Source: Tildeniella torsiva UHER 1998/13D (lineage in GTDB: Bacteria; Cyanobacteriota; Cyanobacteriia; Phormidesmidales; Phormidesmidaceae). From it: a stretch of DNA of 64,000 bases. A program made the position numbers and the translations under genes. Numbering within the stretch: position 1 is the stretch's first letter; each line of letters opens with the position of its first letter. The DNA is taken from positions 62,001 to 126,000 of the forward strand of contig JAHHIH010000011.1 of NCBI GenBank assembly GCA_019358835.1. The letters run 5' to 3'. This document shows, one piece after another, positions 1-64,000 of the stretch. The notes beneath the pieces were generated by a model. It searched no databases. It worked only from the letters and a program-made list of their open reading frames with translations, and was not told the DNA's origin.

Positions 1-19
1 GCGTCCAAAATCCCTAAAA

Positions 20-49
20 ACGTTTGAACGTTCGGACGTTTGAACGTTC
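20..49. repeat. Direct repeat of ACGTTTGAACGTTC
   Basis: The 14-mer ACGTTTGAACGTTC occurs at 20-33 and again at 36-49. Each copy contains the palindrome GAACGTTC. It lies downstream of the response regulator stop on the minus strand. The same 8-bp palindrome is found again at 63843-63850, just before another gene. Function unknown. Confidence 0.6.
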
Positions 50-70
50 ACGTCCATCTGAACATTGAGT

Positions 71-469
71 TTAATTTGTGGCTGAGGCGTTGGGTAGCAG
101 CCTGCCCATTACCGCCTTGAGCCGCTCGGGCTGGCAGGGCTTGGTCAAATAGCCTGAAGCCCCGGCCATACGGGCCTCTTGCCGGTCGGCCTCGGTGTCG
201 CGGGAGGTCACCATGACAATGGGTAGATTCTTGAAGCGAGGCAGACTGCGCACGGTGCGACAGAGTTCAAACCCATCAATGCCGGGCATGGAGATGTCGA
301 GCAACAGCGCTTCGATCGCCTCTTGGTAAATTACAGACAGCGCATCCACCGCATTGTCGGCCAGCAGCACTCGGTAGCTGTTATCCAGCGCACGTTTGAT
401 CATTTGCTGGCTAATCAAGCTGTCATCCACCGATAGGACGGTTTGCTTAGTGGAGACGCAGGTGGACAT
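71..469 (-). CDS. Receiver-only (CheY-like) response regulator
   Basis: A 132-residue single receiver domain with no output domain. Visible key residues are the acidic pair D15-D16, the phosphoacceptor D58 in the LLLDISMPG stretch, T88 in VMVTS and K110 in YLTKP, so the phosphorylation site looks intact. Such stand-alone receivers in cyanobacteria often pass signals by protein contact, for example in motility (PilG/CheY-like) or phosphorelays; the partner here is not in the window. An ATG at 469 with AGAGG ten bases upstream is preferred over the TTG at 493. It is divergent from mtnB across about 335 bases, and no kinase gene is adjacent. Confidence 0.88.
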   Translation of the reverse strand: MSTCVSTKQTVLSVDDSLISQQMIKRALDNSYRVLLADNAVDALSVIYQEAIEALLLDISMPGIDGFELCRTVRSLPRFKNLPIVMVTSRDTEADRQEARMAGASGYLTKPCQPERLKAVMGRLLPNASATN

Positions 470-804
470 ATGCAGAGAACCTCTCGGGGTCAAGGTGAGC
501 GCTTGCTATAGTTATGCCCAAAAATTGGGTCTTTTCATAACGTACTTACACGTAATGGTTTGAAATTAACCCAAACATCACTGCTTTTAGACCGAAATAC
601 CGGCAAAACTTCGGTTGTAAGGGCCGTTAAGGGATGCTTTTCCCAGTTTGGCTTAGGAAACCTGACCTAAACAACCACCGTGCTGCCCAGACGGCTGGAC
701 ATTGTTGGGGTAAAACTCCCCGACAACGGCTGGCGACATCGGTGATTGAGGCATTGGTGTTAAAGTAATAAGTCCTAATTTATCGGTGAGGTCGGGCAGG
801 GAGG
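470..804. other. Divergent intergenic region, response regulator / mtnB
   Basis: No gene is seen in these 335 bases. The region must hold the promoters of both divergent genes. There is an imperfect hairpin at about 700-726 (GTTGGGG against CCCCGACAAC) and an AT-rich stretch TAAAGTAATAA near 760 that could be a -10 region for mtnB. I looked for SAM-riboswitch-like elements ahead of the methionine salvage operon and could not recognise one. Confidence 0.4.
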
Positions 805-1431
805 ATGGAGTTTGAGGCGATCGCGCAATCGTTGGTAAACGCAGGCCGCTTTTTGGCTAGCCAGGGCTGGGCACCGGCCACCAGCGGCAACTACTCAGCC
901 CGGCTGGCCGATGGCTCAGTCGCCGTTACGGTCTCAGGGCGCGATAAGGGCCAGCTCACCCCCGACGACATTATGGTGGTCACCCTAGCGGGAGAGCCCT
1001 TGAGTGCTGGGCAGCGATCGTCAGCTGAGACGCTGCTGCACACCAGCCTCTACCAGGCCTACCCCGAGATCGGGGCGGTGCTGCACACGCACTCAGTCAA
1101 TTGCGTCAGCCTCTCTCGGTGGCTGCTGAGCCAGGGGCAAACCACCCTGCTGTTAACAAACTATGAATTGCTCAAGGCATTTCCGAGAATCACCACCCAT
1201 GATGGAGAAGTTGCCATCCCCATCGTGGCCAACAGCCAGGATATGGTAGCCCTGAGCGAGACTGTACTGACCCGGCTCCAGGCAGTGCCTGCCCCAGGCT
1301 ACATTATCGCGGGCCACGGGCTTTACAGCTGGGGAGCTACCGTGCCCCAGGCGCGTATGGCCACCGAGGCGCTGGAGGTGCTGGTGAGCTGCGCATTGCA
1401 GGCCATACTGCTCGACCGAACATTTGCTTAG
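805..1431 (+). CDS. mtnB: Methylthioribulose-1-phosphate dehydratase
   Basis: Class II aldolase-fold zinc enzyme of the methionine salvage pathway, removing water from 5-methylthioribulose 1-phosphate. At 208 residues it has the family length. The zinc ligands are visible as H94 and H96 (AVLHTHS) and H171 (IIAGHGLY); the N-terminal TSGNYSAR substrate loop is also present. It is the first gene of a tight mtnB-mtnD-mtnC operon, with mtnD starting 34 bases after its stop, which supports MtnB over other class II aldolases such as fuculose-phosphate aldolase. A GGGAGG run lies immediately before the ATG. Confidence 0.93.
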   Translation: MEFEAIAQSLVNAGRFLASQGWAPATSGNYSARLADGSVAVTVSGRDKGQLTPDDIMVVTLAGEPLSAGQRSSAETLLHTSLYQAYPEIGAVLHTHSVNCVSLSRWLLSQGQTTLLLTNYELLKAFPRITTHDGEVAIPIVANSQDMVALSETVLTRLQAVPAPGYIIAGHGLYSWGATVPQARMATEALEVLVSCALQAILLDRTFA

Positions 1432-1465
1432 CCCCCAAGACACACTAGTTTCAAGGACACCCTCA

Positions 1466-2017
1466 ATGACCCTACTCCGTATTTTTAGCGATCAGGATGG
1501 CGCAACACTGCTGGATGAGTATCGGGATGCCGATGCGATCGCATCTGCTCTGTCCAGCGCTGGCGTCCGCTTTGAGCAGTGGCAGACCCAAGCACCGCTA
1601 CCCCCTGCCGCCGATCCCGAAGCCATTCTGACCGCTTACGCCAAAGATATCGATCGCCTCAAGCAGGAGGGCGGATACGTCACCGCCGACGTGATTCGCA
1701 TGCACCCAGAGCATCCCCAAAAGACCGAGCTGCGGCAGAAGTTTTTGGATGAGCACATTCATAAAGAAGACGAGGTGCGCTTCTTTGTGGAGGGGCAGGC
1801 GGTGTTTTACCTGCACCTAGGCGACAAAATCTACGCCACCCTCTGCACCGCTGGCGACCTGATCGGCGTACCCGCCAACACCCCCCACTGGTTTGACATG
1901 GGCGATGCGCCCCAGTTCGCCGCCATTCGCCTGTTTTGCAACCCCGAGGGCTGGGTGGCCCACTTTACCGGCAGCCCTATTGCTAAAGGATTTCCTGAAT
2001 ACCATGCTTTTGCTTGA
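1466..2017 (+). CDS. mtnD: Acireductone dioxygenase
   Basis: Cupin metalloenzyme that cleaves the acireductone of the methionine salvage pathway to 4-methylthio-2-oxobutanoate and formate (iron form). At 183 residues, the metal-binding signature HxHxxxE is H97, H99, E103, with H141 in the second cupin motif (NTPHWFDMG). The start at 1466 has AAGGA nine bases upstream; a TTG at 1424 is open but would overlap mtnB and adds a non-conserved extension. The 3' end overlaps mtnC by 14 bases, indicating translational coupling. Confidence 0.93.
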   Translation: MTLLRIFSDQDGATLLDEYRDADAIASALSSAGVRFEQWQTQAPLPPAADPEAILTAYAKDIDRLKQEGGYVTADVIRMHPEHPQKTELRQKFLDEHIHKEDEVRFFVEGQAVFYLHLGDKIYATLCTAGDLIGVPANTPHWFDMGDAPQFAAIRLFCNPEGWVAHFTGSPIAKGFPEYHAFA

Positions 2018-2717
2018 AGGGCGGCCCTTAGGGGCGATCGTGCTCGATATTGAGGGCACCACTACCGACATCGCCTTTGTCAAAAACACCCTGTTTCCCT
2101 ACGCGGCGGAGCGGTTAGAGGCCTTTATGGCTGAAATCGCTCCCACTGCCGAGGGGCAGGCTATTTTGGCCCAGGTGCGGGCCGAGGTTGGCAATGCCGA
2201 ATTGTCTGTTGAGGACTGCATCGCGCAACTGTTGGCCTGGGCCAAGGCCGACCAAAAGGTCACCCCCCTCAAAGCCGTGCAGGGCATGATTTGGGAGGAG
2301 GGCTACCGCACCAAGGCCTACTACAGCCACGTCTACGACGATGCCGCCGCCCACATTCAGGAGTGGCATCGGCGAGGGGTACCGCTCTACATCTATTCCT
2401 CTGGCTCGATCGCAGCGCAGAAACTGCTATTTGCCCACACCATCGTGGGCGACCTCACCCCCTGCTTCCAGGGGTATTTCGACACCACAACCGGAGCCAA
2501 AGTGGATGAGACTTCCTACGAAAAAATTGCCAATACGCTAGGAATCGTTTTAGGAGAACTGCTGTTTCTTTCTGATCACCTAGGCGAGCTGGAGGCAGCT
2601 CAACAGGCAGGCTGGCAGGTGTGTGCGGTACAGCGTCCCGGCACCGCCGATTTCCCACCAGATCTGCCATCAATTAAGCACTTTGGGGAATTGTCCATCA
2701 CGTTTAGCGATGCTTAA
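2004..2717 (+). CDS. mtnC: Enolase-phosphatase E1
   Basis: Bifunctional HAD-family enzyme that enolises and then dephosphorylates 2,3-diketo-5-methylthiopentyl-1-phosphate, giving the substrate of mtnD. HAD motif I is the typical DIEGTTTDI (D15, E17), motif II lies in YIYSSGS, the conserved KVDETSYEKIA block follows, and motif III is FLSDHLGELEAA. At 237 residues it is family length. The ATG at 2004 lies inside the end of mtnD; the frame is open further upstream but without similarity to the family. The substrate isomerase mtnA is not in the window. Confidence 0.93.
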   Translation: MLLLEGRPLGAIVLDIEGTTTDIAFVKNTLFPYAAERLEAFMAEIAPTAEGQAILAQVRAEVGNAELSVEDCIAQLLAWAKADQKVTPLKAVQGMIWEEGYRTKAYYSHVYDDAAAHIQEWHRRGVPLYIYSSGSIAAQKLLFAHTIVGDLTPCFQGYFDTTTGAKVDETSYEKIANTLGIVLGELLFLSDHLGELEAAQQAGWQVCAVQRPGTADFPPDLPSIKHFGELSITFSDA

Positions 2718-2973
2718 AACCACTCGCTATTTCGATGATTTTGCCTCCCAAAAGCATCCAGAGGTTGAGCGAGAGTGGATACGCTATGTCTTGACAAACC
2801 CTGTAAAAGTGGAGAAGCAGTCGAACAATCGCCTTTCCTACTGGAGCAATATTGAAGCAGCTGAAGGTCGGACGTTAAGGGTTATTACTTTAGAGGATGG
2901 CGAAACCGTCCACAACGCTTTTTTTGATCGCAACTTTTATAAGCGGCAGCAGCGAGGTGAAGAGCCCCAATGA
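2710..2973 (+). CDS. Small protein, possible toxin of a DUF2283 pair
   Basis: An 87-residue basic/acidic protein that I do not recognise with certainty. The sequence starts MLKTTRYFDD and ends with NAFFDRNFYKRQQRGE. The ATG overlaps the mtnC stop by 8 bases and its own stop overlaps the start of the DUF2283 gene (ATGA), so it is coupled both ways. Small proteins with such an 'FDRxF' ending are commonly paired with DUF2283 proteins (DUF4258-like arrangement), which suggests a toxin/antitoxin-type module. Toxic activity is inference; no catalytic residues can be pointed to. Confidence 0.7.
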   Translation: MLKTTRYFDDFASQKHPEVEREWIRYVLTNPVKVEKQSNNRLSYWSNIEAAEGRTLRVITLEDGETVHNAFFDRNFYKRQQRGEEPQ

Positions 2974-3176
2974 AGATTCAGTACTACCCAGAGACAGATA
3001 CCCTTGCTATTGAGCTAACGACAAGACCGATCACCAACACAGATGCAGTCACCGATGATTTGATTTTGGACTATGACAGAGATGGCAAAGTTGTTGCTAT
3101 CACGTTAGACAACTACTCTAAAAATGTCGAAACCATTAACCTGCAAGCTCTTGGGGTGCCACTTTTAGCTGCTTAA
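2970..3176 (+). CDS. DUF2283 domain protein, possible antitoxin
   Basis: A 68-residue protein with the DUF2283 pattern: MKIQYYPETDTLAIEL at the start, then DDLILDYDRDGKVVAI. The family consists of small beta-rich proteins of unknown biochemistry, often encoded directly after a small partner gene. The start overlaps the stop of the 87-residue gene by four bases. An antitoxin role is inferred from arrangement only. It is the last gene of the mtnBDC transcription unit, followed by a strong hairpin at 3253-3293. Confidence 0.85.
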   Translation: MKIQYYPETDTLAIELTTRPITNTDAVTDDLILDYDRDGKVVAITLDNYSKNVETINLQALGVPLLAA

Positions 3177-3252
3177 AATATAAGAATTCAGATCACGCCT
3201 GGAGAGATTTTGGGTTAGCCAGACTCAAGGAAAAGGCATCAAACCTCAGAAA

Positions 3253-3293
3253 CAAACATCGCAGCGTTCGTTTTAAGAGCGCTGCGATGTTTG
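3253..3293. terminator. Convergent hairpin between DUF2283 gene and ndk
   Basis: A perfect 14-bp stem (3253-3266 with 3280-3293) encloses a 13-base loop. It sits between a plus-strand operon and the minus-strand ndk gene, so it may serve both. There is no clear T-run on either side, so this is a U-tract-poor terminator or simply a palindromic element. Confidence 0.6.
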
Positions 3294-3326
3294 CTGCTAC
3301 TGGCATAAGAGACTTGTTTAGATTTC

Positions 3327-3776
3327 TTACTCGTAAAGCCAGCTCTTTTGAGCGGGTTCCCAGCTTACCAGTTCGGCTTCGGTGAACCACAGGGCGATCT
3401 CGGCCTGAGCAGTTTCGGGTGCGTCGGAGCCGTGGATGATGTTGCGGCCCACGGTCACACCCAGGTCGCCGCGAATGGTGCCGGGTTCAGCTTCGAGGGG
3501 CTTGGTCGCGCCGATGATTTTGCGGGCCGAGGCAATCACGCCTTCGCCTTCCCACACCATGGCCACTACGGGGCCAGAGGTGATGAAGTCAACCAGACCG
3601 GCGAAGAAGGGGCGCTCGCGGTGCACATCGTAGTGCTTTTCGGCTAGCTCACGGGAGACGGCCATGAACTTCAGACCCACCAGGGTAAAGCCCTTGGTTT
3701 CAAATCGGCCAATGATGTTGCTGATCAGACCGCGCTGGACGCCGTCGGGCTTGATCATCAAAAAAGTGCGTTCCAT
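3327..3776 (-). CDS. ndk: Nucleoside diphosphate kinase
   Basis: Transfers the gamma-phosphate from ATP to nucleoside diphosphates through a phosphohistidine. The 149-residue protein has the full family pattern: [17 protein letters not shown] at the start, and the active-site H115 within NIIHGSD. The length and start match the family exactly. It is monocistronic on the minus strand, convergent with the mtn operon. Confidence 0.98.
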
Positions 3777-3872
3777 AGATACTTGTTCCTAGTGCGTGGT
3801 GCAGGGACGTGGTGAAAGACCTTTACCATGCTCAGAAACGGTGGCCATTTTGTAAAGGATTTGGTCAAAGTT

Positions 3873-4457
3873 TTATGGTTTGGGGACAGGCCAGTAGCGA
3901 TCGCCCCCAGCATCGTATCGCCAGCCGCAGCCGTCGGGGTCGCGAGCGCGGCTCCAGGTCAGTAGATTCAACGTGACCGAGGGCTGGGTTAGCTCAGCTT
4001 TGGAGCAGCCCAGCCGCTGGGCCAGGTCAGCGGCGGTGAGCGAGAGCACCTGGATCGTCGCAGTCTCGGTCGCCAAGGTACTGGGGGAACGGAACGTATA
4101 GAGCACATCCCCTGCGGGAGTGGGTTCAAAGTCGCCCCAAAAGTCTTGGGCACGCTGGTCGAGAAATCGGCGGGCCTCGCTGCCAGTGATCTGGGCGGCG
4201 ATCGCAAAGTCGAGCACGCTAATGCGCCCCCGATGGGCGGCGACCTGGGCGTAAAAAATCTGGTGCAAGGCGCGATCGCGGGCTCGTTGCCGTCGCCAAA
4301 GCCAGAGGGCACCCGCCATTAACCCGCCAACCACTAGCCAGGGCAGCAACAGCTGAATCAGCAGCACCGTGACCAGAGCAGCACTGGCCATGATTAGGGC
4401 CATCAGCAGGCGATATTCGAGCCCGGCACCGGGGCTATGGAAAGGCCGCAGGGGCAT
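3873..4457 (-). CDS. Conserved membrane-anchored protein, unknown function
   Basis: A 194-residue protein of unknown function. Residues about 18-52 form one long or two short membrane segments (LLMALIMASAALVTVLLI and LVVGGLMAGALWLW), followed by an RRQRARDR positive stretch, which places the rest in the cytoplasm. The soluble part contains a helix-turn-helix-like region (ISVLDFAIAAQITGSEARRFL), then AADLAQRLGCSKAEL and a tail with DPDGCGWRYDAGGDRYW. A winged-helix-like regulator or adaptor at the membrane is possible. Monocistronic. Confidence 0.7.
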   Translation of the reverse strand: MPLRPFHSPGAGLEYRLLMALIMASAALVTVLLIQLLLPWLVVGGLMAGALWLWRRQRARDRALHQIFYAQVAAHRGRISVLDFAIAAQITGSEARRFLDQRAQDFWGDFEPTPAGDVLYTFRSPSTLATETATIQVLSLTAADLAQRLGCSKAELTQPSVTLNLLTWSRARDPDGCGWRYDAGGDRYWPVPKP

Positions 4458-4629
4458 AGATCCTCGGGATGTCAGCAGGGCTGAACTGCCCTATCGCCTT
4501 CTATTGAAGCAGGGGCAGACAAATTTGGGGGGGTGCAGGGGTCAGCTAAAATGCTGTCACGCGGCTGCACCGTTGAGGTTTGCCGGATCGATGTCGTCCA
4601 GCCCGCTACCCCATGCTCTAGCCCTTGCC

Positions 4630-5139
4630 ATGATTACTTTCGCCTCCCCCACCGATGAAGCCCAGGCCGCTCAGCTCATGCAGCCCTGTCTGATTCGCGT
4701 GGTTGACAACATTCGTAAACACACCGAAACCCTTGACTGGCGCGCCGACTATCTAGAGCAGGTGCGCTGGCCAGGCAGTGCCACCCCTGAGCAGCGCCAG
4801 CGGGTGCGCGACCTGGCCGCCCAGCTCTCGGAAGCATCCCCGGAGGAAGAAAAAGCCATTCGCCAGCAGCTCAGTCAGCTGCCCGCGCCATCCCCCGGCT
4901 ACGAGCTGCGGCTGACCGAGGGAGCTGGCGAAGCCTCAACCGAGGAGCCTCGCACGGCCACTCTGGACGTTTGGGAGCTGTGCTTTGAAGTGTGCTTTAG
5001 CGACTACCAGCCTCCGCAGCCAGCATCTGTGGATCCGGCTCTGCTTGACGACGATGGTGAGATCGACTGGCTAGCCCTCGACGAAAAGGCAAAAACCCTG
5101 GTAGAACAGGCGATTGACCAGGCAACGGCGGCGGCGTAG
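4630..5139 (+). CDS. Conserved hypothetical protein
   Basis: A 169-residue soluble, acidic protein with no family I recognise. It begins MITFASPTDEAQ, has a predicted helical middle (EQRQRVRDLAAQLSEASPEEE) and a conserved-looking block LDVWELCFEVCFSDYQ, then a short acidic end (DDDGEIDWLALDEKAKTL). ATGs at 4591 and 4630 are possible; the later one fits better because upstream residues are low-complexity and look non-coding. It precedes the PHP gene by 18 bases in the same direction, so the two may be co-transcribed. Confidence 0.7.
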   Translation: MITFASPTDEAQAAQLMQPCLIRVVDNIRKHTETLDWRADYLEQVRWPGSATPEQRQRVRDLAAQLSEASPEEEKAIRQQLSQLPAPSPGYELRLTEGAGEASTEEPRTATLDVWELCFEVCFSDYQPPQPASVDPALLDDDGEIDWLALDEKAKTLVEQAIDQATAAA

Positions 5140-5157
5140 GCGGTCAAATACGGCACA

Positions 5158-6099
5158 ATGGGAGAAAATATTCCCGCTAAAATGCTCGACCTGCACAGCC
5201 ACACCACTTTTTCTGACGGGACGCTGCCCCCCGCCGACCTCGTGGCGGCGGCCATCGCGGCGGGAGTAAAGGCGCTGGCCATCACCGACCACGACACCCT
5301 GGCCGGTTGGGATGAGGCGATCGCCGCCGCCGGAGACAACTTAGAAGTGGTGCCAGGAGTCGAGCTGAGCACGGTAGAAAACGGGCGATCGCTGCACATC
5401 TTAGGCTTTTACCCCCATCGAGAATCCCTGGAACCGCCCCTGGTGGAGCGCATTGAAGGCCGTCGCCGCCGGGCTCAGCAGATGGTCGAAAAGCTGGCGG
5501 AGCTGGGCTACCCCATTGAGCTGCCGCCCATGGCGGGCAATATGGCCCCCGGTCGCCCCCACCTGGCAGCGGCCCTCGTGAAAGCGGGCTACGTCGAGTC
5601 AAAGCGGGAGGCCTTTGACCGCTGGCTGGGGGATAGTGGCCCTGTCTTTGTGCAGTACGACAAATTTTCGGCCGCTGAGGGCATTCAGCTGCTGCGCGAC
5701 TGTGGGGCCGTGCCGGTGTGGGCGCATCCCTGCCTGTTTAAGGGCTCCACCGTCGATGCGCTACTGCCCCAGCTGGTGGAGTCGGGGCTGATGGGGGTCG
5801 AGGTCTACCACCCCCACCACAGCCCCAGCGACGTACGCCGTCTAGAAACCTACTGCCATGACCACGGCCTGGTGATGACCGGCGGCAGTGACTACCACGG
5901 CCCCCCAGAGGAAAAGGCCCGCACCCCTAACCCCAGGGCCAAGCATCCGCCTAGGGAGGCCGTTGGGCTAAATCAGCTCCATCTGCCGTTAGACTTGCTC
6001 CCCCCCCTGAAGCGGGCGGCGGCGACTCTGGCGACAAGTCTGGGCGCTGGCGCAGCCTCTCTAGCCGAGAATCGCCAACCGGACGGTTACTATGGCTGA
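5158..6099 (+). CDS. PHP-domain phosphoesterase (TrpH/RNase AM-like)
   Basis: A 313-residue PHP-domain metallo-phosphoesterase. Metal ligands are visible: H13, H15 and D20 (LDLHSHTTFSDG), H45 (AITDHDT), E69 (PGVELS) and the late GGSDYHG motif. The E. coli relative YciV/TrpH is a 3',5'-nucleotide phosphatase and 5'-3' exoribonuclease, and this is the best functional guess. The start is ambiguous between ATG 5158 and ATG 5182, the latter lying directly before the LDLHSH motif. The stop overlaps the start of the next, very large gene by 8 bases, implying coupling. Confidence 0.88.
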   Translation: MGENIPAKMLDLHSHTTFSDGTLPPADLVAAAIAAGVKALAITDHDTLAGWDEAIAAAGDNLEVVPGVELSTVENGRSLHILGFYPHRESLEPPLVERIEGRRRRAQQMVEKLAELGYPIELPPMAGNMAPGRPHLAAALVKAGYVESKREAFDRWLGDSGPVFVQYDKFSAAEGIQLLRDCGAVPVWAHPCLFKGSTVDALLPQLVESGLMGVEVYHPHHSPSDVRRLETYCHDHGLVMTGGSDYHGPPEEKARTPNPRAKHPPREAVGLNQLHLPLDLLPPLKRAAATLATSLGAGAASLAENRQPDGYYG

Positions 6100-9000
6100 C
6101 CCCACCTTTGACACCCTCTGGCAGCTGGTGGGAGGGGTGCTGAGACTAGACCCAGAGGCATTTCGAGTGTTTCATCAGATGCCCGACAGCATTGCCCTGG
6201 GGGTCGTGTTTGTGGCGGGTTTTTCCCAGGCGGTGGGCCAGGGCATTGTGCTGTTTATCAACCGGGTCAAGCCGCTGCGGTATGTGCTTAGCCTGGTGCT
6301 GTCGGCGCTGCTGTTTGTGGCGGGCTATCTGTTTTGGGCGCTCAGTGTTTGGGTGGTCAGCCGCTGGCTGCTAGACCAGCCCATCCCTTGGCGGGCGGTC
6401 AGGGATAGCCTGGCCTTGAGCTATTTACCTTTGATATTTAGCTTTTTGGGGGCCATGCCCTACCTGGGCGTGCCGCTGCTGCGACTGCTGGCCCTGCTCA
6501 ACCTGCTGACGGTGGTGTTTGGGCTGGCGGTGTTGGGCCAGATTTCCCTGGGGCAGGCGGCGGGGCATGTGCTGCTGGGCTGGCTAGGGCTGGTGGTGGT
6601 GCAGCAAACCACTGTGGGGCAGCCCATTGTCAACTTGGGTCGCTGGCTGACCAACTGGACAGCCGGAGTACAGCTGGTGGTCGATCGCGGCCAGTTGAAA
6701 ACGCTGATTGCGGCCAACCCCCTGGGGCCGGGACCATCCACGGCGATCGCCCCCGGTGGCCTAGCCCTAGCCCCACCGTCCCTAAAAACCGCTAAACCCC
6801 TGCCGGGGGCCTTTCTCAAGCGGCGATCGCGGCGGCTAACCCTGCTGTGGGTCTACGCTGGCCTGGGACTGCTGGCGCTGGTGGTGGCCCTCAGCTTAGA
6901 ACCCCTCAGAGGGGTGATGACGCAGTGGTACGGCCAGAGCCGTCCGGCCCGCTGGTTCGCGGATCTAGTCTGGGTGGGCGCGATCGCCCTGGTGGTCGCC
7001 GCCATGCTGGCCCCCCTAGAGGCCCTGGGCTGGTGGGCCGGGTGGTACGGCGATGGGGTGACCCCGATCAACTCAGAGTCCTCCCAGGCCAAGCCGCCCG
7101 ACGCTGTTCAGCCGCGTCGGTATATCGTCTACCTCGACGGCATCAACCAGGCCACCGCCGACTACCAGCCCACCGTGGCCCGCTACCTCGACGAGTTGGG
7201 CCAGCGGCTTCCCCCCGACATCGCCCTAGTTGAGGGATTGATTCCCTACTCGGTGCTCAACCGATCGCTGACCGAGAACCGTCCCCTGGCCTTCTTTTGG
7301 CGCGGGGTCGAAACTCTGACCCAGCACCTCGGCCCCTGGGTGGGGATGATCATCAACATTCGCAATATTTTGATTGTGGCGGTGTCGGCCGATCAGCGCT
7401 TTGGCCCGATCTACAACCAGGGGGTGGCCCAGCAGGTCTACGAAAGCCTGCTGCAGAACGGCTACCCCGCCAGCGGCGGCATTCCCCTGACCCTGATTGG
7501 CTATAGCGGTGGCGGGCAGATTGCCATGGGCATTTTGCCCTTTCTCAAGCAGGCGTTGGGGGCCCCAATCGAGGTGATTTCCCTCGCTGGGGTGATCAGC
7601 GGCAACGGGCGGGTGCTGGAGGCTGAGCAGCTCTACCATCTGGTGGGCAGCCGCGACCCGGTCGAGCGCCTGGGACCGATTATGTTTCCCCGTCGCTGGG
7701 CGATCGCCCCCCTGAGCTACTGGAACCGGGCCAAGCGCAAGGGCAAAATCAGCTTTATGGGCCTGGGGCCGGTGGGCCACCAGGTGCCCGGCGGCGTGCT
7801 CGACGACCAGGCCTTTTTGCACGATGGCCGCAGCCATCTACAACAAACCCTCGACCTCACCCTCGACATTGTGGCGGGCGACCTGCGTCAGCTCCTGGAT
7901 ATTCAAAAGATTCAGGTGACCCATCCCGGCAACTACTACCAGTTTCAGAGCGCGCCCTTTAACCACCCCAGCTACTACCCGGTGCAGCAGACCCTGGCGG
8001 CCCCCCAGTATCGGCCCGTGGGCGACTGGCTGGGGCGGCTGATCTTGCCCCACCCCAGCGATCGCCTCTCACTGGATGGCGTGTGGTTTGAGCTGCTGCA
8101 CACGCCCCCCGCCTACCGCCACTGCCTGGGCCAGCGGGTACCCCTGCGCTGGCGGTGCGATCCGGGGCTCAAAAAGCGCTTTCAGGCCGTGACCCGCGAT
8201 ATTCACTTCAGCGCCGAGGCGGAGGCATCGCACCGGGACGGCATGATTTTGCCCACTCGTCTCAACCACTGGCGGCTGGTCACCCCCCTCGAATCCCTGG
8301 CCGGAGCCCACCCCGTCGATGACATGATCGTCAAGCTGCCTGACCCCATCAGGATTGAAGATCTGGCCGGGTTGGATAGCGCGCTATCCAACCCGGCCAT
8401 TGCGATCACCATTGCCCACGAGCCCATTCAAATTGCGGGCCTCTACTACGCCCTGGTGCAATTTCTGGGGTCGGCGGAGGGAGCCAGCGATCGCTACCAT
8501 GTCGTCCACTACAACCCCGTCACTCAGGCCTTTGACGGCCCGAAAGAAACCGTGCGGCTGCCGCAGGTTGTGCCCGACGGTGATGGCATTGAGCCCTCGA
8601 CCAGCCGAGATCTGGAGCGATCGCCCCTGAATGCCGCAGGCTGGTATATCCACGGTGCCCAATCCCACGACGGCGAATTTGTGGTGCAGGCGCTGCGACC
8701 CCGCCAGCTCTTTCAGCTGCGGCCCGATCGTATCCTCACCAGCGCCCGCCAGGGGCGGCAGTACCTGCGCCGCGAATCGTGGGGAAACCTGGTACAGAAA
8801 AAAGGCACCACTGAGTCGGTGCTGATCGATCCCAAAACGCCCAAAGTGGCCTCTGAGCAGGGGGCGTTGGCCTTTGGCCGAACCTTGCCCATCGCCCAGT
8901 GGCGAGAGGGCGATCAGGCCCTGCTGGTGCATGTCTACGGCGGCATCGGCGGCGAAAACCGCGAGCCCGCCGCCCGAGGCCCGGTTTATTTTGGCCACTT

Positions 9001-9748
9001 TGCCTACGGCATTGCCACGGTGCGGCGTGAGCCACTCACCCAGGAGCTTCAGTTCGATATCCACTATCACCAGGTCTACACCCACAATCGGCGCGGGCTG
9101 GTAGCGGGCACCCTCGACTGGTCAAAATATATGGGCGATCGCCAGTGGGGGTTTCTAGGCACCCGGCCCGTCTCCGACATTTTGATCAAGCTGCCCGCCT
9201 ATACCGAGCCCTTCGACTTCAACGGCACTGCCTGGGCTGCCCTCGATGACCTGCGCATCGAGCTAGAGCTAATGACCGCTCGCTACCGCACGGGCGACGG
9301 CACGGGCGTCACCTACGTCGGCCCCGCCAACAACTGCGCCCAAGACTCGAATCAGGCCATGTACGCCAGCGCCGCCCACCTAGAGGCCGCCGTCATCGCC
9401 CACCGGGCCACCCTCAAAGCCTGGGAAGCCGACAACCCCGACCAGGCCCAGCAGTTTCAGCAGTTGCTCGACCTGCGCCGCAACCTTCAGCAAAAACTCC
9501 TGCCCTTTGGCAGCGCCCGAGCCGACTGGGCCGACGAGCGAGAATCCCTGGGCAGCAACCTGTCAGACTTTCCGCTGCAAACGGTAGGACGAGGGCTCCT
9601 GAGCTGGCGCACCATGCTGCCTCGCAAAGCCAGCGACACCATAACTCAGCTCTGCCTGCGCCACGGAGCCAGCCTGTGGGTCTTGCGCACCAACCAGGTA
9701 AGCGGCCACGATCCGACAATTGAGCCCCTGGCACCGTTCACTCTGTAA
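6092..9748 (+). CDS. 1218-aa membrane protein with alpha/beta-hydrolase region
   Basis: A large multi-domain protein. Residues 1-200 form about five membrane helices in a Yip1-like arrangement; two more helices lie around 250-320. A soluble region from about 345 starts with YIVYLDGINQATADY and contains the nucleophile elbow GYSGGG with S472, as in lipases and esterases. The last 600 residues are beta-rich with no family I can name; near the end is a GPANNCAQDSNQ stretch (C1082) that resembles a cysteine-protease nucleophile site. Cyanobacteria carry similar long genes of unknown function. It is coupled by overlap to the PHP gene. The coding sequence contains a 36-bp perfect palindrome (8364-8399). 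Confidence 0.8.
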   Translation: MADPTFDTLWQLVGGVLRLDPEAFRVFHQMPDSIALGVVFVAGFSQAVGQGIVLFINRVKPLRYVLSLVLSALLFVAGYLFWALSVWVVSRWLLDQPIPWRAVRDSLALSYLPLIFSFLGAMPYLGVPLLRLLALLNLLTVVFGLAVLGQISLGQAAGHVLLGWLGLVVVQQTTVGQPIVNLGRWLTNWTAGVQLVVDRGQLKTLIAANPLGPGPSTAIAPGGLALAPPSLKTAKPLPGAFLKRRSRRLTLLWVYAGLGLLALVVALSLEPLRGVMTQWYGQSRPARWFADLVWVGAIALVVAAMLAPLEALGWWAGWYGDGVTPINSESSQAKPPDAVQPRRYIVYLDGINQATADYQPTVARYLDELGQRLPPDIALVEGLIPYSVLNRSLTENRPLAFFWRGVETLTQHLGPWVGMIINIRNILIVAVSADQRFGPIYNQGVAQQVYESLLQNGYPASGGIPLTLIGYSGGGQIAMGILPFLKQALGAPIEVISLAGVISGNGRVLEAEQLYHLVGSRDPVERLGPIMFPRRWAIAPLSYWNRAKRKGKISFMGLGPVGHQVPGGVLDDQAFLHDGRSHLQQTLDLTLDIVAGDLRQLLDIQKIQVTHPGNYYQFQSAPFNHPSYYPVQQTLAAPQYRPVGDWLGRLILPHPSDRLSLDGVWFELLHTPPAYRHCLGQRVPLRWRCDPGLKKRFQAVTRDIHFSAEAEASHRDGMILPTRLNHWRLVTPLESLAGAHPVDDMIVKLPDPIRIEDLAGLDSALSNPAIAITIAHEPIQIAGLYYALVQFLGSAEGASDRYHVVHYNPVTQAFDGPKETVRLPQVVPDGDGIEPSTSRDLERSPLNAAGWYIHGAQSHDGEFVVQALRPRQLFQLRPDRILTSARQGRQYLRRESWGNLVQKKGTTESVLIDPKTPKVASEQGALAFGRTLPIAQWREGDQALLVHVYGGIGGENREPAARGPVYFGHFAYGIATVRREPLTQELQFDIHYHQVYTHNRRGLVAGTLDWSKYMGDRQWGFLGTRPVSDILIKLPAYTEPFDFNGTAWAALDDLRIELELMTARYRTGDGTGVTYVGPANNCAQDSNQAMYASAAHLEAAVIAHRATLKAWEADNPDQAQQFQQLLDLRRNLQQKLLPFGSARADWADERESLGSNLSDFPLQTVGRGLLSWRTMLPRKASDTITQLCLRHGASLWVLRTNQVSGHDPTIEPLAPFTL
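8364..8399. repeat. 36-bp perfect palindrome inside a coding sequence
   Basis: Two 18-base arms, centred between 8381 and 8382, are perfectly complementary with no loop. The core GGATAGCGCGCTATCC is flanked by GGCCGGGTT and its complement. It is exactly 12 codons long, sits in frame in the 1218-aa gene and encodes DLAGLDSALSNPA. It looks like a mobile palindromic (REP-like) unit tolerated within a gene. Confidence 0.85.
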
Positions 9749-9987
9749 AGAACCTTGTGCACTTACCAAGTAATGTGTATGTGAAGATGAAGTAAAATGT
9801 CAACCAGGCACTTTATAACTTTCTTACGGATCTGTTATCACAATACTAGTAGAAATACGTAGAGTCCCTGGTCGTCCCTGGCTGAACTGGTTGTTTCCCT
9901 AATGTTGTCGATAGCTGCTCTGCCCCGGCTGGTGGGTGCCTAGCCCAGAGCGTTCATCCCTTAAGAAGCTGTTACTGCGGTTATGCC

Positions 9988-11241
9988 ATGCTGAATGTCA
10001 GCAAGTTTTATCGTCGGGGCTACCGACATCTAGCCTCCCAGGTTACTGGTCTCGCCTCCCTGGTGGCGCTGGTGCTAGTGGGCCTACCCGCCCAGGCCAG
10101 TGTGACCCTCACCCGAGCCGAAGTCGAAGCCCTGCGCAATCGAGTTGAATTTATTCCTCGGGGGCGGGCGGCTCGCGCGGCCAGAATGTCAGACTTTCTC
10201 GCCGTCGGTGACGCCGTACGCACCGCCGCCTCATCCCAGGCCGATCTACGCTTCAACGACGGATCCCTAGCTAGGGTTGGCGAGCGGGCGACCTTTCGGT
10301 TTGTGCCCAACACCCGTAACTTTCGCCTCACCAACGGCACCGTGCTGCTGCTAATTCCGCCGGGGCAGGGCCGCACCAACATTCAAACCCCCAGTGCCGT
10401 TACGGGCATTCAGGGGTCAGCGGTGGTCGTGCGCTATGTGCCAGAAAGCGACCTGACCCTGGTGATGGCTCTCACCAACAACCCCGCCGGGCCAATGACA
10501 ATTACTGCCAATACCTGTGGCGAAGGCGGTGCCGACTGTGGCACCACCGAATATGCCCTCTACGGCGGCCAGATGGCCCTGATTCAGAACAACCAGGTGC
10601 AGGTGGTTGAGTTCGACTTGCCCACGTTCTACCAGACCAGCCCTCTGGTGGAGGGGCTAGAACTCGACAATCCCAACGCTGAGTCTCCCCTGGGGCCTGC
10701 CCTAGAGGCCGTGCGTGCAGAGACCCTAGAAGCCCTGGCAGAGCAAGATCCCTTCTCCGAGAGCATCACCCTAAACCCAGCCTTTTTTGGCGTGGAGGGC
10801 AATACCCAGGTGGCGGGCGAACAGCCCTGGCTACTGTCTCCTGCTGGAACCGGGACATCTCCCCTGGCCAATTTAAATAACGCGCTGACTCCGGGCGATT
10901 CTTTAGTCACCGCCATCACTCCGTCTGAGACCTCGGGCTCTCAACCTGGGCTACCCGGCCCGATCGCCACTCCGGGTGGCAGTGCTGGTCTGCCTGGGCT
11001 CCCCCAGCCTGAGCCCATTGTGAGAGTTGATCCAACGCCTATCCCCGAACCACCTGTCTTCGTACCACCGGACAAGATCATTCCTGAGCCCCCCCCAGTA
11101 ATTACCCCAGAGCCTGTGGAAGTTACTCCAGAGCCTCCGTCTGGGAGTGGGCCGGGCAATGCCACTCCACCGCCTTTCAATGGTGAAGTGCCTGCTACTC
11201 CACCCGCTGTACCGCCCCCCTTTAATCCGCCCAATAAGTAG
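9988..11241 (+). CDS. Secreted FecR-domain protein with Pro-rich tail
   Basis: A 417-residue exported protein. A signal peptide (membrane helix about 20-33) ends in LPAQA, predicted cleavage after residue 37. A FecR domain follows: VGDAVRTAASSQADLRF, the ARVGERATFRF strand, and TPSAVTGIQGSAVVVRYV. The last 120 residues are Pro/Glu/Gly-rich (PEPPVF, PEPPP, TPEPV repeats), as in proteins that cross or bind the cell wall. FecR domains of this cyanobacterial type lack the anti-sigma transmembrane arrangement, so a structural or surface role is more likely than iron signalling. No sigma factor gene is adjacent. Confidence 0.85.
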   Translation: MLNVSKFYRRGYRHLASQVTGLASLVALVLVGLPAQASVTLTRAEVEALRNRVEFIPRGRAARAARMSDFLAVGDAVRTAASSQADLRFNDGSLARVGERATFRFVPNTRNFRLTNGTVLLLIPPGQGRTNIQTPSAVTGIQGSAVVVRYVPESDLTLVMALTNNPAGPMTITANTCGEGGADCGTTEYALYGGQMALIQNNQVQVVEFDLPTFYQTSPLVEGLELDNPNAESPLGPALEAVRAETLEALAEQDPFSESITLNPAFFGVEGNTQVAGEQPWLLSPAGTGTSPLANLNNALTPGDSLVTAITPSETSGSQPGLPGPIATPGGSAGLPGLPQPEPIVRVDPTPIPEPPVFVPPDKIIPEPPPVITPEPVEVTPEPPSGSGPGNATPPPFNGEVPATPPAVPPPFNPPNK

Positions 11242-11373
11242 GCTTGGCCAGTGGTATTTAGGCTGGGGAGCTGGTTGAGTACAAAAGCGCTGTTTGAGTA
11301 GGTTGGTGTGGTGTTATACATCAATGCCAGCCTGCTTTAGGCTAAACGTGGCCATTACCGACAGTGCGACCCC

Positions 11374-12570
11374 ATGCTGAGCCAGATCAAGTCGATTGTT
11401 GAGGCAATTTCGCCTCGCCTGATTGAGATTCGCCGCCACCTGCACAGCCACCCAGAGCTCAGCGGGCAGGAGTATAAGACAGCAGCCTATGTGGCGGGAG
11501 TGCTTTCCTCCTGCGGGCTGCGGGTGCAGGAACTGGTGGGCAAAACTGGGGTCGTAGCTGAACTGCCGGGCCAAGACGACCCCAGAATTTTGGCGATTCG
11601 GGCCGATATGGACGCGTTGCCCATTGCTGAACGGGTGGATCTGCCCTTTGTCTCGAATCAGTCGGGCATTATGCATGCCTGTGGCCACGATGTGCATACA
11701 ACGGTGGGCTTGGGCACCGCCATGGTGCTGGCTCAGCTGGGCCTGCCGCTGCCGGGCACCACGCGATTTTTGTTTCAGCCCGCCGAAGAAACGGCTCAGG
11801 GTGCCCGCTGGATGATTGAGGACGGGGTGATGGCGGGGGTTGCAGCCATCTTGGGGCTTCACGCCTACCCCACGGTGCCAGCGCGGGCCATTGGCATTCG
11901 CTACGGGGCGCTCACCGCCGCCGCCGATGACCTGGAAATTATTATTGTGGGCGAGTCGGGCCACGGAGCGCGGCCCCACGAGGCGATTGACGCCATCTGG
12001 ATTGCGTCGCAGGTAATTACGACCCTGCAACAGGCGATTAGCCGCACCCAGAACCCCCTGCATCCGATTGTGCTGACCATTGGGCAGATTCATGGCGGGC
12101 GCGCCCCCAACGTGATTGCCGATACGGTAAAGCTGTTGGGCACGGTGCGATCGCTCCACCCTGACACCCGCAACCACCTGCCCCAGTGGATTGAGTCGAT
12201 CATCGCTGGAGTGTGCCAGCCCTACGGGGCCAAGTACGAAATCAACTATCGCCGGGGGGTGCCCTCGGTGCTCAACGACCCCACCCTGACCGAACTCACC
12301 GCCCGCTGCGCCAGCGAAGCCCTGGGTAACGAGTACCTGCAAATTATCCACGAGCCATCGCTGGGGGCCGAAGACTTTTCGCTGTATTTGGAACACGCTC
12401 CAGGCACCATGTTTCGCCTGGGGGTGGGGTTTAGCGATCGCGCTGTCAACTACCCGCTGCACCATCCCAAATTTGAGGTGGATGAGTCTGCGATCGCCGC
12501 TGGAGTGCTCACCATGGCCTACGCCAGCTACCGCTACTGGCAGCTGCCGCCACGGTCTCCGGGTAACTAA
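11374..12570 (+). CDS. M20D-family amidohydrolase
   Basis: A 398-residue metal-dependent amidohydrolase of the M20D group (N-acyl-L-amino acid, hippurate or IAA-amino acid hydrolase family). Typical motifs are IRRHLHSHPELS near the N-terminus, LAIRADMDALP (79-83), the metal site MHACGHD (C103, H105) and FQPAEET (E138-E139). A dimerisation domain follows, with GHGARPHEAIDAI. The substrate cannot be read from sequence. It precedes the M17 peptidase gene in the same direction, separated by a structured 127-base spacer. Confidence 0.93.
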   Translation: MLSQIKSIVEAISPRLIEIRRHLHSHPELSGQEYKTAAYVAGVLSSCGLRVQELVGKTGVVAELPGQDDPRILAIRADMDALPIAERVDLPFVSNQSGIMHACGHDVHTTVGLGTAMVLAQLGLPLPGTTRFLFQPAEETAQGARWMIEDGVMAGVAAILGLHAYPTVPARAIGIRYGALTAAADDLEIIIVGESGHGARPHEAIDAIWIASQVITTLQQAISRTQNPLHPIVLTIGQIHGGRAPNVIADTVKLLGTVRSLHPDTRNHLPQWIESIIAGVCQPYGAKYEINYRRGVPSVLNDPTLTELTARCASEALGNEYLQIIHEPSLGAEDFSLYLEHAPGTMFRLGVGFSDRAVNYPLHHPKFEVDESAIAAGVLTMAYASYRYWQLPPRSPGN

Positions 12571-12575
12571 AAATC

Positions 12576-12649
12576 TGGCTCGGGGTTCCTGATAGACTCA
12601 CGGACGGCCTCAGGCCAGCCCGCAACTGCTGGGCCTTACCCCCGAGCCA
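12576..12649 (+). other. Multi-branched palindromic leader/spacer
   Basis: The outer stem TGGCTCGGGG (12576-12585) pairs perfectly with CCCCGAGCCA (12640-12649). Two smaller stems lie inside: GGCC-TCA-GGCC near 12606-12616 and GCCC/GGGC near 12618-12634, giving a three-way junction. It may be the terminator of the M20 gene, a repeated palindromic element, or a leader for the M17 gene that starts 48 bases later. Confidence 0.5.
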
Positions 12650-12697
12650 AAACTTCGATAGACTGATTGACTTGGGTGCCCCCTGGAGGATGTAACG

Positions 12698-14056
12698 TTG
12701 TCAACGCCGATTCCCATCTACCTGGTAAATCAGACCGACCTTGCCAAAGACCATGCCGACAGCCAAGCCTGGGCCCAGGCCACTGGGTTTAAGGCCGACC
12801 CCAGCACCGTTTGCCTGGTACCTGGCCCCGAGGGCACCCTAGCCAAGGTTATGGTTGGCAAACCTGACCCGGTCGATACCTGGACCCTGGGAAACCTCGC
12901 CAAAACCCTGCCGCCCCACACCTATACCCTCGCCGACGAATGGCCCGCCGCCTTGGCCACCAAGCTCTGGCTGGGCTGGTGCCTAGGCCGCTATAGCTTT
13001 ACACCCTACAAGCGTCAGCCAGCCCCCCCGGCAGCTGAACTCCTGCCCCCTCTTGGAGCCGACACCGCCTACGTCACCACCACCGTGGCCGCCACCACCC
13101 TGGTGCGCGATCTGATCACCACCCCAGCGGGCGACATGGGGCCAGAGCAGCTTCAGGCGGCGGCGCAGCAGCTGTGCGATCGCCACGTTGCCAACCTCAC
13201 CACGCTGGTCGGCGACGAGCTAATCGACCAAAACTACCCCATGATTCACGCCGTGGGCCGCGCCTATACCCAGGCTCCGCGACTGCTCGACATCACCTGG
13301 GGCGACCCCGAGGCCCCCAAGGTCACCCTGGTGGGCAAAGGCGTCTGCTTCGACACAGGCGGCCTCGACATCAAGCCCGCCGCCGGTATGAAGCTGATGA
13401 AAAAAGATATGGGCGGTGCCGCCAATGCGCTCGGCCTCGCTGAGATGATCATGGGTCTGCGGCTGCCCGTGCGACTGCGGGTGCTCATACCGGCAGTCGA
13501 AAACAGCATCGCCGGCAACGCCCTCCACCCGCTAGATGTGGTGCCCTCCCGGCGGGGGCTGACCGTGGAAGTGGGCAACACCGACGCCGAGGGTCGCCTA
13601 GTCCTGGCCGATGCCCTCTGGGAAGCCGTCTGCGAAGAGCCCGCCCCCCAGCTAGTAGTCGATTTTGCCACCCTTACCGGAGCGGCCCGCGTGGCCCTGG
13701 GCACTGAGCTACCAGCCTGTTTTAGCAACCGGCCCGAGCTGGCCGATACCCTTCTGGCCTGCGGTCTAGGGGTCGATGATTCCCTTTGGCAGCTGCCCCT
13801 GCACCAGCCCTACCGCAGCATGATCGACAGTTCCGTAGCCGATCTCTCCAACATTTCGAACAGCTCCTTTGGGGGATCGATTACCGCCGCTCTATTTTTG
13901 CAAGAGTTCACCCGGCCTGAGATTCCCTGGGTGCACCTTGATCTGATGGCCTGGAATGTGAGGAGCCTGCCGGGTCGCCCCGAGGGTGGCGAGGCCATGG
14001 GCATGCGAGCGGTGTTTGAGCTAATTCGCCAGAAGGTAGCAAAGGGTTCCGCCTAA
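12698..14056 (+). CDS. Leucyl aminopeptidase family protein (M17)
   Basis: A 452-residue M17 metallopeptidase that removes N-terminal residues from peptides. The catalytic-domain signature is NTDAEGRLVLADAL near residue 293, preceded by VGKGVCFDTGGLDIKP and MKLMKKDMGGAA (metal and catalytic Lys region). The N-terminal domain is short, placing it nearer to PepB-like members than to the roughly 500-residue PepA. The start is TTG at 12698, supported by GGAGG ten bases upstream; the next ATG would remove conserved sequence. It is convergent with ackA. Confidence 0.93.
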   Translation: MSTPIPIYLVNQTDLAKDHADSQAWAQATGFKADPSTVCLVPGPEGTLAKVMVGKPDPVDTWTLGNLAKTLPPHTYTLADEWPAALATKLWLGWCLGRYSFTPYKRQPAPPAAELLPPLGADTAYVTTTVAATTLVRDLITTPAGDMGPEQLQAAAQQLCDRHVANLTTLVGDELIDQNYPMIHAVGRAYTQAPRLLDITWGDPEAPKVTLVGKGVCFDTGGLDIKPAAGMKLMKKDMGGAANALGLAEMIMGLRLPVRLRVLIPAVENSIAGNALHPLDVVPSRRGLTVEVGNTDAEGRLVLADALWEAVCEEPAPQLVVDFATLTGAARVALGTELPACFSNRPELADTLLACGLGVDDSLWQLPLHQPYRSMIDSSVADLSNISNSSFGGSITAALFLQEFTRPEIPWVHLDLMAWNVRSLPGRPEGGEAMGMRAVFELIRQKVAKGSA

Positions 14057-14102
14057 AACGTTACCCCCTTAGAAGCAGGAGCAGATGGAATAGGGGAGTG
14101 AG

Positions 14103-15323
14103 CTAATCGTGGTTCGGTTGCAGCAGAGCTAGGCAGGCCTGGGCGATCGCCCACTCCTCCTGGGTGTGAATCACCAGCACCCGCACCGCCGAATCCGCCG
14201 TTGCAATATCCTGGTCATCCCGAGCCCGGCTCAGATCATCCTTGAGCCTGAGCCCCAAAAACTCAAACCCTTCGCAGGCTCGCTGCCACACCAGGCTTTT
14301 GTTTTCGCCAATGCCAGCGGTAAACACCACCCCATCTAGCCCGCCCAGGCTGGCGATCATGCCCCCCATCTCGCGGCGCAGCCGGTGAATGAACACGTCA
14401 ACAGCCAGCTTCACCTGAGGGTTGCCCTGCTCCATCGCCTCCGTGACCAGGCGCATATCGTTCGAGAGGCCAGATAACCCCTTCAGCCCAGACTCTTTAT
14501 TCAGCAGGGTGTCGAGGTCATCGACGCTGTAGCCCTCGTGGCGCATCAGGTGAATCAAAATACCGGGGTCTACGCTGCCCGAGCGGCTGCCCATCATCAG
14601 CCCATCCAGCGGCGTAAAGCCCATTGTGGTATCAACGCAGACACCGTGTTTGACCGCCGCCAGCGAGCAGCCGTTGCCCAGGTGGCAGGTGAGCAGCTTC
14701 AGGCTGGCGAGGTCTTGCCCCATCAGATCCGCTGCCCGCTGGGCGACGTATTGGTGACTAATGCCGTGGAACCCGTAGCGACGAATGCCCTGCTTAACCC
14801 AGGCGTAGGGGCCAGGGTAGGTGGCCGCCGCCTCGGGCATATGGCTGTGAAAAGCCGTGTCAAACACCGCCACCTGGGGGATGTTGCCCAGACTCTGGGC
14901 GATCGCCTCAATGCCCTGCAAATTCGCCGGGTTGTGGGCTGGCGCTAGCGGAATCAGGCTCTCAATCGTAGCTTTCACCTCGTCATCCACCACCACAGGC
15001 TGCTGATAGTGGCAACCCCCATGGACGATTCGGTGCCCAACGGCGGCAATCTCGGATAGATCGCCCAATACCTGCGTTGGCCCCTGCACCAGGGTTTTGA
15101 CCATCGCCTCAATGCCCTCGGCTTTGTCGGCAATCGACAGCACCTGTTGCACCGAATCGCCTGCCGCGTTGGTGGCAGTAAGTTCTACGCTGCCCTCCTG
15201 ATGAGTCCAGTCGAGGGCGGCCCGCCACAGAGGGCGAGGGGCCTGGTCAGCATCCGCCGAACTGAGGTCAAACAGACAGCTCTTGTGGCTGCTCGACCCG
15301 GCATTGAGCACGAGAATTTTCAT
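14103..15323 (-). CDS. ackA: Acetate kinase
   Basis: Interconverts acetate and ATP with acetyl phosphate and ADP. The 406-residue protein has the ASKHA-fold signatures: MKILVLNAGSSSHKSCLF, GHRIVHGG, VFDTAFH, GFHGISHQYVA, CHLGNGCSL, MGFTPLDGLMMGSRSG and VVFTAGIGEN. The gene starts 8 bases after the stop of the histidine phosphatase gene, so the pair is very probably one operon. No phosphotransacetylase gene is in the window; its usual partner must be elsewhere. Confidence 0.97.
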   Translation of the reverse strand: MKILVLNAGSSSHKSCLFDLSSADADQAPRPLWRAALDWTHQEGSVELTATNAAGDSVQQVLSIADKAEGIEAMVKTLVQGPTQVLGDLSEIAAVGHRIVHGGCHYQQPVVVDDEVKATIESLIPLAPAHNPANLQGIEAIAQSLGNIPQVAVFDTAFHSHMPEAAATYPGPYAWVKQGIRRYGFHGISHQYVAQRAADLMGQDLASLKLLTCHLGNGCSLAAVKHGVCVDTTMGFTPLDGLMMGSRSGSVDPGILIHLMRHEGYSVDDLDTLLNKESGLKGLSGLSNDMRLVTEAMEQGNPQVKLAVDVFIHRLRREMGGMIASLGGLDGVVFTAGIGENKSLVWQRACEGFEFLGLRLKDDLSRARDDQDIATADSAVRVLVIHTQEEWAIAQACLALLQPNHD

Positions 15324-15331
15324 GATTTCGG

Positions 15332-15970
15332 CTAAGTACCTGGTCTCGACTCTAGCTCGTCGGGCAAATGGGAGCGATCGCCGTGCTTCATCAACATGGG
15401 GCCGTTGTTATTAAACTGCACGTGGGTAACGGAGGCGACCGGCAGACTGATGCGATTGCGATAACGCCCCACATCCATCCCCATCAGGTTGCACAAAATA
15501 ATTCGAATGGTGGCCTTGTGAGACACCACCAGCACGTTACCTTCGCCAAAGTTTTCTTCAATTTCGGCCATCACCAGCGAGGCCCGGCTGGCGATTTGCA
15601 CCGAGCTTTCGCCCCCGGTGGGCGGGTTCCAAGCTGGTTCGGTGAGCCAGTTCAGGTAGTCGTCAGCAAAGTGCTCGCGCACATACTCGGCGGTTAGCCC
15701 CTCCCAAGCGCCGTAGTTAATCTCTTTCAGTCCGTTGCGTAGCTGCACATTCACCCCCACTGCCTGGGCTAGGGGCATGGCTGTCGCGATCGTGCGTTTC
15801 ATCGGGCTGGCGAAGATGGCCTGCCAGGGCATGGCCTGATACTGGGCCGCAAAGGCATCGGCCATGGCCACGCCTTCGGGGGTGAGTTCGGGGTCTAGGT
15901 CGCCACAGAAGCCGCCAGTTTGGCTGTACTCGGTTTCGCCGTGGCGCAGGAGGTAGAGGTTGAGGGGCAT
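15332..15970 (-). CDS. Histidine phosphatase family protein
   Basis: A 212-residue phosphoglycerate-mutase-like phosphatase. The catalytic phosphohistidine lies in LYLLRHGETEYS, the phosphate pocket residues in ASPMKRTIATA, the acid/base Glu region in KEINYGAWEGLT, and the second His in LVVSHKATIRIIL. Substrate unknown; members include cobalamin phosphatase, sugar-phosphate phosphatases and dPGM-like enzymes. Directly upstream of ackA in one operon, which might hint at a sugar-phosphate or carboxylate substrate. Confidence 0.92.
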   Translation of the reverse strand: MPLNLYLLRHGETEYSQTGGFCGDLDPELTPEGVAMADAFAAQYQAMPWQAIFASPMKRTIATAMPLAQAVGVNVQLRNGLKEINYGAWEGLTAEYVREHFADDYLNWLTEPAWNPPTGGESSVQIASRASLVMAEIEENFGEGNVLVVSHKATIRIILCNLMGMDVGRYRNRISLPVASVTHVQFNNNGPMLMKHGDRSHLPDELESRPGT

Positions 15971-16018
15971 GGGGTGGAGAGTAGGGAGTGGGGGAGGTGG
16001 GAGAAGTTTTGAGTGTTT

Positions 16019-16077
16019 AGTTTTGAGTTCTAAGTTTGGAGTTGAGGGTTTGAATTCAAAACTTAAAACTCAAAATT
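16019..16077. repeat. Imperfect inverted repeat of TTTTGAG-type heptamers
   Basis: The arm 16019-16037 (AGTTTTGAGTTCTAAGTTT) is nearly complementary to 16058-16076. The unit is made of TTTTGAGTT-like blocks, similar to the dispersed short repeats known between cyanobacterial genes. It lies directly after the glgP stop and could act as its terminator. G-rich sequence of another repeat type (15971-16010) abuts it. Confidence 0.6.
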
Positions 16078-18614
16078 CAAACCTTAATTGACGACACGTT
16101 TAGTCCGGCCTGGGCCTGAACGTACTCTTTGAGTTCGACGTGGACGGGAGTGGTGTGCCAGATCTGCTGGCAGTATTCGCGGATGGAGCGATCGCTCGAA
16201 AATTTGCCAATGCGGGCCACGTTGAGAATCGACATGCGCGTCCAGTGGTCTGGGTTGCGGTAGGCTTGGTCTACGGTGGCCTGGCAGTCGATGTAGGCCT
16301 GGTAGTCGGCCAGCAGCAGATAGGGGTCGCTCTGCAGCAGGCTGGCGACCAGCGGCTCAAACAGCCCCGTATCGCCTCCCGAGAAAAAGCCCGAGCGGAT
16401 CAGGTTGATCACTTCTTGCAGCTCGGGGTTTTGGTTGTAATAGTCCCACGGGTTGTAGCCTCTGGTTTTCAGCTCCATCACCTCTTTGGCGGTGAGCCCA
16501 AACAAAAAGAAATTTTCGGCCCCTACCTCTTCGCGAATTTCAACGTTAGCGCCATCCAGGGTGCCGATGGTCAGGGCACCGTTCATAGAAAATTTCATGT
16601 TGCCGGTGCCCGATGCCTCTAAGCCAGCGGTAGAGATTTGCTCAGAAAGATCGGCGGCGGGGTACACCCGCTGGCTGTTGGTGACGTTGTAGTCGGGCAA
16701 AAACACCACCTTAAGCCGGTCTTGAACGGCGGGGTCGTTGTTGATGACGGTGGCTACGGAGTTGATCAGCTTGATGATCAGCTTGGCCATGGCATAGCCC
16801 GGTGCGGCCTTGCCGCCAAAGATAAAGGTGCGGGGGGCAATCTCCAGGTTGGGGTTTTGGCGCAGGCGATCGTACAGGGTAATGATGTGCAGCACGTTGA
16901 GGTGCTGCCGCTTGTACTCGTGCAGCCGCTTGACCTGCACATCGAACAGCGAGTCGGGGTTGAGGGTAACGCCGCACCTCTCTTGGATCAGCCGGGTCAG
17001 ATTGGCCTTGCGCTCCTGCTTGACCTGCCGCCACGCCTCTTGAAAGCCCCTGTCTTCCAGGGAATTTTCGAGCTGCCTCAGCTCCTCCAGGTGGCGAATC
17101 CAGTGGGTGCCAATTTTGTCGCTAATCAGCAGGGCCAGGCTGGGGTTGCTCAGCACCATCCAGCGGCGCGGGGTCACCCCGTTGGTAACGTTGCGAATTT
17201 TGTCGGGCCAGAGTTCGTGAAAATCTTTGAGGACGGTCTGCTTGAGCAGGTCTGAGTGGAGTGCGGCAACGCCGTTGATGGCATGGCCGCCAACGCAGGC
17301 CAGGTTGGCCATGCGCACGTAGCGTGGCCCCTGCTCATCGATCAGCGACATGCGCGACAGCTTGCCAGGGTCGTTGAAATACTGGACGCGGATTTTGTCG
17401 AGAAAGCGCTGGTTGATTTCGAGAATGATTTCGAGGTGGCGGGGCAGTAGGCGGCCAAACAGGTCGAGGGGCCATTTCTCTAGCGCTTCGGGCAGCAGGG
17501 TGTGGTTGGTGTAGGCAAAGGTCTGCTGGGTAATCTCCCAGGCGGTGACCCAGTCGATGTTGTGCTCATCGACCAGCAGGCGCATCAGCTCGGCGACACC
17601 GATGGAGGGGTGGGTATCGTTGAGCTGCACCGTAAATTTTTCGTGGAAGGTGTCGAGGGTGCGGCCCGCCGTCAGGTGAAGGCGAATCATGTCTTGCAGG
17701 GCGCAGGAGACGAAGAAATACTGCTGTTCTAGGCGCAGCTGCTTGCCCTGGGCCTGTTCATCGTTGGGGTAGAGCACCTTGCTGATGTTTTCGGAGGTGA
17801 CTTTTTGGTTGACGGCCCCGTAGTAGTCGCCCACGTTGAACGCCTGGAAGTTAAAGCTTTCGACGGCTTCAGCCGTCCACAGGCGCAGGGTGTTGGCGGT
17901 GTTGACCCGGTAGCCCAAAATGGCGGTGTCGTAGGGAATGCCCTTGATTAGCTGGTGGGGAATCCAGCGCACGCGGTAGCGGCCATCGGAGTCGGTGTAG
18001 CCCTCGGTGCGGCCTCCCAACCCCACGTTGACGGAGGCTTCGGGACGGGCGATCTCCCAGGGGTTGCCGTGCTGGAGCCACTTGTCGGTGACTTCGACCT
18101 GCCAGCCGTCGCGGATCTGCTGGTCGAAAATGCCGAACTCGTAGCGAATGCCGTAGCCAATGGCCGGAATTTCGAGGGTGGCGAGGGAATCCATGTAGCA
18201 GGCAGCGAGGCGACCCAGGCCGCCGTTGCCCAGACCGGGCTCTTCTTCTTGGGCAATTAAATGTTGCAGGTTGAGGCCCGACTCTTCGACGGCTTGGCGC
18301 ACCTCGTCTTCGATGCCCAGGTTGATCAGGTTGTTGCCCAAGTGGGGGCCGAGCAAAAATTCGGCGGAGAGGTAGGAGACAATGCGCACCTCGGGGCGCA
18401 GGTAGTTGCGCTGGGAGTTGAGCCAGCGCTGGAGCATGCGATCGCGCACCGTATAGGCCAGGGCCATATAAAAGTCGTTGCGGGTGGCCACCTCGGGCCA
18501 CTTGCCCTGGATGTAGAAGAGGTTGTCGGCCATGGCCCGCCGCAGGGTTTCGATGCTGAGGCCGGTGCGATCGTCTTCAACCTGGATGTGGGGCTGATCC
18601 ATGGAGGCTGTCAT
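16077..18614 (-). CDS. glgP: Glycogen phosphorylase
   Basis: Phosphorolyses alpha-1,4 glucan chains to glucose 1-phosphate. The 845-residue protein has family length; the active-site entrance region QEEEPGLGNGGLGRLAACY, and the PLP-lysine block EASGTGNMKFSMNGALTIG followed by TLDGANVEI are all present. AGGAG seven bases before the ATG supports the start. It works with phosphoglucomutase, encoded 5 kb away, to move stored glucan into central metabolism. Two near-identical ATGAAAGG-TTTA blocks at about 18694-18726, upstream of the start, may be regulatory. Confidence 0.98.
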   Translation of the reverse strand: MTASMDQPHIQVEDDRTGLSIETLRRAMADNLFYIQGKWPEVATRNDFYMALAYTVRDRMLQRWLNSQRNYLRPEVRIVSYLSAEFLLGPHLGNNLINLGIEDEVRQAVEESGLNLQHLIAQEEEPGLGNGGLGRLAACYMDSLATLEIPAIGYGIRYEFGIFDQQIRDGWQVEVTDKWLQHGNPWEIARPEASVNVGLGGRTEGYTDSDGRYRVRWIPHQLIKGIPYDTAILGYRVNTANTLRLWTAEAVESFNFQAFNVGDYYGAVNQKVTSENISKVLYPNDEQAQGKQLRLEQQYFFVSCALQDMIRLHLTAGRTLDTFHEKFTVQLNDTHPSIGVAELMRLLVDEHNIDWVTAWEITQQTFAYTNHTLLPEALEKWPLDLFGRLLPRHLEIILEINQRFLDKIRVQYFNDPGKLSRMSLIDEQGPRYVRMANLACVGGHAINGVAALHSDLLKQTVLKDFHELWPDKIRNVTNGVTPRRWMVLSNPSLALLISDKIGTHWIRHLEELRQLENSLEDRGFQEAWRQVKQERKANLTRLIQERCGVTLNPDSLFDVQVKRLHEYKRQHLNVLHIITLYDRLRQNPNLEIAPRTFIFGGKAAPGYAMAKLIIKLINSVATVINNDPAVQDRLKVVFLPDYNVTNSQRVYPAADLSEQISTAGLEASGTGNMKFSMNGALTIGTLDGANVEIREEVGAENFFLFGLTAKEVMELKTRGYNPWDYYNQNPELQEVINLIRSGFFSGGDTGLFEPLVASLLQSDPYLLLADYQAYIDCQATVDQAYRNPDHWTRMSILNVARIGKFSSDRSIREYCQQIWHTTPVHVELKEYVQAQAGLNVSSIKV

Positions 18615-18792
18615 TGGGAACTCCTGAACCGGGGCAGAACGTATGGATAGCCTAAGCTGCGATTTCTAGTTTCCGCCACTTTAAAGGAGCTAGGTGATGA
18701 AAGGGTTTAGTCTATGAAAGGTTTAAGGTTCGACAGCGCCGGGTTATGGGTTGGGCAGCTCTGACAGCGCAGATGTGCTCTAGCAATTCAGC

Positions 18793-18815
18793 GTTCCCGC
18801 GCAGAGCGTGGGAAC
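18793..18815. repeat. REP-like hairpin GTTCCCGCGC/GCGTGGGAAC
   Basis: A 10-bp stem with one G-T pair and a three-base loop (18793-18802 with 18806-18815). Its sequence is of the well-known kind 'GTTCCC...GGGAAC' found between genes in many cyanobacteria. It lies between divergent glgP and the DUF4160 gene. Confidence 0.7.
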
Positions 18816-18885
18816 AGGCCTGTCCTGACTGGCGGGTGGTGGGACAATAGAATAGGCCAACGACTGCCGTAGTAAATGACCAGCG

Positions 18886-19137
18886 ATGCCAATCTTGCTC
18901 CGGGACAAGAATTTGAGAGTCTTGGTTAACCCTGGCGATCATAATCCTTTACATGTTCATGTCATCAGCCCTGAATTTGAAGTAAAAATCGATATATCAG
19001 GCGAGGAGGCTTGCGTGTTGGAGAAAGGTCAGAAACACCAAAATACGACTAACGCTAGACATACCAGAGCAGCCCTGGCGCTGTGCCAAGCCAACCTGCA
19101 ATATCTAAAAACAGAAGCCCAGAAGTATTATGCCTAG
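18886..19137 (+). CDS. DUF4160 domain protein
   Basis: An 83-residue protein with the DUF4160 pattern: MPILLRDKNLRVLVNPGDHNPLHVHV, containing the His-rich 'GDHNPxHxHV' motif, then a beta strand FEVKIDISGEEACVLEKG and a C-terminal helix. DUF4160 genes are very often followed by DUF2442 genes, as here; toxin/antitoxin behaviour has been proposed for such pairs. Its stop overlaps the next start by 8 bases. Confidence 0.88.
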   Translation: MPILLRDKNLRVLVNPGDHNPLHVHVISPEFEVKIDISGEEACVLEKGQKHQNTTNARHTRAALALCQANLQYLKTEAQKYYA

Positions 19138-19444
19138 CGAAGAATTTACGCTGGCCGAGAGCGTTATCTATGACGCAACTACCCGAGAAGTCGTTGTGAC
19201 TCTCAGAGACAGCTCTCGCCATGCTTGGCCTGTGAGGTTGCTAGAAATGGTACAGAGTGGAGCCGATGCCTGGTTGCCGTTGGCAGGGTTGACGGATGAG
19301 CAACTGGCCAATGTGGAGGTGTATGGTGGCGGACAATATATTCTGTGGGATGAGCTGGGTCAGGTCTTTAAGGTTTCTGATTTGCTAGCTGGGGTCTATG
19401 GGCGCGAAGAATGGATGAAAAAGCTCATGGCCATGACCAAGTAA
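19130..19444 (+). CDS. DUF2442 domain protein
   Basis: A 104-residue protein with the DUF2442 pattern: a beta-rich core (REVVVTLRDSSRHAWPV) and LPLAGLTDEQLANVEVYGGGQYILWDEL, of which WDELGQVFKVSDLL is the usual ending. Some DUF2442 proteins resemble DNA-binding antitoxins. It overlaps the DUF4160 gene and closes that two-gene unit. It stands at the left edge of the accessory patch that includes the NB-ARC/TPR gene. Confidence 0.85.
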   Translation: MPSEEFTLAESVIYDATTREVVVTLRDSSRHAWPVRLLEMVQSGADAWLPLAGLTDEQLANVEVYGGGQYILWDELGQVFKVSDLLAGVYGREEWMKKLMAMTK

Positions 19445-19695
19445 CCTGCCTCCCTATTGTGCATCCCCACACTCCAACATGGGGGCGAGCTCAGGCAAGA
19501 TACGTTACCTACTGGCTGGGTTGGCTTAAGGCCGAGAACGCCCCACCCGCTGACCTGATACTTCTACGGGGTTTAGCGTGCCGTTAGTGACCTGGTGCTC
19601 TCAGTGTTTTTGCGGTCACACTTAACAACAATGCGGGCTGCGCCTCAAAGAATGAGGATGTTGCTTTAGAAAAGGCGGGTGTTGATTGAAAACAG

Positions 19696-19992
19696 GTGAA
19701 TGAATTCGATGAATAGGAACCCATTCATAATAAACACTTTCATTTTTATTTAGATCACGAAAGTGATCCTTATAAATCACGAGATGAATTCAATGATCAT
19801 CAAGGTGAATTCAATGATCATGGTCATGAATTCAATAAACACGCGGATGAATTCGACCAACGCTTTGATTTTGGGCTAGATCGCGAGGGTGTTTTGGCTC
19901 AAGCAGAGCGTGAATTCGAGCAGCGACTGGCTGTATTCGAGGTGTGGGGTGCGATCGCAGCGTTCCCCTTGCAGCCCATCCTTGAGAGATAG
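19696..19992 (+). pseudogene. Decayed heptad-repeat (coiled-coil) gene
   Basis: In one reading frame from GTG 19696 to TAG 19990-19992 the sequence encodes seven-residue units of the form EF-(N/D)-x-(H/R)-x-x, such as EFNDHQG, EFNDHGH, EFNKHAD, EFEQRLA. GAATTC occurs at 19702, 19786, 19807, 19828, 19849 and 19912, all multiples of 21 bases apart. The frame is broken by TAG at 19714, and after that stop there is no ATG. This looks like the relic of a gene for a coiled-coil heptad protein. The remainder of 19445-20055 shows no other gene. Confidence 0.5.
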
Positions 19993-20055
19993 CGTTGCGT
20001 AGCCAGCGGAGCCGAACAACTGGGTTATCTTTGGGGCAGGCTCTACGGCGACCCT

Positions 20056-22458
20056 ATGACCTCTGGTGAAGCATCTCAACCGCCCAAGCTATCTGCCATT
20101 CAGCGGCGCAATCTCTTTCGCACGCTGAGCGGGTTGCCGGGGCCGCAGTTTGGGGAGCTGGCCTTTAGCCTAAATCCGCCGACGGGGATTATTCCCCCCG
20201 CCGTTGCCGCCCAGGGAGATCGCACTTCTCTTTTATTGCAGTGGGCCGAGAGCACCGGCCCAGGGTTGGTGGTGGTGCAAGAACTGCTGAGCGAAATTTT
20301 GGGGGAACCCAACCCCGATGCACTAAACATCGCCAACGCTGGCCCCTTGTTTTTGGCTCCGCGCCGGAACCCGTTCTTTACGGGGCGAGAGGCGCTGCTA
20401 GAGCAGGTTCACCAGGCGATGGCAGCGGGGGAGCCAGCGGCCCTGAGCGGCCTGGGCGGCGTGGGCAAAACGCAGACGGCGGCAGAGTATGCCCATCGCT
20501 ACCGGAAGCAGTACAGCGCTGTGCTGTGGGTGCGGGCCGAAACTCAGGATGAGCTAATGTCGGGGCTGACGGCCCTGGCCCAAGACTTGGGGCTGGCGCT
20601 GAGCCAAGAGGCCGACCAGGCGGTGGTGGTGCAGGCGGTGAAGGGCTGGTTGAGCAAAAACACTGGCTGGCTGCTGGTGCTCGATAATGCCGACCACCTG
20701 GAGCTGGTGCGAGATTGGCTGTCGCTGGGCGACCAGGGCCACATTTTGTTGACCACTCGCGCCTCGGAGACGCGACCGCTGGCGGTGTGCGTGGCGGTGC
20801 TAAAGATGCCGCCGCAGGAGGGGGCGCTGTTTTTGCTGCGACGCAGTGGCAGGGTGGGCAAAGAGGGCACTTGGCAAGAGGCCACAGAGGCCGATCAAGC
20901 TTTGGCGCTGGCACTGTGCGCGCAGATGGATGGCCTACCGCTGGCCCTAGACCAGGCGGGGGCCTACATTTTAGAAACGCCCTCTAGCCTGAAGGAATAT
21001 TTGCGGCTTTATGAAACGGCTGGGCCGCAGCTATTGGCCCAGCGGGGAGACAACGCCCTTGACCACCCTTCGGTAACGATTACGTTTGGGCTGGCGGTGC
21101 AGGTGGCGAGCCAGCAGCTACCTGCGGTGGCGGCATTGTTGAATCTGTGTGCGTTTTTGCCCCCGGATGGCATTCCAGAAGAGGTGTTTAAAGACGGTGC
21201 AGCAGCGTTTGAGGAGCCGTTGCAGAGTGCCCTGGCCGAGCCGCTGAAGTACATGGCGCTGCTGCGCGAAGCGGGGCGGTTTTCGCTGGTGGTGCGCGAT
21301 GTGGAGGAGCAAACCTTTAGCGTGCATCGGCTGGTGCAGGAGGTGATTCGCGATGGGCTGGATGAGGCGGAGCAGGAAGCTCTAGTTCGGCAGTTGCTGG
21401 ATGCGATGAATGAGGCGTTTCCAGAGGTTGAGTTTGCGAATTGGTTGTTGTGCGATCGCTTGTTGCCTCACGCCCTGGCCCTAGTCAGTTGGCAACAGCG
21501 CTTTGCGATTGAGACTAAATCGGTTGGACGCCTGTTGAATCAAATTGCAGTTTATTTAGAGGTTCGTAGTCGCTACAGCGAGGCCAAGCCCCTCTATCAA
21601 GGAGCCCTGGCAATGTGGAAACGGCTGTTAAGCGACGAGCATCCCGATGTCGCCACCAGCCTCAACAATTTAGCGGGGCTCTACTGTAGTCAAGGTCGCT
21701 ACAGCGAAGCTGCCCCCCCTTACCAAGAGGCCCTAGTAATGCGCAAACGGCTGTTGGGCGATGAGCATCCTGATGTGGCTACTAGCCTCAACAATCTGGC
21801 GTTGCTCTACGACAAGCAAGGCCGCTACAGCGAGGCCGAACCCCTTTACCAAGAAGCCCTTGTGATAAAGAAACGGCTGTTGGGCGACGAGCATTCCTCT
21901 GTAGCCAATAGCTTAAATAATCTGGCGACGCTCTACAACAGTCAAGGCCGTTACAGTGAGGCAGAATCCCTCTACCAAGAAGCCCTGGAGATGCGCAAAC
22001 GGCTTTTGGGCGACGAGCATCCAGATGTCGCTCAAAGCCTCAACAATCTAGCGTTTCTCTACTACAGTCAAGGCCGTTACAATGAGACAGAACCCCTCTA
22101 CCAAGAAGCCCTGGAGATGCACAAACAACTGTTTGGCGACGAGCATCCCTCTATAGCTCTTAGCCTTAACAATTTGGCGGCGCTCCACGACAGTCAAGGC
22201 CACTACAGTGAGGCAGAACCTCTCTACCAAGAGGCCCTGGCGATGCACAAACAGCTTTTGGGCAACGAGCATCCAGATGTCGCTCAAAGCCTCAACAATT
22301 TGGCCTATCTCTACTACAATCAAGGCCGCTATGGGGAGGCCGAACCCCTCTACCAAGACGCCCTGGCGATGTCCAGACGGCTGTTGGGCGACGAGCATCC
22401 ATACACTAAGGCTACTCAGCGTAATTTGGAACACTTGCAGCAAAGGCAAGAGTTTTGA
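20056..22458 (+). CDS. EAD-like / NB-ARC / TPR (NLR-like) protein
   Basis: An 800-residue STAND NTPase. Residues 12-83 are a small helical domain (LPGPQFGELAFSLNPP, LLLQWAESTGPG) resembling the effector-associated domains that recruit partners through like-like contacts. The NB-ARC core has the P-loop GLGGVGKT (132-139), Walker B WLLVLDNAD (205-213), sensor LLTTR (231-235) and GLPLA (293-297). Residues 491-784 are seven 42-residue kinesin-light-chain-type TPRs. No effector domain is fused, so an effector with a matching domain would have to be encoded elsewhere. Such proteins are known or proposed in antiphage immunity and programmed death; this role is inferred here. Confidence 0.88.
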   Translation: MTSGEASQPPKLSAIQRRNLFRTLSGLPGPQFGELAFSLNPPTGIIPPAVAAQGDRTSLLLQWAESTGPGLVVVQELLSEILGEPNPDALNIANAGPLFLAPRRNPFFTGREALLEQVHQAMAAGEPAALSGLGGVGKTQTAAEYAHRYRKQYSAVLWVRAETQDELMSGLTALAQDLGLALSQEADQAVVVQAVKGWLSKNTGWLLVLDNADHLELVRDWLSLGDQGHILLTTRASETRPLAVCVAVLKMPPQEGALFLLRRSGRVGKEGTWQEATEADQALALALCAQMDGLPLALDQAGAYILETPSSLKEYLRLYETAGPQLLAQRGDNALDHPSVTITFGLAVQVASQQLPAVAALLNLCAFLPPDGIPEEVFKDGAAAFEEPLQSALAEPLKYMALLREAGRFSLVVRDVEEQTFSVHRLVQEVIRDGLDEAEQEALVRQLLDAMNEAFPEVEFANWLLCDRLLPHALALVSWQQRFAIETKSVGRLLNQIAVYLEVRSRYSEAKPLYQGALAMWKRLLSDEHPDVATSLNNLAGLYCSQGRYSEAAPPYQEALVMRKRLLGDEHPDVATSLNNLALLYDKQGRYSEAEPLYQEALVIKKRLLGDEHSSVANSLNNLATLYNSQGRYSEAESLYQEALEMRKRLLGDEHPDVAQSLNNLAFLYYSQGRYNETEPLYQEALEMHKQLFGDEHPSIALSLNNLAALHDSQGHYSEAEPLYQEALAMHKQLLGNEHPDVAQSLNNLAYLYYNQGRYGEAEPLYQDALAMSRRLLGDEHPYTKATQRNLEHLQQRQEF
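21526..22407 (+). repeat. Seven tandem 126-bp TPR-encoding repeats
   Basis: Seven consecutive 126-bp units encode 42-residue TPRs, each containing SLNNLA-LY, QGRYSEAEPLYQEAL and LLGDEHP. Repeats 2-7 are closely similar in DNA as well as protein, which indicates recent duplication or gene conversion; repeat 1 is more divergent. Copy number change by recombination is likely between strains. Confidence 0.85.
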
Positions 22459-22679
22459 GCTTTGTAGGGCAGACACCGTTTGCCCTGCCCCATCAGTGCA
22501 ACCAAATAGGTTTGGGTGAGGGAGGTGAGGCGTACCCCCTGCGGAGGGCGTAGATCTTGCATTGTTCAACGGAGGTAACGGCGCGAAATCCACGGGTGCC
22601 ACCCATTTTTTGGGTGATGTCATAGCCCAATGAAATGCCCTCAAACCTGTAGCATTTTTAACTTGCGCTCAGCTAAAGG

Positions 22680-22872
22680 ATAGGGTATTTTTGCTGAATG
22701 GCTGTGTGTGTGCAGCTGTGCTTCCCAAAAATTTAGTCAAACGCCACTGGAAGGTGCTTGCAACACCAACCAGCGGCTGACCCCTCCGACAGGTCTGAGC
22801 TGTCTCGGAGGCTAGGGCTATTATTGCCCAGGCCGCCCCGAACTGCGCAACGTCTGGGGCGGCTAAGTTTTT
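22680..22872 (+). ncRNA. Candidate structured RNA or leader
   Basis: This is part of the 454-base gap 22459-22912. It contains a bulged hairpin (CCTCCGACAG with CTGTCTCGGAGG, about 22784-22811) followed by a terminator-like stem ending in a T-run. No known riboswitch could be recognised: a GCCACTG string at about 22744 is B12-box-like, but the B12-riboswitch core AGTCAGG..CCTGCC is absent. It could be a small RNA or an attenuator leader of the following gene. Confidence 0.35.
22832..22872 (+). terminator. Strong terminator or attenuator upstream of 22913
   Basis: GCCGCCCC (22832-22839) pairs with GGGGCGGC (22856-22863), followed by TAAGTTTTT. Because it lies only 40 bases before the next plus-strand gene, it is either the end of an upstream transcript with a very short promoter gap, or an attenuator. 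Confidence 0.6.
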
Positions 22873-22906
22873 GGGATTCCTTATCCACCCTCAAAAAAGG
22901 AATCCC
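22873..22906 (+). promoter_or_regulatory. Hairpin covering the ribosome binding site
   Basis: GGGATTCCTT (22873-22882) is the exact complement of AAGGAATCCC (22897-22906). The AAGGA Shine-Dalgarno of the gene starting at 22913 lies inside the 3' arm, so the hairpin would hide it. This suggests translational control. Confidence 0.55.
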
Positions 22907-22912
22907 TTAACT

Positions 22913-23197
22913 ATGTTGTGTTTGCCATATTTGGTGTCGTCTGCCCGTCGAGGCGAGGCGACCAGTCCGCTGCTGCTGGCGAATCCTGAAGCCCAGCCGG
23001 GGCGCGAACGATTGCGCCATCTGGTCATTGGCCCGCCCGAAGGGGTGCGAGCCACCATCAACCTGCTGGATGTGCTGCACTATGCCGACCAGGCCACCTG
23101 GAGCCAGTTGATTACCATTCCAGAATCGGGAATTTTGATTACCCCGGAGCAGGGAGAGGTGTTTAGTCTGCTGAGACGCGACAGGCCAGTAGACTAA
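22913..23197 (+). CDS. Conserved hypothetical protein
   Basis: A 94-residue protein, unrecognised, starting MLCLPYLVSSARRGEA and containing RLRHLVIGPPEGVRATINLLDVLHYADQATW; the spacing of hydrophobic residues suggests a compact alpha/beta fold. The ATG at 22913 follows AAGGA at good distance; the longer frame from 22871 would run through the hairpins. It is convergent with pgm, with a palindromic terminator between them. Confidence 0.65.
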   Translation: MLCLPYLVSSARRGEATSPLLLANPEAQPGRERLRHLVIGPPEGVRATINLLDVLHYADQATWSQLITIPESGILITPEQGEVFSLLRRDRPVD

Positions 23198-23207
23198 TCA
23201 GAAGCTT

Positions 23208-23240
23208 AGATCCCCGAGTTCTTGAAGAACTCGGGGATCT
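23208..23240. terminator. Bidirectional palindromic terminator
   Basis: A perfect 16-bp inverted repeat (23208-23223 with 23225-23240), built on CCCCGAGTTCTT. The sequence type, CCCCGAGTTCTT..AAGAACTCGGGG, is a palindrome often seen between cyanobacterial genes. It lies between two convergent genes. Confidence 0.8.
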
Positions 23241-23246
23241 GAATGC

Positions 23247-25004
<1,758 letters not shown>

Positions 25005-25062
25005 TCAGGAATTGGCAGTTCGCCAGGTGTAGCTGTTCTAAAGCCCCCAATCTCCTGCATCT

Positions 25063-26037
25063 ATGACTCATCAACTGCTGAGTTCGACGCAATCGCGCCC
25101 CAGTATTGGCCACGCTGATTTACCTGCGATCGCCGCCTTTTACGAGCTCTGCGAGCAAGTTGACCAGCTCGACGACGCCCCCACTCTCGCCGACCTCCAG
25201 CGCCGCCTCGATAACCCACCCCCCGACGGCAGCCACCAGCGTCAGCTTTGGGAAACCCCCGAGGGCGAGCTGGTAGGCCTGGTTTCTCTGTGGCTAGACG
25301 ACCCCACCGACATCGTGCTAGAAGGCTGGGCGGGAGTCTTTGTGCACCCCGCCTGGCGCGGTGCTCATCTAGAAGCTGAACTGCTGAGCTGGGCCGAGCA
25401 GCGGGTGCGGGAGCAGGCCACCGTCGCCCAGCGCCCCGCCAAACTCTACGCCGGAGTCAGAGCCAATGCGCCCTACTACCGGGCCATATACGAGACGGCG
25501 AACTACGAGGTTATTCGCCGGTTTCACACCATGCAGCGATCGCTGAGCGCACCCATTCCTCAACCGCAGTTTCCCCAGGGCTTTACCTCACGCCCGACTA
25601 ACGCCGCCGAAGCCGAAGCTTGGATCGCTCTGTACAACCAAAGCTTTGTCGATCACTGGCACTTTACGCCAATGACCCTGCGCGATCGCGAGTTTCAGCT
25701 CGCCTACCCCACCTACCAGCCCGAGCTAGACTGGGTGGCCGTGGCCCCCGACGGCACCCTGGCCGGGTTCTGCGACGCTGAGATCGACCATGACGAGAAT
25801 GCCCTCAAGCAGCGCCAAGAAGGCTGGATTGGCTTGCTGGGCACTCGCCGGGGCTACCGCCGCCAGGGGTTGGCGCGGGCAATGCTGCTGCAAGGGCTGC
25901 ATCAGCTCCAGGCGGCAGGCATGGCAACGGCTCTGCTGGGGGTTGATACCCAAAACCCCAACCAGGCCATGGGACTGTACGAATCTGTAGGATTCCAGGT
26001 CAAAGAAAGCTCTGTGACCTACCAGAAACAGCTATAA
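25063..26037 (+). CDS. Tandem GNAT-domain N-acetyltransferase
   Basis: A 324-residue protein with two GNAT-like halves, an architecture shared with mycothiol-synthase-like proteins. The first half (about 1-155) contains VLEGWAGVFVHPAWRG but a weak acetyl-CoA loop. The second (about 170-320) has the acetyl-CoA pyrophosphate loop RRGYRRQGLARAML and a final ALGLYES-like element (QAMGLYESVGFQ). The substrate cannot be told; cyanobacteria do not make mycothiol. Monocistronic. Confidence 0.85.
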   Translation: MTHQLLSSTQSRPSIGHADLPAIAAFYELCEQVDQLDDAPTLADLQRRLDNPPPDGSHQRQLWETPEGELVGLVSLWLDDPTDIVLEGWAGVFVHPAWRGAHLEAELLSWAEQRVREQATVAQRPAKLYAGVRANAPYYRAIYETANYEVIRRFHTMQRSLSAPIPQPQFPQGFTSRPTNAAEAEAWIALYNQSFVDHWHFTPMTLRDREFQLAYPTYQPELDWVAVAPDGTLAGFCDAEIDHDENALKQRQEGWIGLLGTRRGYRRQGLARAMLLQGLHQLQAAGMATALLGVDTQNPNQAMGLYESVGFQVKESSVTYQKQL

Positions 26038-26258
26038 ATCCAGGTAGTCCCAAGTCTTGATTATCTTCTGCCAGTCAATTTTCTATTCTCTTCTCTCAAC
26101 CATGTCTTGCAATTTTAAGGCGTGCGAATTAATCCATGATTTGGTTAAGAAAAGGAGAATAATCACCCCTAAACCTCGGCTGATTCCTAAGATCGTAGAA
26201 TGGTTGTGATTGAGTCTTGCTCTAGCTTTTCACTGGGTAGTCGTAGGGAGTTAACGCT

Positions 26259-26414
26259 ATGAAAAGCATGACTTGGAAGCCAGATCCGGCCCACGACGAG
26301 CAGGTTAATGCTTATCTGGAGAGTATTAACCATGCTCCTTACTTTACAATCAGCGTCATAATCTTCGGTTTGTTTTGTCTGTTCACGCTGATCGTTCTGG
26401 TAGGCATGTTTTAG
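26259..26414 (+). CDS. 51-aa single-span membrane protein
   Basis: A short gene with a good ribosome binding site (AGGGAG, 8 bases before ATG) and stop TAG at 26412. The product begins MKSMTWKPDPAHDEQVNAYL and ends in a 20-residue hydrophobic helix (about 31-50). The soluble N-terminus with HDEQVN suggests a cytoplasmic head. Cyanobacteria use many such short single-span proteins as photosystem or NDH-1 subunits, but I cannot assign this one. It converges on the DNA glycosylase gene. Confidence 0.6.
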   Translation: MKSMTWKPDPAHDEQVNAYLESINHAPYFTISVIIFGLFCLFTLIVLVGMF

Positions 26415-26429
26415 ACAGGTTTAACCCAT

Positions 26430-27107
26430 TCACTTCGCCGAAAGCCGTTCGCGTTTCGACACGGCTTTCGAGTTCGTCACGTACCAGCGCCAGGGCAAGT
26501 CGGCCCCCTGGGTGAGGCCAATGCGAGTCGTTTGGGTGAACAGAATGTCTCCACTGGTGATGTTCTGATGCCAGTCGGCAGGCCGATGCTCTAGCCAAAG
26601 CCCAGAGGCGGGGGTCAGGGGCAGGTCGGTGAGAGTGCGATCGATATCCAGCAAGAGGCAGAGTTTGCCGGGGCCAGCCCCCCAGCGAGCGGGTTTCTCG
26701 ACCCGGTACCCCGCCAGCCAGGGGGGAATGGTGTCGAGTTCGACGGCGCGAATGAGGACGGCACTGGGGATGCGATCGCGATCGGTCACCACGTTAAAGC
26801 AGTGGTAAATGCCGTAAATCAGATACACATAGCTGTAGCCTGCCGGGCCAAACATCACCCGGTTGCGAGTCGTTTCGCGGCGGTAGGCGTGGCAGGCCGG
26901 GTCACCCTCGGTGTAGGCCTCGGTTTCGACAATGGTGGTGCTGAGCTGGCGACCATCGGCCCAGCGGCGCACCAGGCGGCAGCCCAGCAGGTCGGGGGCC
27001 ACCTCTAAGGACGATCGCCCGAGCCAAGCCGGGTCAATGGGCGCAGGCGGATTACAAAGCTTTATAGTGTCCTCTGGGGCAGGCTTGCTAAGATGACTCA
27101 CAACCAA
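26430..27107 (-). CDS. DNA-3-methyladenine glycosylase (AAG/MPG family)
   Basis: Base-excision repair enzyme removing alkylated purines. The 225-residue protein carries the family signatures: LGCRLVRRW, IVETEAYTEGDPACHAYR (catalytic Glu in VETEAY), NRVMFGPAGYSYVYLIYGIYHCFNVV, and GPGKLCLLLDID. Start codon is probably TTG at 27107 or GTG a few codons later; no ATG is available without truncating conserved sequence. Divergent from a very small membrane protein gene. Confidence 0.93.
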   Translation of the reverse strand: MVVSHLSKPAPEDTIKLCNPPAPIDPAWLGRSSLEVAPDLLGCRLVRRWADGRQLSTTIVETEAYTEGDPACHAYRRETTRNRVMFGPAGYSYVYLIYGIYHCFNVVTDRDRIPSAVLIRAVELDTIPPWLAGYRVEKPARWGAGPGKLCLLLDIDRTLTDLPLTPASGLWLEHRPADWHQNITSGDILFTQTTRIGLTQGADLPWRWYVTNSKAVSKRERLSAK

Positions 27108-27150
27108 CGCTCCGCATAAATCGACCCTTTATATCATCCCAATTGCCCCC

Positions 27151-27273
27151 ATGGATATCAAACTCGTACTGGCTGTACTCACTGGACTGTTTGTGGTAGC
27201 CACCCTCTTTTTTGGCACCAAAAACGGCTTCTACGATAGCGATGACTACCACGGCAACGGGTCGGCCCACTAG
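27151..27273 (+). CDS. 40-aa membrane protein, possibly NdhP
   Basis: A 40-codon gene too short for usual gene callers. It encodes one hydrophobic helix (residues about 4-23, LVLAVLTGLFVVATLFFG) then a polar tail NGFYDSDDYHGNGSAH. Size, one membrane span and the 'FYDSDDYHG' tail are like the small subunit NdhP of cyanobacterial NDH-1 as I remember it; this must be treated as tentative. No clear Shine-Dalgarno is seen. Confidence 0.6.
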   Translation: MDIKLVLAVLTGLFVVATLFFGTKNGFYDSDDYHGNGSAH

Positions 27274-27342
27274 GCCACCTCAGCATGTTGGCCCTTTTCC
27301 TCGGCCTCGCTGTGCCGCTGCCGCTAGGGTGTTCACCATTCC

Positions 27343-29025
27343 GTGAGTAATCTAGTCTGCTTTCCGTTTGGTGCGGGTCACGGCCAAGAAGGGCTGTGCC
27401 TAGAGCTGCGCATGGGGCCACGGCGCATTGTGCTCGACTGCGGCCTGCGGGATTTGGCGGCTTTGGAATCAGCCCGTGACCGCATCGCCACCGCTGACCT
27501 GCTGTTTTGTAGCCACGCCCACAGCGACCACGCGCGCGGGCTTTGGTCGTTTAGCCAGGCTTTTCCCCAGGTGCCCATCTACGGCAGCGAGGTCACCGCC
27601 CAGCTTTTGCCTCTCAACTGGCTGGGGGGGGATGTGCCGCCTCATCTGTGTCAGGCGCTGCCCTGGCAGACCCCAATTAGCCTAGCCGACGATCTAACAG
27701 TGCAGATCTGGCCAGCGGGCCATTTGCCGGGGGCCGCCTGCGCCCTATTTACCTACCATTCGCCCCAGCGCCCCTACACGGTGTTTTTCACGGGCGACTT
27801 TTTTATGTCGAACTCGCGCCTGGTGGATGGCCTGCCCCTAGAGGCTCTGCGGGGCCTGAAACCGGACGTGCTGATCATCGAAGGTAGCGCGGGAACCGCC
27901 CGTCACCCCCACCGCCGTCAGCAGGAAAATTTGCTGGCCAGCACGCTCCACGGTTTGGTGCAGCAGGGGCGATCGGTGCTGCTGCCTACGCCCACCCTGG
28001 GCATTGGGCAAGAACTGGTGATGCTGTTGCGCAGCCACTACCAATTTACCGGCCAAGATATTACCGTCTGGGTCGATGAAACCGTGGCGGCAGGCTGCGA
28101 TCTGTATCTGGAGCTTATGTCTGAATTCCCCAGCAGCGTGCAAAATTTTGCCCGCCACCAGCCCCTATTCTGGGACGAGCGCATTTTGCCCCGCGTGCGG
28201 CGACTGGGTGTAGACGGCCATCCCGATGGGGAGCGCCCCTGTATTTTGATTGCCCATCGGGAGTCTGACCTCAGCGACCACTGCCGCACCTTGGCCCAGC
28301 CCTGGACGGTGCTGCTGCCCGATTCCTTTGCCACAGCGATCGCCGATACGGTGCTGGGTACGCCCGCTACCGATGCTGGGGCCACCCTGGGCTGGCTGCA
28401 AACCCTCGCCCCTGAGCTAGAGTCTGAACGGGTGCAGCTCGATACCTACCAGCTCACCACCCACAGCGATCGCGTCGGCACCACCCAGCTCATCCACAAC
28501 CTCAGGCCCCAGCACGTGGCCTTTGTCCACGGCAAGCCATCCCATCTGGCCGATCTGGCTGGGTTAGAAGAGCTGCAAACCCGCTACCAGCTCCACCTAC
28601 CCTCCGCAGGTAAAGAGGTGGAGTTTCCCATCGGCGATCGCTTCATTCAGCCCGCCGCCCCCGACCCCGTCTTTGAGGGCGAAATCACCCAGGTTGACGA
28701 TAGCGTACTGCTGCTGCTGCCCGAAGACCTCGCCACCGACCCCCGCTGGACGGCTCTGTCTGACACTGGCCTGGTGCAGGCCCGCTGGCAGGGCAACGAC
28801 CTAGTGATTAAAGGCCTCACCCAGCGAGATTTACTGCGCACGGTGACTAACAGCGATGCCCCCTGGCAACCCCCAAGTTGTCAAACCTGTCGCTACCAGA
28901 GAGAAGGTCGCTGCCGTGGCGTTGATTCTCCCCTCTATGGACTTCAGGTTAGCCCCGACGGGGTTTGCCCTGCCTTTGAGGCCCGCCCTAGCCAGCCAGA
29001 GCGGGATGATGAGGCGACGGCGTAG
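27343..29025 (+). CDS. MBL-fold metallohydrolase with beta-CASP-like region and Cys cluster
   Basis: A 560-residue metallo-beta-lactamase-fold protein. Zinc ligands lie in FCSHAHSDHARG (H58, H60, D62, H63). A beta-CASP-like region follows (VLLPTPTLGIGQELVML, and late RVGTTQLIHNLRPQHVAFVHGKPSHL), as in RNA-processing nucleases. Residues about 505-550 hold a cysteine cluster CQTCRYQREGRC..VC, unusual for the family and possibly binding zinc or an Fe-S cluster. Start is GTG at 27343. A nuclease or RNA-maturation role is inferred. Confidence 0.83.
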   Translation: MSNLVCFPFGAGHGQEGLCLELRMGPRRIVLDCGLRDLAALESARDRIATADLLFCSHAHSDHARGLWSFSQAFPQVPIYGSEVTAQLLPLNWLGGDVPPHLCQALPWQTPISLADDLTVQIWPAGHLPGAACALFTYHSPQRPYTVFFTGDFFMSNSRLVDGLPLEALRGLKPDVLIIEGSAGTARHPHRRQQENLLASTLHGLVQQGRSVLLPTPTLGIGQELVMLLRSHYQFTGQDITVWVDETVAAGCDLYLELMSEFPSSVQNFARHQPLFWDERILPRVRRLGVDGHPDGERPCILIAHRESDLSDHCRTLAQPWTVLLPDSFATAIADTVLGTPATDAGATLGWLQTLAPELESERVQLDTYQLTTHSDRVGTTQLIHNLRPQHVAFVHGKPSHLADLAGLEELQTRYQLHLPSAGKEVEFPIGDRFIQPAAPDPVFEGEITQVDDSVLLLLPEDLATDPRWTALSDTGLVQARWQGNDLVIKGLTQRDLLRTVTNSDAPWQPPSCQTCRYQREGRCRGVDSPLYGLQVSPDGVCPAFEARPSQPERDDEATA

Positions 29026-29028
29026 AAG

Positions 29029-29140
29029 TGAGGGTGGGTGGGGGAGTGGGTGAGGGTGGGTGTGACGGCATCTATAGAAACACCACCTACCTCACCGACC
29101 CACCGACCTCACTGACCCACCTACCTCACCAACACTCTTC
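29029..29140. repeat. G-rich arm and C-rich arm, dispersed repeat family
   Basis: The G-rich run at 29029-29066 (GTGAGGGTGGG type) is followed by a C-rich run at 29083-29140 (CACCTACCTCACC type) that is broadly complementary to it. It fills the gap between the MBL gene and the PPC gene. Related G/A-rich or C/T-rich runs occur at 15971-16010, 40201-40300, 40905-40940, 54476-54567 and 61372-61425. Confidence 0.65.
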
Positions 29141-29145
29141 CCCTC

Positions 29146-29544
29146 ATGCAAACCCACTGCCTTCGCCTTACCCCTGGCCAAGATCTCAAGCAAGAGCTGC
29201 AAACCTTTGTCCAGGCTCAATCGCTAGAAGCTGGGGTGATTCTCTCAGCGCTGGGCAGTCTTACCCAGGCATCCCTACGCTTCGCTGCTGCCACTGAGGC
29301 TACGATCATCAATGGCCCGCTGGAGCTGATTTCCCTCAGCGGTACGCTGTCGCGGCATGGCATGCATTTGCACGGGGCGATCGCCGATGCTCAGGGCCGA
29401 GTCTACGGTGGCCACATCATGCCAGGCTGCTTGATTCGCACGACGGCAGAAATTGCGATCGCAAACCTGCCCCACCTGCGCCTGCACCGCCAGCCCGATC
29501 CGGTTACAGGCTACCTGGAGCTGGTGGTAGACGCCCTTCCTTAA
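29146..29544 (+). CDS. PPC/DUF296 domain protein
   Basis: A 132-residue single-domain PPC (plants and prokaryotes conserved) protein, the domain found in plant AHL AT-hook proteins. Features: an N-terminal LTPGQDLKQELQ, AGVILSALGSLTQASLRFA, LISLSGTLS, then HLHGAIADAQGRVYGGHIMPG with conserved histidines that may bind metal. Prokaryotic members form trimers; DNA binding is not proven for them. The start follows a C-rich repeat directly. Confidence 0.93.
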   Translation: MQTHCLRLTPGQDLKQELQTFVQAQSLEAGVILSALGSLTQASLRFAAATEATIINGPLELISLSGTLSRHGMHLHGAIADAQGRVYGGHIMPGCLIRTTAEIAIANLPHLRLHRQPDPVTGYLELVVDALP

Positions 29545-29582
29545 AGCGAGTTCAGCTCTACTGCTCAACTTTTGCTGAGTGC

Positions 29583-30005
29583 TCAGAGCGGATGCTTACC
29601 GAGTGCCGCTAAAACCCTGCGAAGATTGACAACGCCCTCCCGATTGAGCGCCAGTTTGTCTACGGTTGCTCTACCAATGGGTGTGATGCCCAGCATCAGG
29701 GTTAGATCTTGGCTCCAGGCAAAGTGTTCTCGCCATTGATGCTGGCGCGGATTGTAAAGCGGTACCATGTTGCCTGCTACAGGGTCATAGGCTTCGGTCT
29801 GAATATACTTGCGGTTGTTGCAGCCCTGGCAAGCCAACGCTAGATTTTCCAAATCGTCATTGCCGCCCTTGGAGCGAGGAATAATATGCTCAATGGAGAA
29901 GGGATCGGGGGAATATTTGACCTGGCAAAGACAGTACTCGCAGCACCCAAGAGCCCGCTGGGCAACGGCTTGTTTTTGCAACGAACTTAATGGGGGCTTA
30001 GCCAT
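29583..30005 (-). CDS. HNH endonuclease
   Basis: A 140-residue HNH nuclease. Visible are the first CxxC (CEYC, C22-C25), the catalytic H-bearing strand FSIEHIIPRSKGG (E39-H40), the Asn-region NDDLENLALAC and the second CxxC (C59-C62) with NNRK. It overlaps the upstream 136-aa gene by 8 bases, a frequent pairing in cyanobacteria. It may be a free-standing homing-like or defence nuclease; the target is unknown. Confidence 0.92.
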   Translation of the reverse strand: MAKPPLSSLQKQAVAQRALGCCEYCLCQVKYSPDPFSIEHIIPRSKGGNDDLENLALACQGCNNRKYIQTEAYDPVAGNMVPLYNPRQHQWREHFAWSQDLTLMLGITPIGRATVDKLALNREGVVNLRRVLAALGKHPL

Positions 30006-30408
30006 AAACAACAGGCTTGATGCCTAGATCGTCCATGACATTCTCTAAGGATTGCTGCCGTAACGCAGCGAGTTGCATTAGGGCTTGAATGCGCTCTACA
30101 TTGAGGGCTTCGATCTGGTCTGAAATCTCAATCAGCCGATGGTGCTCATCGGCAGCTAAAGTCTCGGCCTGGCGCTTGTCAATCAAGGCATAGTACTCAT
30201 CCCACATTTCGGCAGAGAGGCCGAGATTGATTTGCCGAAGTAGATCCGCTTCTGCGGCGGGTAGGTGGTTAGCTGCCGTTTGATTGGCCACTAGCCAGTT
30301 ATGCAGGGTTTCTAAAATGTAGCGCTGAGGGTCAAGGCCCTGCTTGGCGGCTTCTGCCCGCAGTTGGGTTTCTAGTTCTGGGGAGAGATCGAGGGTAATT
30401 TGAGTCAT
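29998..30408 (-). CDS. Small helical partner of HNH endonuclease
   Basis: A 136-residue protein with a ribbon-helix-helix-like N-terminus (TQITLDLSPELETQLRAEAAKQGL) and a long helical remainder (DEYYALIDKRQAETLAADEHHRLIEI and QALMQLAALRQQSL). This resembles small antitoxin/regulator proteins common in cyanobacteria. It is the first gene of a coupled pair with the HNH endonuclease. Function inferred from arrangement; it might regulate or restrain the nuclease. Confidence 0.78.
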   Translation of the reverse strand: MTQITLDLSPELETQLRAEAAKQGLDPQRYILETLHNWLVANQTAANHLPAAEADLLRQINLGLSAEMWDEYYALIDKRQAETLAADEHHRLIEISDQIEALNVERIQALMQLAALRQQSLENVMDDLGIKPVVYG

Positions 30409-30542
30409 GGGATCGCTGCACTATTTGAGAATCTCTTGCAGGCTCTTGGGCGGTTGCGCGGGAGGCATATTGTCGGTGCAAAAAATCGCTTAACCCTATT
30501 TTGGCAAGCTTGCCCTCAAAGCGCACTACAACCGATAATTCG

Positions 30543-31499
30543 CTACTCTTCGACCCGGTAGCCAAAGTCTTCGAGGCGGCTGCGGGATTGACGCCACTTG
30601 GGTACAACCTTCACAAATAGCTCCAGATAGACCTGACCCATCACCAGCTTTTGAATTTGCTGGCGGGCGTCGGAGCCGATCACCTTTAGCATGCTGCCCT
30701 TTTTGCCGATCAAAATGCCCTTTTGCGACTCGCGCTCCACATGGATGGTGGCGAGGATGCGGGTGATGTTGGTGTCTTCCTCGACCCGGTCAACGGCGAT
30801 CGCCACCGAGTGCGGCACCTCTTCCCGCGTGTTCAGCAAAATCTGTTCGCGAATCAGCTCGCCCATGATGAATCGCTCGGGCTGGTCGGTGACCAGATCG
30901 GGCGGGTAGTAGTAGGGGCCGGGGTCGAGCTGGCCAATCAGCGTGGCTAGCAGGGTGTCGAGGCTGGTTTCGTGCAGGGCCGAGAATTTCACCAGGGGCC
31001 AGCCGTGAGCGTCGGCTAGACCCTGGTAGCTGGCGTCGAGGGAGGCGATCGCCTCCCCATCTTCCTCCGGCTGCTGGTCGATCTTATTCATGCCCAAAAT
31101 CACCGGGCCGCTGCTGTGGGCCAGCAGTTCGGCCACAAACTGGTCGCCACGCCCCATGTCTACGCTGCCGTCTACCACCAGCAGGGTGGCATCTACCGAG
31201 TCGATGGCCATACGGGCGTTTTTGACCAAAATTTTGCCCAGCTCGTGGTGGGGCTTATGAATGCCAGGAGTATCGACAAAAATAATTTGCGCCTGGTCGT
31301 TGGTCAAAATGCCCCGCAGACGGTTGCGGGTGGTCTGGGCGGTGGGGGAAGTAATTGCCACCTTTTGGCCCACCAGAGCATTCATCAGGGTCGATTTGCC
31401 GACGTTGGGGCGGCCCACAATGCCCACAAATCCAGACTTAAACCCCTCCGGCGGGGTGGGGATAGCGCTGTAGCCAACTGGGTCAAAAATATCGACCAT
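30543..31499 (-). CDS. era: GTPase Era
   Basis: Essential GTPase that binds the 3' end of 16S rRNA during 30S assembly. The 318-residue protein contains G1 GRPNVGKS, G2/G3 FVDTPGIHKPHHELG, G4 MNKID, and a C-terminal KH domain (KVIGSDARQQIQKLVMGQVYLELFVKVVPKW). An ATG at 31499 is chosen; the frame extends upstream to 31541 into the YjbQ gene. Only one base separates it from the upstream YjbQ-family gene, so the two are coupled. Confidence 0.97.
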   Translation of the reverse strand: MVDIFDPVGYSAIPTPPEGFKSGFVGIVGRPNVGKSTLMNALVGQKVAITSPTAQTTRNRLRGILTNDQAQIIFVDTPGIHKPHHELGKILVKNARMAIDSVDATLLVVDGSVDMGRGDQFVAELLAHSSGPVILGMNKIDQQPEEDGEAIASLDASYQGLADAHGWPLVKFSALHETSLDTLLATLIGQLDPGPYYYPPDLVTDQPERFIMGELIREQILLNTREEVPHSVAIAVDRVEEDTNITRILATIHVERESQKGILIGKKGSMLKVIGSDARQQIQKLVMGQVYLELFVKVVPKWRQSRSRLEDFGYRVEE

Positions 31500-31500
31500 G

Positions 31501-31938
31501 CTAATAGCCTGTGACGTGGACGACAACCTCGCGGGCCGCACCCCGCGCTCGGTGCTCCCACAGATAAATTCCCTGCCAGGTGCCCAGGGCCAATCGCCCC
31601 TGCATCACCGGAATGGTTTCGCTGGTGTGGGTCAGCACCGTGCGAATGTGGGCGGGCATATCGTCGGGGCCTTCGGTGCTGTGGATGTAGTGGTTGCCCT
31701 CGGGCACCAACTTGGCCAAGAAGTTCTCCAGATCCACCAGCACGTCGGGGTCGGCGTTTTCTTGAATGATCAGGCTGGCGGAGGTGTGGCGCAAAAACAC
31801 CGTACACAGCCCGGTCTCAATGCCCGAGGCACGCACCACCTGCTCCACGTCAGCGGTAAACCGCTGGAGAGATTTGCCCCGCGATCGCAGGGTCAGCACC
31901 TGCTGATGGTGGCGGGTGGTGGCGGTAGAAGGTGTCAT
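31501..31938 (-). CDS. YjbQ/UPF0047 family protein
   Basis: A 145-residue protein of the UPF0047 family (secondary thiamine-phosphate synthase-like). Typical motifs: GLCTVFLRHTSASLIIQENADPDV and a metal-binding HYIHSTEGPDDMPAHIRTVL, ending with GTWQGIYLWEHR. The physiological role is unsettled; E. coli YjbQ has weak thiamine-phosphate synthase activity. Stop is one base before the era start. Confidence 0.93.
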   Translation of the reverse strand: MTPSTATTRHHQQVLTLRSRGKSLQRFTADVEQVVRASGIETGLCTVFLRHTSASLIIQENADPDVLVDLENFLAKLVPEGNHYIHSTEGPDDMPAHIRTVLTHTSETIPVMQGRLALGTWQGIYLWEHRARGAAREVVVHVTGY

Positions 31939-32018
31939 CGGGCAAATCCCTAGAATAGACCGTTCTCTATTCTGTCAGAATTAATCCCCCTCGGGGAAAT
32001 TTGTTCCTTTACACTTGC

Positions 32019-32342
32019 TTACTCCACACAGAGGGGCACCAGGCGACCCTGGGCCGTTAGCCCCAGCCGCATAGGCTGGTTGGCGAGAATGGGATTGCCG
32101 GTCAGGGCGCACACCTGCTCGCGCTCGGCCACCGCCTCAAAGCTGGCGCAAATGTCCTCGGGTTGTAGCTGGGTAGGCACTTCGGTCGGCCCCTGCTCCA
32201 CGTACTGCCAAAGAATGTCGCGAATCAACGCCTGATAGCCCCGGTTACCGGCCAGGGATTTGAGTTTTTCCTTCAGCGATCGCTCCAGGCGAATGCTGGT
32301 AACTTCCATATCAGTGGTCGATACGCGAGTTAGGGTTGGCAT
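32019..32342 (-). CDS. RHH-like DNA-binding protein with Cys-containing tail
   Basis: A 107-residue protein with an Arc/MetJ-like N-terminus (MEVTSIRLERSLKEKLKSLAGNRGYQALIRDIL), the pattern of a ribbon-helix-helix DNA-binding domain. The C-terminus contains REQVCALTGNPILANQPMRLG and ends PLCVE, with two or three Cys that might bind metal. GGAGG lies 11 bases before the ATG at 32342. Three TGTCTA/TAGACA half-sites about 100 bases upstream could be its operator. Confidence 0.72.
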   Translation of the reverse strand: MPTLTRVSTTDMEVTSIRLERSLKEKLKSLAGNRGYQALIRDILWQYVEQGPTEVPTQLQPEDICASFEAVAEREQVCALTGNPILANQPMRLGLTAQGRLVPLCVE

Positions 32343-32424
32343 CGGCGGGCACACCTCCAAGGGGAACATAAGGATAATTTCTGGAACCTGTCACAACTCG
32401 GCTGTGGTTATCACTAATGAGTTG

Positions 32425-32455
32425 TGTCTAACTAACAGTTTAGACAGACTAGACA
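32425..32455. promoter_or_regulatory. TGTCTA/TAGACA half-sites, possible RHH operator
   Basis: TGTCTA at 32425-32430, TAGACA at 32441-32446 and TAGACA at 32450-32455. The first two form an inverted pair and the last two a direct pair. They are located upstream of a ribbon-helix-helix-like gene on the minus strand, so autoregulation is plausible. Confidence 0.35.
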
Positions 32456-32591
32456 CGTTTGTATTACACGTGTAGTATTAACGTTATTCGAGCGTATCCG
32501 TCAAGCCTCATCGCTAAGCGAGGGGTTTTGAGCCAACGGATGCCCTCATGCCTTCCTAAGCCTTGCTGTTTTACGCTTGAGGAACTCCGCT

Positions 32592-32927
32592 ATGGTAAAC
32601 ATCTTGTCTACTGGCACCGCAATGAATATCGCCGTCACCACGGGCGACGCTGGCCAGCTAGGCATGGTGGCGGGGTTCGATGGGTATTTTAGTGGCCTAA
32701 TTAGCCGCCTAATTCACCCCATGGATGGGTTAGCCCTGGGTGATTCTGACGGGGGCGATCTATTTAAAGGGGATGCCTTGAGAGGCGATCGCCTTTGGAG
32801 AGGTCTCTTCCTAGGGCTATGGCGATTCCTAACGCTAGCGGGATGCCTCAATCGGGGCGATTCCCCTTTGGGGACGCCGTGCCAACGCCTGGGCTGGCCC
32901 TACCCCCACTATTTCTCCCAGCATTAA
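32592..32927 (+). CDS. Doubtful small gene
   Basis: A 111-codon frame from ATG 32592, with GAGGA eight bases upstream. The product begins MVNILSTGTAMNIAVTTGDAG and later becomes rich in Gly, Leu and Arg without recognisable fold (GDRLWRGLFLGLWRFL). The good ribosome binding site is the only real support. The second half runs through GCGATCGCC HIP1-like sequence and may be non-coding. Confidence 0.22.
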   Translation: MVNILSTGTAMNIAVTTGDAGQLGMVAGFDGYFSGLISRLIHPMDGLALGDSDGGDLFKGDALRGDRLWRGLFLGLWRFLTLAGCLNRGDSPLGTPCQRLGWPYPHYFSQH

Positions 32928-33213
32928 CCCGACCCCCGATCTGGCCCAGCGCCTAGGGATGGCCGTTCTCGGCTAGTTCCGTTTCGATCGGGCTCTAAAT
33001 TTGGGTTTGCAGCAGCATTACCGCCATTGGTCTTTCGTCAGACCAGGGGTTCGCATCGGTATCCACCCAGGGCATGGTCGCTCAAGACTGCCCATGGGGC
33101 CCGTGATCCACCGTGCGTCGCCTGGCTAGGCCATCGTTTTAGGGCCGCTGCCGCCTCGACACAACACACTTAAGCGACGAAACTAGTTCATAAGTATTAA
33201 GGCATGAGGGATC

Positions 33214-33600
33214 ATGTTGAAGCTGACCTATTCCGATACTGATTTATTGGTTGAGCATTTAGACCTCACCGTAGAAGCGATGGTGACCCAGCGCAGCCTG
33301 GTGGCTCTGCGGGCCGGACAGCCCTTGGTGGTGCAGCCGGGCTACGGGGCCTTTGCCCTGCCCGACGACCTGCCGGGGATTGCAGCGCTCAAAGCTGGGG
33401 GGCAGGGGGCGATCGATATTTCCCCCTGCGACATCGACTGGCTGGAAGTGACCCTGCGGGGCACCTGGCTGGCTGACAGTGCTGCCAGTGCCGAAGGCAT
33501 TCTGGTGGCCGAACTTGGCCCGGCCCTAGAGCACCAGCTGGTTGTCCTGTGGCAGCGCAGCCTCAACTGGGTAGCGGCCCCCTGCTCCCAGGGGCGCTAA
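33214..33600 (+). CDS. Conserved cyanobacterial hypothetical protein
   Basis: A 128-residue protein, unrecognised biochemically, of a type seen in many cyanobacteria (alr0857-like as I remember it). The sequence begins MLKLTYSDTDLLVEHLDLTVEAMV and contains VVQPGYGAFALPDDLPG and IDWLEVTLRGTWLADSA. It appears to be an all-beta or alpha/beta soluble domain. It lies 111 bases before the thioredoxin gene in the same direction. Confidence 0.75.
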   Translation: MLKLTYSDTDLLVEHLDLTVEAMVTQRSLVALRAGQPLVVQPGYGAFALPDDLPGIAALKAGGQGAIDISPCDIDWLEVTLRGTWLADSAASAEGILVAELGPALEHQLVVLWQRSLNWVAAPCSQGR

Positions 33601-33711
33601 AGTTGGGCTAACCGTAACCCTATCGCCCAGGCTTTGCAGTACCGTAGGAAACGAGTGCCGGATAGTTTTCTACACCTCAAAAACCTCGATGCAGATAAGG
33701 AGCGATTGACC

Positions 33712-34062
33712 ATGGCTGACGATGCAACCTACCTCACCCTAACCGCCGACAACTTTGAGGCCGAGGTGATGCAAAGCGATGTGCCGGTGCTGGTCGACTT
33801 TTGGGCCGCCTGGTGTGGCCCCTGCCGCATCATGAACCCGATTGTGGAAGAGCTGGCCGAAACCTTCGCCGGGCGGGCTAAGGTCGCCAAGCTCAACGTC
33901 GATGAAGAAGACGCCCTGGCCCTTCAGTACCACGTGATGGCCATTCCCACTCTGATCTTTTTCCAAAACGGGGAGCGGGTTGACACCGTCGAAGGGGTGG
34001 TGGCGAAGGATGACCTGGTGGCTCGTCTAGAGGCGCTGGTAACGGCTAACTCGGCGGTTTAG
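33712..34062 (+). CDS. trxA: Thioredoxin
   Basis: A 116-residue thioredoxin that reduces protein disulfides with electrons from ferredoxin- or NADPH-thioredoxin reductase. The active site is WCGPC (C35, C38), in [16 protein letters not shown]; the cis-Pro lies in MAIPTLIFF. The ATG at 33712 follows AAGGAGCG at suitable distance; the frame is open upstream without a family match. The last gene of its unit, convergent with the 34074 gene. Confidence 0.96.
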
Positions 34063-34073
34063 GCGTCCCTAAA

Positions 34074-34784
34074 TTACTGGGTTACGCCGCGCAGCACCGC
34101 CTCACCGTTGACAAATTCTAGACCGTCGAGGGTCAGCCCAGCCTGAGGTAGGGCGAGGTTAACGCGCTCGGTGATTTGAGCTGGGTCGAGGCCGGTAAGG
34201 CGGGCGACATCGTCCAGCGACAAATTGACTCGACCAATTCGAATGCGGGTGTCGTTACCTAACACCAGGCGACCGTTCTCTACGCGGGGGCTGCCTTCGA
34301 TGCCGATGTAGAGGGGGCGATCGCCCAGCATGGGCACCGTGCTTAGGGCGGTATCCAAAGCCTGCTGGGCCTGGGGCGGCAGGCCTTGGGTCGGCAGGTC
34401 GGCGGGGTTGACCACAATGCCCCCGGCTACGCGATCGCCGCGAATGGTGGCGTTGAGGCTATCTGTCACGGGCAAAAACTGGGCTATCTGGGGAGTCTGG
34501 GCTATACCCTCGGCGAGTAGCTGAGTCAGCTCAGCCTCCGTAAGGGAGATTTCGATGCGGTTATTGTCGCTGTAGCGCACTCCCTGGCCGCTGGCCAGCT
34601 TGCCCTCCAGTAAGTTGCCGCTGCCAGTATTGACCTGGGCTACAGCCGTATCGGTACCGCTGGTGCTGTACCAGGTGGGCAGCGCCGTGGCCCGGTTCCA
34701 GTAGAAGGCGGTGGCGGCAGCGGCCCCTGCAGAAAGACCGATCAGCAGCGATAACACCAGTACAACAGCCTGTTTAGTCCGCAT
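34074..34784 (-). CDS. Conserved membrane-anchored extracytoplasmic protein
   Basis: A 236-residue protein with a single N-terminal helix (about 8-28, VVLVLSLLIGLSAGAAAATAF) and a large soluble domain with amphipathic strands and helices: ISLTEAELTQLLAEGI, PVTDSLNATIRGDRVAGGIVV, PQAQQALDTALSTVPML, LGNDTRIRIGRVNLSLDDVARL. The pattern recalls periplasmic proteins of the LmeA/DUF2993-like lipid-binding class, but this is uncertain. GGGAGGG is nine bases before the ATG at 34784, which settles the start. Confidence 0.72.
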   Translation of the reverse strand: MRTKQAVVLVLSLLIGLSAGAAAATAFYWNRATALPTWYSTSGTDTAVAQVNTGSGNLLEGKLASGQGVRYSDNNRIEISLTEAELTQLLAEGIAQTPQIAQFLPVTDSLNATIRGDRVAGGIVVNPADLPTQGLPPQAQQALDTALSTVPMLGDRPLYIGIEGSPRVENGRLVLGNDTRIRIGRVNLSLDDVARLTGLDPAQITERVNLALPQAGLTLDGLEFVNGEAVLRGVTQ

Positions 34785-34921
34785 GTCAGACAACCCTCCC
34801 TTGGGTATGTCGAGCCAGTGTAGCTCAGCTCTCCCACCCTCGCAAAAACCTGTGTGGCGATTGCTGTAAAGACCCTAAAGTGGCCTATGGTAATAGGTGC
34901 AACGACGTAGAGAATAGCAGC

Positions 34922-36787
34922 ATGGGCACGACACAAGGGTTCATCCGCAAGGTCATGGGACTGGGACGGCGGCTTGTGGTCCGGGCTGTGTCCCAGGTGG
35001 TTATTTTTGGGGCGATCGCTCTCCTCCTCTTCACTACGACCAGCTGCGCCAAGCCTGTACAGCCCACCGAGCTACTGTCAGAGCCCACCCCCCAGTCCAA
35101 CCGCCTCACCGGGCAAATTGCCGAGGTGTCTCCCCCCGAAACGCTGGAAACCCTCAAGCAAATTATCGACGCCTACACGCCCCAGGTGCGCATTCTTAGC
35201 CCCCGGCCTGGCGAAGTGCTAGACGATACTGCGGTGACGGTGCGGCTCCAGGTGCGCGGTCTGCCCCTGTTTAAAGACGACGCCTACGAACTCGGCCCCC
35301 ACCTGCACCTATTCCTAGACAACGAACCCTACAAAGCGGTCTACGACCTGGCAGAACCGATCACCTTTGAGGGGCTTTCCCCCGGCACCCACACCCTGCG
35401 CGTGTTTGCCTCACGCCCCTGGCACGAAAGCTTCAAAAACCAGGGAGCCTTCGACCAGCGCACCTTCCATGTGGTCGCCCCCACGCCCCAAAACGAACTC
35501 AACGCCATGGCTCCGCTGCTCACCTACAGCCGCCCCCAAGCGACCTACGGGGCCGAGCCGATCATGCTCGACTTTTACCTCACCAACGCGCCTCTGCACA
35601 TGAGTGCGCAGGCTGAAGCCAACGACGATCTGCACGACTGGCGCATTCGCTGCACCGTCAACGACCAAAGCTTCGTGTTCGACCAGTGGCAGCCCATCTG
35701 GCTCAAGGGCTTTAAGCCGGGCCGCAACTGGGTGCAGCTCGAACTCATTGACGAAAGCGGCAACCCCATCGACAACCGCTTTAACAACACCGTGCGCATA
35801 ATCGACTACCAGCCCGGTGGCAGCGACACCCTCTCTCGCCTGGTGCGCGGTGAATTGGGCATAAAAGATGTAGCGGGTATTATTGACCCCACCTATGAGC
35901 CCCCAGCACCCCCAGCACCTGAGCCGACAGCCGAGCCCCCAGAATCAGAACCCCAGCTTCCCTCCGCTGATGCAGAAAAGCCAGGGCAGAACGTTCCTGA
36001 CCCTAAGATTACTCAGCCAGACACCGCTGCTCCAGAGCCATCCCAACCTGAAACTACCCAGGAGCAACCCGCCCCTGAATCAGCTGCTCCAGATACCGCC
36101 ACCCAGGGTGTGCCTCCGGCTGAGCCTGAAGCCGAGACGCCACCTACTCCCTTGCTTCTTCCAGAGAAATCTACAGAGTCGGAGTCAGCGAAGGAAGATC
36201 AGCCCATGCTGGAAGACGAGGGCGCTGGGAAGGATGTCGAGGAGGACGCCTTTGAGCCTGAGCGCCCTGCTGAAGAAGCCCCTGATTTGATCGCACCTGA
36301 GGCAAAGGATGCCATTGAGGATATGGTGCCCTTGGTCGATCCAGAGGTTCCCCCCATGCTGTCTCAGCCCCAGGTAGAGCCCGAGCCTGTACCCGTACGC
36401 CCAGCCCCCCCTGCGACCTCAGAACCTACTCTAGAACCCAGCCCCAAAGGGTTGCTCAATCGCTTTAAGCAGTGGCGCAACCCGGCTAATGTACCCTCTG
36501 CGCCCGCCATCCCCACACCAGAGGATACATTTGGCGATCTGCCCCAAGCCACGCCCGTCCCAGAGGCGTTACCCAACTCGGAGGCTGATGCAGTCCCAGG
36601 GTTACCTAGAGTCCAACCCGAGGTGGTTGAACCCTACACCGATTCTTCTCCAGGTGAGGAACAGACAGAATCTAGCCCGCCCAGCAATGAAAAGGCCCCT
36701 GAGGCAGATTCCTCAGAGGCCGAAACCAACGAGCCTAAGGTTGCGCCGCGATCGTCCCTAGCTCCAGAAGTTCGTCCGTTTATTTAG
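34922..36787 (+). CDS. Lipoprotein-like protein with Pro/Glu-rich tail
   Basis: A 621-residue exported protein. Residues 18-41 are hydrophobic, ending in TTTSC; C42 may be a lipidated cysteine, though the lipobox is imperfect. Residues about 65-320 form two folded beta-rich units (ILSPRPGEVLDDTAVTVRLQVRG, GPHLHLFLDNEPYKAVYDL, GTHTLRVFASRPWHESFKN). The remaining 300 residues are low-complexity, rich in Pro, Glu, Ala and Ser, and likely span the cell wall or periplasm. ATG 34922 is preferred to an in-frame GTG at 34880. Tail to tail with the DUF4870 gene, 4 bases apart. Confidence 0.78.
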   Translation: MGTTQGFIRKVMGLGRRLVVRAVSQVVIFGAIALLLFTTTSCAKPVQPTELLSEPTPQSNRLTGQIAEVSPPETLETLKQIIDAYTPQVRILSPRPGEVLDDTAVTVRLQVRGLPLFKDDAYELGPHLHLFLDNEPYKAVYDLAEPITFEGLSPGTHTLRVFASRPWHESFKNQGAFDQRTFHVVAPTPQNELNAMAPLLTYSRPQATYGAEPIMLDFYLTNAPLHMSAQAEANDDLHDWRIRCTVNDQSFVFDQWQPIWLKGFKPGRNWVQLELIDESGNPIDNRFNNTVRIIDYQPGGSDTLSRLVRGELGIKDVAGIIDPTYEPPAPPAPEPTAEPPESEPQLPSADAEKPGQNVPDPKITQPDTAAPEPSQPETTQEQPAPESAAPDTATQGVPPAEPEAETPPTPLLLPEKSTESESAKEDQPMLEDEGAGKDVEEDAFEPERPAEEAPDLIAPEAKDAIEDMVPLVDPEVPPMLSQPQVEPEPVPVRPAPPATSEPTLEPSPKGLLNRFKQWRNPANVPSAPAIPTPEDTFGDLPQATPVPEALPNSEADAVPGLPRVQPEVVEPYTDSSPGEEQTESSPPSNEKAPEADSSEAETNEPKVAPRSSLAPEVRPFI

Positions 36788-36791
36788 ATTG

Positions 36792-37145
36792 CTAATTGAC
36801 TAACCGCAGCGTCAAGGGATAGCGATAGGCCGTCCCTTCGTTGGCCTTGACTGCCGCTAGAATGACCAACACCAGCCAGGCGATGCCCAAAACAATCATG
36901 AGAGGAATGCCAATCAGCACAAAAATCAACACCCCAGCCACCACCATGTAGATGGTCATGGAGATATTGAAGTTGAGCGCTTCCTTGGCCTGGTCGTTGA
37001 CGAAGGACATTTCGTCGCGCTTGACCAGCCAGATGACGAGTGGCCCAACAATATTGCCGAAGGGAATGACAAAGCCAGACAGGGCGCTGAGGTGGGCAAG
37101 CATAGCCCACATGCGTGATTCTGGATTGGAATCGAGCTGGTTCAT
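36792..37145 (-). CDS. DUF4870 membrane protein
   Basis: A 117-residue protein with the DUF4870 pattern: RMWAMLAHLSALSGFVIPFGNIVGPLVIWLVKRDE, then SFVNDQAKEALNFNISMTIY and a second hydrophobic hairpin. Four membrane helices in about 110 residues. Function unknown, widespread in bacteria. It has its own short upstream region behind rpmF. Confidence 0.9.
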   Translation of the reverse strand: MNQLDSNPESRMWAMLAHLSALSGFVIPFGNIVGPLVIWLVKRDEMSFVNDQAKEALNFNISMTIYMVVAGVLIFVLIGIPLMIVLGIAWLVLVILAAVKANEGTAYRYPLTLRLVN

Positions 37146-37180
37146 AGTGGTGGCAGAATGGAATAATCTGCCGCCAAGCT

Positions 37181-37215
37181 AACTTAAAAAGCAGGATAGA
37201 GTCTCTATCCTGCTT
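37181..37215 (-). terminator. Rho-independent terminator of rpmF
   Basis: A 13-bp inverted repeat (37189-37201 with 37203-37215; AAGCAGGATAGAG type) followed, on the minus strand, by TTTTTAAGTT (37188 downward). It lies about 75 bases after the rpmF stop. Confidence 0.8.
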
Positions 37216-37290
37216 ACAAAATGTAGTATTCCAGCTTCTAAGCACAGACGAGGGGAAAGTTCTCGGGACAATGGGCGCTGTCCCGGAAGT

Positions 37291-37464
37291 TTACTCTTCG
37301 TCGTCCTCGTCATCCGTGGGATATACAAAGCTCGTAGACCGCCCGGTGAGCACAGACTTGCCCAGGGACATAGCTTTCTTAGCCTGAAGCGCTGCGGTGC
37401 GCTTCCAGGTGGCGCGACGCTGGTCACGCTTTTGTTTGGAGGTTTTCTTCTTGGGAACCGCCAT
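37291..37464 (-). CDS. rpmF: 50S ribosomal protein L32
   Basis: A 57-codon gene encoding the bL32 protein: [20 protein letters not shown] at the N-terminus, then [21 protein letters not shown], and an acidic tail DDEDDEE. The early basic signature is the bacterial L32 pattern. It lacks the CxxC zinc motifs of many L32 proteins, so it is a zinc-free (C-) form. A U-tract terminator follows. Confidence 0.95.
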
Positions 37465-37580
37465 GACAGCAATACTTTAAGACTTCACAACCTTTCAAGC
37501 ATAGGGCAAGAGGGCCATTCTATGCAATTTTATTTTGCCAGCTCGGCTCTCCTCAGGTGCCCAGAATGCTATTACCCAAT

Positions 37581-38033
37581 CTAGGGGGCGGTTGACTCGG
37601 CATCGTCAACCAAGGCTCTAGCCGCCTCAAAGTAGTTGGCCCACTGCGGTACATCGGGCCGAAGCTGCCACTCGCTGCGGCTCACCGGCACCGTGAGAAT
37701 TGGAACAGAAATGCCCTGGTTATCGCCAATCACGGTGACGATGACATCGGTCATCAGCACATCGGCATCGAAGCTGCGCTGAATGGCGGCGCGGGCGACG
37801 ATCTCTGAGCGCTGCACTAGGGTTTCAAAACTTTCGCCCTGTTCGCGCACTAGGTAGAGGTTGACGCGCGATGTATAGGCCTGAGCCACGGGCGGATTGA
37901 CGAGTGACGGCAGAGCCACGCTCCCCAATCCCATTAGCGCAGCCAGGGTGACGCGTGCCCCGAGAGACACCATGCTGGAAAGCCCGTTGTGGCTTTTAGC
38001 GCGTCCATTATTTAAAGGAGATATCAATTTCAT
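37581..38033 (-). CDS. Exported conserved hypothetical protein
   Basis: A 150-residue protein with an N-terminal signal (VTLAALMGLGSVALPSLVNPPVAQA, likely cut after AQA) and a small mature domain, RVNLYLVREQGESFETLVQRSEIVARAAIQRSF, followed by TDVIVTVIGDNQGISVPILTVPVSRSEW. Conserved-looking but not recognised. ATG at 38033 is chosen; the frame is open to 38102. Divergent from the caspase-like gene. Confidence 0.75.
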   Translation of the reverse strand: MKLISPLNNGRAKSHNGLSSMVSLGARVTLAALMGLGSVALPSLVNPPVAQAYTSRVNLYLVREQGESFETLVQRSEIVARAAIQRSFDADVLMTDVIVTVIGDNQGISVPILTVPVSRSEWQLRPDVPQWANYFEAARALVDDAESTAP

Positions 38034-38243
38034 GGCCTGCTGCTCCACACATCCCCGCAGGATGCCCAAAAAGTGCCTTAACTCTAGCGATAGAGCCGCC
38101 AATCGTCAATTAAGAATTGTCGCCGCTGGGGATGACCGGTCTGAGTTCCGTTTAGCCCCGCAGGCGCTACTATGGCAGGGGAATTTTTATCCCTCCAACC
38201 CTACAGCACGAAATTCTACAGCATCGAGAGGCATCCCCAAGGC

Positions 38244-40199
38244 ATGGCAAGCCACTGGCCCGTGATCGTTGGCATCAATCAATATCAATCGCTTCAGCCC
38301 TTGATGTATGCCCAGTTCGATGCCCTCGAACTGCGGGACTTTTTGGTCAATGAGGTGGGTCTGCCCGCCCAGTATTGCTCGCTGCTGACGGATATTTCTG
38401 CGGTGGTCTACGAGGGGGCAGCTGCGCCGACCCGTGAGGTGCTGCTGCAACGGCTGGCCCAGAGCTGCGATCGCGCCGGTTCCGAAGATACGGTGTGGTT
38501 TTTCTTTAGCGGCTACGGGGTGCAGTGGCAGGGGAAAGATTACCTGCTGCCTATCGATGCCGACCCCAACCGCATTGAGCAAACCGGCATCTTAGTAGAA
38601 ACTCTGCTGAATCAATTGGCCCAGGGCAACCAGCGCCAAGCCATCGTCATGCTCGACATGAACCGGCCCCAGAGCGCCCTCAGCCCCGCCCCTGGAGGCG
38701 GCCACCTGGGCGACCAAACCCTGGCTTTGGCTAAGAGTCTAGGGATTCCCCTGGTGCTCTCTTGCCAGCCCGACCAGTTTTCTCAGGAGACACTGGCGGT
38801 GCGCCACGGGCTGTTTACCGAAGCCCTCATCGAAGGGATGCGGTTCCACGGCTGTCTGACCCTGGCCCAGCTGGTGGTCTATCTGCGCGATCGCGTCCCC
38901 GAGCTGTGCCAGCACCACTGGAGACCGGTGCAAAATCCCATGGCGGTAGTGCCCCCTGGGCAGCAGTACATCATGTTGGTGCCCGCCAGCCTGGTGGGCC
39001 AAATGCCCATTGGCGTACTTCCGGAGCCAGAGATTCTGCCAGAGCCCCCGCCCAGTCCAGAGATTTCTCTACCGGTGGAGCCCAATCCGATCTGGCCCAG
39101 TTACCCCGTTCCGCCTACGGATCTCCCCAACGGTGGTTCTGCTAAGCCCTGGCCCCCGACCGAGCGGCCTGAGCCTGAGTTGCCGCCGGGCGGATTGCCC
39201 GAGGTGACCCAACCGCCAGTGACCAACCCGCCCACCCCTTCCCTGGTGCCCTGGCAGCGCTGGGGAATTTTAGCGGCGGGTCTGCTGCTGCTCGGTGTGC
39301 TGTGGCGCAACCAAGATAGTTTGTGGGGGCCAGGCTCATCTCCAGAGGCGACTCCAGAGGCCACCGCGCCACCGCCCGCGGACGATCCTCCCGCAGAAGG
39401 TCTGCCGACGGCTCCCCCTACCGAACCTGTGGGTGAACCCCTGTTTCCTGGGACGGCGGCCAGCGGTGCCGAGGCTCTGGCTCGCGCCAGAACCGCCCTC
39501 GACCAGCGCCAGTTTGGCGAAGCGCTGAGCTGGTTGACCCAAATTCCCGAGGGTGAGCGTCCCGAAGACTACGAAGCCCTGGTTAATCAAGCTGAGACGG
39601 GCTATGCGAACGCCGAGTTGTCCGGGGGGGCCGCCCTCAACCAGGCCCGCCGTCTGATCGAACCGGTTTCGGCCTCCCTGTTTAACGATGCCATTGAGCA
39701 GGCTAGGCAGGTGCCCGCAGGCGACCCGGCCCACGAGCAGGCCCAGGCTGATATTGAGCGCTGGAGCTTGGTGATTTTAGACCTCGCTGAAGGCCGAGCC
39801 GCTGCGGGTGATTTGGATGCCGCCATTTCGGCAGCTCGCCTGGTGCCCCAAGATCAGGGCGAAACCTGGGGCCAGGCCCAGGCCCAGATTCAAACATGGG
39901 AGCAGAGCCGGGTTAACCGGCAGCTGCTGCAAGAGGCCCAGAGCCTGCTTCAGCCCGACCAGGCCGCTTCATTTCAGGCGGCGATCGCGATCGCCCAGCA
40001 AATTCCCCCCGACTACCCTGAGTCTGCGATCGCCCAGGAGCGCATCGACCAGTGGAGCCGAGATATTTTGGCGATCGCCCGCGCCCGCGCCGCCTCTGGC
40101 CAAATCCCCGGTGCGATCTCTGCCGCTGGCCTAGTGCCCCCCGGCACCAGCGCCTACGACCAGGCCCAGCAGGAGATTCAGCAGTGGCAAAGCCAGTGA
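38244..40199 (+). CDS. Catalytically dead caspase-fold (C14) protein
   Basis: A 651-residue protein. Residues 1-230 have the C14 caspase fold (PVIVGINQYQSLQPLMYAQFDA at the start). The expected SGHG catalytic His is replaced by Tyr (SGYG, Y91), and the expected DACHSG Cys region reads LDMNRPQS (N140), so both dyad residues are gone. This is a Tyr/Asn variant of the inactive orthocaspases described in cyanobacteria. A Pro-rich linker, a membrane helix (about 340-354) and a C-terminal helical region with repeated A-A-R-A-based units (QIPGAISAAGLVPPG) follow. A binding or regulatory role is likely. The region after the membrane helix would be periplasmic. Confidence 0.85.
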   Translation: MASHWPVIVGINQYQSLQPLMYAQFDALELRDFLVNEVGLPAQYCSLLTDISAVVYEGAAAPTREVLLQRLAQSCDRAGSEDTVWFFFSGYGVQWQGKDYLLPIDADPNRIEQTGILVETLLNQLAQGNQRQAIVMLDMNRPQSALSPAPGGGHLGDQTLALAKSLGIPLVLSCQPDQFSQETLAVRHGLFTEALIEGMRFHGCLTLAQLVVYLRDRVPELCQHHWRPVQNPMAVVPPGQQYIMLVPASLVGQMPIGVLPEPEILPEPPPSPEISLPVEPNPIWPSYPVPPTDLPNGGSAKPWPPTERPEPELPPGGLPEVTQPPVTNPPTPSLVPWQRWGILAAGLLLLGVLWRNQDSLWGPGSSPEATPEATAPPPADDPPAEGLPTAPPTEPVGEPLFPGTAASGAEALARARTALDQRQFGEALSWLTQIPEGERPEDYEALVNQAETGYANAELSGGAALNQARRLIEPVSASLFNDAIEQARQVPAGDPAHEQAQADIERWSLVILDLAEGRAAAGDLDAAISAARLVPQDQGETWGQAQAQIQTWEQSRVNRQLLQEAQSLLQPDQAASFQAAIAIAQQIPPDYPESAIAQERIDQWSRDILAIARARAASGQIPGAISAAGLVPPGTSAYDQAQQEIQQWQSQ

Positions 40200-40206
40200 G
40201 GGATAG

Positions 40207-40266
40207 ATGGGTAGGGGGTGGATGGGTAGGGGGTGCATGGGTAGGGGGTGCATGGGTAGGGGGTGC
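40207..40266. repeat. Four tandem copies of a 15-bp G-rich unit
   Basis: The unit ATGGGTAGGGGGTGC (first copy ends G) occurs at 40207, 40222, 40237 and 40252, immediately after the stop of the caspase-like gene. A complementary C-rich run lies at 40361-40392, just before the next start codon. It belongs to the dispersed G-rich/C-rich family of this window. Confidence 0.85.
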
Positions 40267-40390
40267 ATGGGGGAGTAAGGGGTAGGGAGTAGGGAGTGGA
40301 TTGGCATGACGTTTAAGCTTTAGAGGATTGGCTGCTAATAAACTAAATCCAAGGCTAGCTCTACTACCCCTACCCCCTTACCCCCTACCC

Positions 40391-40891
40391 ATGTTCTCTC
40401 CCCCCAACCGCATCACCCCCGGCCCTGGCCAAGAATCCGTCTGGGATTACCCGCGTCCGCCCCGGCTAGAAGACTCGACGCGGCATATTCAAGTGGTGTT
40501 CGACGGCGTGGTGATTGCCGACTCGCGGCGCACCAAGCGGGTGCTAGAGACAAGCCACCCGCCCACCTACTACATTCCCCCCGAGGATGTGCAGATGCAG
40601 TATTTTCAGCCGGTGCCCCGCTCCACGTTCTGCGAATGGAAAGGGGCAGCGGTGTATTTTACGGTGGCGGTGGGCGAACGAGTTGCCGAGCAGGTCGCCT
40701 GGGCCTATCCTCAACCTACGGAAGCTTTTGAGAGCATTGCCAACTACATCGCCCTCTACCCCAGCCGCATGGAAGCCTGCTACGTCGATGACGAACTGGT
40801 GAAATCCCAGCCCGGCGATTTCTACGGCGGTTGGATTACTTCAGATATCGTTGGCCCCTTCAAAGGCGACCCTGGCACCTGGGGATGGTAA
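40391..40891 (+). CDS. DUF427 domain protein
   Basis: A 166-residue protein with the DUF427 pattern: HIQVVFDGVVIADSRRTKRVLETSHPPTYYIP, EWKGAAVYFTV, VAWAYPQP and ALYPSRMEACYVDDE. The family is widespread and of unknown function, with a tandem beta-tent fold. The ATG at 40391 follows directly on the C-rich repeat, so the repeat is part of its leader. Monocistronic. Confidence 0.93.
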   Translation: MFSPPNRITPGPGQESVWDYPRPPRLEDSTRHIQVVFDGVVIADSRRTKRVLETSHPPTYYIPPEDVQMQYFQPVPRSTFCEWKGAAVYFTVAVGERVAEQVAWAYPQPTEAFESIANYIALYPSRMEACYVDDELVKSQPGDFYGGWITSDIVGPFKGDPGTWGW

Positions 40892-40927
40892 TTCGGGCTT
40901 AGGCTATCCACCTACCCATCCACCCAC

Positions 40928-41731
40928 CTACTCTTCCCCCGTCTCCGAGCTACAGGTCGGTGCAATTCCTAAGTTGTCGCGGCTGGTGGTCATAATATCC
41001 ACCGTGCGTTTGAGCTTGGCTTCTAAAAACTGCTTGTGGTCGAGGAGCTGGCGTAGCTTTTGGTGACGGGCGATCGCCAAACTAATCGTAGACAGCTGCT
41101 CGGGCGGGCAGGGAAAGTACTGCACCCGACCATCCGAGTCGAGGCTGCACAGACGATAGCCTGCACGGCCCAGATCCGTTCCAGCGGGAGCGGGCTCCGT
41201 AGGAGTCTCTAATGATTGGCAAAGCTGCTCGACGTAGCCAGAAAGTGCCTGGGGGTCACCGTGACGCAGCAGAGCAGCATCAAGGGCGGCGGCTTGATTG
41301 GGGTGCTCGCCTATGGTTTCGAGCCAGCCATCGACAATCGGCCCTTCCATATAAAGGGCCTGGATACGATGCACTGTCTGTTTTAAGTCTTGGTGCCAGG
41401 CTTCCACCGCCATCTGAATGTCTTGTAGCACCTTAACCGCCAGGGCTGGGTTGGCATCGTGGCGGTGGCGGCTAAAGGTCGGCAGTTTGCGGCGAGGCAG
41501 TAGGGGCAAATGCGAAGGGGGAGCCTGTACCGGAAAGGGAGCTAAATGAGCCGGGGCACCCATGGCCTGGGGCAAGGGCTCGGGGCCGCTCGCCGAGGGG
41601 CTGTCAGCGCTATCAACCTTGCTGGCACCGATGGTAAATGAAACGGGTCGTCGAACAGAACGTCCTTCCCCAGTACCCACAGTAGAGGAGGGCACTGCAG
41701 GAAAATCAGCAGAATCAGGCGAGGTATCCAT
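40928..41731 (-). CDS. Conserved hypothetical protein
   Basis: A 267-residue protein, unrecognised. The first 85 residues are Pro/Ser/Ala-rich and probably disordered; the rest is helical (KVLQDIQMAVEAWHQDLKQTVHRIQALYMEGPIVDGWLETIG), then a segment with RLCSLDSDGRVQYFPCPPEQLSTISLAI and a coiled-coil-like end (RHQKLRQLLDHKQFLEAKLKRTVD). The C-terminal half looks well conserved in character and is likely an interaction module. Monocistronic. Confidence 0.7.
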   Translation of the reverse strand: MDTSPDSADFPAVPSSTVGTGEGRSVRRPVSFTIGASKVDSADSPSASGPEPLPQAMGAPAHLAPFPVQAPPSHLPLLPRRKLPTFSRHRHDANPALAVKVLQDIQMAVEAWHQDLKQTVHRIQALYMEGPIVDGWLETIGEHPNQAAALDAALLRHGDPQALSGYVEQLCQSLETPTEPAPAGTDLGRAGYRLCSLDSDGRVQYFPCPPEQLSTISLAIARHQKLRQLLDHKQFLEAKLKRTVDIMTTSRDNLGIAPTCSSETGEE

Positions 41732-41878
41732 AGGGCGTGAGAGAGACTGAGTCAGGCGGATGAAGGCAGATCAGGAACTGACTGGAGGGAATGATTGCCC
41801 TGGATCAAATGGGTTGAAGGGCAGAGTTAGGCACCATCTGCCTCAATTTATACCTGAATAGTTTAGGTTTAGACCAGC

Positions 41879-41925
41879 AAAAAAGTTTGCAGGTTATAAA
41901 GTTTCTCAACGTTCAAACTGCAAAC
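41879..41925 (-). terminator. Rho-independent terminator of murD-glyS
   Basis: GTTTGCAG (41885-41892) pairs with CTGCAAAC (41918-41925), extendable to about 11 bp with one mismatch. On the minus strand the stem is followed by six T (from 41884 downward). It lies about 60 bases after the murD stop. Confidence 0.7.
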
Positions 41926-41984
41926 CTTACAAACAATTGTTCCAGCTTTCGAAGTTTTCCTTAGCCAGTCTGACGTTTAAAGCT

Positions 41985-43331
41985 TTAGAAAAATCGCTCC
42001 TGGCAGAGCTGGCGGAAGTGTTCGCCCCGCTGCTCAAAATTGGGATATTGGTCAAAGCTGGCGCAGGCGGGGGAAAGCAGCACCACTGCCGCTCCCAGGG
42101 ATGGGGCCACCGCAGCACCCCGTTCCACTGCTCGCTCCATGGTTTCGACAATGGTGTAGTTGCGGTAGCCTGCGGTCTCTAGCCGCTGGGCGAACTGGGG
42201 AGCGGCATCGCCAATCAGCAGCACGGTGGCGGCCCGTTCGTGAATGCGCTGCACCCAAGCGGTGTCGTCGCCTTGCTTAGCTTCGCCCCCGGCAATCAGC
42301 ACCGCTGGAGCCTCTACCGATCGCAGCCCCACCTCAGCCGCATCGTAGTTGGTGGCCTTTGAGTCGTTGATGAAATCAATCCCCTGCCAGGTGCAGATGT
42401 GCTCTAGACGATGGGGCACACCGGGGAAGGATGTCACTCCGGCAGCGATCGCTTCCCCATCCAGCTCTGCTAAACAAGCCGCCGTCACCGCCAGCAGCAG
42501 GTTTTGCTGGTTGTGGTCGCCCACCATGCGTAGGGCATCGGCCCGCACAATGGGGATGCCCTCAAACTTCACCCAGCCGTCTGCGATATAGGCGCTGGGC
42601 CGAAGCGGAGCGATCGCCCGCTTTCCTGCGGCGCTCGTCCAGCAGGCGGAGGGAAACTCCTCCGGCATGTGCTGACGCAGGTAGGGGTCGTCACCGTTGA
42701 ACACCGCCAGCTCTGAGCGATGCATCAGCGTGGCCTTGATCTGGGCATAGTTCTCGACGGTGCCGTGGCGCTGAAGATGGTCGGGGGTGAGCGTAGTCCA
42801 CAGGCCAATCTGCGGGGCCAGGGTAGCTGAGGCCTCGATCTGGTAGCTGCTCAGCTCAGCGATCACCCAGTCGGGCACCGTGGGCTCCAGGGCCAGTTCG
42901 CAGGCGGCATAGCCAATGTTGCCGCAGGCGGGTGCGTTAAGCCCGGCGGCCTGAAAGATGGCGGCGGTCAGAGCCGTGGTGGTGGTTTTGCCGTTGGTGC
43001 CGGTAATGCCGACCCAGGGGCGATCTTGCAGAAACCGCCAGGCTAGCTCGGTTTCGCCAATCACTTCCAAGCCGTTCTCGCGGGCGGCCACCAGGGCGGA
43101 GCTATCCCACGGCACGCCAGGGCTAACCACCAGCAGGTTGGTGCGGCTGTCGGGCACAAAACTGTAGTCGAGCAGCACGGTGATGCCGTCCTGGCGCAGG
43201 GCCTCCTGCTGGGTGACTAGGGAGGGGCTGGAGCCGCGATCGCTCAGCACCACCTGCCAGCCATCCCGGTGCAGCAGCCGCGCCGCCGCCACCCCTGACT
43301 TACCCAGACCAATCACATGGGCATTTTTCAT
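41985..43331 (-). CDS. murD: UDP-N-acetylmuramoyl-L-alanine--D-glutamate ligase
   Basis: Cytoplasmic Mur ligase that adds D-Glu to UDP-MurNAc-L-Ala. The 448-residue protein has the N-terminal Rossmann start ([15 protein letters not shown]), the ATP-binding loop [14 protein letters not shown], the central metal/Glu region ELSSYQIE, and the C-terminal ligase elements ([22 protein letters not shown]). Full length for the family. Encoded 7 bases behind glyS, so it belongs to the same operon. Confidence 0.97.
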
Positions 43332-43338
43332 GGCGTCG

Positions 43339-45474
43339 CTATCCCTTCACGATGGCGCCAAAGTCGCCCAGCACCAGGGCGTGATTGCGCAGCAGCCCCA
43401 GCAGGTTGAGACGGTTTTGCCGCACCGCTGGCTCGTCGGCCATCACCAGCACGCTGTCGGGGCCGTCAAAGAAGCCGCTGACCACCGGGGCCACCTGCTC
43501 TAGGCCCGCCACCAGCTGGTCGTAGTCGCGGCTGGCCTGGGCGGCCTGGGTCTGGGGCACCAGGGTTTTGAGCGCCGCAAGGAAAGCATGCTCGGCCTTG
43601 GCCTCCAGCTTGGCCGCGACAATTACGCCCTCGGGGTCGAGCACGTTGGTGTCGAGGGTTCCCTGGGCGGCTAAGCGGGTGGCCCGGTTCACGGTTTCAT
43701 AGACCTTATCCATACGACCGCTGCGGCGCATAGCCTGCAAGAACAGGGCGCGGTCTTTGACATCCAGCGGATCGCTGAGGGCGCGATCGCTCAGCACCGC
43801 ATTCACCAGGTCGTAGTCGATGCCCTGCTCATCCTGGAGCAGAGTCTGCACCCGCTGCAAGAAAAAGTCGTGGAGCTGGGTGCGCAGCGCCTCGGGAGCA
43901 TTGATCGCCAGGGTCGGATCCTGAGCAAAGTCCTGCACCACGGTATCCAATAGCTTTGCCAGATTCAGGGGTAGCCCCGCCGCCCAGATAATATTCAGCA
44001 CCGCGTTGGCGGCCCGTCGCAGGGCAAAGGGGTCTGAGGAACCCGTGGGCAGCTGGCCAGTGCTGAAAATGCCGACTAGGGTGTCGAGGCGATCGGCAAT
44101 GCCCACTACCTGACCCGCCAGGGTTTGGGGGAGGCTGTCCTGTGCCCCTTTAGGCAGATAATGCTCCACGATCGCAGTGGCCACAGCCTCCGGCTCGCCG
44201 CTGTGGAGGGCGTACTTTTGCCCCATCACCCCCTGGAGTTCGGGGAACTCGCCCACCATTTGGGTGACCAGGTCGGCCTTGCACAGGTAGGCGGCGCGGC
44301 GAATGTGCTGGCGGGGTTGCGCCCCTAGGTTGAGCTGGTCGCAGAGGTGGTCGGCCACGGTGCCAATCCGCTTCACCTTGGCGGCCATCGACCCCAGCCG
44401 TTCTTCAAAGGTGACGGTTTCGAGCTTGGCGACAAAAGCGTCGAGGGGCTGGGCGCGATCGGCGTCAAAGAAAAACTTGCCATCCGACAGGCGGGCGCGA
44501 ATCACCCGAGCGTTGCCCTCGGCGATAATGGCGTCTTTGCTGGGGTCGCCGTTGGAGATGGTAATAAAGACAGGCATCAGCGCCAACCCGTCGGCCTTCT
44601 GCTTCAGCGGAAAGTAGCGCTGGTGGCTCTCCATTTCGATGATGGCGACCTCCGGCGGCAGGTCGAGAAATTCGGTGTCGAACTTGCCTACGACGGCGGT
44701 GGGCCACTCCAGCAGGTTAGTGACTTCGTCGAGTAGGGCGGGGGAAATCATCGGTACGCCCCCTAGGGTCTTCGCCGTCGCTTCCACCTGGTGCTGGATC
44801 AGCAGGCGACGGGCGGCGGGGTCGATCTCAACGAAGGCGTTGCGTAGCGCCTCGACGTAGTCTTGGGCGCGGCGCAGGGGTACAGGGGCAGGGTGCAGCA
44901 CGCGGTGGCCCTGGGAGATGCGATCGCTCGTACAGACCAGCGACCCATTCTCGAGGGTGAGGGGCAGCACCTCGCTATCCATCAGCGCCACCAGCCAGCG
45001 AATCGGGCGTGGAAAGCGCAGGTCGCCGTCACCCCAGCGCATAAACCGCTTGCCCTCCAGCCCCAAAATCCACTGGGGAATCAGCTCGGTCAAGATGTCG
45101 GTGGCGGCTCGCCCCGGAATGTCTTGATTGACAAACACAAACGAGCCTTTATCGGTGTCGCGCACCTCCAGGGCAGACACCTCTACGCCCCTAGACTTGG
45201 CAAACCCCTCGGCGGCTTTGGTCGGCTGACCATCCCTAAAGGCCGCCTGAGCCGGTGGGCCTTTGACCTCTTCCTGGCGATCGGGCTGGCGCAGAGGTAA
45301 CCCGTCGAGCATCACCGCCAGGCGGCGGGGGGTGCCGTAGAAGCGCACCGCTTCGGGGGCCAGGGCTTGCTCTGCCAATTCGGCAGGAATGCGGGTCTGC
45401 CACTGGTGGAGGGCATCGCTAACGAAACTGGCGGGCAGTTCTTCGGTGCCAACTTCCAGTAAAAATGTCGCCAT
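43339..45474 (-). CDS. glyS: Glycyl-tRNA synthetase beta subunit
   Basis: The beta subunit of the tetrameric bacterial glycyl-tRNA synthetase, carrying tRNA-recognition and HD-like domains. At 711 residues it has the family length. Diagnostic stretches include [18 protein letters not shown] at the start, the [21 protein letters not shown] block, [11 protein letters not shown] and [10 protein letters not shown]. The alpha subunit glyQ is not in the window. A strong hairpin lies between the upstream gene and the start. Confidence 0.97.
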
Positions 45475-45532
45475 AGAGTAGAGGTATGAGTTAACCGTGT
45501 ACTGACCCCTAGGGGCCGCCGTTGATCTCGTT

Positions 45533-45575
45533 GCTGAGCTAGGTGGTTCTGTGTCTACAGGATAACTAGCTCAGC
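45533..45575. promoter_or_regulatory. Large hairpin upstream of glyS
   Basis: GCTGAGCTAG (45533-45542) pairs perfectly with CTAGCTCAGC (45566-45575); an outer GGCCGC/GCGGCC pairing may extend it (45513-45580). It lies between the cyclase stop and the glyS ATG on the minus strand, so it may be the cyclase terminator or a structured glyS leader. A T-box is not expected in cyanobacteria and is not seen. Confidence 0.5.
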
Positions 45576-45603
45576 GGCCCGAATTTTTAGCTTCCCCAGT
45601 CTA

Positions 45604-46833
45604 TCAAGCTTTTTGCTCAGGGCCGCTGTATTGATAGGTGGTCAAATAGCCATGGCCTTTGACCATCACCTGACCCACTTCTTCGAAGGCGTAGCGGTGC
45701 TTGAGGCGCTGGTAGGTCGCCTCGGTAATTTGAATTTTGCCCGGCGATCCGTGGGATTCCATGCGGCTGGCGATGTTGACCGCATCGCCCCAAAGGTCGT
45801 AGCTAAACTTTTTAATGCCGATCACCCCAGCCACCACCGGCCCAGTGTTGATACCAATGCGGAGCTGAAATTTCTGGCCGTCAATGCGATTGATATGGGC
45901 GGCGGCCTCCTGCATGGCTAGCGCCATTTCCATAATGGTTTCGGCGTGGTCGGGTCGGGGCAGAGGCAGACCCCCAACCACCATGTAGGCATCGCCGATG
46001 GTCTTGATTTTCTCTAGCTGGTACTGCTCGGCCAGGCGATCGAAGGCTGAGAAAATGTGGTTGAGCCAGTTGACCAACTCCAGGGGGCTAATCTGAGCAG
46101 CCAGGGGGGTGAAGTTGACAATGTCGGCAAACAAAATGGTGACATCGTCAAAGCGCTCGGCCAGCGACCCCTCTAGCTGCTTGAGCTTGTCAACCACGGC
46201 CCTCGGCAGAATGTTTAACAACAGCTGCTCAGACTTTTGCTGCTCTAGGCGCAGGGCCTGCTGGGCCTGTTCGCGCTCCTGCATCTCTTGCTGAAGCTGC
46301 AAGTTTTGGGCCTGCAAAAGCTGAGCTTGGCGACGCAGCGCCTTTTGCAGATCGGCCAGCAGGTTGGTGGCACTGCCCGCCGATACCGCCCGCCGAGCCT
46401 GCTGCCGCAGCCGTCGCTGCATGCGATGGGTAGACACCTGGGCTTTAATGCGGGCAGCAGCCTCTTCAACCCAGAGGGCGTGGTCTATATAATCGACCAC
46501 GCCGAACTCAAAGGCCCGCAGCCGTCGGGCCAGGGCCTTGTCTTGGCCAATGACAGCCACAGCCACCTGACGGGTGAGAGGCCGTTTTTTGAGGCGGTGG
46601 CACAGTCGCATGGCGGCTGTGTCGAACTGTTCTAGCGCTAGCAAAATCAGGTCGGGGGGAGCTGCCTCGGCCGCCGCAATGATTTCGTCTTCGCCGTTGA
46701 CCTGGTGTACCTCGTAGCCCGCCGATCGCAGGCCGTCTAATAATTCCACCAGAGGCCCCAGGGAGCTATCGGCCACTGATGCCACTAAAATGATGCCGGG
46801 AATTGCGCCGGAATCTGGCGAAGCGTTGGTCAT
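45604..46833 (-). CDS. Class III adenylate cyclase with degenerate receiver
   Basis: A 409-residue protein: receiver-like domain (about 10-130), coiled coil (about 155-210, LQKALRRQAQLLQAQNLQLQ) and class III cyclase domain (about 225-405). Metal ligands D237 (FADIVNFT) and D281 (TIGDAY) are intact, as are K275 and D346, which select adenine, and N353 and R357 for the transition state, so cAMP is the likely product. In the receiver the phosphoacceptor Asp position reads LILLALEQF, with Ala in place of Asp, so phosphorylation should not be possible. ATG 46833 is preferred over TTG 46848. Confidence 0.9.
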   Translation of the reverse strand: MTNASPDSGAIPGIILVASVADSSLGPLVELLDGLRSAGYEVHQVNGEDEIIAAAEAAPPDLILLALEQFDTAAMRLCHRLKKRPLTRQVAVAVIGQDKALARRLRAFEFGVVDYIDHALWVEEAAARIKAQVSTHRMQRRLRQQARRAVSAGSATNLLADLQKALRRQAQLLQAQNLQLQQEMQEREQAQQALRLEQQKSEQLLLNILPRAVVDKLKQLEGSLAERFDDVTILFADIVNFTPLAAQISPLELVNWLNHIFSAFDRLAEQYQLEKIKTIGDAYMVVGGLPLPRPDHAETIMEMALAMQEAAAHINRIDGQKFQLRIGINTGPVVAGVIGIKKFSYDLWGDAVNIASRMESHGSPGKIQITEATYQRLKHRYAFEEVGQVMVKGHGYLTTYQYSGPEQKA

Positions 46834-47114
46834 GGAGCCCTGGAGCAAGAATGACAGCCCCCATAACTATAGGCGCTGACCCGGAGGCTCAGAACAGTCA
46901 CCCTTGATAAGCACCCTGCAGTAGGCCAAAGGATTGAAACCCTATTTGGGACTCACCCGGCCCTGTTGCCCTTGAGATAAGGGCATAGTGCCTCAGTTAT
47001 AGCGCTCCCTAAGCAATTCATGGTTGAATCGGGAAAATTCGGATCGACTGCGTTAATGAGTAGCCTGAGAGCTAATAGCACTGATCTGCGGTTTCTGGAA
47101 CGGGTTTTTGGTCT

Positions 47115-48008
47115 ATGGCAGCGTGTGACGACAATCCGTTTCTGGCCCTCAAGGCCCGGCTGGTGGTGGCGGCATTTTTTGCTATTTCCACAGGCTTGGC
47201 CCTGGTCTTTGGCACCCTGGGTGCCCTAGAGCTGCTGCCCCTGGAAGGCGATGACCCAATTTTGGCCCCCATTCTCTACAGCCTAATTTTCTTGGGTCTG
47301 TGTGGGTCTATTTTGTGGGCAACTCGGCGATCGCCCCTCAACCTGCCCGCTCTAATCGGTTCCTGGCCTCGACGGCTGGCCTGGGTGCAGCTGCTGTGGC
47401 TGGTGGTGGGGGTGTTTTTGTTTTCGCTGGGGGCGTTTCAGGTGTCGTACTTGGGCCTGTCTGTGGTGGCCCCAGGGTTGGTGGAGGCAACGCTGCGGCA
47501 GTCGCTGCTGCTGTCGGCTGACCAGGCGACGGATCCGAGTCTCTACAACGGGCTGATGCTGTTTTCGGTGCTGGTGGTGGCCCCCATTACCGAGGAGTTT
47601 ATTTTTCGCGGCGTGCTGCTGCACCGCTGGGGGGTGAAATGGGGGGTACGCCCGGCCATTGTGCTGACCTCGGTGCTGTTTGGGGTGCTGCACTCTAACT
47701 TGATTGGGCTGTTTGTGTTTGGGGTGGTGATGTCGCTGCTGTACCTGAGTACGCGATCGCTGCTGGTGCCTATGGCGGCCCACGCGATTAACAATGCGAT
47801 CGCCTCAGGCATCGACATTCTGTCCAACCAGCCCACCGCCAACACCATCGACACCCTGGCGGAGTTTCGCGCCAGCTGGTGGCTGGGAGTAATCTGCCTG
47901 CTGGTATCGGCCCCCTGGGTGCTGCGCTACGTGGTCTATCACTGGCCAAAGCGACAGGCGCTGCTACCCTACTTTGCCAACCAGGGCTGCCGTCGCCACC
48001 CTGGGTAA
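47115..48008 (+). CDS. CPBP family intramembrane metalloprotease
   Basis: A 297-residue integral membrane protein with the CPBP (CAAX-like, Abi) signature: EEFIFRG for EExxxR, then VLFGVLHSNLIG (second His motif) and HAINNAIASG (third motif). About seven hydrophobic helices. Relatives process prenylated or other membrane substrates and, in bacteria, are often bacteriocin-self-immunity or regulatory proteases. The first 20 residues are soluble. Followed by a candidate small RNA. Confidence 0.9.
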   Translation: MAACDDNPFLALKARLVVAAFFAISTGLALVFGTLGALELLPLEGDDPILAPILYSLIFLGLCGSILWATRRSPLNLPALIGSWPRRLAWVQLLWLVVGVFLFSLGAFQVSYLGLSVVAPGLVEATLRQSLLLSADQATDPSLYNGLMLFSVLVVAPITEEFIFRGVLLHRWGVKWGVRPAIVLTSVLFGVLHSNLIGLFVFGVVMSLLYLSTRSLLVPMAAHAINNAIASGIDILSNQPTANTIDTLAEFRASWWLGVICLLVSAPWVLRYVVYHWPKRQALLPYFANQGCRRHPG

Positions 48009-48106
48009 TACCACCGACCTAGCCCCTACCGACCTGGGGAAATTTGACCAGGTTACGTAATTCCCTGGACGCCGTTAGGGGCGAAACCGAAGAGAATAAA
48101 TTTAAT

Positions 48107-48247
48107 TCTGAAGAACGCAGGCAGGTTAGCTCAGCGGCTCACTTGGGGGCATTTGAACCTGAGAGCTGGTCTGTTTGAGAAGCGTCCTTACAGGTAAATG
48201 TGTCTGACTCCAGGGGGCTTTCAGGGGTCAGACACTTTTATTTTTGG
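48107..48247 (+). ncRNA. Candidate small RNA with strong terminator
   Basis: In the 428-base gap 48009-48436. A long hairpin pairs 48123-48134 (AGGTTAGCTCAG) with 48159-48172 (CTGAGAGCTGGTCT), allowing G-T pairs and a two-base bulge. A terminator follows at 48200-48247. An AT-rich AAATTTAATTC box at 48098-48108 might serve as -10. The alternative is a structured 3' UTR of the CPBP gene. It does not fold as a tRNA despite the TTAGCTCAG string. Confidence 0.4.
48200..48247 (+). terminator. Strong rho-independent terminator
   Basis: GTGTCTGACTCC (48200-48211) pairs with GGGGTCAGACAC (48224-48235), 12 bp with one G-T, followed by TTTTATTTTT. It ends the candidate small RNA and/or the CPBP gene message. 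Confidence 0.85.
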
Positions 48248-48436
48248 GGTGGTTCACGCAGGTGAATGCCCCGGTTGTGTGGTTCCCTAGCAGCGTCCTT
48301 CTCCTTTGGGAGGGGGGCGCTGCTGTTTTGGAGCAGTTCTGCGATCGCCAAAGACTGATCTAAGGCCAGCGCGGCGGAGGGAATCTGCCCTACAGTGGGC
48401 TAGGGTAAATCCCGCCTACTGCTCCGGAGTCTGCCG

Positions 48437-49867
48437 TTGCCTCAGCTCAATCGTGCCCAGCCGCCCCTGGGCTTTATTCCCCCCCGCTACAAGCCCTGGG
48501 TCGTGCAGGGCTGCTACATTGTGCTGCCCCTGATGCTACGGCTGCGGCTGCGGCCCTGGCTGCCAGCGGGCATTTGGCCGGTGACCTGCCACAACCCCGA
48601 GGTGCTAGCGGAGTGCTTTCGTCGGTTTCAGGCGGGCGAAATTCGGCTGATGATGGCCTTTCGCCACAGCCAGGTGGATGACCCGCTGTGCCTGTCGTAC
48701 CTATTTTCGCGGCTGGTGCCTCGGGCGGCGCGGCAAAAGGGTTTTAGCCTCAAGCGCCCGCTGCACAGTTTTTTTATGTATGACCGGGGCATGCCCCTGT
48801 GGGCGGGGCGGTGGCTGGGCTGGTTTTTTGCCGCCATTGGTGGCATCCCGGTGCATCGGGGGCGGCGGCTCGATCTCAAGGCCCTCAAGGCCGTGCGCGA
48901 ACGGATGATGAACGCGCCCCTGCCAGTGACCATTGCCCCTGAAGGGGCGACCAACGGCCATGGCGAAGTGATTAGCGATCTGGAGCCGGGCACGGCCCAG
49001 CTAGCCTTTTGGGCGGTGGAAGATCTGCAAAAAGCGGGGCGATCGGAACAGGTGCTGCTGCTGCTGGTGGGGCTGCGCTATATTTATCCCCGCCCCGACT
49101 GGGCGGCCCTCAACCGGCTGCTGGCCCAGCTTGAGGCTGACTGCGGCTTGCCGGTGCGATCGTTTAGCGACCCGACGGCCATGGGGCCAGAGGACTACTA
49201 CCCCCGGCTATTAGACCTGGGGCAGCACCTGCTGGGTCGCTTAGAGCAGTTCTACCAGCGGTTCTATGGGGTGAAATCTGATGTAGATAATCCTCAAGCT
49301 GATGATGTGGTGGCGATCGCCCAGCGGTTGAGCCCCCTGTTAGATGGCTCCCTCAAGATCGGGGAGCGGTTCTTTGCCCTGCCCCACAGCGGGTCGCTAG
49401 TGACCCGCTGCCGCCGCCTAGAAGAGGCGGGATGGGCCTACATCTATCGCGAAGACATTGCTGACCTGGAGCAGCTCTCGCCCTTCGATCGCGGCCTAGC
49501 CAACTGGATGGCTGAGGAAGCCACCCTGAACCTGCGGCACATGCGTCTAGTGGAGAGCTTTGTGGCGGTGACGGGCACCTATGTGAAAGACAAACCCACC
49601 TTTGAGCGCTTTGCCGAAACCACCCTAATTCTCTTTGACCTAGTGGAGCGAGTAAAGGGGACAAGGGTGCCCAAACGTCCCCAGTTGGGTACGCGCCAGG
49701 CGGTGATTGGTCTGGGGGAACCGATGAACATTAGCGATCGCTGGTCTGACTATGCCGAGTCGCGGCGATCGGCCAAGGCGGCGGTGGAGACCCTGACCGC
49801 AGATATTCAAGCAGCCCTAGAGGAGCTGATTTTGACAGCTGAGACGGCTGGGGGAGAGGGGGCATGA
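48437..49867 (+). CDS. PlsC-like glycerophospholipid acyltransferase
   Basis: A 476-residue protein with an acyltransferase domain in the first half: catalytic HX4D as FRHSQVDDPL, a GIPVHRGRRLD glycine-containing motif and the PEG motif APEGATN. The remaining 230 residues are a helical region unlike standard PlsC (about 250 residues), so substrate may be unusual. Start is TTG at 48437 (GGAG seven bases before); no ATG lies near. It precedes an SDR gene by 36 bases in the same direction, forming a likely lipid-related operon. Confidence 0.85.
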   Translation: MPQLNRAQPPLGFIPPRYKPWVVQGCYIVLPLMLRLRLRPWLPAGIWPVTCHNPEVLAECFRRFQAGEIRLMMAFRHSQVDDPLCLSYLFSRLVPRAARQKGFSLKRPLHSFFMYDRGMPLWAGRWLGWFFAAIGGIPVHRGRRLDLKALKAVRERMMNAPLPVTIAPEGATNGHGEVISDLEPGTAQLAFWAVEDLQKAGRSEQVLLLLVGLRYIYPRPDWAALNRLLAQLEADCGLPVRSFSDPTAMGPEDYYPRLLDLGQHLLGRLEQFYQRFYGVKSDVDNPQADDVVAIAQRLSPLLDGSLKIGERFFALPHSGSLVTRCRRLEEAGWAYIYREDIADLEQLSPFDRGLANWMAEEATLNLRHMRLVESFVAVTGTYVKDKPTFERFAETTLILFDLVERVKGTRVPKRPQLGTRQAVIGLGEPMNISDRWSDYAESRRSAKAAVETLTADIQAALEELILTAETAGGEGA

Positions 49868-49903
49868 TCGAGGAGTTCAAGGCTGGGGGAAGGTCGGACT
49901 GCC

Positions 49904-50674
49904 ATGACCGTTAAGCTGTTCCAGAACGATCGCCAAACGGCCCTGGTGGTGGGTGCTAGCCAGGGCATTGGCCTGGGTTTTGTGCGGCAGCTGCTGGCCG
50001 ACGGGCGCTTTGAGCGGGTGTATGGCACCTACCGTCGGCCCGAGACGGCCCAGGGGCTGCTGGCTTTAGCAGAGCAATTTCCCCAGCTCACCTGCCTGCC
50101 GCTGGATGTGACGGATGAGGGCACGATTGAGGGGGCGATCGCCCAGATCCAAACCCTGACCCCTCAGCTGCACCGGGTGGTGTACTGCGTGGGGGTGCTC
50201 CATGACGGCGACTTTCAGCCTGAAAAGAGCCTGCGACAGCTCACCAGCGAAAATTTGATGCGATCGTTTCAGTCCAATGCCTTTGGGGCGGTACTGTTGG
50301 CCAAGCACCTGATGCCTCTACTGAAACACGACCAGCCCAGCATTTTCGCCGCTATATCGGCCAAGGTGGGCAGCATTGGCGACAACCGTCTGGGTGGCTG
50401 GTACGGCTACCGAGCTTCTAAGGCAGCGCTGAATATGTTCATAAAAACCGCCTCGCTGGAGTACGCCCGCCGCAGCCCCAACACAATTCTGGCGCTGCTG
50501 CACCCCGGCACCACCGACACCCGCCTGTCGGAGCCCTTTCAGCGGGGGGTGCCGCCGGAGAAGCTGTTCTCAGTGGAGCGCACAGTGGCCCAGCTGATGG
50601 CGGTGATGGACGGCCTCACCCCCGCCGACAGCGGCGAGTTTTTTAGCTGGGATGGCAGTCGCCTGCCATGGTAA
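49904..50674 (+). CDS. Short-chain dehydrogenase/reductase (C-factor-like)
   Basis: A 256-residue SDR enzyme. The cofactor loop is VVGASQGIGLGF and the catalytic Tyr-Lys pair is in YGYRASKAALNMF. The protein resembles the CsgA/C-factor type SDRs (HPGTTDTRLSEPF ending). Substrate unknown. Located directly after the acyltransferase gene and before the DUF4126 gene, probably co-transcribed. Confidence 0.93.
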   Translation: MTVKLFQNDRQTALVVGASQGIGLGFVRQLLADGRFERVYGTYRRPETAQGLLALAEQFPQLTCLPLDVTDEGTIEGAIAQIQTLTPQLHRVVYCVGVLHDGDFQPEKSLRQLTSENLMRSFQSNAFGAVLLAKHLMPLLKHDQPSIFAAISAKVGSIGDNRLGGWYGYRASKAALNMFIKTASLEYARRSPNTILALLHPGTTDTRLSEPFQRGVPPEKLFSVERTVAQLMAVMDGLTPADSGEFFSWDGSRLPW

Positions 50675-50774
50675 ACCCGGTCTTCCACAGATCCCTGGGC
50701 TTGTTGCAGGTCAGAACGGGGGCTATTCTTAGGCCAGTGATCGGCATTCAGGAATCGTTGGTGAGGGACGCGTC

Positions 50775-51377
50775 ATGAATCTAAACCTTGGGGATCTGCA
50801 ACTGTTGGAGAGCATTGGCCTGGGCCTAGGCCTAGGGGTTGCTGCCGGGTTCCGCGTGGTGGTGCCCTTTTGGGTGCTGAGCGCCGCCGCCCTGCTGGGT
50901 CACCTAGAGCTGACTAGCGGCATGACCTGGCTGGGTAGCACTACGGCCTTTGTCAGTCTTTCTATTGCTCTGGTGGTGGAAATTTTGGTCTACAGCGTAC
51001 CCTGGCTCGACAACGTGATCGACACGGTGGCGCTACCTGTGGCGGCGGTGGCGGGCACGCTGCTGATGGCGATCGCGGCTAACCAGCTCGATCCCTTCGC
51101 CCAGTGGAGCGTTGCGATCGTGGCCGGGGGCGGAGCCGCCGCTACAGTCAAGGGGTTGAATGGGCTGACCCGGCTAGTATCCACAGCCACCACGGGCGGC
51201 GCGACGAACCTGATTATTGCTGGGGTGGAGTTGGTGGGGGCGATCGTACTTTCGCTGCTGGCTCTGGTGGCCCCCATCGTCATGTTTGTGCTGGTACTGG
51301 CCTTCTTCATTCTGCTGGTGCGGTTTGCGATCAAGGCGTTTTACCGCTCGAAAAAACCAGCTCCCGACGCTGAGTAG
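50775..51377 (+). CDS. DUF4126 membrane protein
   Basis: A 200-residue protein with the DUF4126 pattern: LLESIGLGLGLGVAAGFRVVVPFW, then VYSVPWLDNVIDTVALPVAAVAGTLL and a C-terminal hydrophobic pair. About five membrane helices; function unknown. It starts 100 bases after the SDR gene in the same direction. A short basic tail (YRSKKPAPDAE) ends the protein. Confidence 0.9.
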   Translation: MNLNLGDLQLLESIGLGLGLGVAAGFRVVVPFWVLSAAALLGHLELTSGMTWLGSTTAFVSLSIALVVEILVYSVPWLDNVIDTVALPVAAVAGTLLMAIAANQLDPFAQWSVAIVAGGGAAATVKGLNGLTRLVSTATTGGATNLIIAGVELVGAIVLSLLALVAPIVMFVLVLAFFILLVRFAIKAFYRSKKPAPDAE

Positions 51378-51501
51378 GCTCTGTTTAAATCAACACTACT
51401 AGTGTGCAAATAGCCTTTTGCAGTAGAAGGAGCTAGTAGATGCTTGAAGTCAATTAGGAGTGTGGCATTGCCGACAATTATGCAAAGGGAGAATTATCAA
51501 T

Positions 51502-51534
51502 ATTTCTCGTTTTCTCTTGAGTAAAACGAGAAAT
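51502..51534. terminator. Bidirectional terminator hairpin
   Basis: ATTTCTCGTTTT (51502-51513) pairs with AAAACGAGAAAT (51523-51534): a perfect 12-bp stem and a 9-base loop between convergent genes. The T- and A-rich arms supply a partial U-tract on both strands. Confidence 0.75.
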
Positions 51535-51586
51535 CTCAAACATCAATGGCTTCAAGAATTTTAAGGATTTGACTCCTAACCGGCAA

Positions 51587-52453
51587 TCATTTGGGCAGGA
51601 AGGTCTTACTATCGGTTTTGGCGACTTGTTGAAGCTCTTGTAAGTTAAGCTTTGCGTTTCTCATGCTAGCACCATAAAGTACAGCATCTTTCCAAACCAC
51701 CCCTTCTAAATTAGATCCCTCCAGATTCGCCTGGGTCAGATCTGCTCCTGTTAAAATGGCAGAAAGAAGTTTTCCAGATTTTAAACCGTCGAGAATCGCG
51801 GATTTGGAATCGTCAGAGATATATTTTGCCAAGTCCTTTTCATTAATTGAGAACTCGCCGCCTAAAACTGCATCCTTTAAATTTGCCTTTTGGAGATTGC
51901 TTTCCGAAAGGTTGATGCCTGGCAAGAAAAATCCTTGTAAGTTAGCTCCAGATAGGTCAGCTTTTCTCAGGTTTACAGGGCAAGATGCACCAATGATCAA
52001 TCCTGTCTCGTACAAATATTGAATAACGTTTCCTTTTCTGCGTGAGTCTATATTCCTTAACACACCTAGTGTCCAAGCTCTCAGCGTAGACTTGGCAAAA
52101 TCAGAATTATTTAGACTGTCAGGGCTATTGTATTTTTCTAATATTTCCCAAACTTTCGCCAGATAATTCTCGTAATCAGCCTGCCTTCTCCGTTCTTCAG
52201 CTTGGCTTTCTTCAATTGATCTCTGGCGTTCGCTCAACATCCAGGCACCGCCAGAAAGAGCTATAGGGACTATTAAAAGTTCCATCCAATCCCACAGGGT
52301 TTTTGCACGCTGATATTCTTGGCCTTCGGTCACTTGGGGACTGGTGTAATCGCTAACTCCTACCCAGTCCCAATGCCGGTCATACCCTAGCCCGGATATA
52401 ACTGCCACAGAGATAACACTTGCTGTAAAAACAATAGCCAGAAAATTTTTCAT
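51587..52453 (-). CDS. Membrane pentapeptide-repeat protein
   Basis: A 288-residue protein. An N-terminal helix (about 4-24) and a second hydrophobic stretch (about 65-82, ELLIVPIALSGGAWML) are followed by a charged segment (RQRSIEESQAEERRRQADYENYLAK) and a C-terminal pentapeptide repeat A(D/N)LxGANL, e.g. KADLSGANLQG and TGADLTQANLEGSNLEG. The DNA is clearly richer in A and T than the neighbouring genes, suggesting acquisition from outside. Function unknown; such proteins form right-handed quadrilateral helices. ATG 52453 is chosen over 52468. Confidence 0.85.
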   Translation of the reverse strand: MKNFLAIVFTASVISVAVISGLGYDRHWDWVGVSDYTSPQVTEGQEYQRAKTLWDWMELLIVPIALSGGAWMLSERQRSIEESQAEERRRQADYENYLAKVWEILEKYNSPDSLNNSDFAKSTLRAWTLGVLRNIDSRRKGNVIQYLYETGLIIGASCPVNLRKADLSGANLQGFFLPGINLSESNLQKANLKDAVLGGEFSINEKDLAKYISDDSKSAILDGLKSGKLLSAILTGADLTQANLEGSNLEGVVWKDAVLYGASMRNAKLNLQELQQVAKTDSKTFLPK

Positions 52454-52480
52454 GCGGGAAATGATCATAGAACTCGATTT

Positions 52481-54016
52481 TTATCGTCCCAGCTTTGCCT
52501 CCACGTGGATAGCCAGAGCGGTCATTTCAGGTAGGGTGGTGGTAAACTGCCCGGCGCGGTTGACCAGAACAACTTTGGCGTCGTTGGCGCAGGCGGTGCC
52601 GTCGTCGCTGAGCCCACCCTGGACAACATTGCAGTAGCGGCCCTGGGGTAGCTGGGTTTGAAAGGTGTGGGTCAGCGGTTGAGCCTCGCGGTTGATGGCT
52701 ACAAAGCCCAGGTCGCCCCGGCCAAAGGCGATCTGGTTTCCCTGGTTGCTCCACCAGTCGGTGACTTCGGCCACGGGCTGGGTGGCGTTGCGAAAGCCGA
52801 CCATGCCTGCAATAGCGGGCCAGCGGTGCTCGCAGACCCAGTCGCCAAAGCAGTTGGCCTGGCCATTTTGGTAGACGGGGCGGGTGGTGCCGTCCTCGTA
52901 GGCCGGTGGCCCCTGCTCGGAGTCGTCAAAGGCAAAGCTCGACATCACCTGGGGTTTGCCGTAGGGAAAAGCGAGCATAAACACGTTGGCCAGAGCGTAG
53001 AGGTCGCCGTTTTTGTAGGTGAGGTAGTCGCCGCCGCCGCCGTGGCCTCGCTGTTTGTCGTGGTTGTCGATAAAAATCACCGCTTGGCTAGAGGGGGCCA
53101 GGCCCCAGCCCTCGCCCAGGGTTTGTAGATTGGCGAGGGTTTGACCCTCTAGCCCCAAAAAGGCCTCGCCCATAAAGCGGCCATACTTAAAGTCGAGCAC
53201 ATTGCCGCTGTCGTAGAAGTCTTGCTTGCGAATGGCTTCGGTGCCGGGGTCGATCACTTCTTGGTAGATGTAGAGATCGGTGTCGGGGTGGCGATCGCGC
53301 AGTTGCTTCAAAATTTGCCCCAGCTCTTCGTTGCGAATGTGTTTGGCGGCGTCAATGCGAAAGCCCGCTACCCCCATATCCACCAGTTCGCTCATGTAGT
53401 TGACGATGGTGGCCTGCACGGTGCTAGAGCTGGTGTTAAGGTCTGCCAGGCCGACCAGTTCGCACTGGGTAACGTTTTCGGCGTCGCCGTAGTTGGTGAC
53501 AGGTTGGTGGCAGTCGTTAAAGTCTTCGGGAGCGTAGAGGTCAGGATAGTCGTACTTGCTGAACCGGGTACCGGCGCTGCCCACCCCATTTTCAAACCCG
53601 GTCATGTGGTTGATGACAGCGTCGGCATAAATGGAGACCCCGGCATTGCGACAGCGATCGATCATGGCTTGCAGCTCGGCGCGGCTGCCGCTGCGGCTTT
53701 CGAGTTGATAGCTAACCACCTGGTAGCGCTGCCACCAGGGATAGTCATAGTCAGGCAGCACGATATGCTCGTGGGGAGGCGAAATTTGCACAGCTCTATA
53801 GCCGTTAGGGCCGAGGTAGGTTTCGCACTCGGTAGCAATGTCGTTCCAGGTCCATTCAAACAGGTGCACTAGGGCCGTGGGCGGGGCAGGCTCCACCGGC
53901 GCCGGGGTCAGCGAGATTTCAGAAGACAGTGCCGGAACTAAAGCACTGGGGGTTGACAGCATCACCAGGCCCACCAGGCTACTGGCTGAGACTGCACCCA
54001 AGACGATTTTCCACAT
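52481..54016 (-). CDS. Secreted animal-type alpha-amylase (GH13)
   Basis: A 511-residue GH13 alpha-amylase with a signal peptide-like start. The catalytic nucleophile is D222 in GFRIDAAKH, the acid E253 in QEVID, and the third carboxylate D320 in FIDNHD. The RGHGGGG loop after it is the mobile glycine loop of animal and Streptomyces/Pseudoalteromonas-type enzymes. In chloride-site terms, R220 and N318 are kept but the third ligand (Arg/Lys337 in pancreatic amylase) reads Gln (KPQVMSS), suggesting chloride independence. ATG 54016 is preferred over 54091. Confidence 0.93.
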   Translation of the reverse strand: MWKIVLGAVSASSLVGLVMLSTPSALVPALSSEISLTPAPVEPAPPTALVHLFEWTWNDIATECETYLGPNGYRAVQISPPHEHIVLPDYDYPWWQRYQVVSYQLESRSGSRAELQAMIDRCRNAGVSIYADAVINHMTGFENGVGSAGTRFSKYDYPDLYAPEDFNDCHQPVTNYGDAENVTQCELVGLADLNTSSSTVQATIVNYMSELVDMGVAGFRIDAAKHIRNEELGQILKQLRDRHPDTDLYIYQEVIDPGTEAIRKQDFYDSGNVLDFKYGRFMGEAFLGLEGQTLANLQTLGEGWGLAPSSQAVIFIDNHDKQRGHGGGGDYLTYKNGDLYALANVFMLAFPYGKPQVMSSFAFDDSEQGPPAYEDGTTRPVYQNGQANCFGDWVCEHRWPAIAGMVGFRNATQPVAEVTDWWSNQGNQIAFGRGDLGFVAINREAQPLTHTFQTQLPQGRYCNVVQGGLSDDGTACANDAKVVLVNRAGQFTTTLPEMTALAIHVEAKLGR

Positions 54017-54244
54017 AGCGGTATTTGGTCTGAAACAGTATAAAAACCAACAATTTTGACCCATAGCGTTGGCCATTGTCACCGCTATCATGCACCTCTG
54101 ACCTGTAAAAATAACCCTTCCCAGCCAAGGCTCCCCACTGGAACCGGTGGTCTCCCCCCTGGAGGAAGCGATCTTTTTCGAGCTGAGCTAAATTCAAAGG
54201 AAGCCCAAGGCGATCGCTCTGTAAGCTACTGGCTTTTCTCTGGG

Positions 54245-54271
54245 GTGTCCCCTGAGAAAAGTCGAAGGGAT
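54245..54271. repeat. Degenerate palindromic repeat fragment
   Basis: GTGTCCCCTGAGAAAAGTCG (54245-54264), followed by AAGGGAT, resembles the common cyanobacterial repeat GTCCCTGAG..GTCGAAGGGAC. Only one arm is well preserved. Confidence 0.4.
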
Positions 54272-54305
54272 CGTCCTCTACTATCCACCCAACCTCCTAA
54301 TCCCT

Positions 54306-54473
54306 ATGTTTTTCCCTTTTTGCGCCCCACCGTCCGCCGAATCGCGTCGCCAGTACCAGCGCTACAAGCTAGAGATGATGAAATCCTGGCGCGATTCCTT
54401 AGAAGCCCGCCTAGCTGCCCTCAATGCCGCGATTAGCACCGTGGAGCAGCAGATTAGCCAGGAAGGGGAATAG
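54306..54473 (+). CDS. Small coiled-coil-like protein (55 aa)
   Basis: A 55-codon gene. The product begins MFFPFCAPPSAESRRQYQRY and continues as an amphipathic helix (KLEMMKSWRDSLEARLAAL and STVEQQISQEGE). No family recognised; the helical heptad pattern with Leu/Ala positions suggests a short coiled coil. No ribosome binding site is apparent before the ATG (TAATCCCT), so the start is uncertain. Divergent from the amylase. Confidence 0.55.
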   Translation: MFFPFCAPPSAESRRQYQRYKLEMMKSWRDSLEARLAALNAAISTVEQQISQEGE

Positions 54474-54475
54474 GA

Positions 54476-54567
54476 GCAGGTGAGGTAGATGAGGAGGGTG
54501 AGGGAGGTGGGAAAGACGAGAGAGTTCCTGTTATCCCTTCATCTTCCCTACCGCCCTCACCCCTCCA
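54476..54567. repeat. G-rich/C-rich dispersed repeat
   Basis: A G/A-rich run directly after a stop codon (54476-54518, GAGGGTGAGGGAGG type) is followed by a C/T-rich run (54539-54567, TACCGCCCTCACCCC type). It has the same layout as the runs at 29029-29140 and 40201-40392. Confidence 0.6.
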
Positions 54568-54711
54568 ATCCAAAGGGATTAACCACAGTTTTCTCCCGCT
54601 GGGCTAGGAAAACTACACTTTTTGCCGTCCTAGTCCCCTAGGATATGACCTTAGCGGATGCGGCTGTCGCGGCTCCGCTAGCTATCTTCGTTTTGGGTTG
54701 TCCCGCTGGTT

Positions 54712-56379
54712 ATGCCTGACTCTCCTTCGCCTATGTCCCTGGCCCTGCCCCTAGGGGGTGTCGTTCCGCTGCTGCAGCCGATTGGCGTTAAGGCGCTCTA
54801 CGGTCTAACCCTGCAGGGCGACCATCTGCTGGCCGTAGACCCGTTTCGCGGCTACCTGCTGCGTATTGACCCCAAAACTGAACAAATGGAGGTGCTCAAC
54901 ACCTCCCAGGCTGAGGCTTTCTATGGGGCTACGGGCGTTGCCTGCTGGCAAGACCAGCTGTGGTTTAGCCGAGATCACACCGTCTACACCACCACCCTCA
55001 GCGCCATGCAGCCTGAGCCGGTGGTGACCCTGCCCTACCCCGCCGACGGCATCGCCGTGTGGGAAAACACCCTCTACATCAGCTGTAAAAAGGGGGGCTG
55101 CATTTTTGTCTGCGATCGCACCTCGGGCCAGCGCATTACCCAGTTCCCGGCGCCGGGCATTGGGGTCGAAAATCTCTCGGTGTGGGGCGACTACCTGTGG
55201 GCCTGCGACCAGGCCGAGCAAACCGTCTACTGCCTCGATCGCGCTACGGGCGAGCTGGTGGTCAAAATGCTCACCCCCTTTGACACCCCCACGGGGATCG
55301 CGGTGCCGCCCCACACCACCCCCGACAGCGGTACCGTCTGGGTGGCTTACGCCAACGAAGAACCCTACGTGCGCGACGACCCCAACGGTGAAGAGCCCTA
55401 CGTGCTGACCTTTCGCGATCGCACCCTGATCCATCCCCTCAGCTATCGCTGGTACAAAGAGGCCAACTACTGCCGCACCACCGGCTACCTGGTTGAAATG
55501 ACCTACGTCGAAGAGATCGACACCCTTGAAGATGCCCAGCCCCTCGAGAACATTGAGTGGCGCATCGCCTTTCCCACCACCACCGATCGCCAGCGAGTGA
55601 AATCGGTGGAGTCGGTGGGGTTGCCCTTTACCGAAGTGCAGCAGGCAGGCGATCGCGTCGCCAGTTTCAAATTCGACCGCATCGACCCCAACCAGCGCCA
55701 CCTCTTTGGTTGGAAGGCCCTCGTCGAGGTCTACGGCATCAAGTACCAGCTCACCCCCCGCCAGGTCGAGTCGGCCCCGCCCCTGCCCCAGGAATATGGC
55801 CCCCGCTACTTAATCGACGACGACGAACTGGCCATGGATATGCCCATGATTCAGGCCGCCGCCCGCGAGAGCGTCGGCACCGAAACCAACCTGCTGCGCC
55901 AGGTGCTCAGCATTCGCAACTACGTCTACGACAAGCTATCCTACGCGGTGACGCCTGCGATCGAAACCCCCGACGTGGTGCTCCAGCGGGGGCGCGGCTC
56001 CTGCGGCGAATACGTCGGCCTGCTGCTGGCCCTGATGCGCCTCAACGGCATTGCCTGCCGCACGGTAGGGCGCTACAAGTGCCCCGCCCACGCCGACCAG
56101 CCCGGCATCTACCTAGAGCCCGAGTTCAACCACGTGTGGATTGAGTTCTACATTCCCGGCTTTGGTTGGGTACCTATGGAGTCTAACCCCGACGATGTGC
56201 AGGAGGGCGGCCCTTACCCCACCCGCTTTTTCATGGGCCTCCCCTGGTGGCATGTGGAAATGGCCAAAGGCATTCCCTTCGAAAAGCTGATTCGCCCTGC
56301 CGATAGCCCAGACGCCCGCCTGGGTGATTTGGCCGTCAACCACATGCGGTTCAAAATTTTGGGCGAGCTGACTCCCTAA
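54712..56379 (+). CDS. Beta-propeller / transglutaminase-like fusion protein
   Basis: A 555-residue cytosolic protein. Residues 1-200 are propeller-like blades (LTLQGDHLLAVDPFRGYLLRIDP, ITQFPAPGIGVENLSVWGDYLW). Residues about 375-555 are a transglutaminase-like cysteine peptidase domain with the triad visible as C428 (GRGSCGEYV), H475 (FNHVWIEFY) and D495 region (MESNPDDVQ). A linker with YRWYKEANYC joins them. Transglutaminase-fold proteins of this kind in bacteria are usually proteases. Monocistronic; followed by a palindromic terminator. Confidence 0.82.
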   Translation: MPDSPSPMSLALPLGGVVPLLQPIGVKALYGLTLQGDHLLAVDPFRGYLLRIDPKTEQMEVLNTSQAEAFYGATGVACWQDQLWFSRDHTVYTTTLSAMQPEPVVTLPYPADGIAVWENTLYISCKKGGCIFVCDRTSGQRITQFPAPGIGVENLSVWGDYLWACDQAEQTVYCLDRATGELVVKMLTPFDTPTGIAVPPHTTPDSGTVWVAYANEEPYVRDDPNGEEPYVLTFRDRTLIHPLSYRWYKEANYCRTTGYLVEMTYVEEIDTLEDAQPLENIEWRIAFPTTTDRQRVKSVESVGLPFTEVQQAGDRVASFKFDRIDPNQRHLFGWKALVEVYGIKYQLTPRQVESAPPLPQEYGPRYLIDDDELAMDMPMIQAAARESVGTETNLLRQVLSIRNYVYDKLSYAVTPAIETPDVVLQRGRGSCGEYVGLLLALMRLNGIACRTVGRYKCPAHADQPGIYLEPEFNHVWIEFYIPGFGWVPMESNPDDVQEGGPYPTRFFMGLPWWHVEMAKGIPFEKLIRPADSPDARLGDLAVNHMRFKILGELTP

Positions 56380-56410
56380 TACTCTACGGCGAAAATTCAG
56401 CTGCCGATGA

Positions 56411-56432
56411 ACAAGGGGCTTAAGCCCCTTGT
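56411..56432. terminator. Palindromic terminator (ACAAGGGGCTT type)
   Basis: A perfect 22-bp palindrome, 11-bp arms ACAAGGGGCTT/AAGCCCCTTGT, about 30 bases after the transglutaminase stop. It is a palindrome type often repeated between cyanobacterial genes. No U-tract. Confidence 0.65.
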
Positions 56433-56533
56433 CTGAGCTGATACCTCATAGGCAAACCTATGCCGTCGAGTTAGTGCAGGCTGCTGCTCAATTATCGTTA
56501 AGATGGGCCAGGTCAGTTATCCCTTTTACCTTT

Positions 56534-56755
56534 ATGTCTATTTCTAAAGACGAAGCCAAGCAGCTGCTTGAGCGCATGATTTTTGACGCCACCGAGCCCC
56601 AAGACTGGGTGCAAGACGTGTGGGGCCTCAGCCCCCTGATGGGGGACAGCGCCGCAAAGCTTTTAGAGGCTTTCTACATCCTCATCGACTGTTGCCCTGA
56701 CGAGCAGCTCGACAACTTGATTAAGGGACTGTATAGAGATCAGCTAGAGTTTTAG
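56534..56755 (+). CDS. Small conserved hypothetical protein
   Basis: A 73-residue helical protein starting MSISKDEAKQLLERMIFDATEPQDW and continuing VWGLSPLMGDSAAKLLEAFYILIDCCPDEQLDNLI. It is strongly alpha-helical with two Cys together (DCCPDE). Not recognised. ATG 56534 is chosen since upstream sequence is not conserved in character. A short hairpin follows the stop. Confidence 0.65.
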   Translation: MSISKDEAKQLLERMIFDATEPQDWVQDVWGLSPLMGDSAAKLLEAFYILIDCCPDEQLDNLIKGLYRDQLEF

Positions 56756-56788
56756 CCACTGATCTCTTTTTGGAACAAAAAAGTGAGT

Positions 56789-56809
56789 CCCTCGATTAGC
56801 TGTCGAGGG
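56789..56809. terminator. Small hairpin between convergent genes
   Basis: CCCTCGA (56789-56795) pairs with TCGAGGG (56803-56809), seven-base loop, between the 73-residue gene and the glycosyltransferase gene. Confidence 0.5.
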
Positions 56810-56851
56810 GAGCCGATGGAGTACTTTGCATAAGCTCTAACTAAACTGTTG

Positions 56852-58069
56852 CTACTCAATATTTTGAATAACATCTTCTACTTGAGCTTGCCAGCTTTGT
56901 GAATACGAGAAAAACTGATCCCTCAAGATCATGGCATTCTCTTGCTTCTGCTGGTATAGCTCTGTGTTTGTCGCCAGTTCCAAAATAGCGTTGAAATAGT
57001 CATCTACGTCGTCTGGAGTAACTTCTATAGCGGCATCCCTAACTACAGACAGGGCGGGGCACACCGAAGATGTGACGATGGGTCTCCCCATAATCACACC
57101 CTCAGCAACGACTTTGTTAAATCCTTCAATAAAGTCCTTAGTTGTTGGAACAACGACAACATGGGACGTTTCATACATCTTGTGAAGCTTATCTCGCTTG
57201 CAGTGCCCTTGCACAATAAATTGCTTTTCAATACCGGCTGCCAATGCAGCTGCCTTGAGCTTCTCTACCTGACTGCCCGTACCGCAAATATTGAAAACAG
57301 AGTTAGGTCTGACCGATATAAATCGTTTCGCAACGTCTAAAAGCAAATAAATTCCTTTACTGACTTCCACCCTGCCAGCGAAGAGAATCTGGAATGTTTC
57401 AGTTTCAGTTTCAGTTTCAGGATCATAATTCTGAATCTTGACATTCTCAAGGGCATCTTTTCTATAGGTAGGAGCAAATGTCCGAATAGGACGGCTTCTA
57501 CCTTTAGTAATTTTAGTAATCTGGTCCTTGATATCGTCAGAAATGACGCAGATCTCTTCACAACCATACCGAAAGAACCAGCTGTTCAGCCTTTGAATGA
57601 TTCGCTGTACGGCACTGGGCTGCTTGTGTTTGGGCCACAGGGTACAGTGAATTGTAGGAATAACCCTAATACCAAACAAAGGAAGAATACCCAGGAGGAA
57701 CCAAAAGGTTCTATCTTGAGTAACGATCAAAATATCAGCTTTAAATAAAATTACTGAATAGATTAGCCTAAGGCCTGACCAAAACTGACCGGCAAAGTAG
57801 GCGATACTGCCTCTAAACTGATGTTGCAGGGATCTAAACTCAACCCTAAAATTCTGATCCTGTATCAGCCCTTTCTTATCTCTTGCTGAAATCAGCCAGG
57901 ATTTTGCATTAAATTTGCTGGCTAATTCAAAAAATTGTTGAGCGTACGTGATTGCAAAATGCGAAGGGTCATCTTGTCCTAAAACCCAATGCATGTAAAC
58001 ACTCGTAGCATCTACAGGAGCTGAAGAATAGACTATTCTCAGCTGTTTATCAAGACTCATGCTAGCCAT
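56852..58069 (-). CDS. Glycosyltransferase (GT4-like)
   Basis: A 405-residue glycosyltransferase of GT-B fold. Typical elements: a nucleotide-sugar-binding region LFAGRVEVSKGIYLLLDVA, then FNICGTGSQVEKLKAAAL and the ExxxxG-type end FNKVVAEGVIMGRPIVTS. Start uncertain: ATG at 58069 or 58060, or TTG 58090. The DNA has lower GC than neighbours and contains a (GAAACT) hexamer microrepeat coding for (ET)n, near 57400-57420. Standing alone without other cell-surface genes, it looks transferred. Substrate unknown. Confidence 0.87.
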   Translation of the reverse strand: MASMSLDKQLRIVYSSAPVDATSVYMHWVLGQDDPSHFAITYAQQFFELASKFNAKSWLISARDKKGLIQDQNFRVEFRSLQHQFRGSIAYFAGQFWSGLRLIYSVILFKADILIVTQDRTFWFLLGILPLFGIRVIPTIHCTLWPKHKQPSAVQRIIQRLNSWFFRYGCEEICVISDDIKDQITKITKGRSRPIRTFAPTYRKDALENVKIQNYDPETETETETFQILFAGRVEVSKGIYLLLDVAKRFISVRPNSVFNICGTGSQVEKLKAAALAAGIEKQFIVQGHCKRDKLHKMYETSHVVVVPTTKDFIEGFNKVVAEGVIMGRPIVTSSVCPALSVVRDAAIEVTPDDVDDYFNAILELATNTELYQQKQENAMILRDQFFSYSQSWQAQVEDVIQNIE

Positions 58070-58613
58070 AGGGACGCGTTTTTTCGGCAACCTTCATGCT
58101 ACTGTTTAAACATTTTCTTGCATGTTAGCCATGCAACATTTTAGGTCTAGTTGTAGCAACTTATGAATTGGTAGATGCAGCTTCTGACGCTATAGCTCAG
58201 TTTTTACTTTGATCAAGATAAATAATCTAAATATGGTTCGCCTGGAGCCTATATGAACCGAATTTGATGATATATGAAGTCTGGAGTCCTGTCCTATGCC
58301 TTTGGGTAGGGTTTGGCCTCTACTGCACGACTGAATAGATAAGCGATTAGTTATGAGGTCAGAGGATTGCCCGTGTAGGAACAGACCTGGATGGGACAGC
58401 CTGCCGCACACTTGAAAGTACAAGGACGGGCAAAGTCCTTTGACTGTGCCCCATCGCGAGGAATATATCGTGGCAGCGATGATGGGCATGCTTTGCCTCG
58501 CCCATCCTACGTTGGCGACTTCTTACAACACCTGAAAGAAAATTCTCACCCCCCAACCGTTATTGGTAAGCTGGAGGTTTGTTTCGTCGATCGCAGAGTT
58601 GGGGCAGTAAGGC
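58070..58613. other. Gap between glycosyltransferase and aminotransferase
   Basis: About 540 bases, no gene supported. The left part is AT-rich like the glycosyltransferase gene; the right part is ordinary. It contains one dispersed-type hairpin at 58481-58506 and presumably the promoters of both divergent genes. Confidence 0.5.
58481..58506. repeat. Dispersed-type hairpin GATGGGC/GCCCATC
   Basis: GATGGGC (58481-58487) pairs with GCCCATC (58500-58506), followed by CTACGTTGG. The layout is typical of short repeats between cyanobacterial genes. Confidence 0.5.
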
Positions 58614-59762
58614 ATGGATAACAAGTTGATGCTGATGATTCCGGGACCGACCCCGGTACCCGAGCAGGTGCTGTTGGCCATGGCCAAGCACCCCATGGGC
58701 CACCGTAGCGGCGAGTTTAGCGCCCTGATGGGCGAGGTGACCGAAAACCTCAAGTGGCTGCACCAGACCCAAAACGATGTGCTGGTGCTCTGTGCCAGCG
58801 GCACCGGGGCCATGGAAGCGGGCATTATCAACTTTCTCAGCGCGGGCGATAAGGTGCTGGTAGGCAACAACGGCAAGTTTGGCGAACGCTGGGGCGAAGT
58901 AGCCCGCGCCTACGGCCTCGACACCCACGAAATTACCGCCGAGTGGGGTAAACCCCTCAACCCCGACGATTTCAAGGCTGCTTTAGACGCCGACACCGCT
59001 AAAGACATCAAAGCGGTGATTATCACCCACAGCGAAACCTCCACTGGGGTGCTCAATGATCTGGAAACTATCAACCGCCACGTCAAAGCCCACGGTGCGC
59101 TGATTATAGTGGATGCGGTGACCAGCCTGGGAGCGATCTCGGTGCCGGTAGACGAGTGGGGTCTGGATGTGGTGGCCTCGGGTTCCCAAAAGGGCTACAT
59201 GATTCCGCCGGGGCTAGCCTTTGTCAGCGTCAGCGCCAAGGCCTGGGAAGCTTACGAAACCGCGACTCTGCCTAAGTTTTACCTTGACCTCAAGCCCTAC
59301 AGCAAAGGGGCAGCTAAGAATACGACCCCCTTCACCCCCCCGGTGAATATGTTCTTTGCCCTCCATACGGCGCTGCAAATGATGCAGAAAGAGGGGCTAG
59401 AGGCGATTTTTGCCCGCCACGATCGCCAGAAGCGAGCCACCCGCGCCGCCATGACCGCTCTCAACCTACCGCTGTTTGGGGCCGACGACTGCGCTAGCCC
59501 CGCGATTACCGCCGTCATGCCCCAGGGGGTCGATGCCGAGCAAATTCGCTCGGTGATGAAGAAGCAGTTTGATATTGCTCTGGCTGGGGGCCAAGACCAT
59601 CTGAAGGGCAAGATCTTTCGGATTGGGCACCTGGGCTTTGTGGGCGATCGCGATGTACTAACCGCCGTCGCTTCCCTAGAGGCCACTCTGACCAAGCTCG
59701 GCTACGACCAGTTCACCCCTGGGGCCGGGGTCAACGCCGCCGGGCAAATTTTGCTGGCCTAG
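58614..59762 (+). CDS. Class V PLP-dependent aminotransferase (serine-glyoxylate type)
   Basis: A 382-residue PLP enzyme of the serine/alanine-glyoxylate aminotransferase family. Start LMLMIPGPTPVPEQVLLAM is diagnostic; ASGTGAMEAGI binds the phosphate; the PLP-lysine is in SGSQKGYMIPPG. Anabaena relatives were once called the soluble hydrogenase 42 kDa subunit; photorespiratory glyoxylate metabolism is the likely role. Start ATG 58614. Monocistronic and convergent with the helicase. Confidence 0.94.
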   Translation: MDNKLMLMIPGPTPVPEQVLLAMAKHPMGHRSGEFSALMGEVTENLKWLHQTQNDVLVLCASGTGAMEAGIINFLSAGDKVLVGNNGKFGERWGEVARAYGLDTHEITAEWGKPLNPDDFKAALDADTAKDIKAVIITHSETSTGVLNDLETINRHVKAHGALIIVDAVTSLGAISVPVDEWGLDVVASGSQKGYMIPPGLAFVSVSAKAWEAYETATLPKFYLDLKPYSKGAAKNTTPFTPPVNMFFALHTALQMMQKEGLEAIFARHDRQKRATRAAMTALNLPLFGADDCASPAITAVMPQGVDAEQIRSVMKKQFDIALAGGQDHLKGKIFRIGHLGFVGDRDVLTAVASLEATLTKLGYDQFTPGAGVNAAGQILLA

Positions 59763-59781
59763 GCACCGCCAAAGGCCCCGG

Positions 59782-61356
59782 CTAGATCGCTTGACGCAGA
59801 TTCACCATCCGCTGAAAGCTGCCGGGGCCGCACTCTTTCTCAAACTCCAGCACAATCCAGTCCTGGCGCTTGCCGATGCGCTTGGCGCTTTTTTGCAGGT
59901 ACTCAAAATACTCCAGCATTTGCGTGGGGGTGGGCCAGGGGCCAAAGATCGAACCCAGGCACCAGGCATCCTTGGGCCAGCGACCGCAGTGCTCCCAAAA
60001 CGATCGCTCGGCCCAGGTCGGCGCATTGCGGCGATAGTAGGCGCGGCGACGGTGGCTGTGGAACAGCTCCATCAGGGTAGGAATGTCGTTGATCTGGTGA
60101 GCCTGGTCGGCAGAGTAGATTTCCACCATATCCTCAAGGTTGAGGGGGCGCTCGGTGATCCACTGGTGGCCGCAGTCGGGGCACTTGGCGATAAACGACA
60201 GCACAATCCGCCCGCACTGGGGGCAGGGCTTCGTGGGTGGTAGATTACCTCCCTCGCTGTTCTTTTGCTCCTGCACGGGCAGGTGGTAGTCCTTAATATC
60301 TTCGGGAAAGCCCAGGCGCTCCAGGTTGCCTGCCTGGTCGAGAATGATGCCGTACTGCTTGCCTGTTTGGGGTGAGATCCGCATCACCCGGCCAATCTGT
60401 TGCAGATGCAGGGCGCTCGACTGGGTGGGTCGTAGCATGAGCCCCACCTCTACGCTGGGCTCGTCAAAGCCGATGCTGATCACGTTGCAGGAGGTCAGCA
60501 CCAGGATGTTTTCGTCTCGCAGGTCGCTGTACATGCGCTTGCGGTCTTTGATCGGGGTGCCGCCCTCTACCGTGTCGGCGGTGATGCCAGCGGCGCGAAA
60601 GGCATCGGCGACGTGGCGGGCGTGCTCAATATCAACACAGAAGGCGATCGTGCGCTTGCCGGGGCAGAGGCGCTGCCACTCGCGGACGATTTTTTCGATC
60701 AGTTCGGGGCGATCGCAGGCATTCTTTAGCCCGGCCTCGTCGTAGTCGCCCCGCACGGTCTTCACTTCCTTCAGGTTGGCGACCCCATCCGGCGGCATGC
60801 TGTAGTACTTCATCGGGGCCAAAAAGCCCCGCTGTTGCAGGTCGCTGGGCACGGGCGAGGCCACCAAAGTATCCATAACGTCGCCCAGCTGTTCTTTGCC
60901 AAGGCGCTTGGGGGTGGCGGTCATTACTAGGTGCCAGGCATCGGGGAACGTTTTGAGCACCTTTTTGCCCACCTGGCTAAACAGCGTGATGTGCCCCTCG
61001 TCGTAGAACACCACATCGGCAGGCCACTGCTTCCACCAGTGCCGTTTCGACATGGTTTGAATGCTAGCGATCTGAATCGGGGCGTCGCGGTTCTCTTCCC
61101 AGCCCGCTTTAATGAAGCCGCAGTTGAGCCCAAAAGATTCCATCTTTTCGTAGGTTTGGCCCACCAGCACGTCCAGGTGCACCAAGAACATCAGCCGCTT
61201 GCCCGCCCGCTCGGCGTGGGCGCAGATCTGCCCGCTGATTACGGTTTTGCCCGCCCCGGTACCGGCGACGATCGCCACCCGCTTGTGCCCCTCGTTGAGC
61301 TTGCGGTAGAGGTCGTTGATCAGGTCAACCTGGTAGGGGCGGAGTTGGGGGGGCAT
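59782..61356 (-). CDS. SF2 DEAD/DEAH-type helicase with zinc ribbon
   Basis: A 524-residue helicase. Motif I AGTGAGKT (31-38), DExH box YDEGH (D119-H122), motif III TATP, motif VI QQIGRVMR. A zinc ribbon CPQC-x(n)-CPDC lies at about 385-405 and the remaining C-terminus contains RRRAYYRRNAPTWAERSFWEHCG. It is related to the phage T4 UvsW/RAD25-like branch of SF2 (DNA repair or restriction-type translocase), with exact role unknown. ATG 61356 is preferred to TTG 61371. A G/A-rich repeat precedes it at 61372-61425. Confidence 0.88.
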   Translation of the reverse strand: MPPQLRPYQVDLINDLYRKLNEGHKRVAIVAGTGAGKTVISGQICAHAERAGKRLMFLVHLDVLVGQTYEKMESFGLNCGFIKAGWEENRDAPIQIASIQTMSKRHWWKQWPADVVFYDEGHITLFSQVGKKVLKTFPDAWHLVMTATPKRLGKEQLGDVMDTLVASPVPSDLQQRGFLAPMKYYSMPPDGVANLKEVKTVRGDYDEAGLKNACDRPELIEKIVREWQRLCPGKRTIAFCVDIEHARHVADAFRAAGITADTVEGGTPIKDRKRMYSDLRDENILVLTSCNVISIGFDEPSVEVGLMLRPTQSSALHLQQIGRVMRISPQTGKQYGIILDQAGNLERLGFPEDIKDYHLPVQEQKNSEGGNLPPTKPCPQCGRIVLSFIAKCPDCGHQWITERPLNLEDMVEIYSADQAHQINDIPTLMELFHSHRRRAYYRRNAPTWAERSFWEHCGRWPKDAWCLGSIFGPWPTPTQMLEYFEYLQKSAKRIGKRQDWIVLEFEKECGPGSFQRMVNLRQAI

Positions 61357-61550
61357 TGGGCAGGCAAACAAGATGGGGAGGATGGGAAGGATGGGAAGGG
61401 GAGGAAGATGGGGAAGACCATTACTGTCCTCAGTCCATAAATCCCCCGACTCAATAATAAACGAGTACTACCTTCTGCCCTCGCAATCAAAAGCGCTAGT
61501 GGCAACGACGTTATCATGCAGGTAGCTAATCGAGGGACGAGCGCTTGAGC

Positions 61551-62513
61551 ATGGAAACTCGCAAGTTGGGCAACACCGATATTGAGATCACGCCGCTGAT
61601 TTTTGGCACCTGGCAGGCGGGTAAAACGGGCTGGGTTGGGGTCGAGGATGAAGCGATTATCCAGGCCATGCGGGCGGCGCTGGAGGCCGGGCTCACCACC
61701 TTTGACACGGCGGAGGTCTACGGCAATGGCTATTCTGAGGAACTGGTGGGCAAGGCGCTGGGCGATCGCCGCGACCAGGTTGTCCTCGCCACCAAAGTCT
61801 TCGCCAACCACCTCAAGGCCGACCAGGTAATCGAGGCCTGCGAAAAGTCCCTCAAGCGCATGCAGACCGACGTGATTGACCTGTACCAGATCCACTGGCC
61901 GTCGGGGGCGTTTAAGAGCGAGGTGGTGCCCATCGGTGAAACCATGGGGGCGCTGAACCAGCTCAAGGAAGAGGGCAAAATTCGCGCGATCGGGGTGTCG
62001 AACTTTTCTCAGGCGCAAATCGAAGAGGCGACGCAGTTTGGTCGCATCGACAGCCTCCAGCCGCCCTACTCACTCTTTTGGCGCGGGGTGGAGGCTGAGC
62101 TGTTGCCCTACTGCATGGAGCATAACCTGACGATTCTCTCCTACTCATCCCTGGCCCAGGGCTTGCTGACAGGCAAGTTTGGCCCCGATCACCAGTTTCC
62201 TAAAGAAGACATTCGCAGCAAAAACAAGCTGTTTCAGTCGCCCCTATATGAGAAGGCCCAGGCTGCCCTGGAGAAGCTGCGCCCGATCGCAGAACGCCAC
62301 CACACCACCCTGGGTAACCTCGCCCTGGCCTGGCTAATTGCTCAGCCTCAGACCACGGCGATCGTCGGAGCCCGCAACACTGAACAGGCGATAGACAATG
62401 CCAAGGCGGCGGCGGTCTCTCTATCGCCTGAGGATCTAGCCGAAATCGACGCCATCAGCCGCACCGTGACCTATCATTTGCCCACTGACCCGGTGATGTG
62501 GAACTTCGGGTGA
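61551..62513 (+). CDS. Aldo/keto reductase
   Basis: A 320-residue AKR enzyme. METRKLGNTDIEITPLIFGTW at the start, FDTAEVYGNGYSEE (D and Y of the catalytic tetrad), AFKSEVV and IGVSNFSQAQIEEA; the NADPH region is LGNLALAWLIAQPQTTAIVGARN. Substrate unknown. The ATG at 61551 is preferred over the TTG at 61545. Divergent from the helicase and followed, in the same direction, by the AI-2E family gene. Confidence 0.94.
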   Translation: METRKLGNTDIEITPLIFGTWQAGKTGWVGVEDEAIIQAMRAALEAGLTTFDTAEVYGNGYSEELVGKALGDRRDQVVLATKVFANHLKADQVIEACEKSLKRMQTDVIDLYQIHWPSGAFKSEVVPIGETMGALNQLKEEGKIRAIGVSNFSQAQIEEATQFGRIDSLQPPYSLFWRGVEAELLPYCMEHNLTILSYSSLAQGLLTGKFGPDHQFPKEDIRSKNKLFQSPLYEKAQAALEKLRPIAERHHTTLGNLALAWLIAQPQTTAIVGARNTEQAIDNAKAAAVSLSPEDLAEIDAISRTVTYHLPTDPVMWNFG

Positions 62514-62593
62514 TGCCTAAAACTTTTCCAACATCCTATGGTCTGATGACTTTCAGGTAATACCCTGGGGCAATCCTCTTTTTGAAGCCCCTG

Positions 62594-63706
62594 ATGAACC
62601 CAAAGGCGTTGGTTTTTCCGCGCTGGCTGCGCAATTCGCTGCTGTTTCCGCTGTTTTTTCTCAACGGCTGGCTGTTTACGCTGCTGATCAACTTTTTGCA
62701 GCCCCTGGTCACCATGGTGCTGATTGCCATTCTGCTGGCGCTGGTGCTCGACTACCCGGTGCAGTTTTTGCAGGGGCGGGGTCTGGCTCGCCCCGTGAGT
62801 TTGACGCTGGTGGTGGTGGTGGCGATCGCCACTATTTTTATCGGCGGCTTTTTGGTGCTGCCGCTATTGGTCAGCCAAATTGGCACTTTTCTCAACCAGT
62901 TGCCCCAGTGGGTGTCGTCGTCAGAGGGGCTATTTGGCTGGCTCGACCAGCTCCCCATTGCCGATACCCTGGATGTTAGCTTTAGGGATCTTCAGTCTCA
63001 GCTGATTCTCCAGATGACGGGGGTGATGCGTACCCTGGGCACGACGCTGCTGGGGCTGCTGGCGGGCGGCGTCAGCGGTGGCTTTAAGGTATTTTTTGTC
63101 ATGGTGCTGACGGTGTTTATGCTCACTAAGGGGGGCAAAGTCTGGGCGGGGATTATGAGCTGGCTGTCGCCCTGGTGGCGCGATCGCCTCGAAACCCGCG
63201 TGCCCTACAAGTTCAAGCGGTTTATCAGCGTGCAGGTGACGTTAGCTACCGGGTTTGGCCTGGTGCTGGCGGTAATTTTCACCCTTATTCGCGTGCCCCT
63301 GGCGCTGATGTTTGCCATGCTGATCGGCATGGGCAGCCTGTTTCCGTTTATGGGGGCCTTTGCTCAAACCAGCGTCAGCCTATTCGTCATGTTCCACGAC
63401 CTCGGCACCGGCATTCAGGTGTTTATTATTGCCCTGGTGCTGGGGCAAATTTTAGACGAAATCATTCTGCCCAAGGTGATGGGCGACCTGATTGGCGTCA
63501 ACCCCATCTGGCTGATTATTTCGGTGTTTATTGGGGCCAGGCTGGGGGGCGTAATGGGCATTTTAATCGCGGTGCCCATCGCCAGCGTGATCAAAGAACT
63601 TGTCATCGATATGGTTGCCGAGGCCCGAGGTGAAGCGACCTCTCCACCCGTGTTTCCACCACTGGCTGGCCCTACCACCGAAGGCCCCATTCCAGACAGT
63701 GCTTAG
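62594..63706 (+). CDS. AI-2E family transporter (PerM/YdiK-like)
   Basis: A 370-residue integral membrane protein of the AI-2E transporter/PerM family. Two membrane helices near the N-terminus, a central soluble segment (SQIGTFLNQLPQWVSSSEGLFGWLDQL) and about five C-terminal helices with the signature IALVLGQILDEIILPKVMGDLIGVNPIWLI. The name comes from one E. coli homologue; members export varied substrates or act as antiporters. ATG 62594 is preferred over TTG 62582. Confidence 0.93.
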   Translation: MNPKALVFPRWLRNSLLFPLFFLNGWLFTLLINFLQPLVTMVLIAILLALVLDYPVQFLQGRGLARPVSLTLVVVVAIATIFIGGFLVLPLLVSQIGTFLNQLPQWVSSSEGLFGWLDQLPIADTLDVSFRDLQSQLILQMTGVMRTLGTTLLGLLAGGVSGGFKVFFVMVLTVFMLTKGGKVWAGIMSWLSPWWRDRLETRVPYKFKRFISVQVTLATGFGLVLAVIFTLIRVPLALMFAMLIGMGSLFPFMGAFAQTSVSLFVMFHDLGTGIQVFIIALVLGQILDEIILPKVMGDLIGVNPIWLIISVFIGARLGGVMGILIAVPIASVIKELVIDMVAEARGEATSPPVFPPLAGPTTEGPIPDSA

Positions 63707-63865
63707 GGCCAAGGCGGCTCTGCGTAAAGAACATGCCCGCTTGCAGGGGCGCACAGCCCGAGATCGCCAAAGAAAATTTATCCTCAGAAAGGCTTAGGAG
63801 ATCGCCCAAGGGAGTGTATTACATTAGTCGGTGATGAGTTCCGAACGTTCCCTCTCGGTTCACCC

Positions 63866-64000
63866 ATGAAAATTCCGTTCTTTAGTCGTCTCTACAACGG
63901 CCTGCTGAAGCACCCCCGCTACCGCTGGGTGGTGATGGGGGCCTCGCTCATTTACCTACTGAGCCCCATCGACATTTCCCCCGACTTTGTTCCTGTAGTG
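63866..64000 (+). CDS. DUF1232 (YkvA-like) membrane protein, 5' part
   Basis: The first 45 codons of a gene cut by the window end. The product begins MKIPFFSRLYNGLLKHPRYR and contains the DUF1232 core YLLSPIDISPDFVPVV, typical of a short membrane hairpin. The gene is preceded by GAACGTTC at 63843, the palindrome that is also repeated at 26-33 and 42-49. Confidence 0.85.
   Translation, partial: MKIPFFSRLYNGLLKHPRYRWVVMGASLIYLLSPIDISPDFVPVV

Follow-up and report, generated by a model that had tools for sequence, protein, structure and literature searches.

A dyad-less orthocaspase with a predicted membrane helix and helical repeats is associated with HetR and with a divergently encoded, putatively secreted protein in cyanobacteria

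Pseudo-orthocaspases of the YN type, in which Tyr and Asn replace the catalytic His and Cys, form a published cyanobacterial clade of 49 sequences (Klemencic et al. 2019, PMC6426788), which is also covered by Bhattacharjee et al. 2021 (PMC8283722). Both surveys describe the type as limited to nitrogen-fixing multicellular strains (PMC6426788, PMC8283722) and report transmembrane (TM) helices in 37 pseudo forms and, for most pseudo forms, no identifiable C-terminal domain; the persistence of the pocket Asp residues in YN forms has likewise been reported (PMC6426788). In a 2012 report, a caspase domain with a C-terminal TM helix was the commonest architecture found only in cyanobacteria (Asplund-Samuelsson et al., PMC3501461). 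HetF of Anabaena, which binds FtsI, is located at midcell and at the junctions between cells (PMC8406250). For YN forms, the literature yielded no study of function.

In the window, that is, the whole stretch of 64,000 nucleotides analysed here, a pseudo-orthocaspase of 651 aa is encoded on the plus strand (38244..40199, stop codon included in the coordinates). The gene starts at ATG 38244, where the orthologues open with the shared block M-x-x-x-W/A-x-I-x-I/V-GIN; consequently, the longer ORF from an alternative start at 38172, which is not kept in the orthologues, is unneeded. Residues 5-237 (38256..38954, plus strand) make up a caspase-fold p20 domain on the basis of Pfam C14, an AF2 model and Foldseek. 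The Peptidase_C14 match spans residues 7-222 (E 5.6e-16), AlphaFold models residues 1-250 with confidence (pLDDT 92, pTM 0.92), and the PDB structures closest to the p20 model are those of the MALT1 paracaspase and of metacaspases (best E 7e-12), a structural comparison that bears out the caspase homology proposed earlier from the letters. PADLOC returned the generic caspase model alone (E 2.6e-9).

The sequence-only reading had placed Tyr at the position of the catalytic His (SGYG) and Asn at that of the catalytic Cys (LDMN), and both assignments hold. Tyr91 (38514..38516, plus strand) aligns with the His of SGHG, and Asn140 (38661..38663, plus strand) aligns with the Cys of DACR, in 15/15 close relatives with the His/Cys pair (HC relatives); H is present at 91 and C at 140 in 15/15. 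An alignment restoring the His/Cys pair was sought and none was found, and the alignment with the HC relatives shows that the catalytic dyad is absent from the window protein. That inactive Tyr/Asn orthocaspases were already known in cyanobacteria, as the sequence-only reading stated, is correct, since the YN clade is published (PMC6426788, PMC8283722). Among the 51 rows of the pseudo clade, Y is found at position 91 in 48 and N at position 140 in 42; position 139 also differs, being Ala in the HC set and Ile or Met in the pseudo clade. The 80 named orthologues comprise 79 YN forms and one YH form, and degenerate members (YQ, YR, YI and YT) are seen in the HetR-negative family f6. Residues G10, Y14, D26, G90, D99, D138 and R141 are near-invariant and common to the 51 pseudo and 15 HC rows, and S173, S180, E182, F191 and Q230 are near-invariant in the same rows as well.

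In a 66-row tree, built from our own alignment and not from the published YN alignment, the pseudo rows form one side of a single branch with support 100/100, and the tree requires 12 dyad changes overall (4 in the His column, 9 in the Cys column). The nearest relatives of the p20 domain are SGHG/DACR orthocaspases of the HC type, at 29-38% identity. Compared with close relatives, dN/dS is 0.06-0.15 for p20, which is therefore constrained and not decaying, 0.05-0.15 for the C-terminal repeats, 0.02-0.17 for the divergently encoded partner described below, and mostly 0.2-0.5 for the linker and TM. An active paralogue elsewhere in the genome had been envisaged in the sequence-only reading, and three HC paralogues with an intact dyad are indeed present (L001, L002 and L004). 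The same genome encodes a second pseudo-orthocaspase (L005, G000:C38:125479-125766) with YG at the dyad in our alignment (SGYG, IDAGSQ) and a Tat-like leader, as well as an 850-aa protein (L220, G000:C48:19551-20402) composed of CHAT, a Pro-rich linker, a TM helix and a TPR-like part, the layout reported for HetF.

C-terminal to p20 lie a Pro-rich linker whose sequence is not conserved (about residues 255-338; 39006..39257), a single predicted membrane helix whose position is conserved in the orthologues (about residues 338-356; 39255..39311), an additional TPR-like segment of helices (about residues 407-455; 39462..39608), and two helical repeats (about residues 463-556, 39630..39911, and about residues 557-651, 39912..40196), all on the plus strand. 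The TPR-like segment recurs in L007 and L009, which come from the same taxonomic family. The Pro-rich linker and the repeated helical domain described earlier are thus confirmed, the latter as two copies of ~95 aa in a C-terminal domain whose model is all-helical (pLDDT 89). The membrane helix stands in part: it is clear in the orthologues, with a mean hydropathy of at least 1.6 in 132/144, but short in the window protein (WGILAAGLLLLGVLW, 19-residue mean hydropathy 1.41). The C-terminal repeats are present in 77/80 named orthologue loci, so that the predicted p20-linker-TM-repeat architecture is conserved among the orthologues, a point added here.

The C-terminal domain of the window protein has no Pfam match, TPR included, while the orthologues give weak TPR/ARM-like matches. 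In Foldseek, the domain has a loose likeness to TPRs, with the best match to designed TPRs (E 1.5e-3), and the C-terminal profile finds no close natural match in the PDB, its matches being mostly designed helical repeats. As no signal peptide precedes p20 and one TM helix follows it, p20 is predicted to lie inside and the repeats outside; the charges flanking the TM helix divide 57 versus 66 proteins between the opposite topologies. The same repeat is carried by larger single-TM cyanobacterial proteins (~610-780 aa), which are found in many larger genomes, and two of the larger repeat proteins scanned against Pfam gave no named domain. Three single-TM proteins with this helical repeat, of 669, 741 and 610 aa, are encoded in the same genome (L175, L177 and L178 on contigs C30, C44 and C3).

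Head-to-head with the pseudo-orthocaspase gene, a small protein is encoded on the minus strand (37584..38048), with a signal-peptide-like start ending ..VAQA/YTSR; the sequence-only reading of the locus did not include this neighbour. An alignment of its homologues shows a conserved mature domain of ~95 residues, for which no Pfam match and no PDB match was obtained. This partner is head-to-head in 48/81 loci examined, the window included, from Nodosilinea to Nostoc and Fischerella. In the phylum set described below, the pair lies within 0.8 kb in 48 of the 84 genomes with the TM-repeat family, which belong to 8 taxonomic families; the partner is not adjacent in the other 36/84, is absent or weak in groups f11, f2 and f6, and has a similar gene in five genomes without the TM-repeat family. 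The 195-bp intergenic region (38049..38243) contains long blocks identical in close relatives and probably regulates both genes; NtcA, HetR and DIF consensus sites were sought in it and none was found. The conservation of this divergent pair suggests a shared function of the two genes. Just downstream, at 40370-40888, a DUF427 (NTP_transf_9) protein is encoded, an adjacency seen in close relatives only, and a long protein with an acidic and Pro-rich C-terminal half (34880-36787) is also near the locus in close relatives.

In three genomes the TM-repeat ORF occurs without an intact p20. In L039 (628-2289; a HetR-positive genome), a p20 remnant at 628-1133 contains many in-frame stops, and the downstream TM-repeat ORF is open over 346 aa. 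In L184 (419 aa) no trace of p20 is found and the secreted partner is still head-to-head, and in L040 p20 is absent from a genome that has no partner match. Because the TM-repeat part is retained where p20 is missing or decayed, it seems useful on its own, and the C-terminus seems to be a conserved domain able to outlive the caspase part.

The phylum set comprised 386 genomes, 80 with HetR (PF03574) and 306 without. The TM-repeat family is found in 84/386 genomes, namely 78/80 HetR-positive and 6/306 HetR-negative ones (phi 0.94, uncorrected for kinship), and is missing from 2/80 HetR-positive genomes. Members were counted as YN-type where p20 matched strongly and in full outside family f6, a few genomes with CN, HN or YS at the dyad being included; they occur in 70/386 genomes, of which 69 are HetR-positive; 70 and 84 are our own tallies, with a handful of lower-listed members not retrieved. 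The families are not independent, and the HetR association may reflect shared ancestry. In an earlier survey, every filamentous strain had HetR (PMC3141437), and we therefore use it as a stand-in for filamentous lineages; the gene could not be traced in the filament-specific gene lists of PMC2821919 and PMC3141437, in which loci are named differently.

A nifH gene above the cut-off is found in 58/386 genomes; it is present in 38 of the 70 YN genomes, and none above the cut-off is found in the other 32, the genome of the window among them. In several family f7 genomes, the nifH match is cut at ~residue 141 by an internal stop, as if interrupted; since some f7 nifH genes are cut in this way, the argument rests on the 18 nifH-less YN genomes outside f7 together with the genome of the window. 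Among HetR-positive genomes, YN members are about equally frequent with nifH (38/43) and without it (31/37), whereas 0/15 nifH-positive HetR-negative genomes have one. The published restriction of the YN type to nitrogen fixers fails. Accordingly, a nitrogen-fixation or heterocyst-specific factor, which the literature suggests for YN forms, is largely refuted by the nifH counts and is the least probable of the explanations weighed here, in spite of a YN-nifH association across the phylum (phi 0.52) and of the restriction to multicellular nitrogen fixers stated in both surveys. Nitrogen fixation as a correlate of the YN type is replaced by a tighter one, HetR.

Based on the results presented above, the loss of the dyad, the retention of the pocket, the predicted TM helix, the HetR link and the partner point to a probable envelope adaptor and away from a protease. 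The reading that we favour, at a probability of about 50%, is that this catalytically dead orthocaspase is an adaptor that spans the membrane, has a partner in the periplasm and is linked to the filamentous way of life. Since the acidic pocket is kept and the His/Cys dyad is gone, binding without cleavage is possible, and the cytoplasmic p20 could hold a basic peptide or protein and leave it uncleaved. The flexible linker and the single membrane helix would join p20 to TPR-like repeats outside the cytoplasm, and these repeats may work jointly with the small secreted product of the divergent upstream gene. Such a unit, most likely placed in the cell envelope or septum, would serve a need of filamentous, HetR-bearing cyanobacteria, whether or not they fix nitrogen. 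The resemblance in layout to HetF, which L220 of this genome also displays, is counted in favour of the adaptor as an analogy. A more specific version, possible but doubtful, is a two-gene envelope device of filamentous cyanobacteria in which the transmembrane pseudoprotease would read a basic peptide in the cytoplasm and, by way of its periplasmic repeats and a dedicated secreted partner, would contribute to cell-cell connection or septum building, in parallel to HetF.

A scaffold or decoy at the membrane had been offered in the sequence-only reading. The scaffold comes close to the adaptor favoured here; the decoy is conceivable, because paralogues with an intact dyad exist in the genome, but is less supported. 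As a decoy or regulator, the dead p20 would pair with the three active HC paralogues at the membrane or divert substrates from them, comparable to cFLIP and caspase-8, and the retained pocket residues, the HC orthocaspases as nearest relatives and the precedents named in PMC6426788 agree with this. However, a decoy made of the caspase fold only leaves unexplained why the TM-repeat part outlives p20 in three genomes and why the recurrent divergent partner is a secreted protein; moreover, no active caspase gene is among the recurrent neighbours listed, whose clusters were not domain-searched. We consider the decoy unlikely. A further reading, in which p20 is a dispensable leftover and the TM-repeat module alone matters, would fit the missing or decayed p20 of L039, L184 and L040, but it is very improbable given that purifying selection on p20 is as strong as on the repeats and that the pocket is near-invariant across 51 rows. 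Somewhat less improbable is a pro-death or stress-perception factor resembling SyOC, the Synechocystis pseudo-orthocaspase whose loss raises H2O2 tolerance (PMC7889975). The fold is the same and the dyad is likewise missing; on the other hand, SyOC is a Tyr-Gly form and not a YN form (PMC6426788), and this genome has a YG protein with a Tat-like leader of its own, namely L005.

The lost dyad itself is not new; what is added here is the conservation of the architecture, the HetR link, the divergent partner and the retention of the TM-repeat part where p20 is missing or decayed, and a candidate partner gene is now named for a YN pseudo-orthocaspase. The SGHG/DACR orthocaspases differ in having an intact His/Cys pair and other C-terminal domains, some of them FGE-sulfatase, and these relatives gave no match to the C-terminal repeat. 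SyOC and other YS or YG pseudo-orthocaspases are likewise cyanobacterial and have the caspase fold but no dyad; they belong to another clade in the published trees, the YS forms with a Tat-like N-terminal leader, and in the local YG example, L005, the TM-repeat module is absent. The metacaspase of PMC3501461 is similar in that its caspase domain is predicted to be intracellular and is followed by one TM helix, in seven species; a repeat domain and a partner, both present here, are not described in the accessible text of that report. HetF has the same layout, with an N-terminal caspase-type fold, a TM helix and TPRs in a filamentous cyanobacterium, but it belongs to the CHAT family (PF12770) and needs its active site for function (PMC8406250). 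Pfam finds Peptidase_C14 and no CHAT in the window protein, the CHAT proteins of the genome being other genes. Homology of the repeats to the HetF TPR was considered and rejected, no CHAT protein of the genome being among the repeat matches. The window protein is thus a Peptidase_C14 protein without the dyad whose repeats form a separate family, and its likeness to HetF is one of layout and not of shown descent. With the published YN clade it shares a p20 domain with the Tyr/Asn dyad, a retained acidic pocket and a clade of its own, and it differs from the published YN forms in its conserved C-terminal repeats, its host without nifH and its divergent secreted partner.
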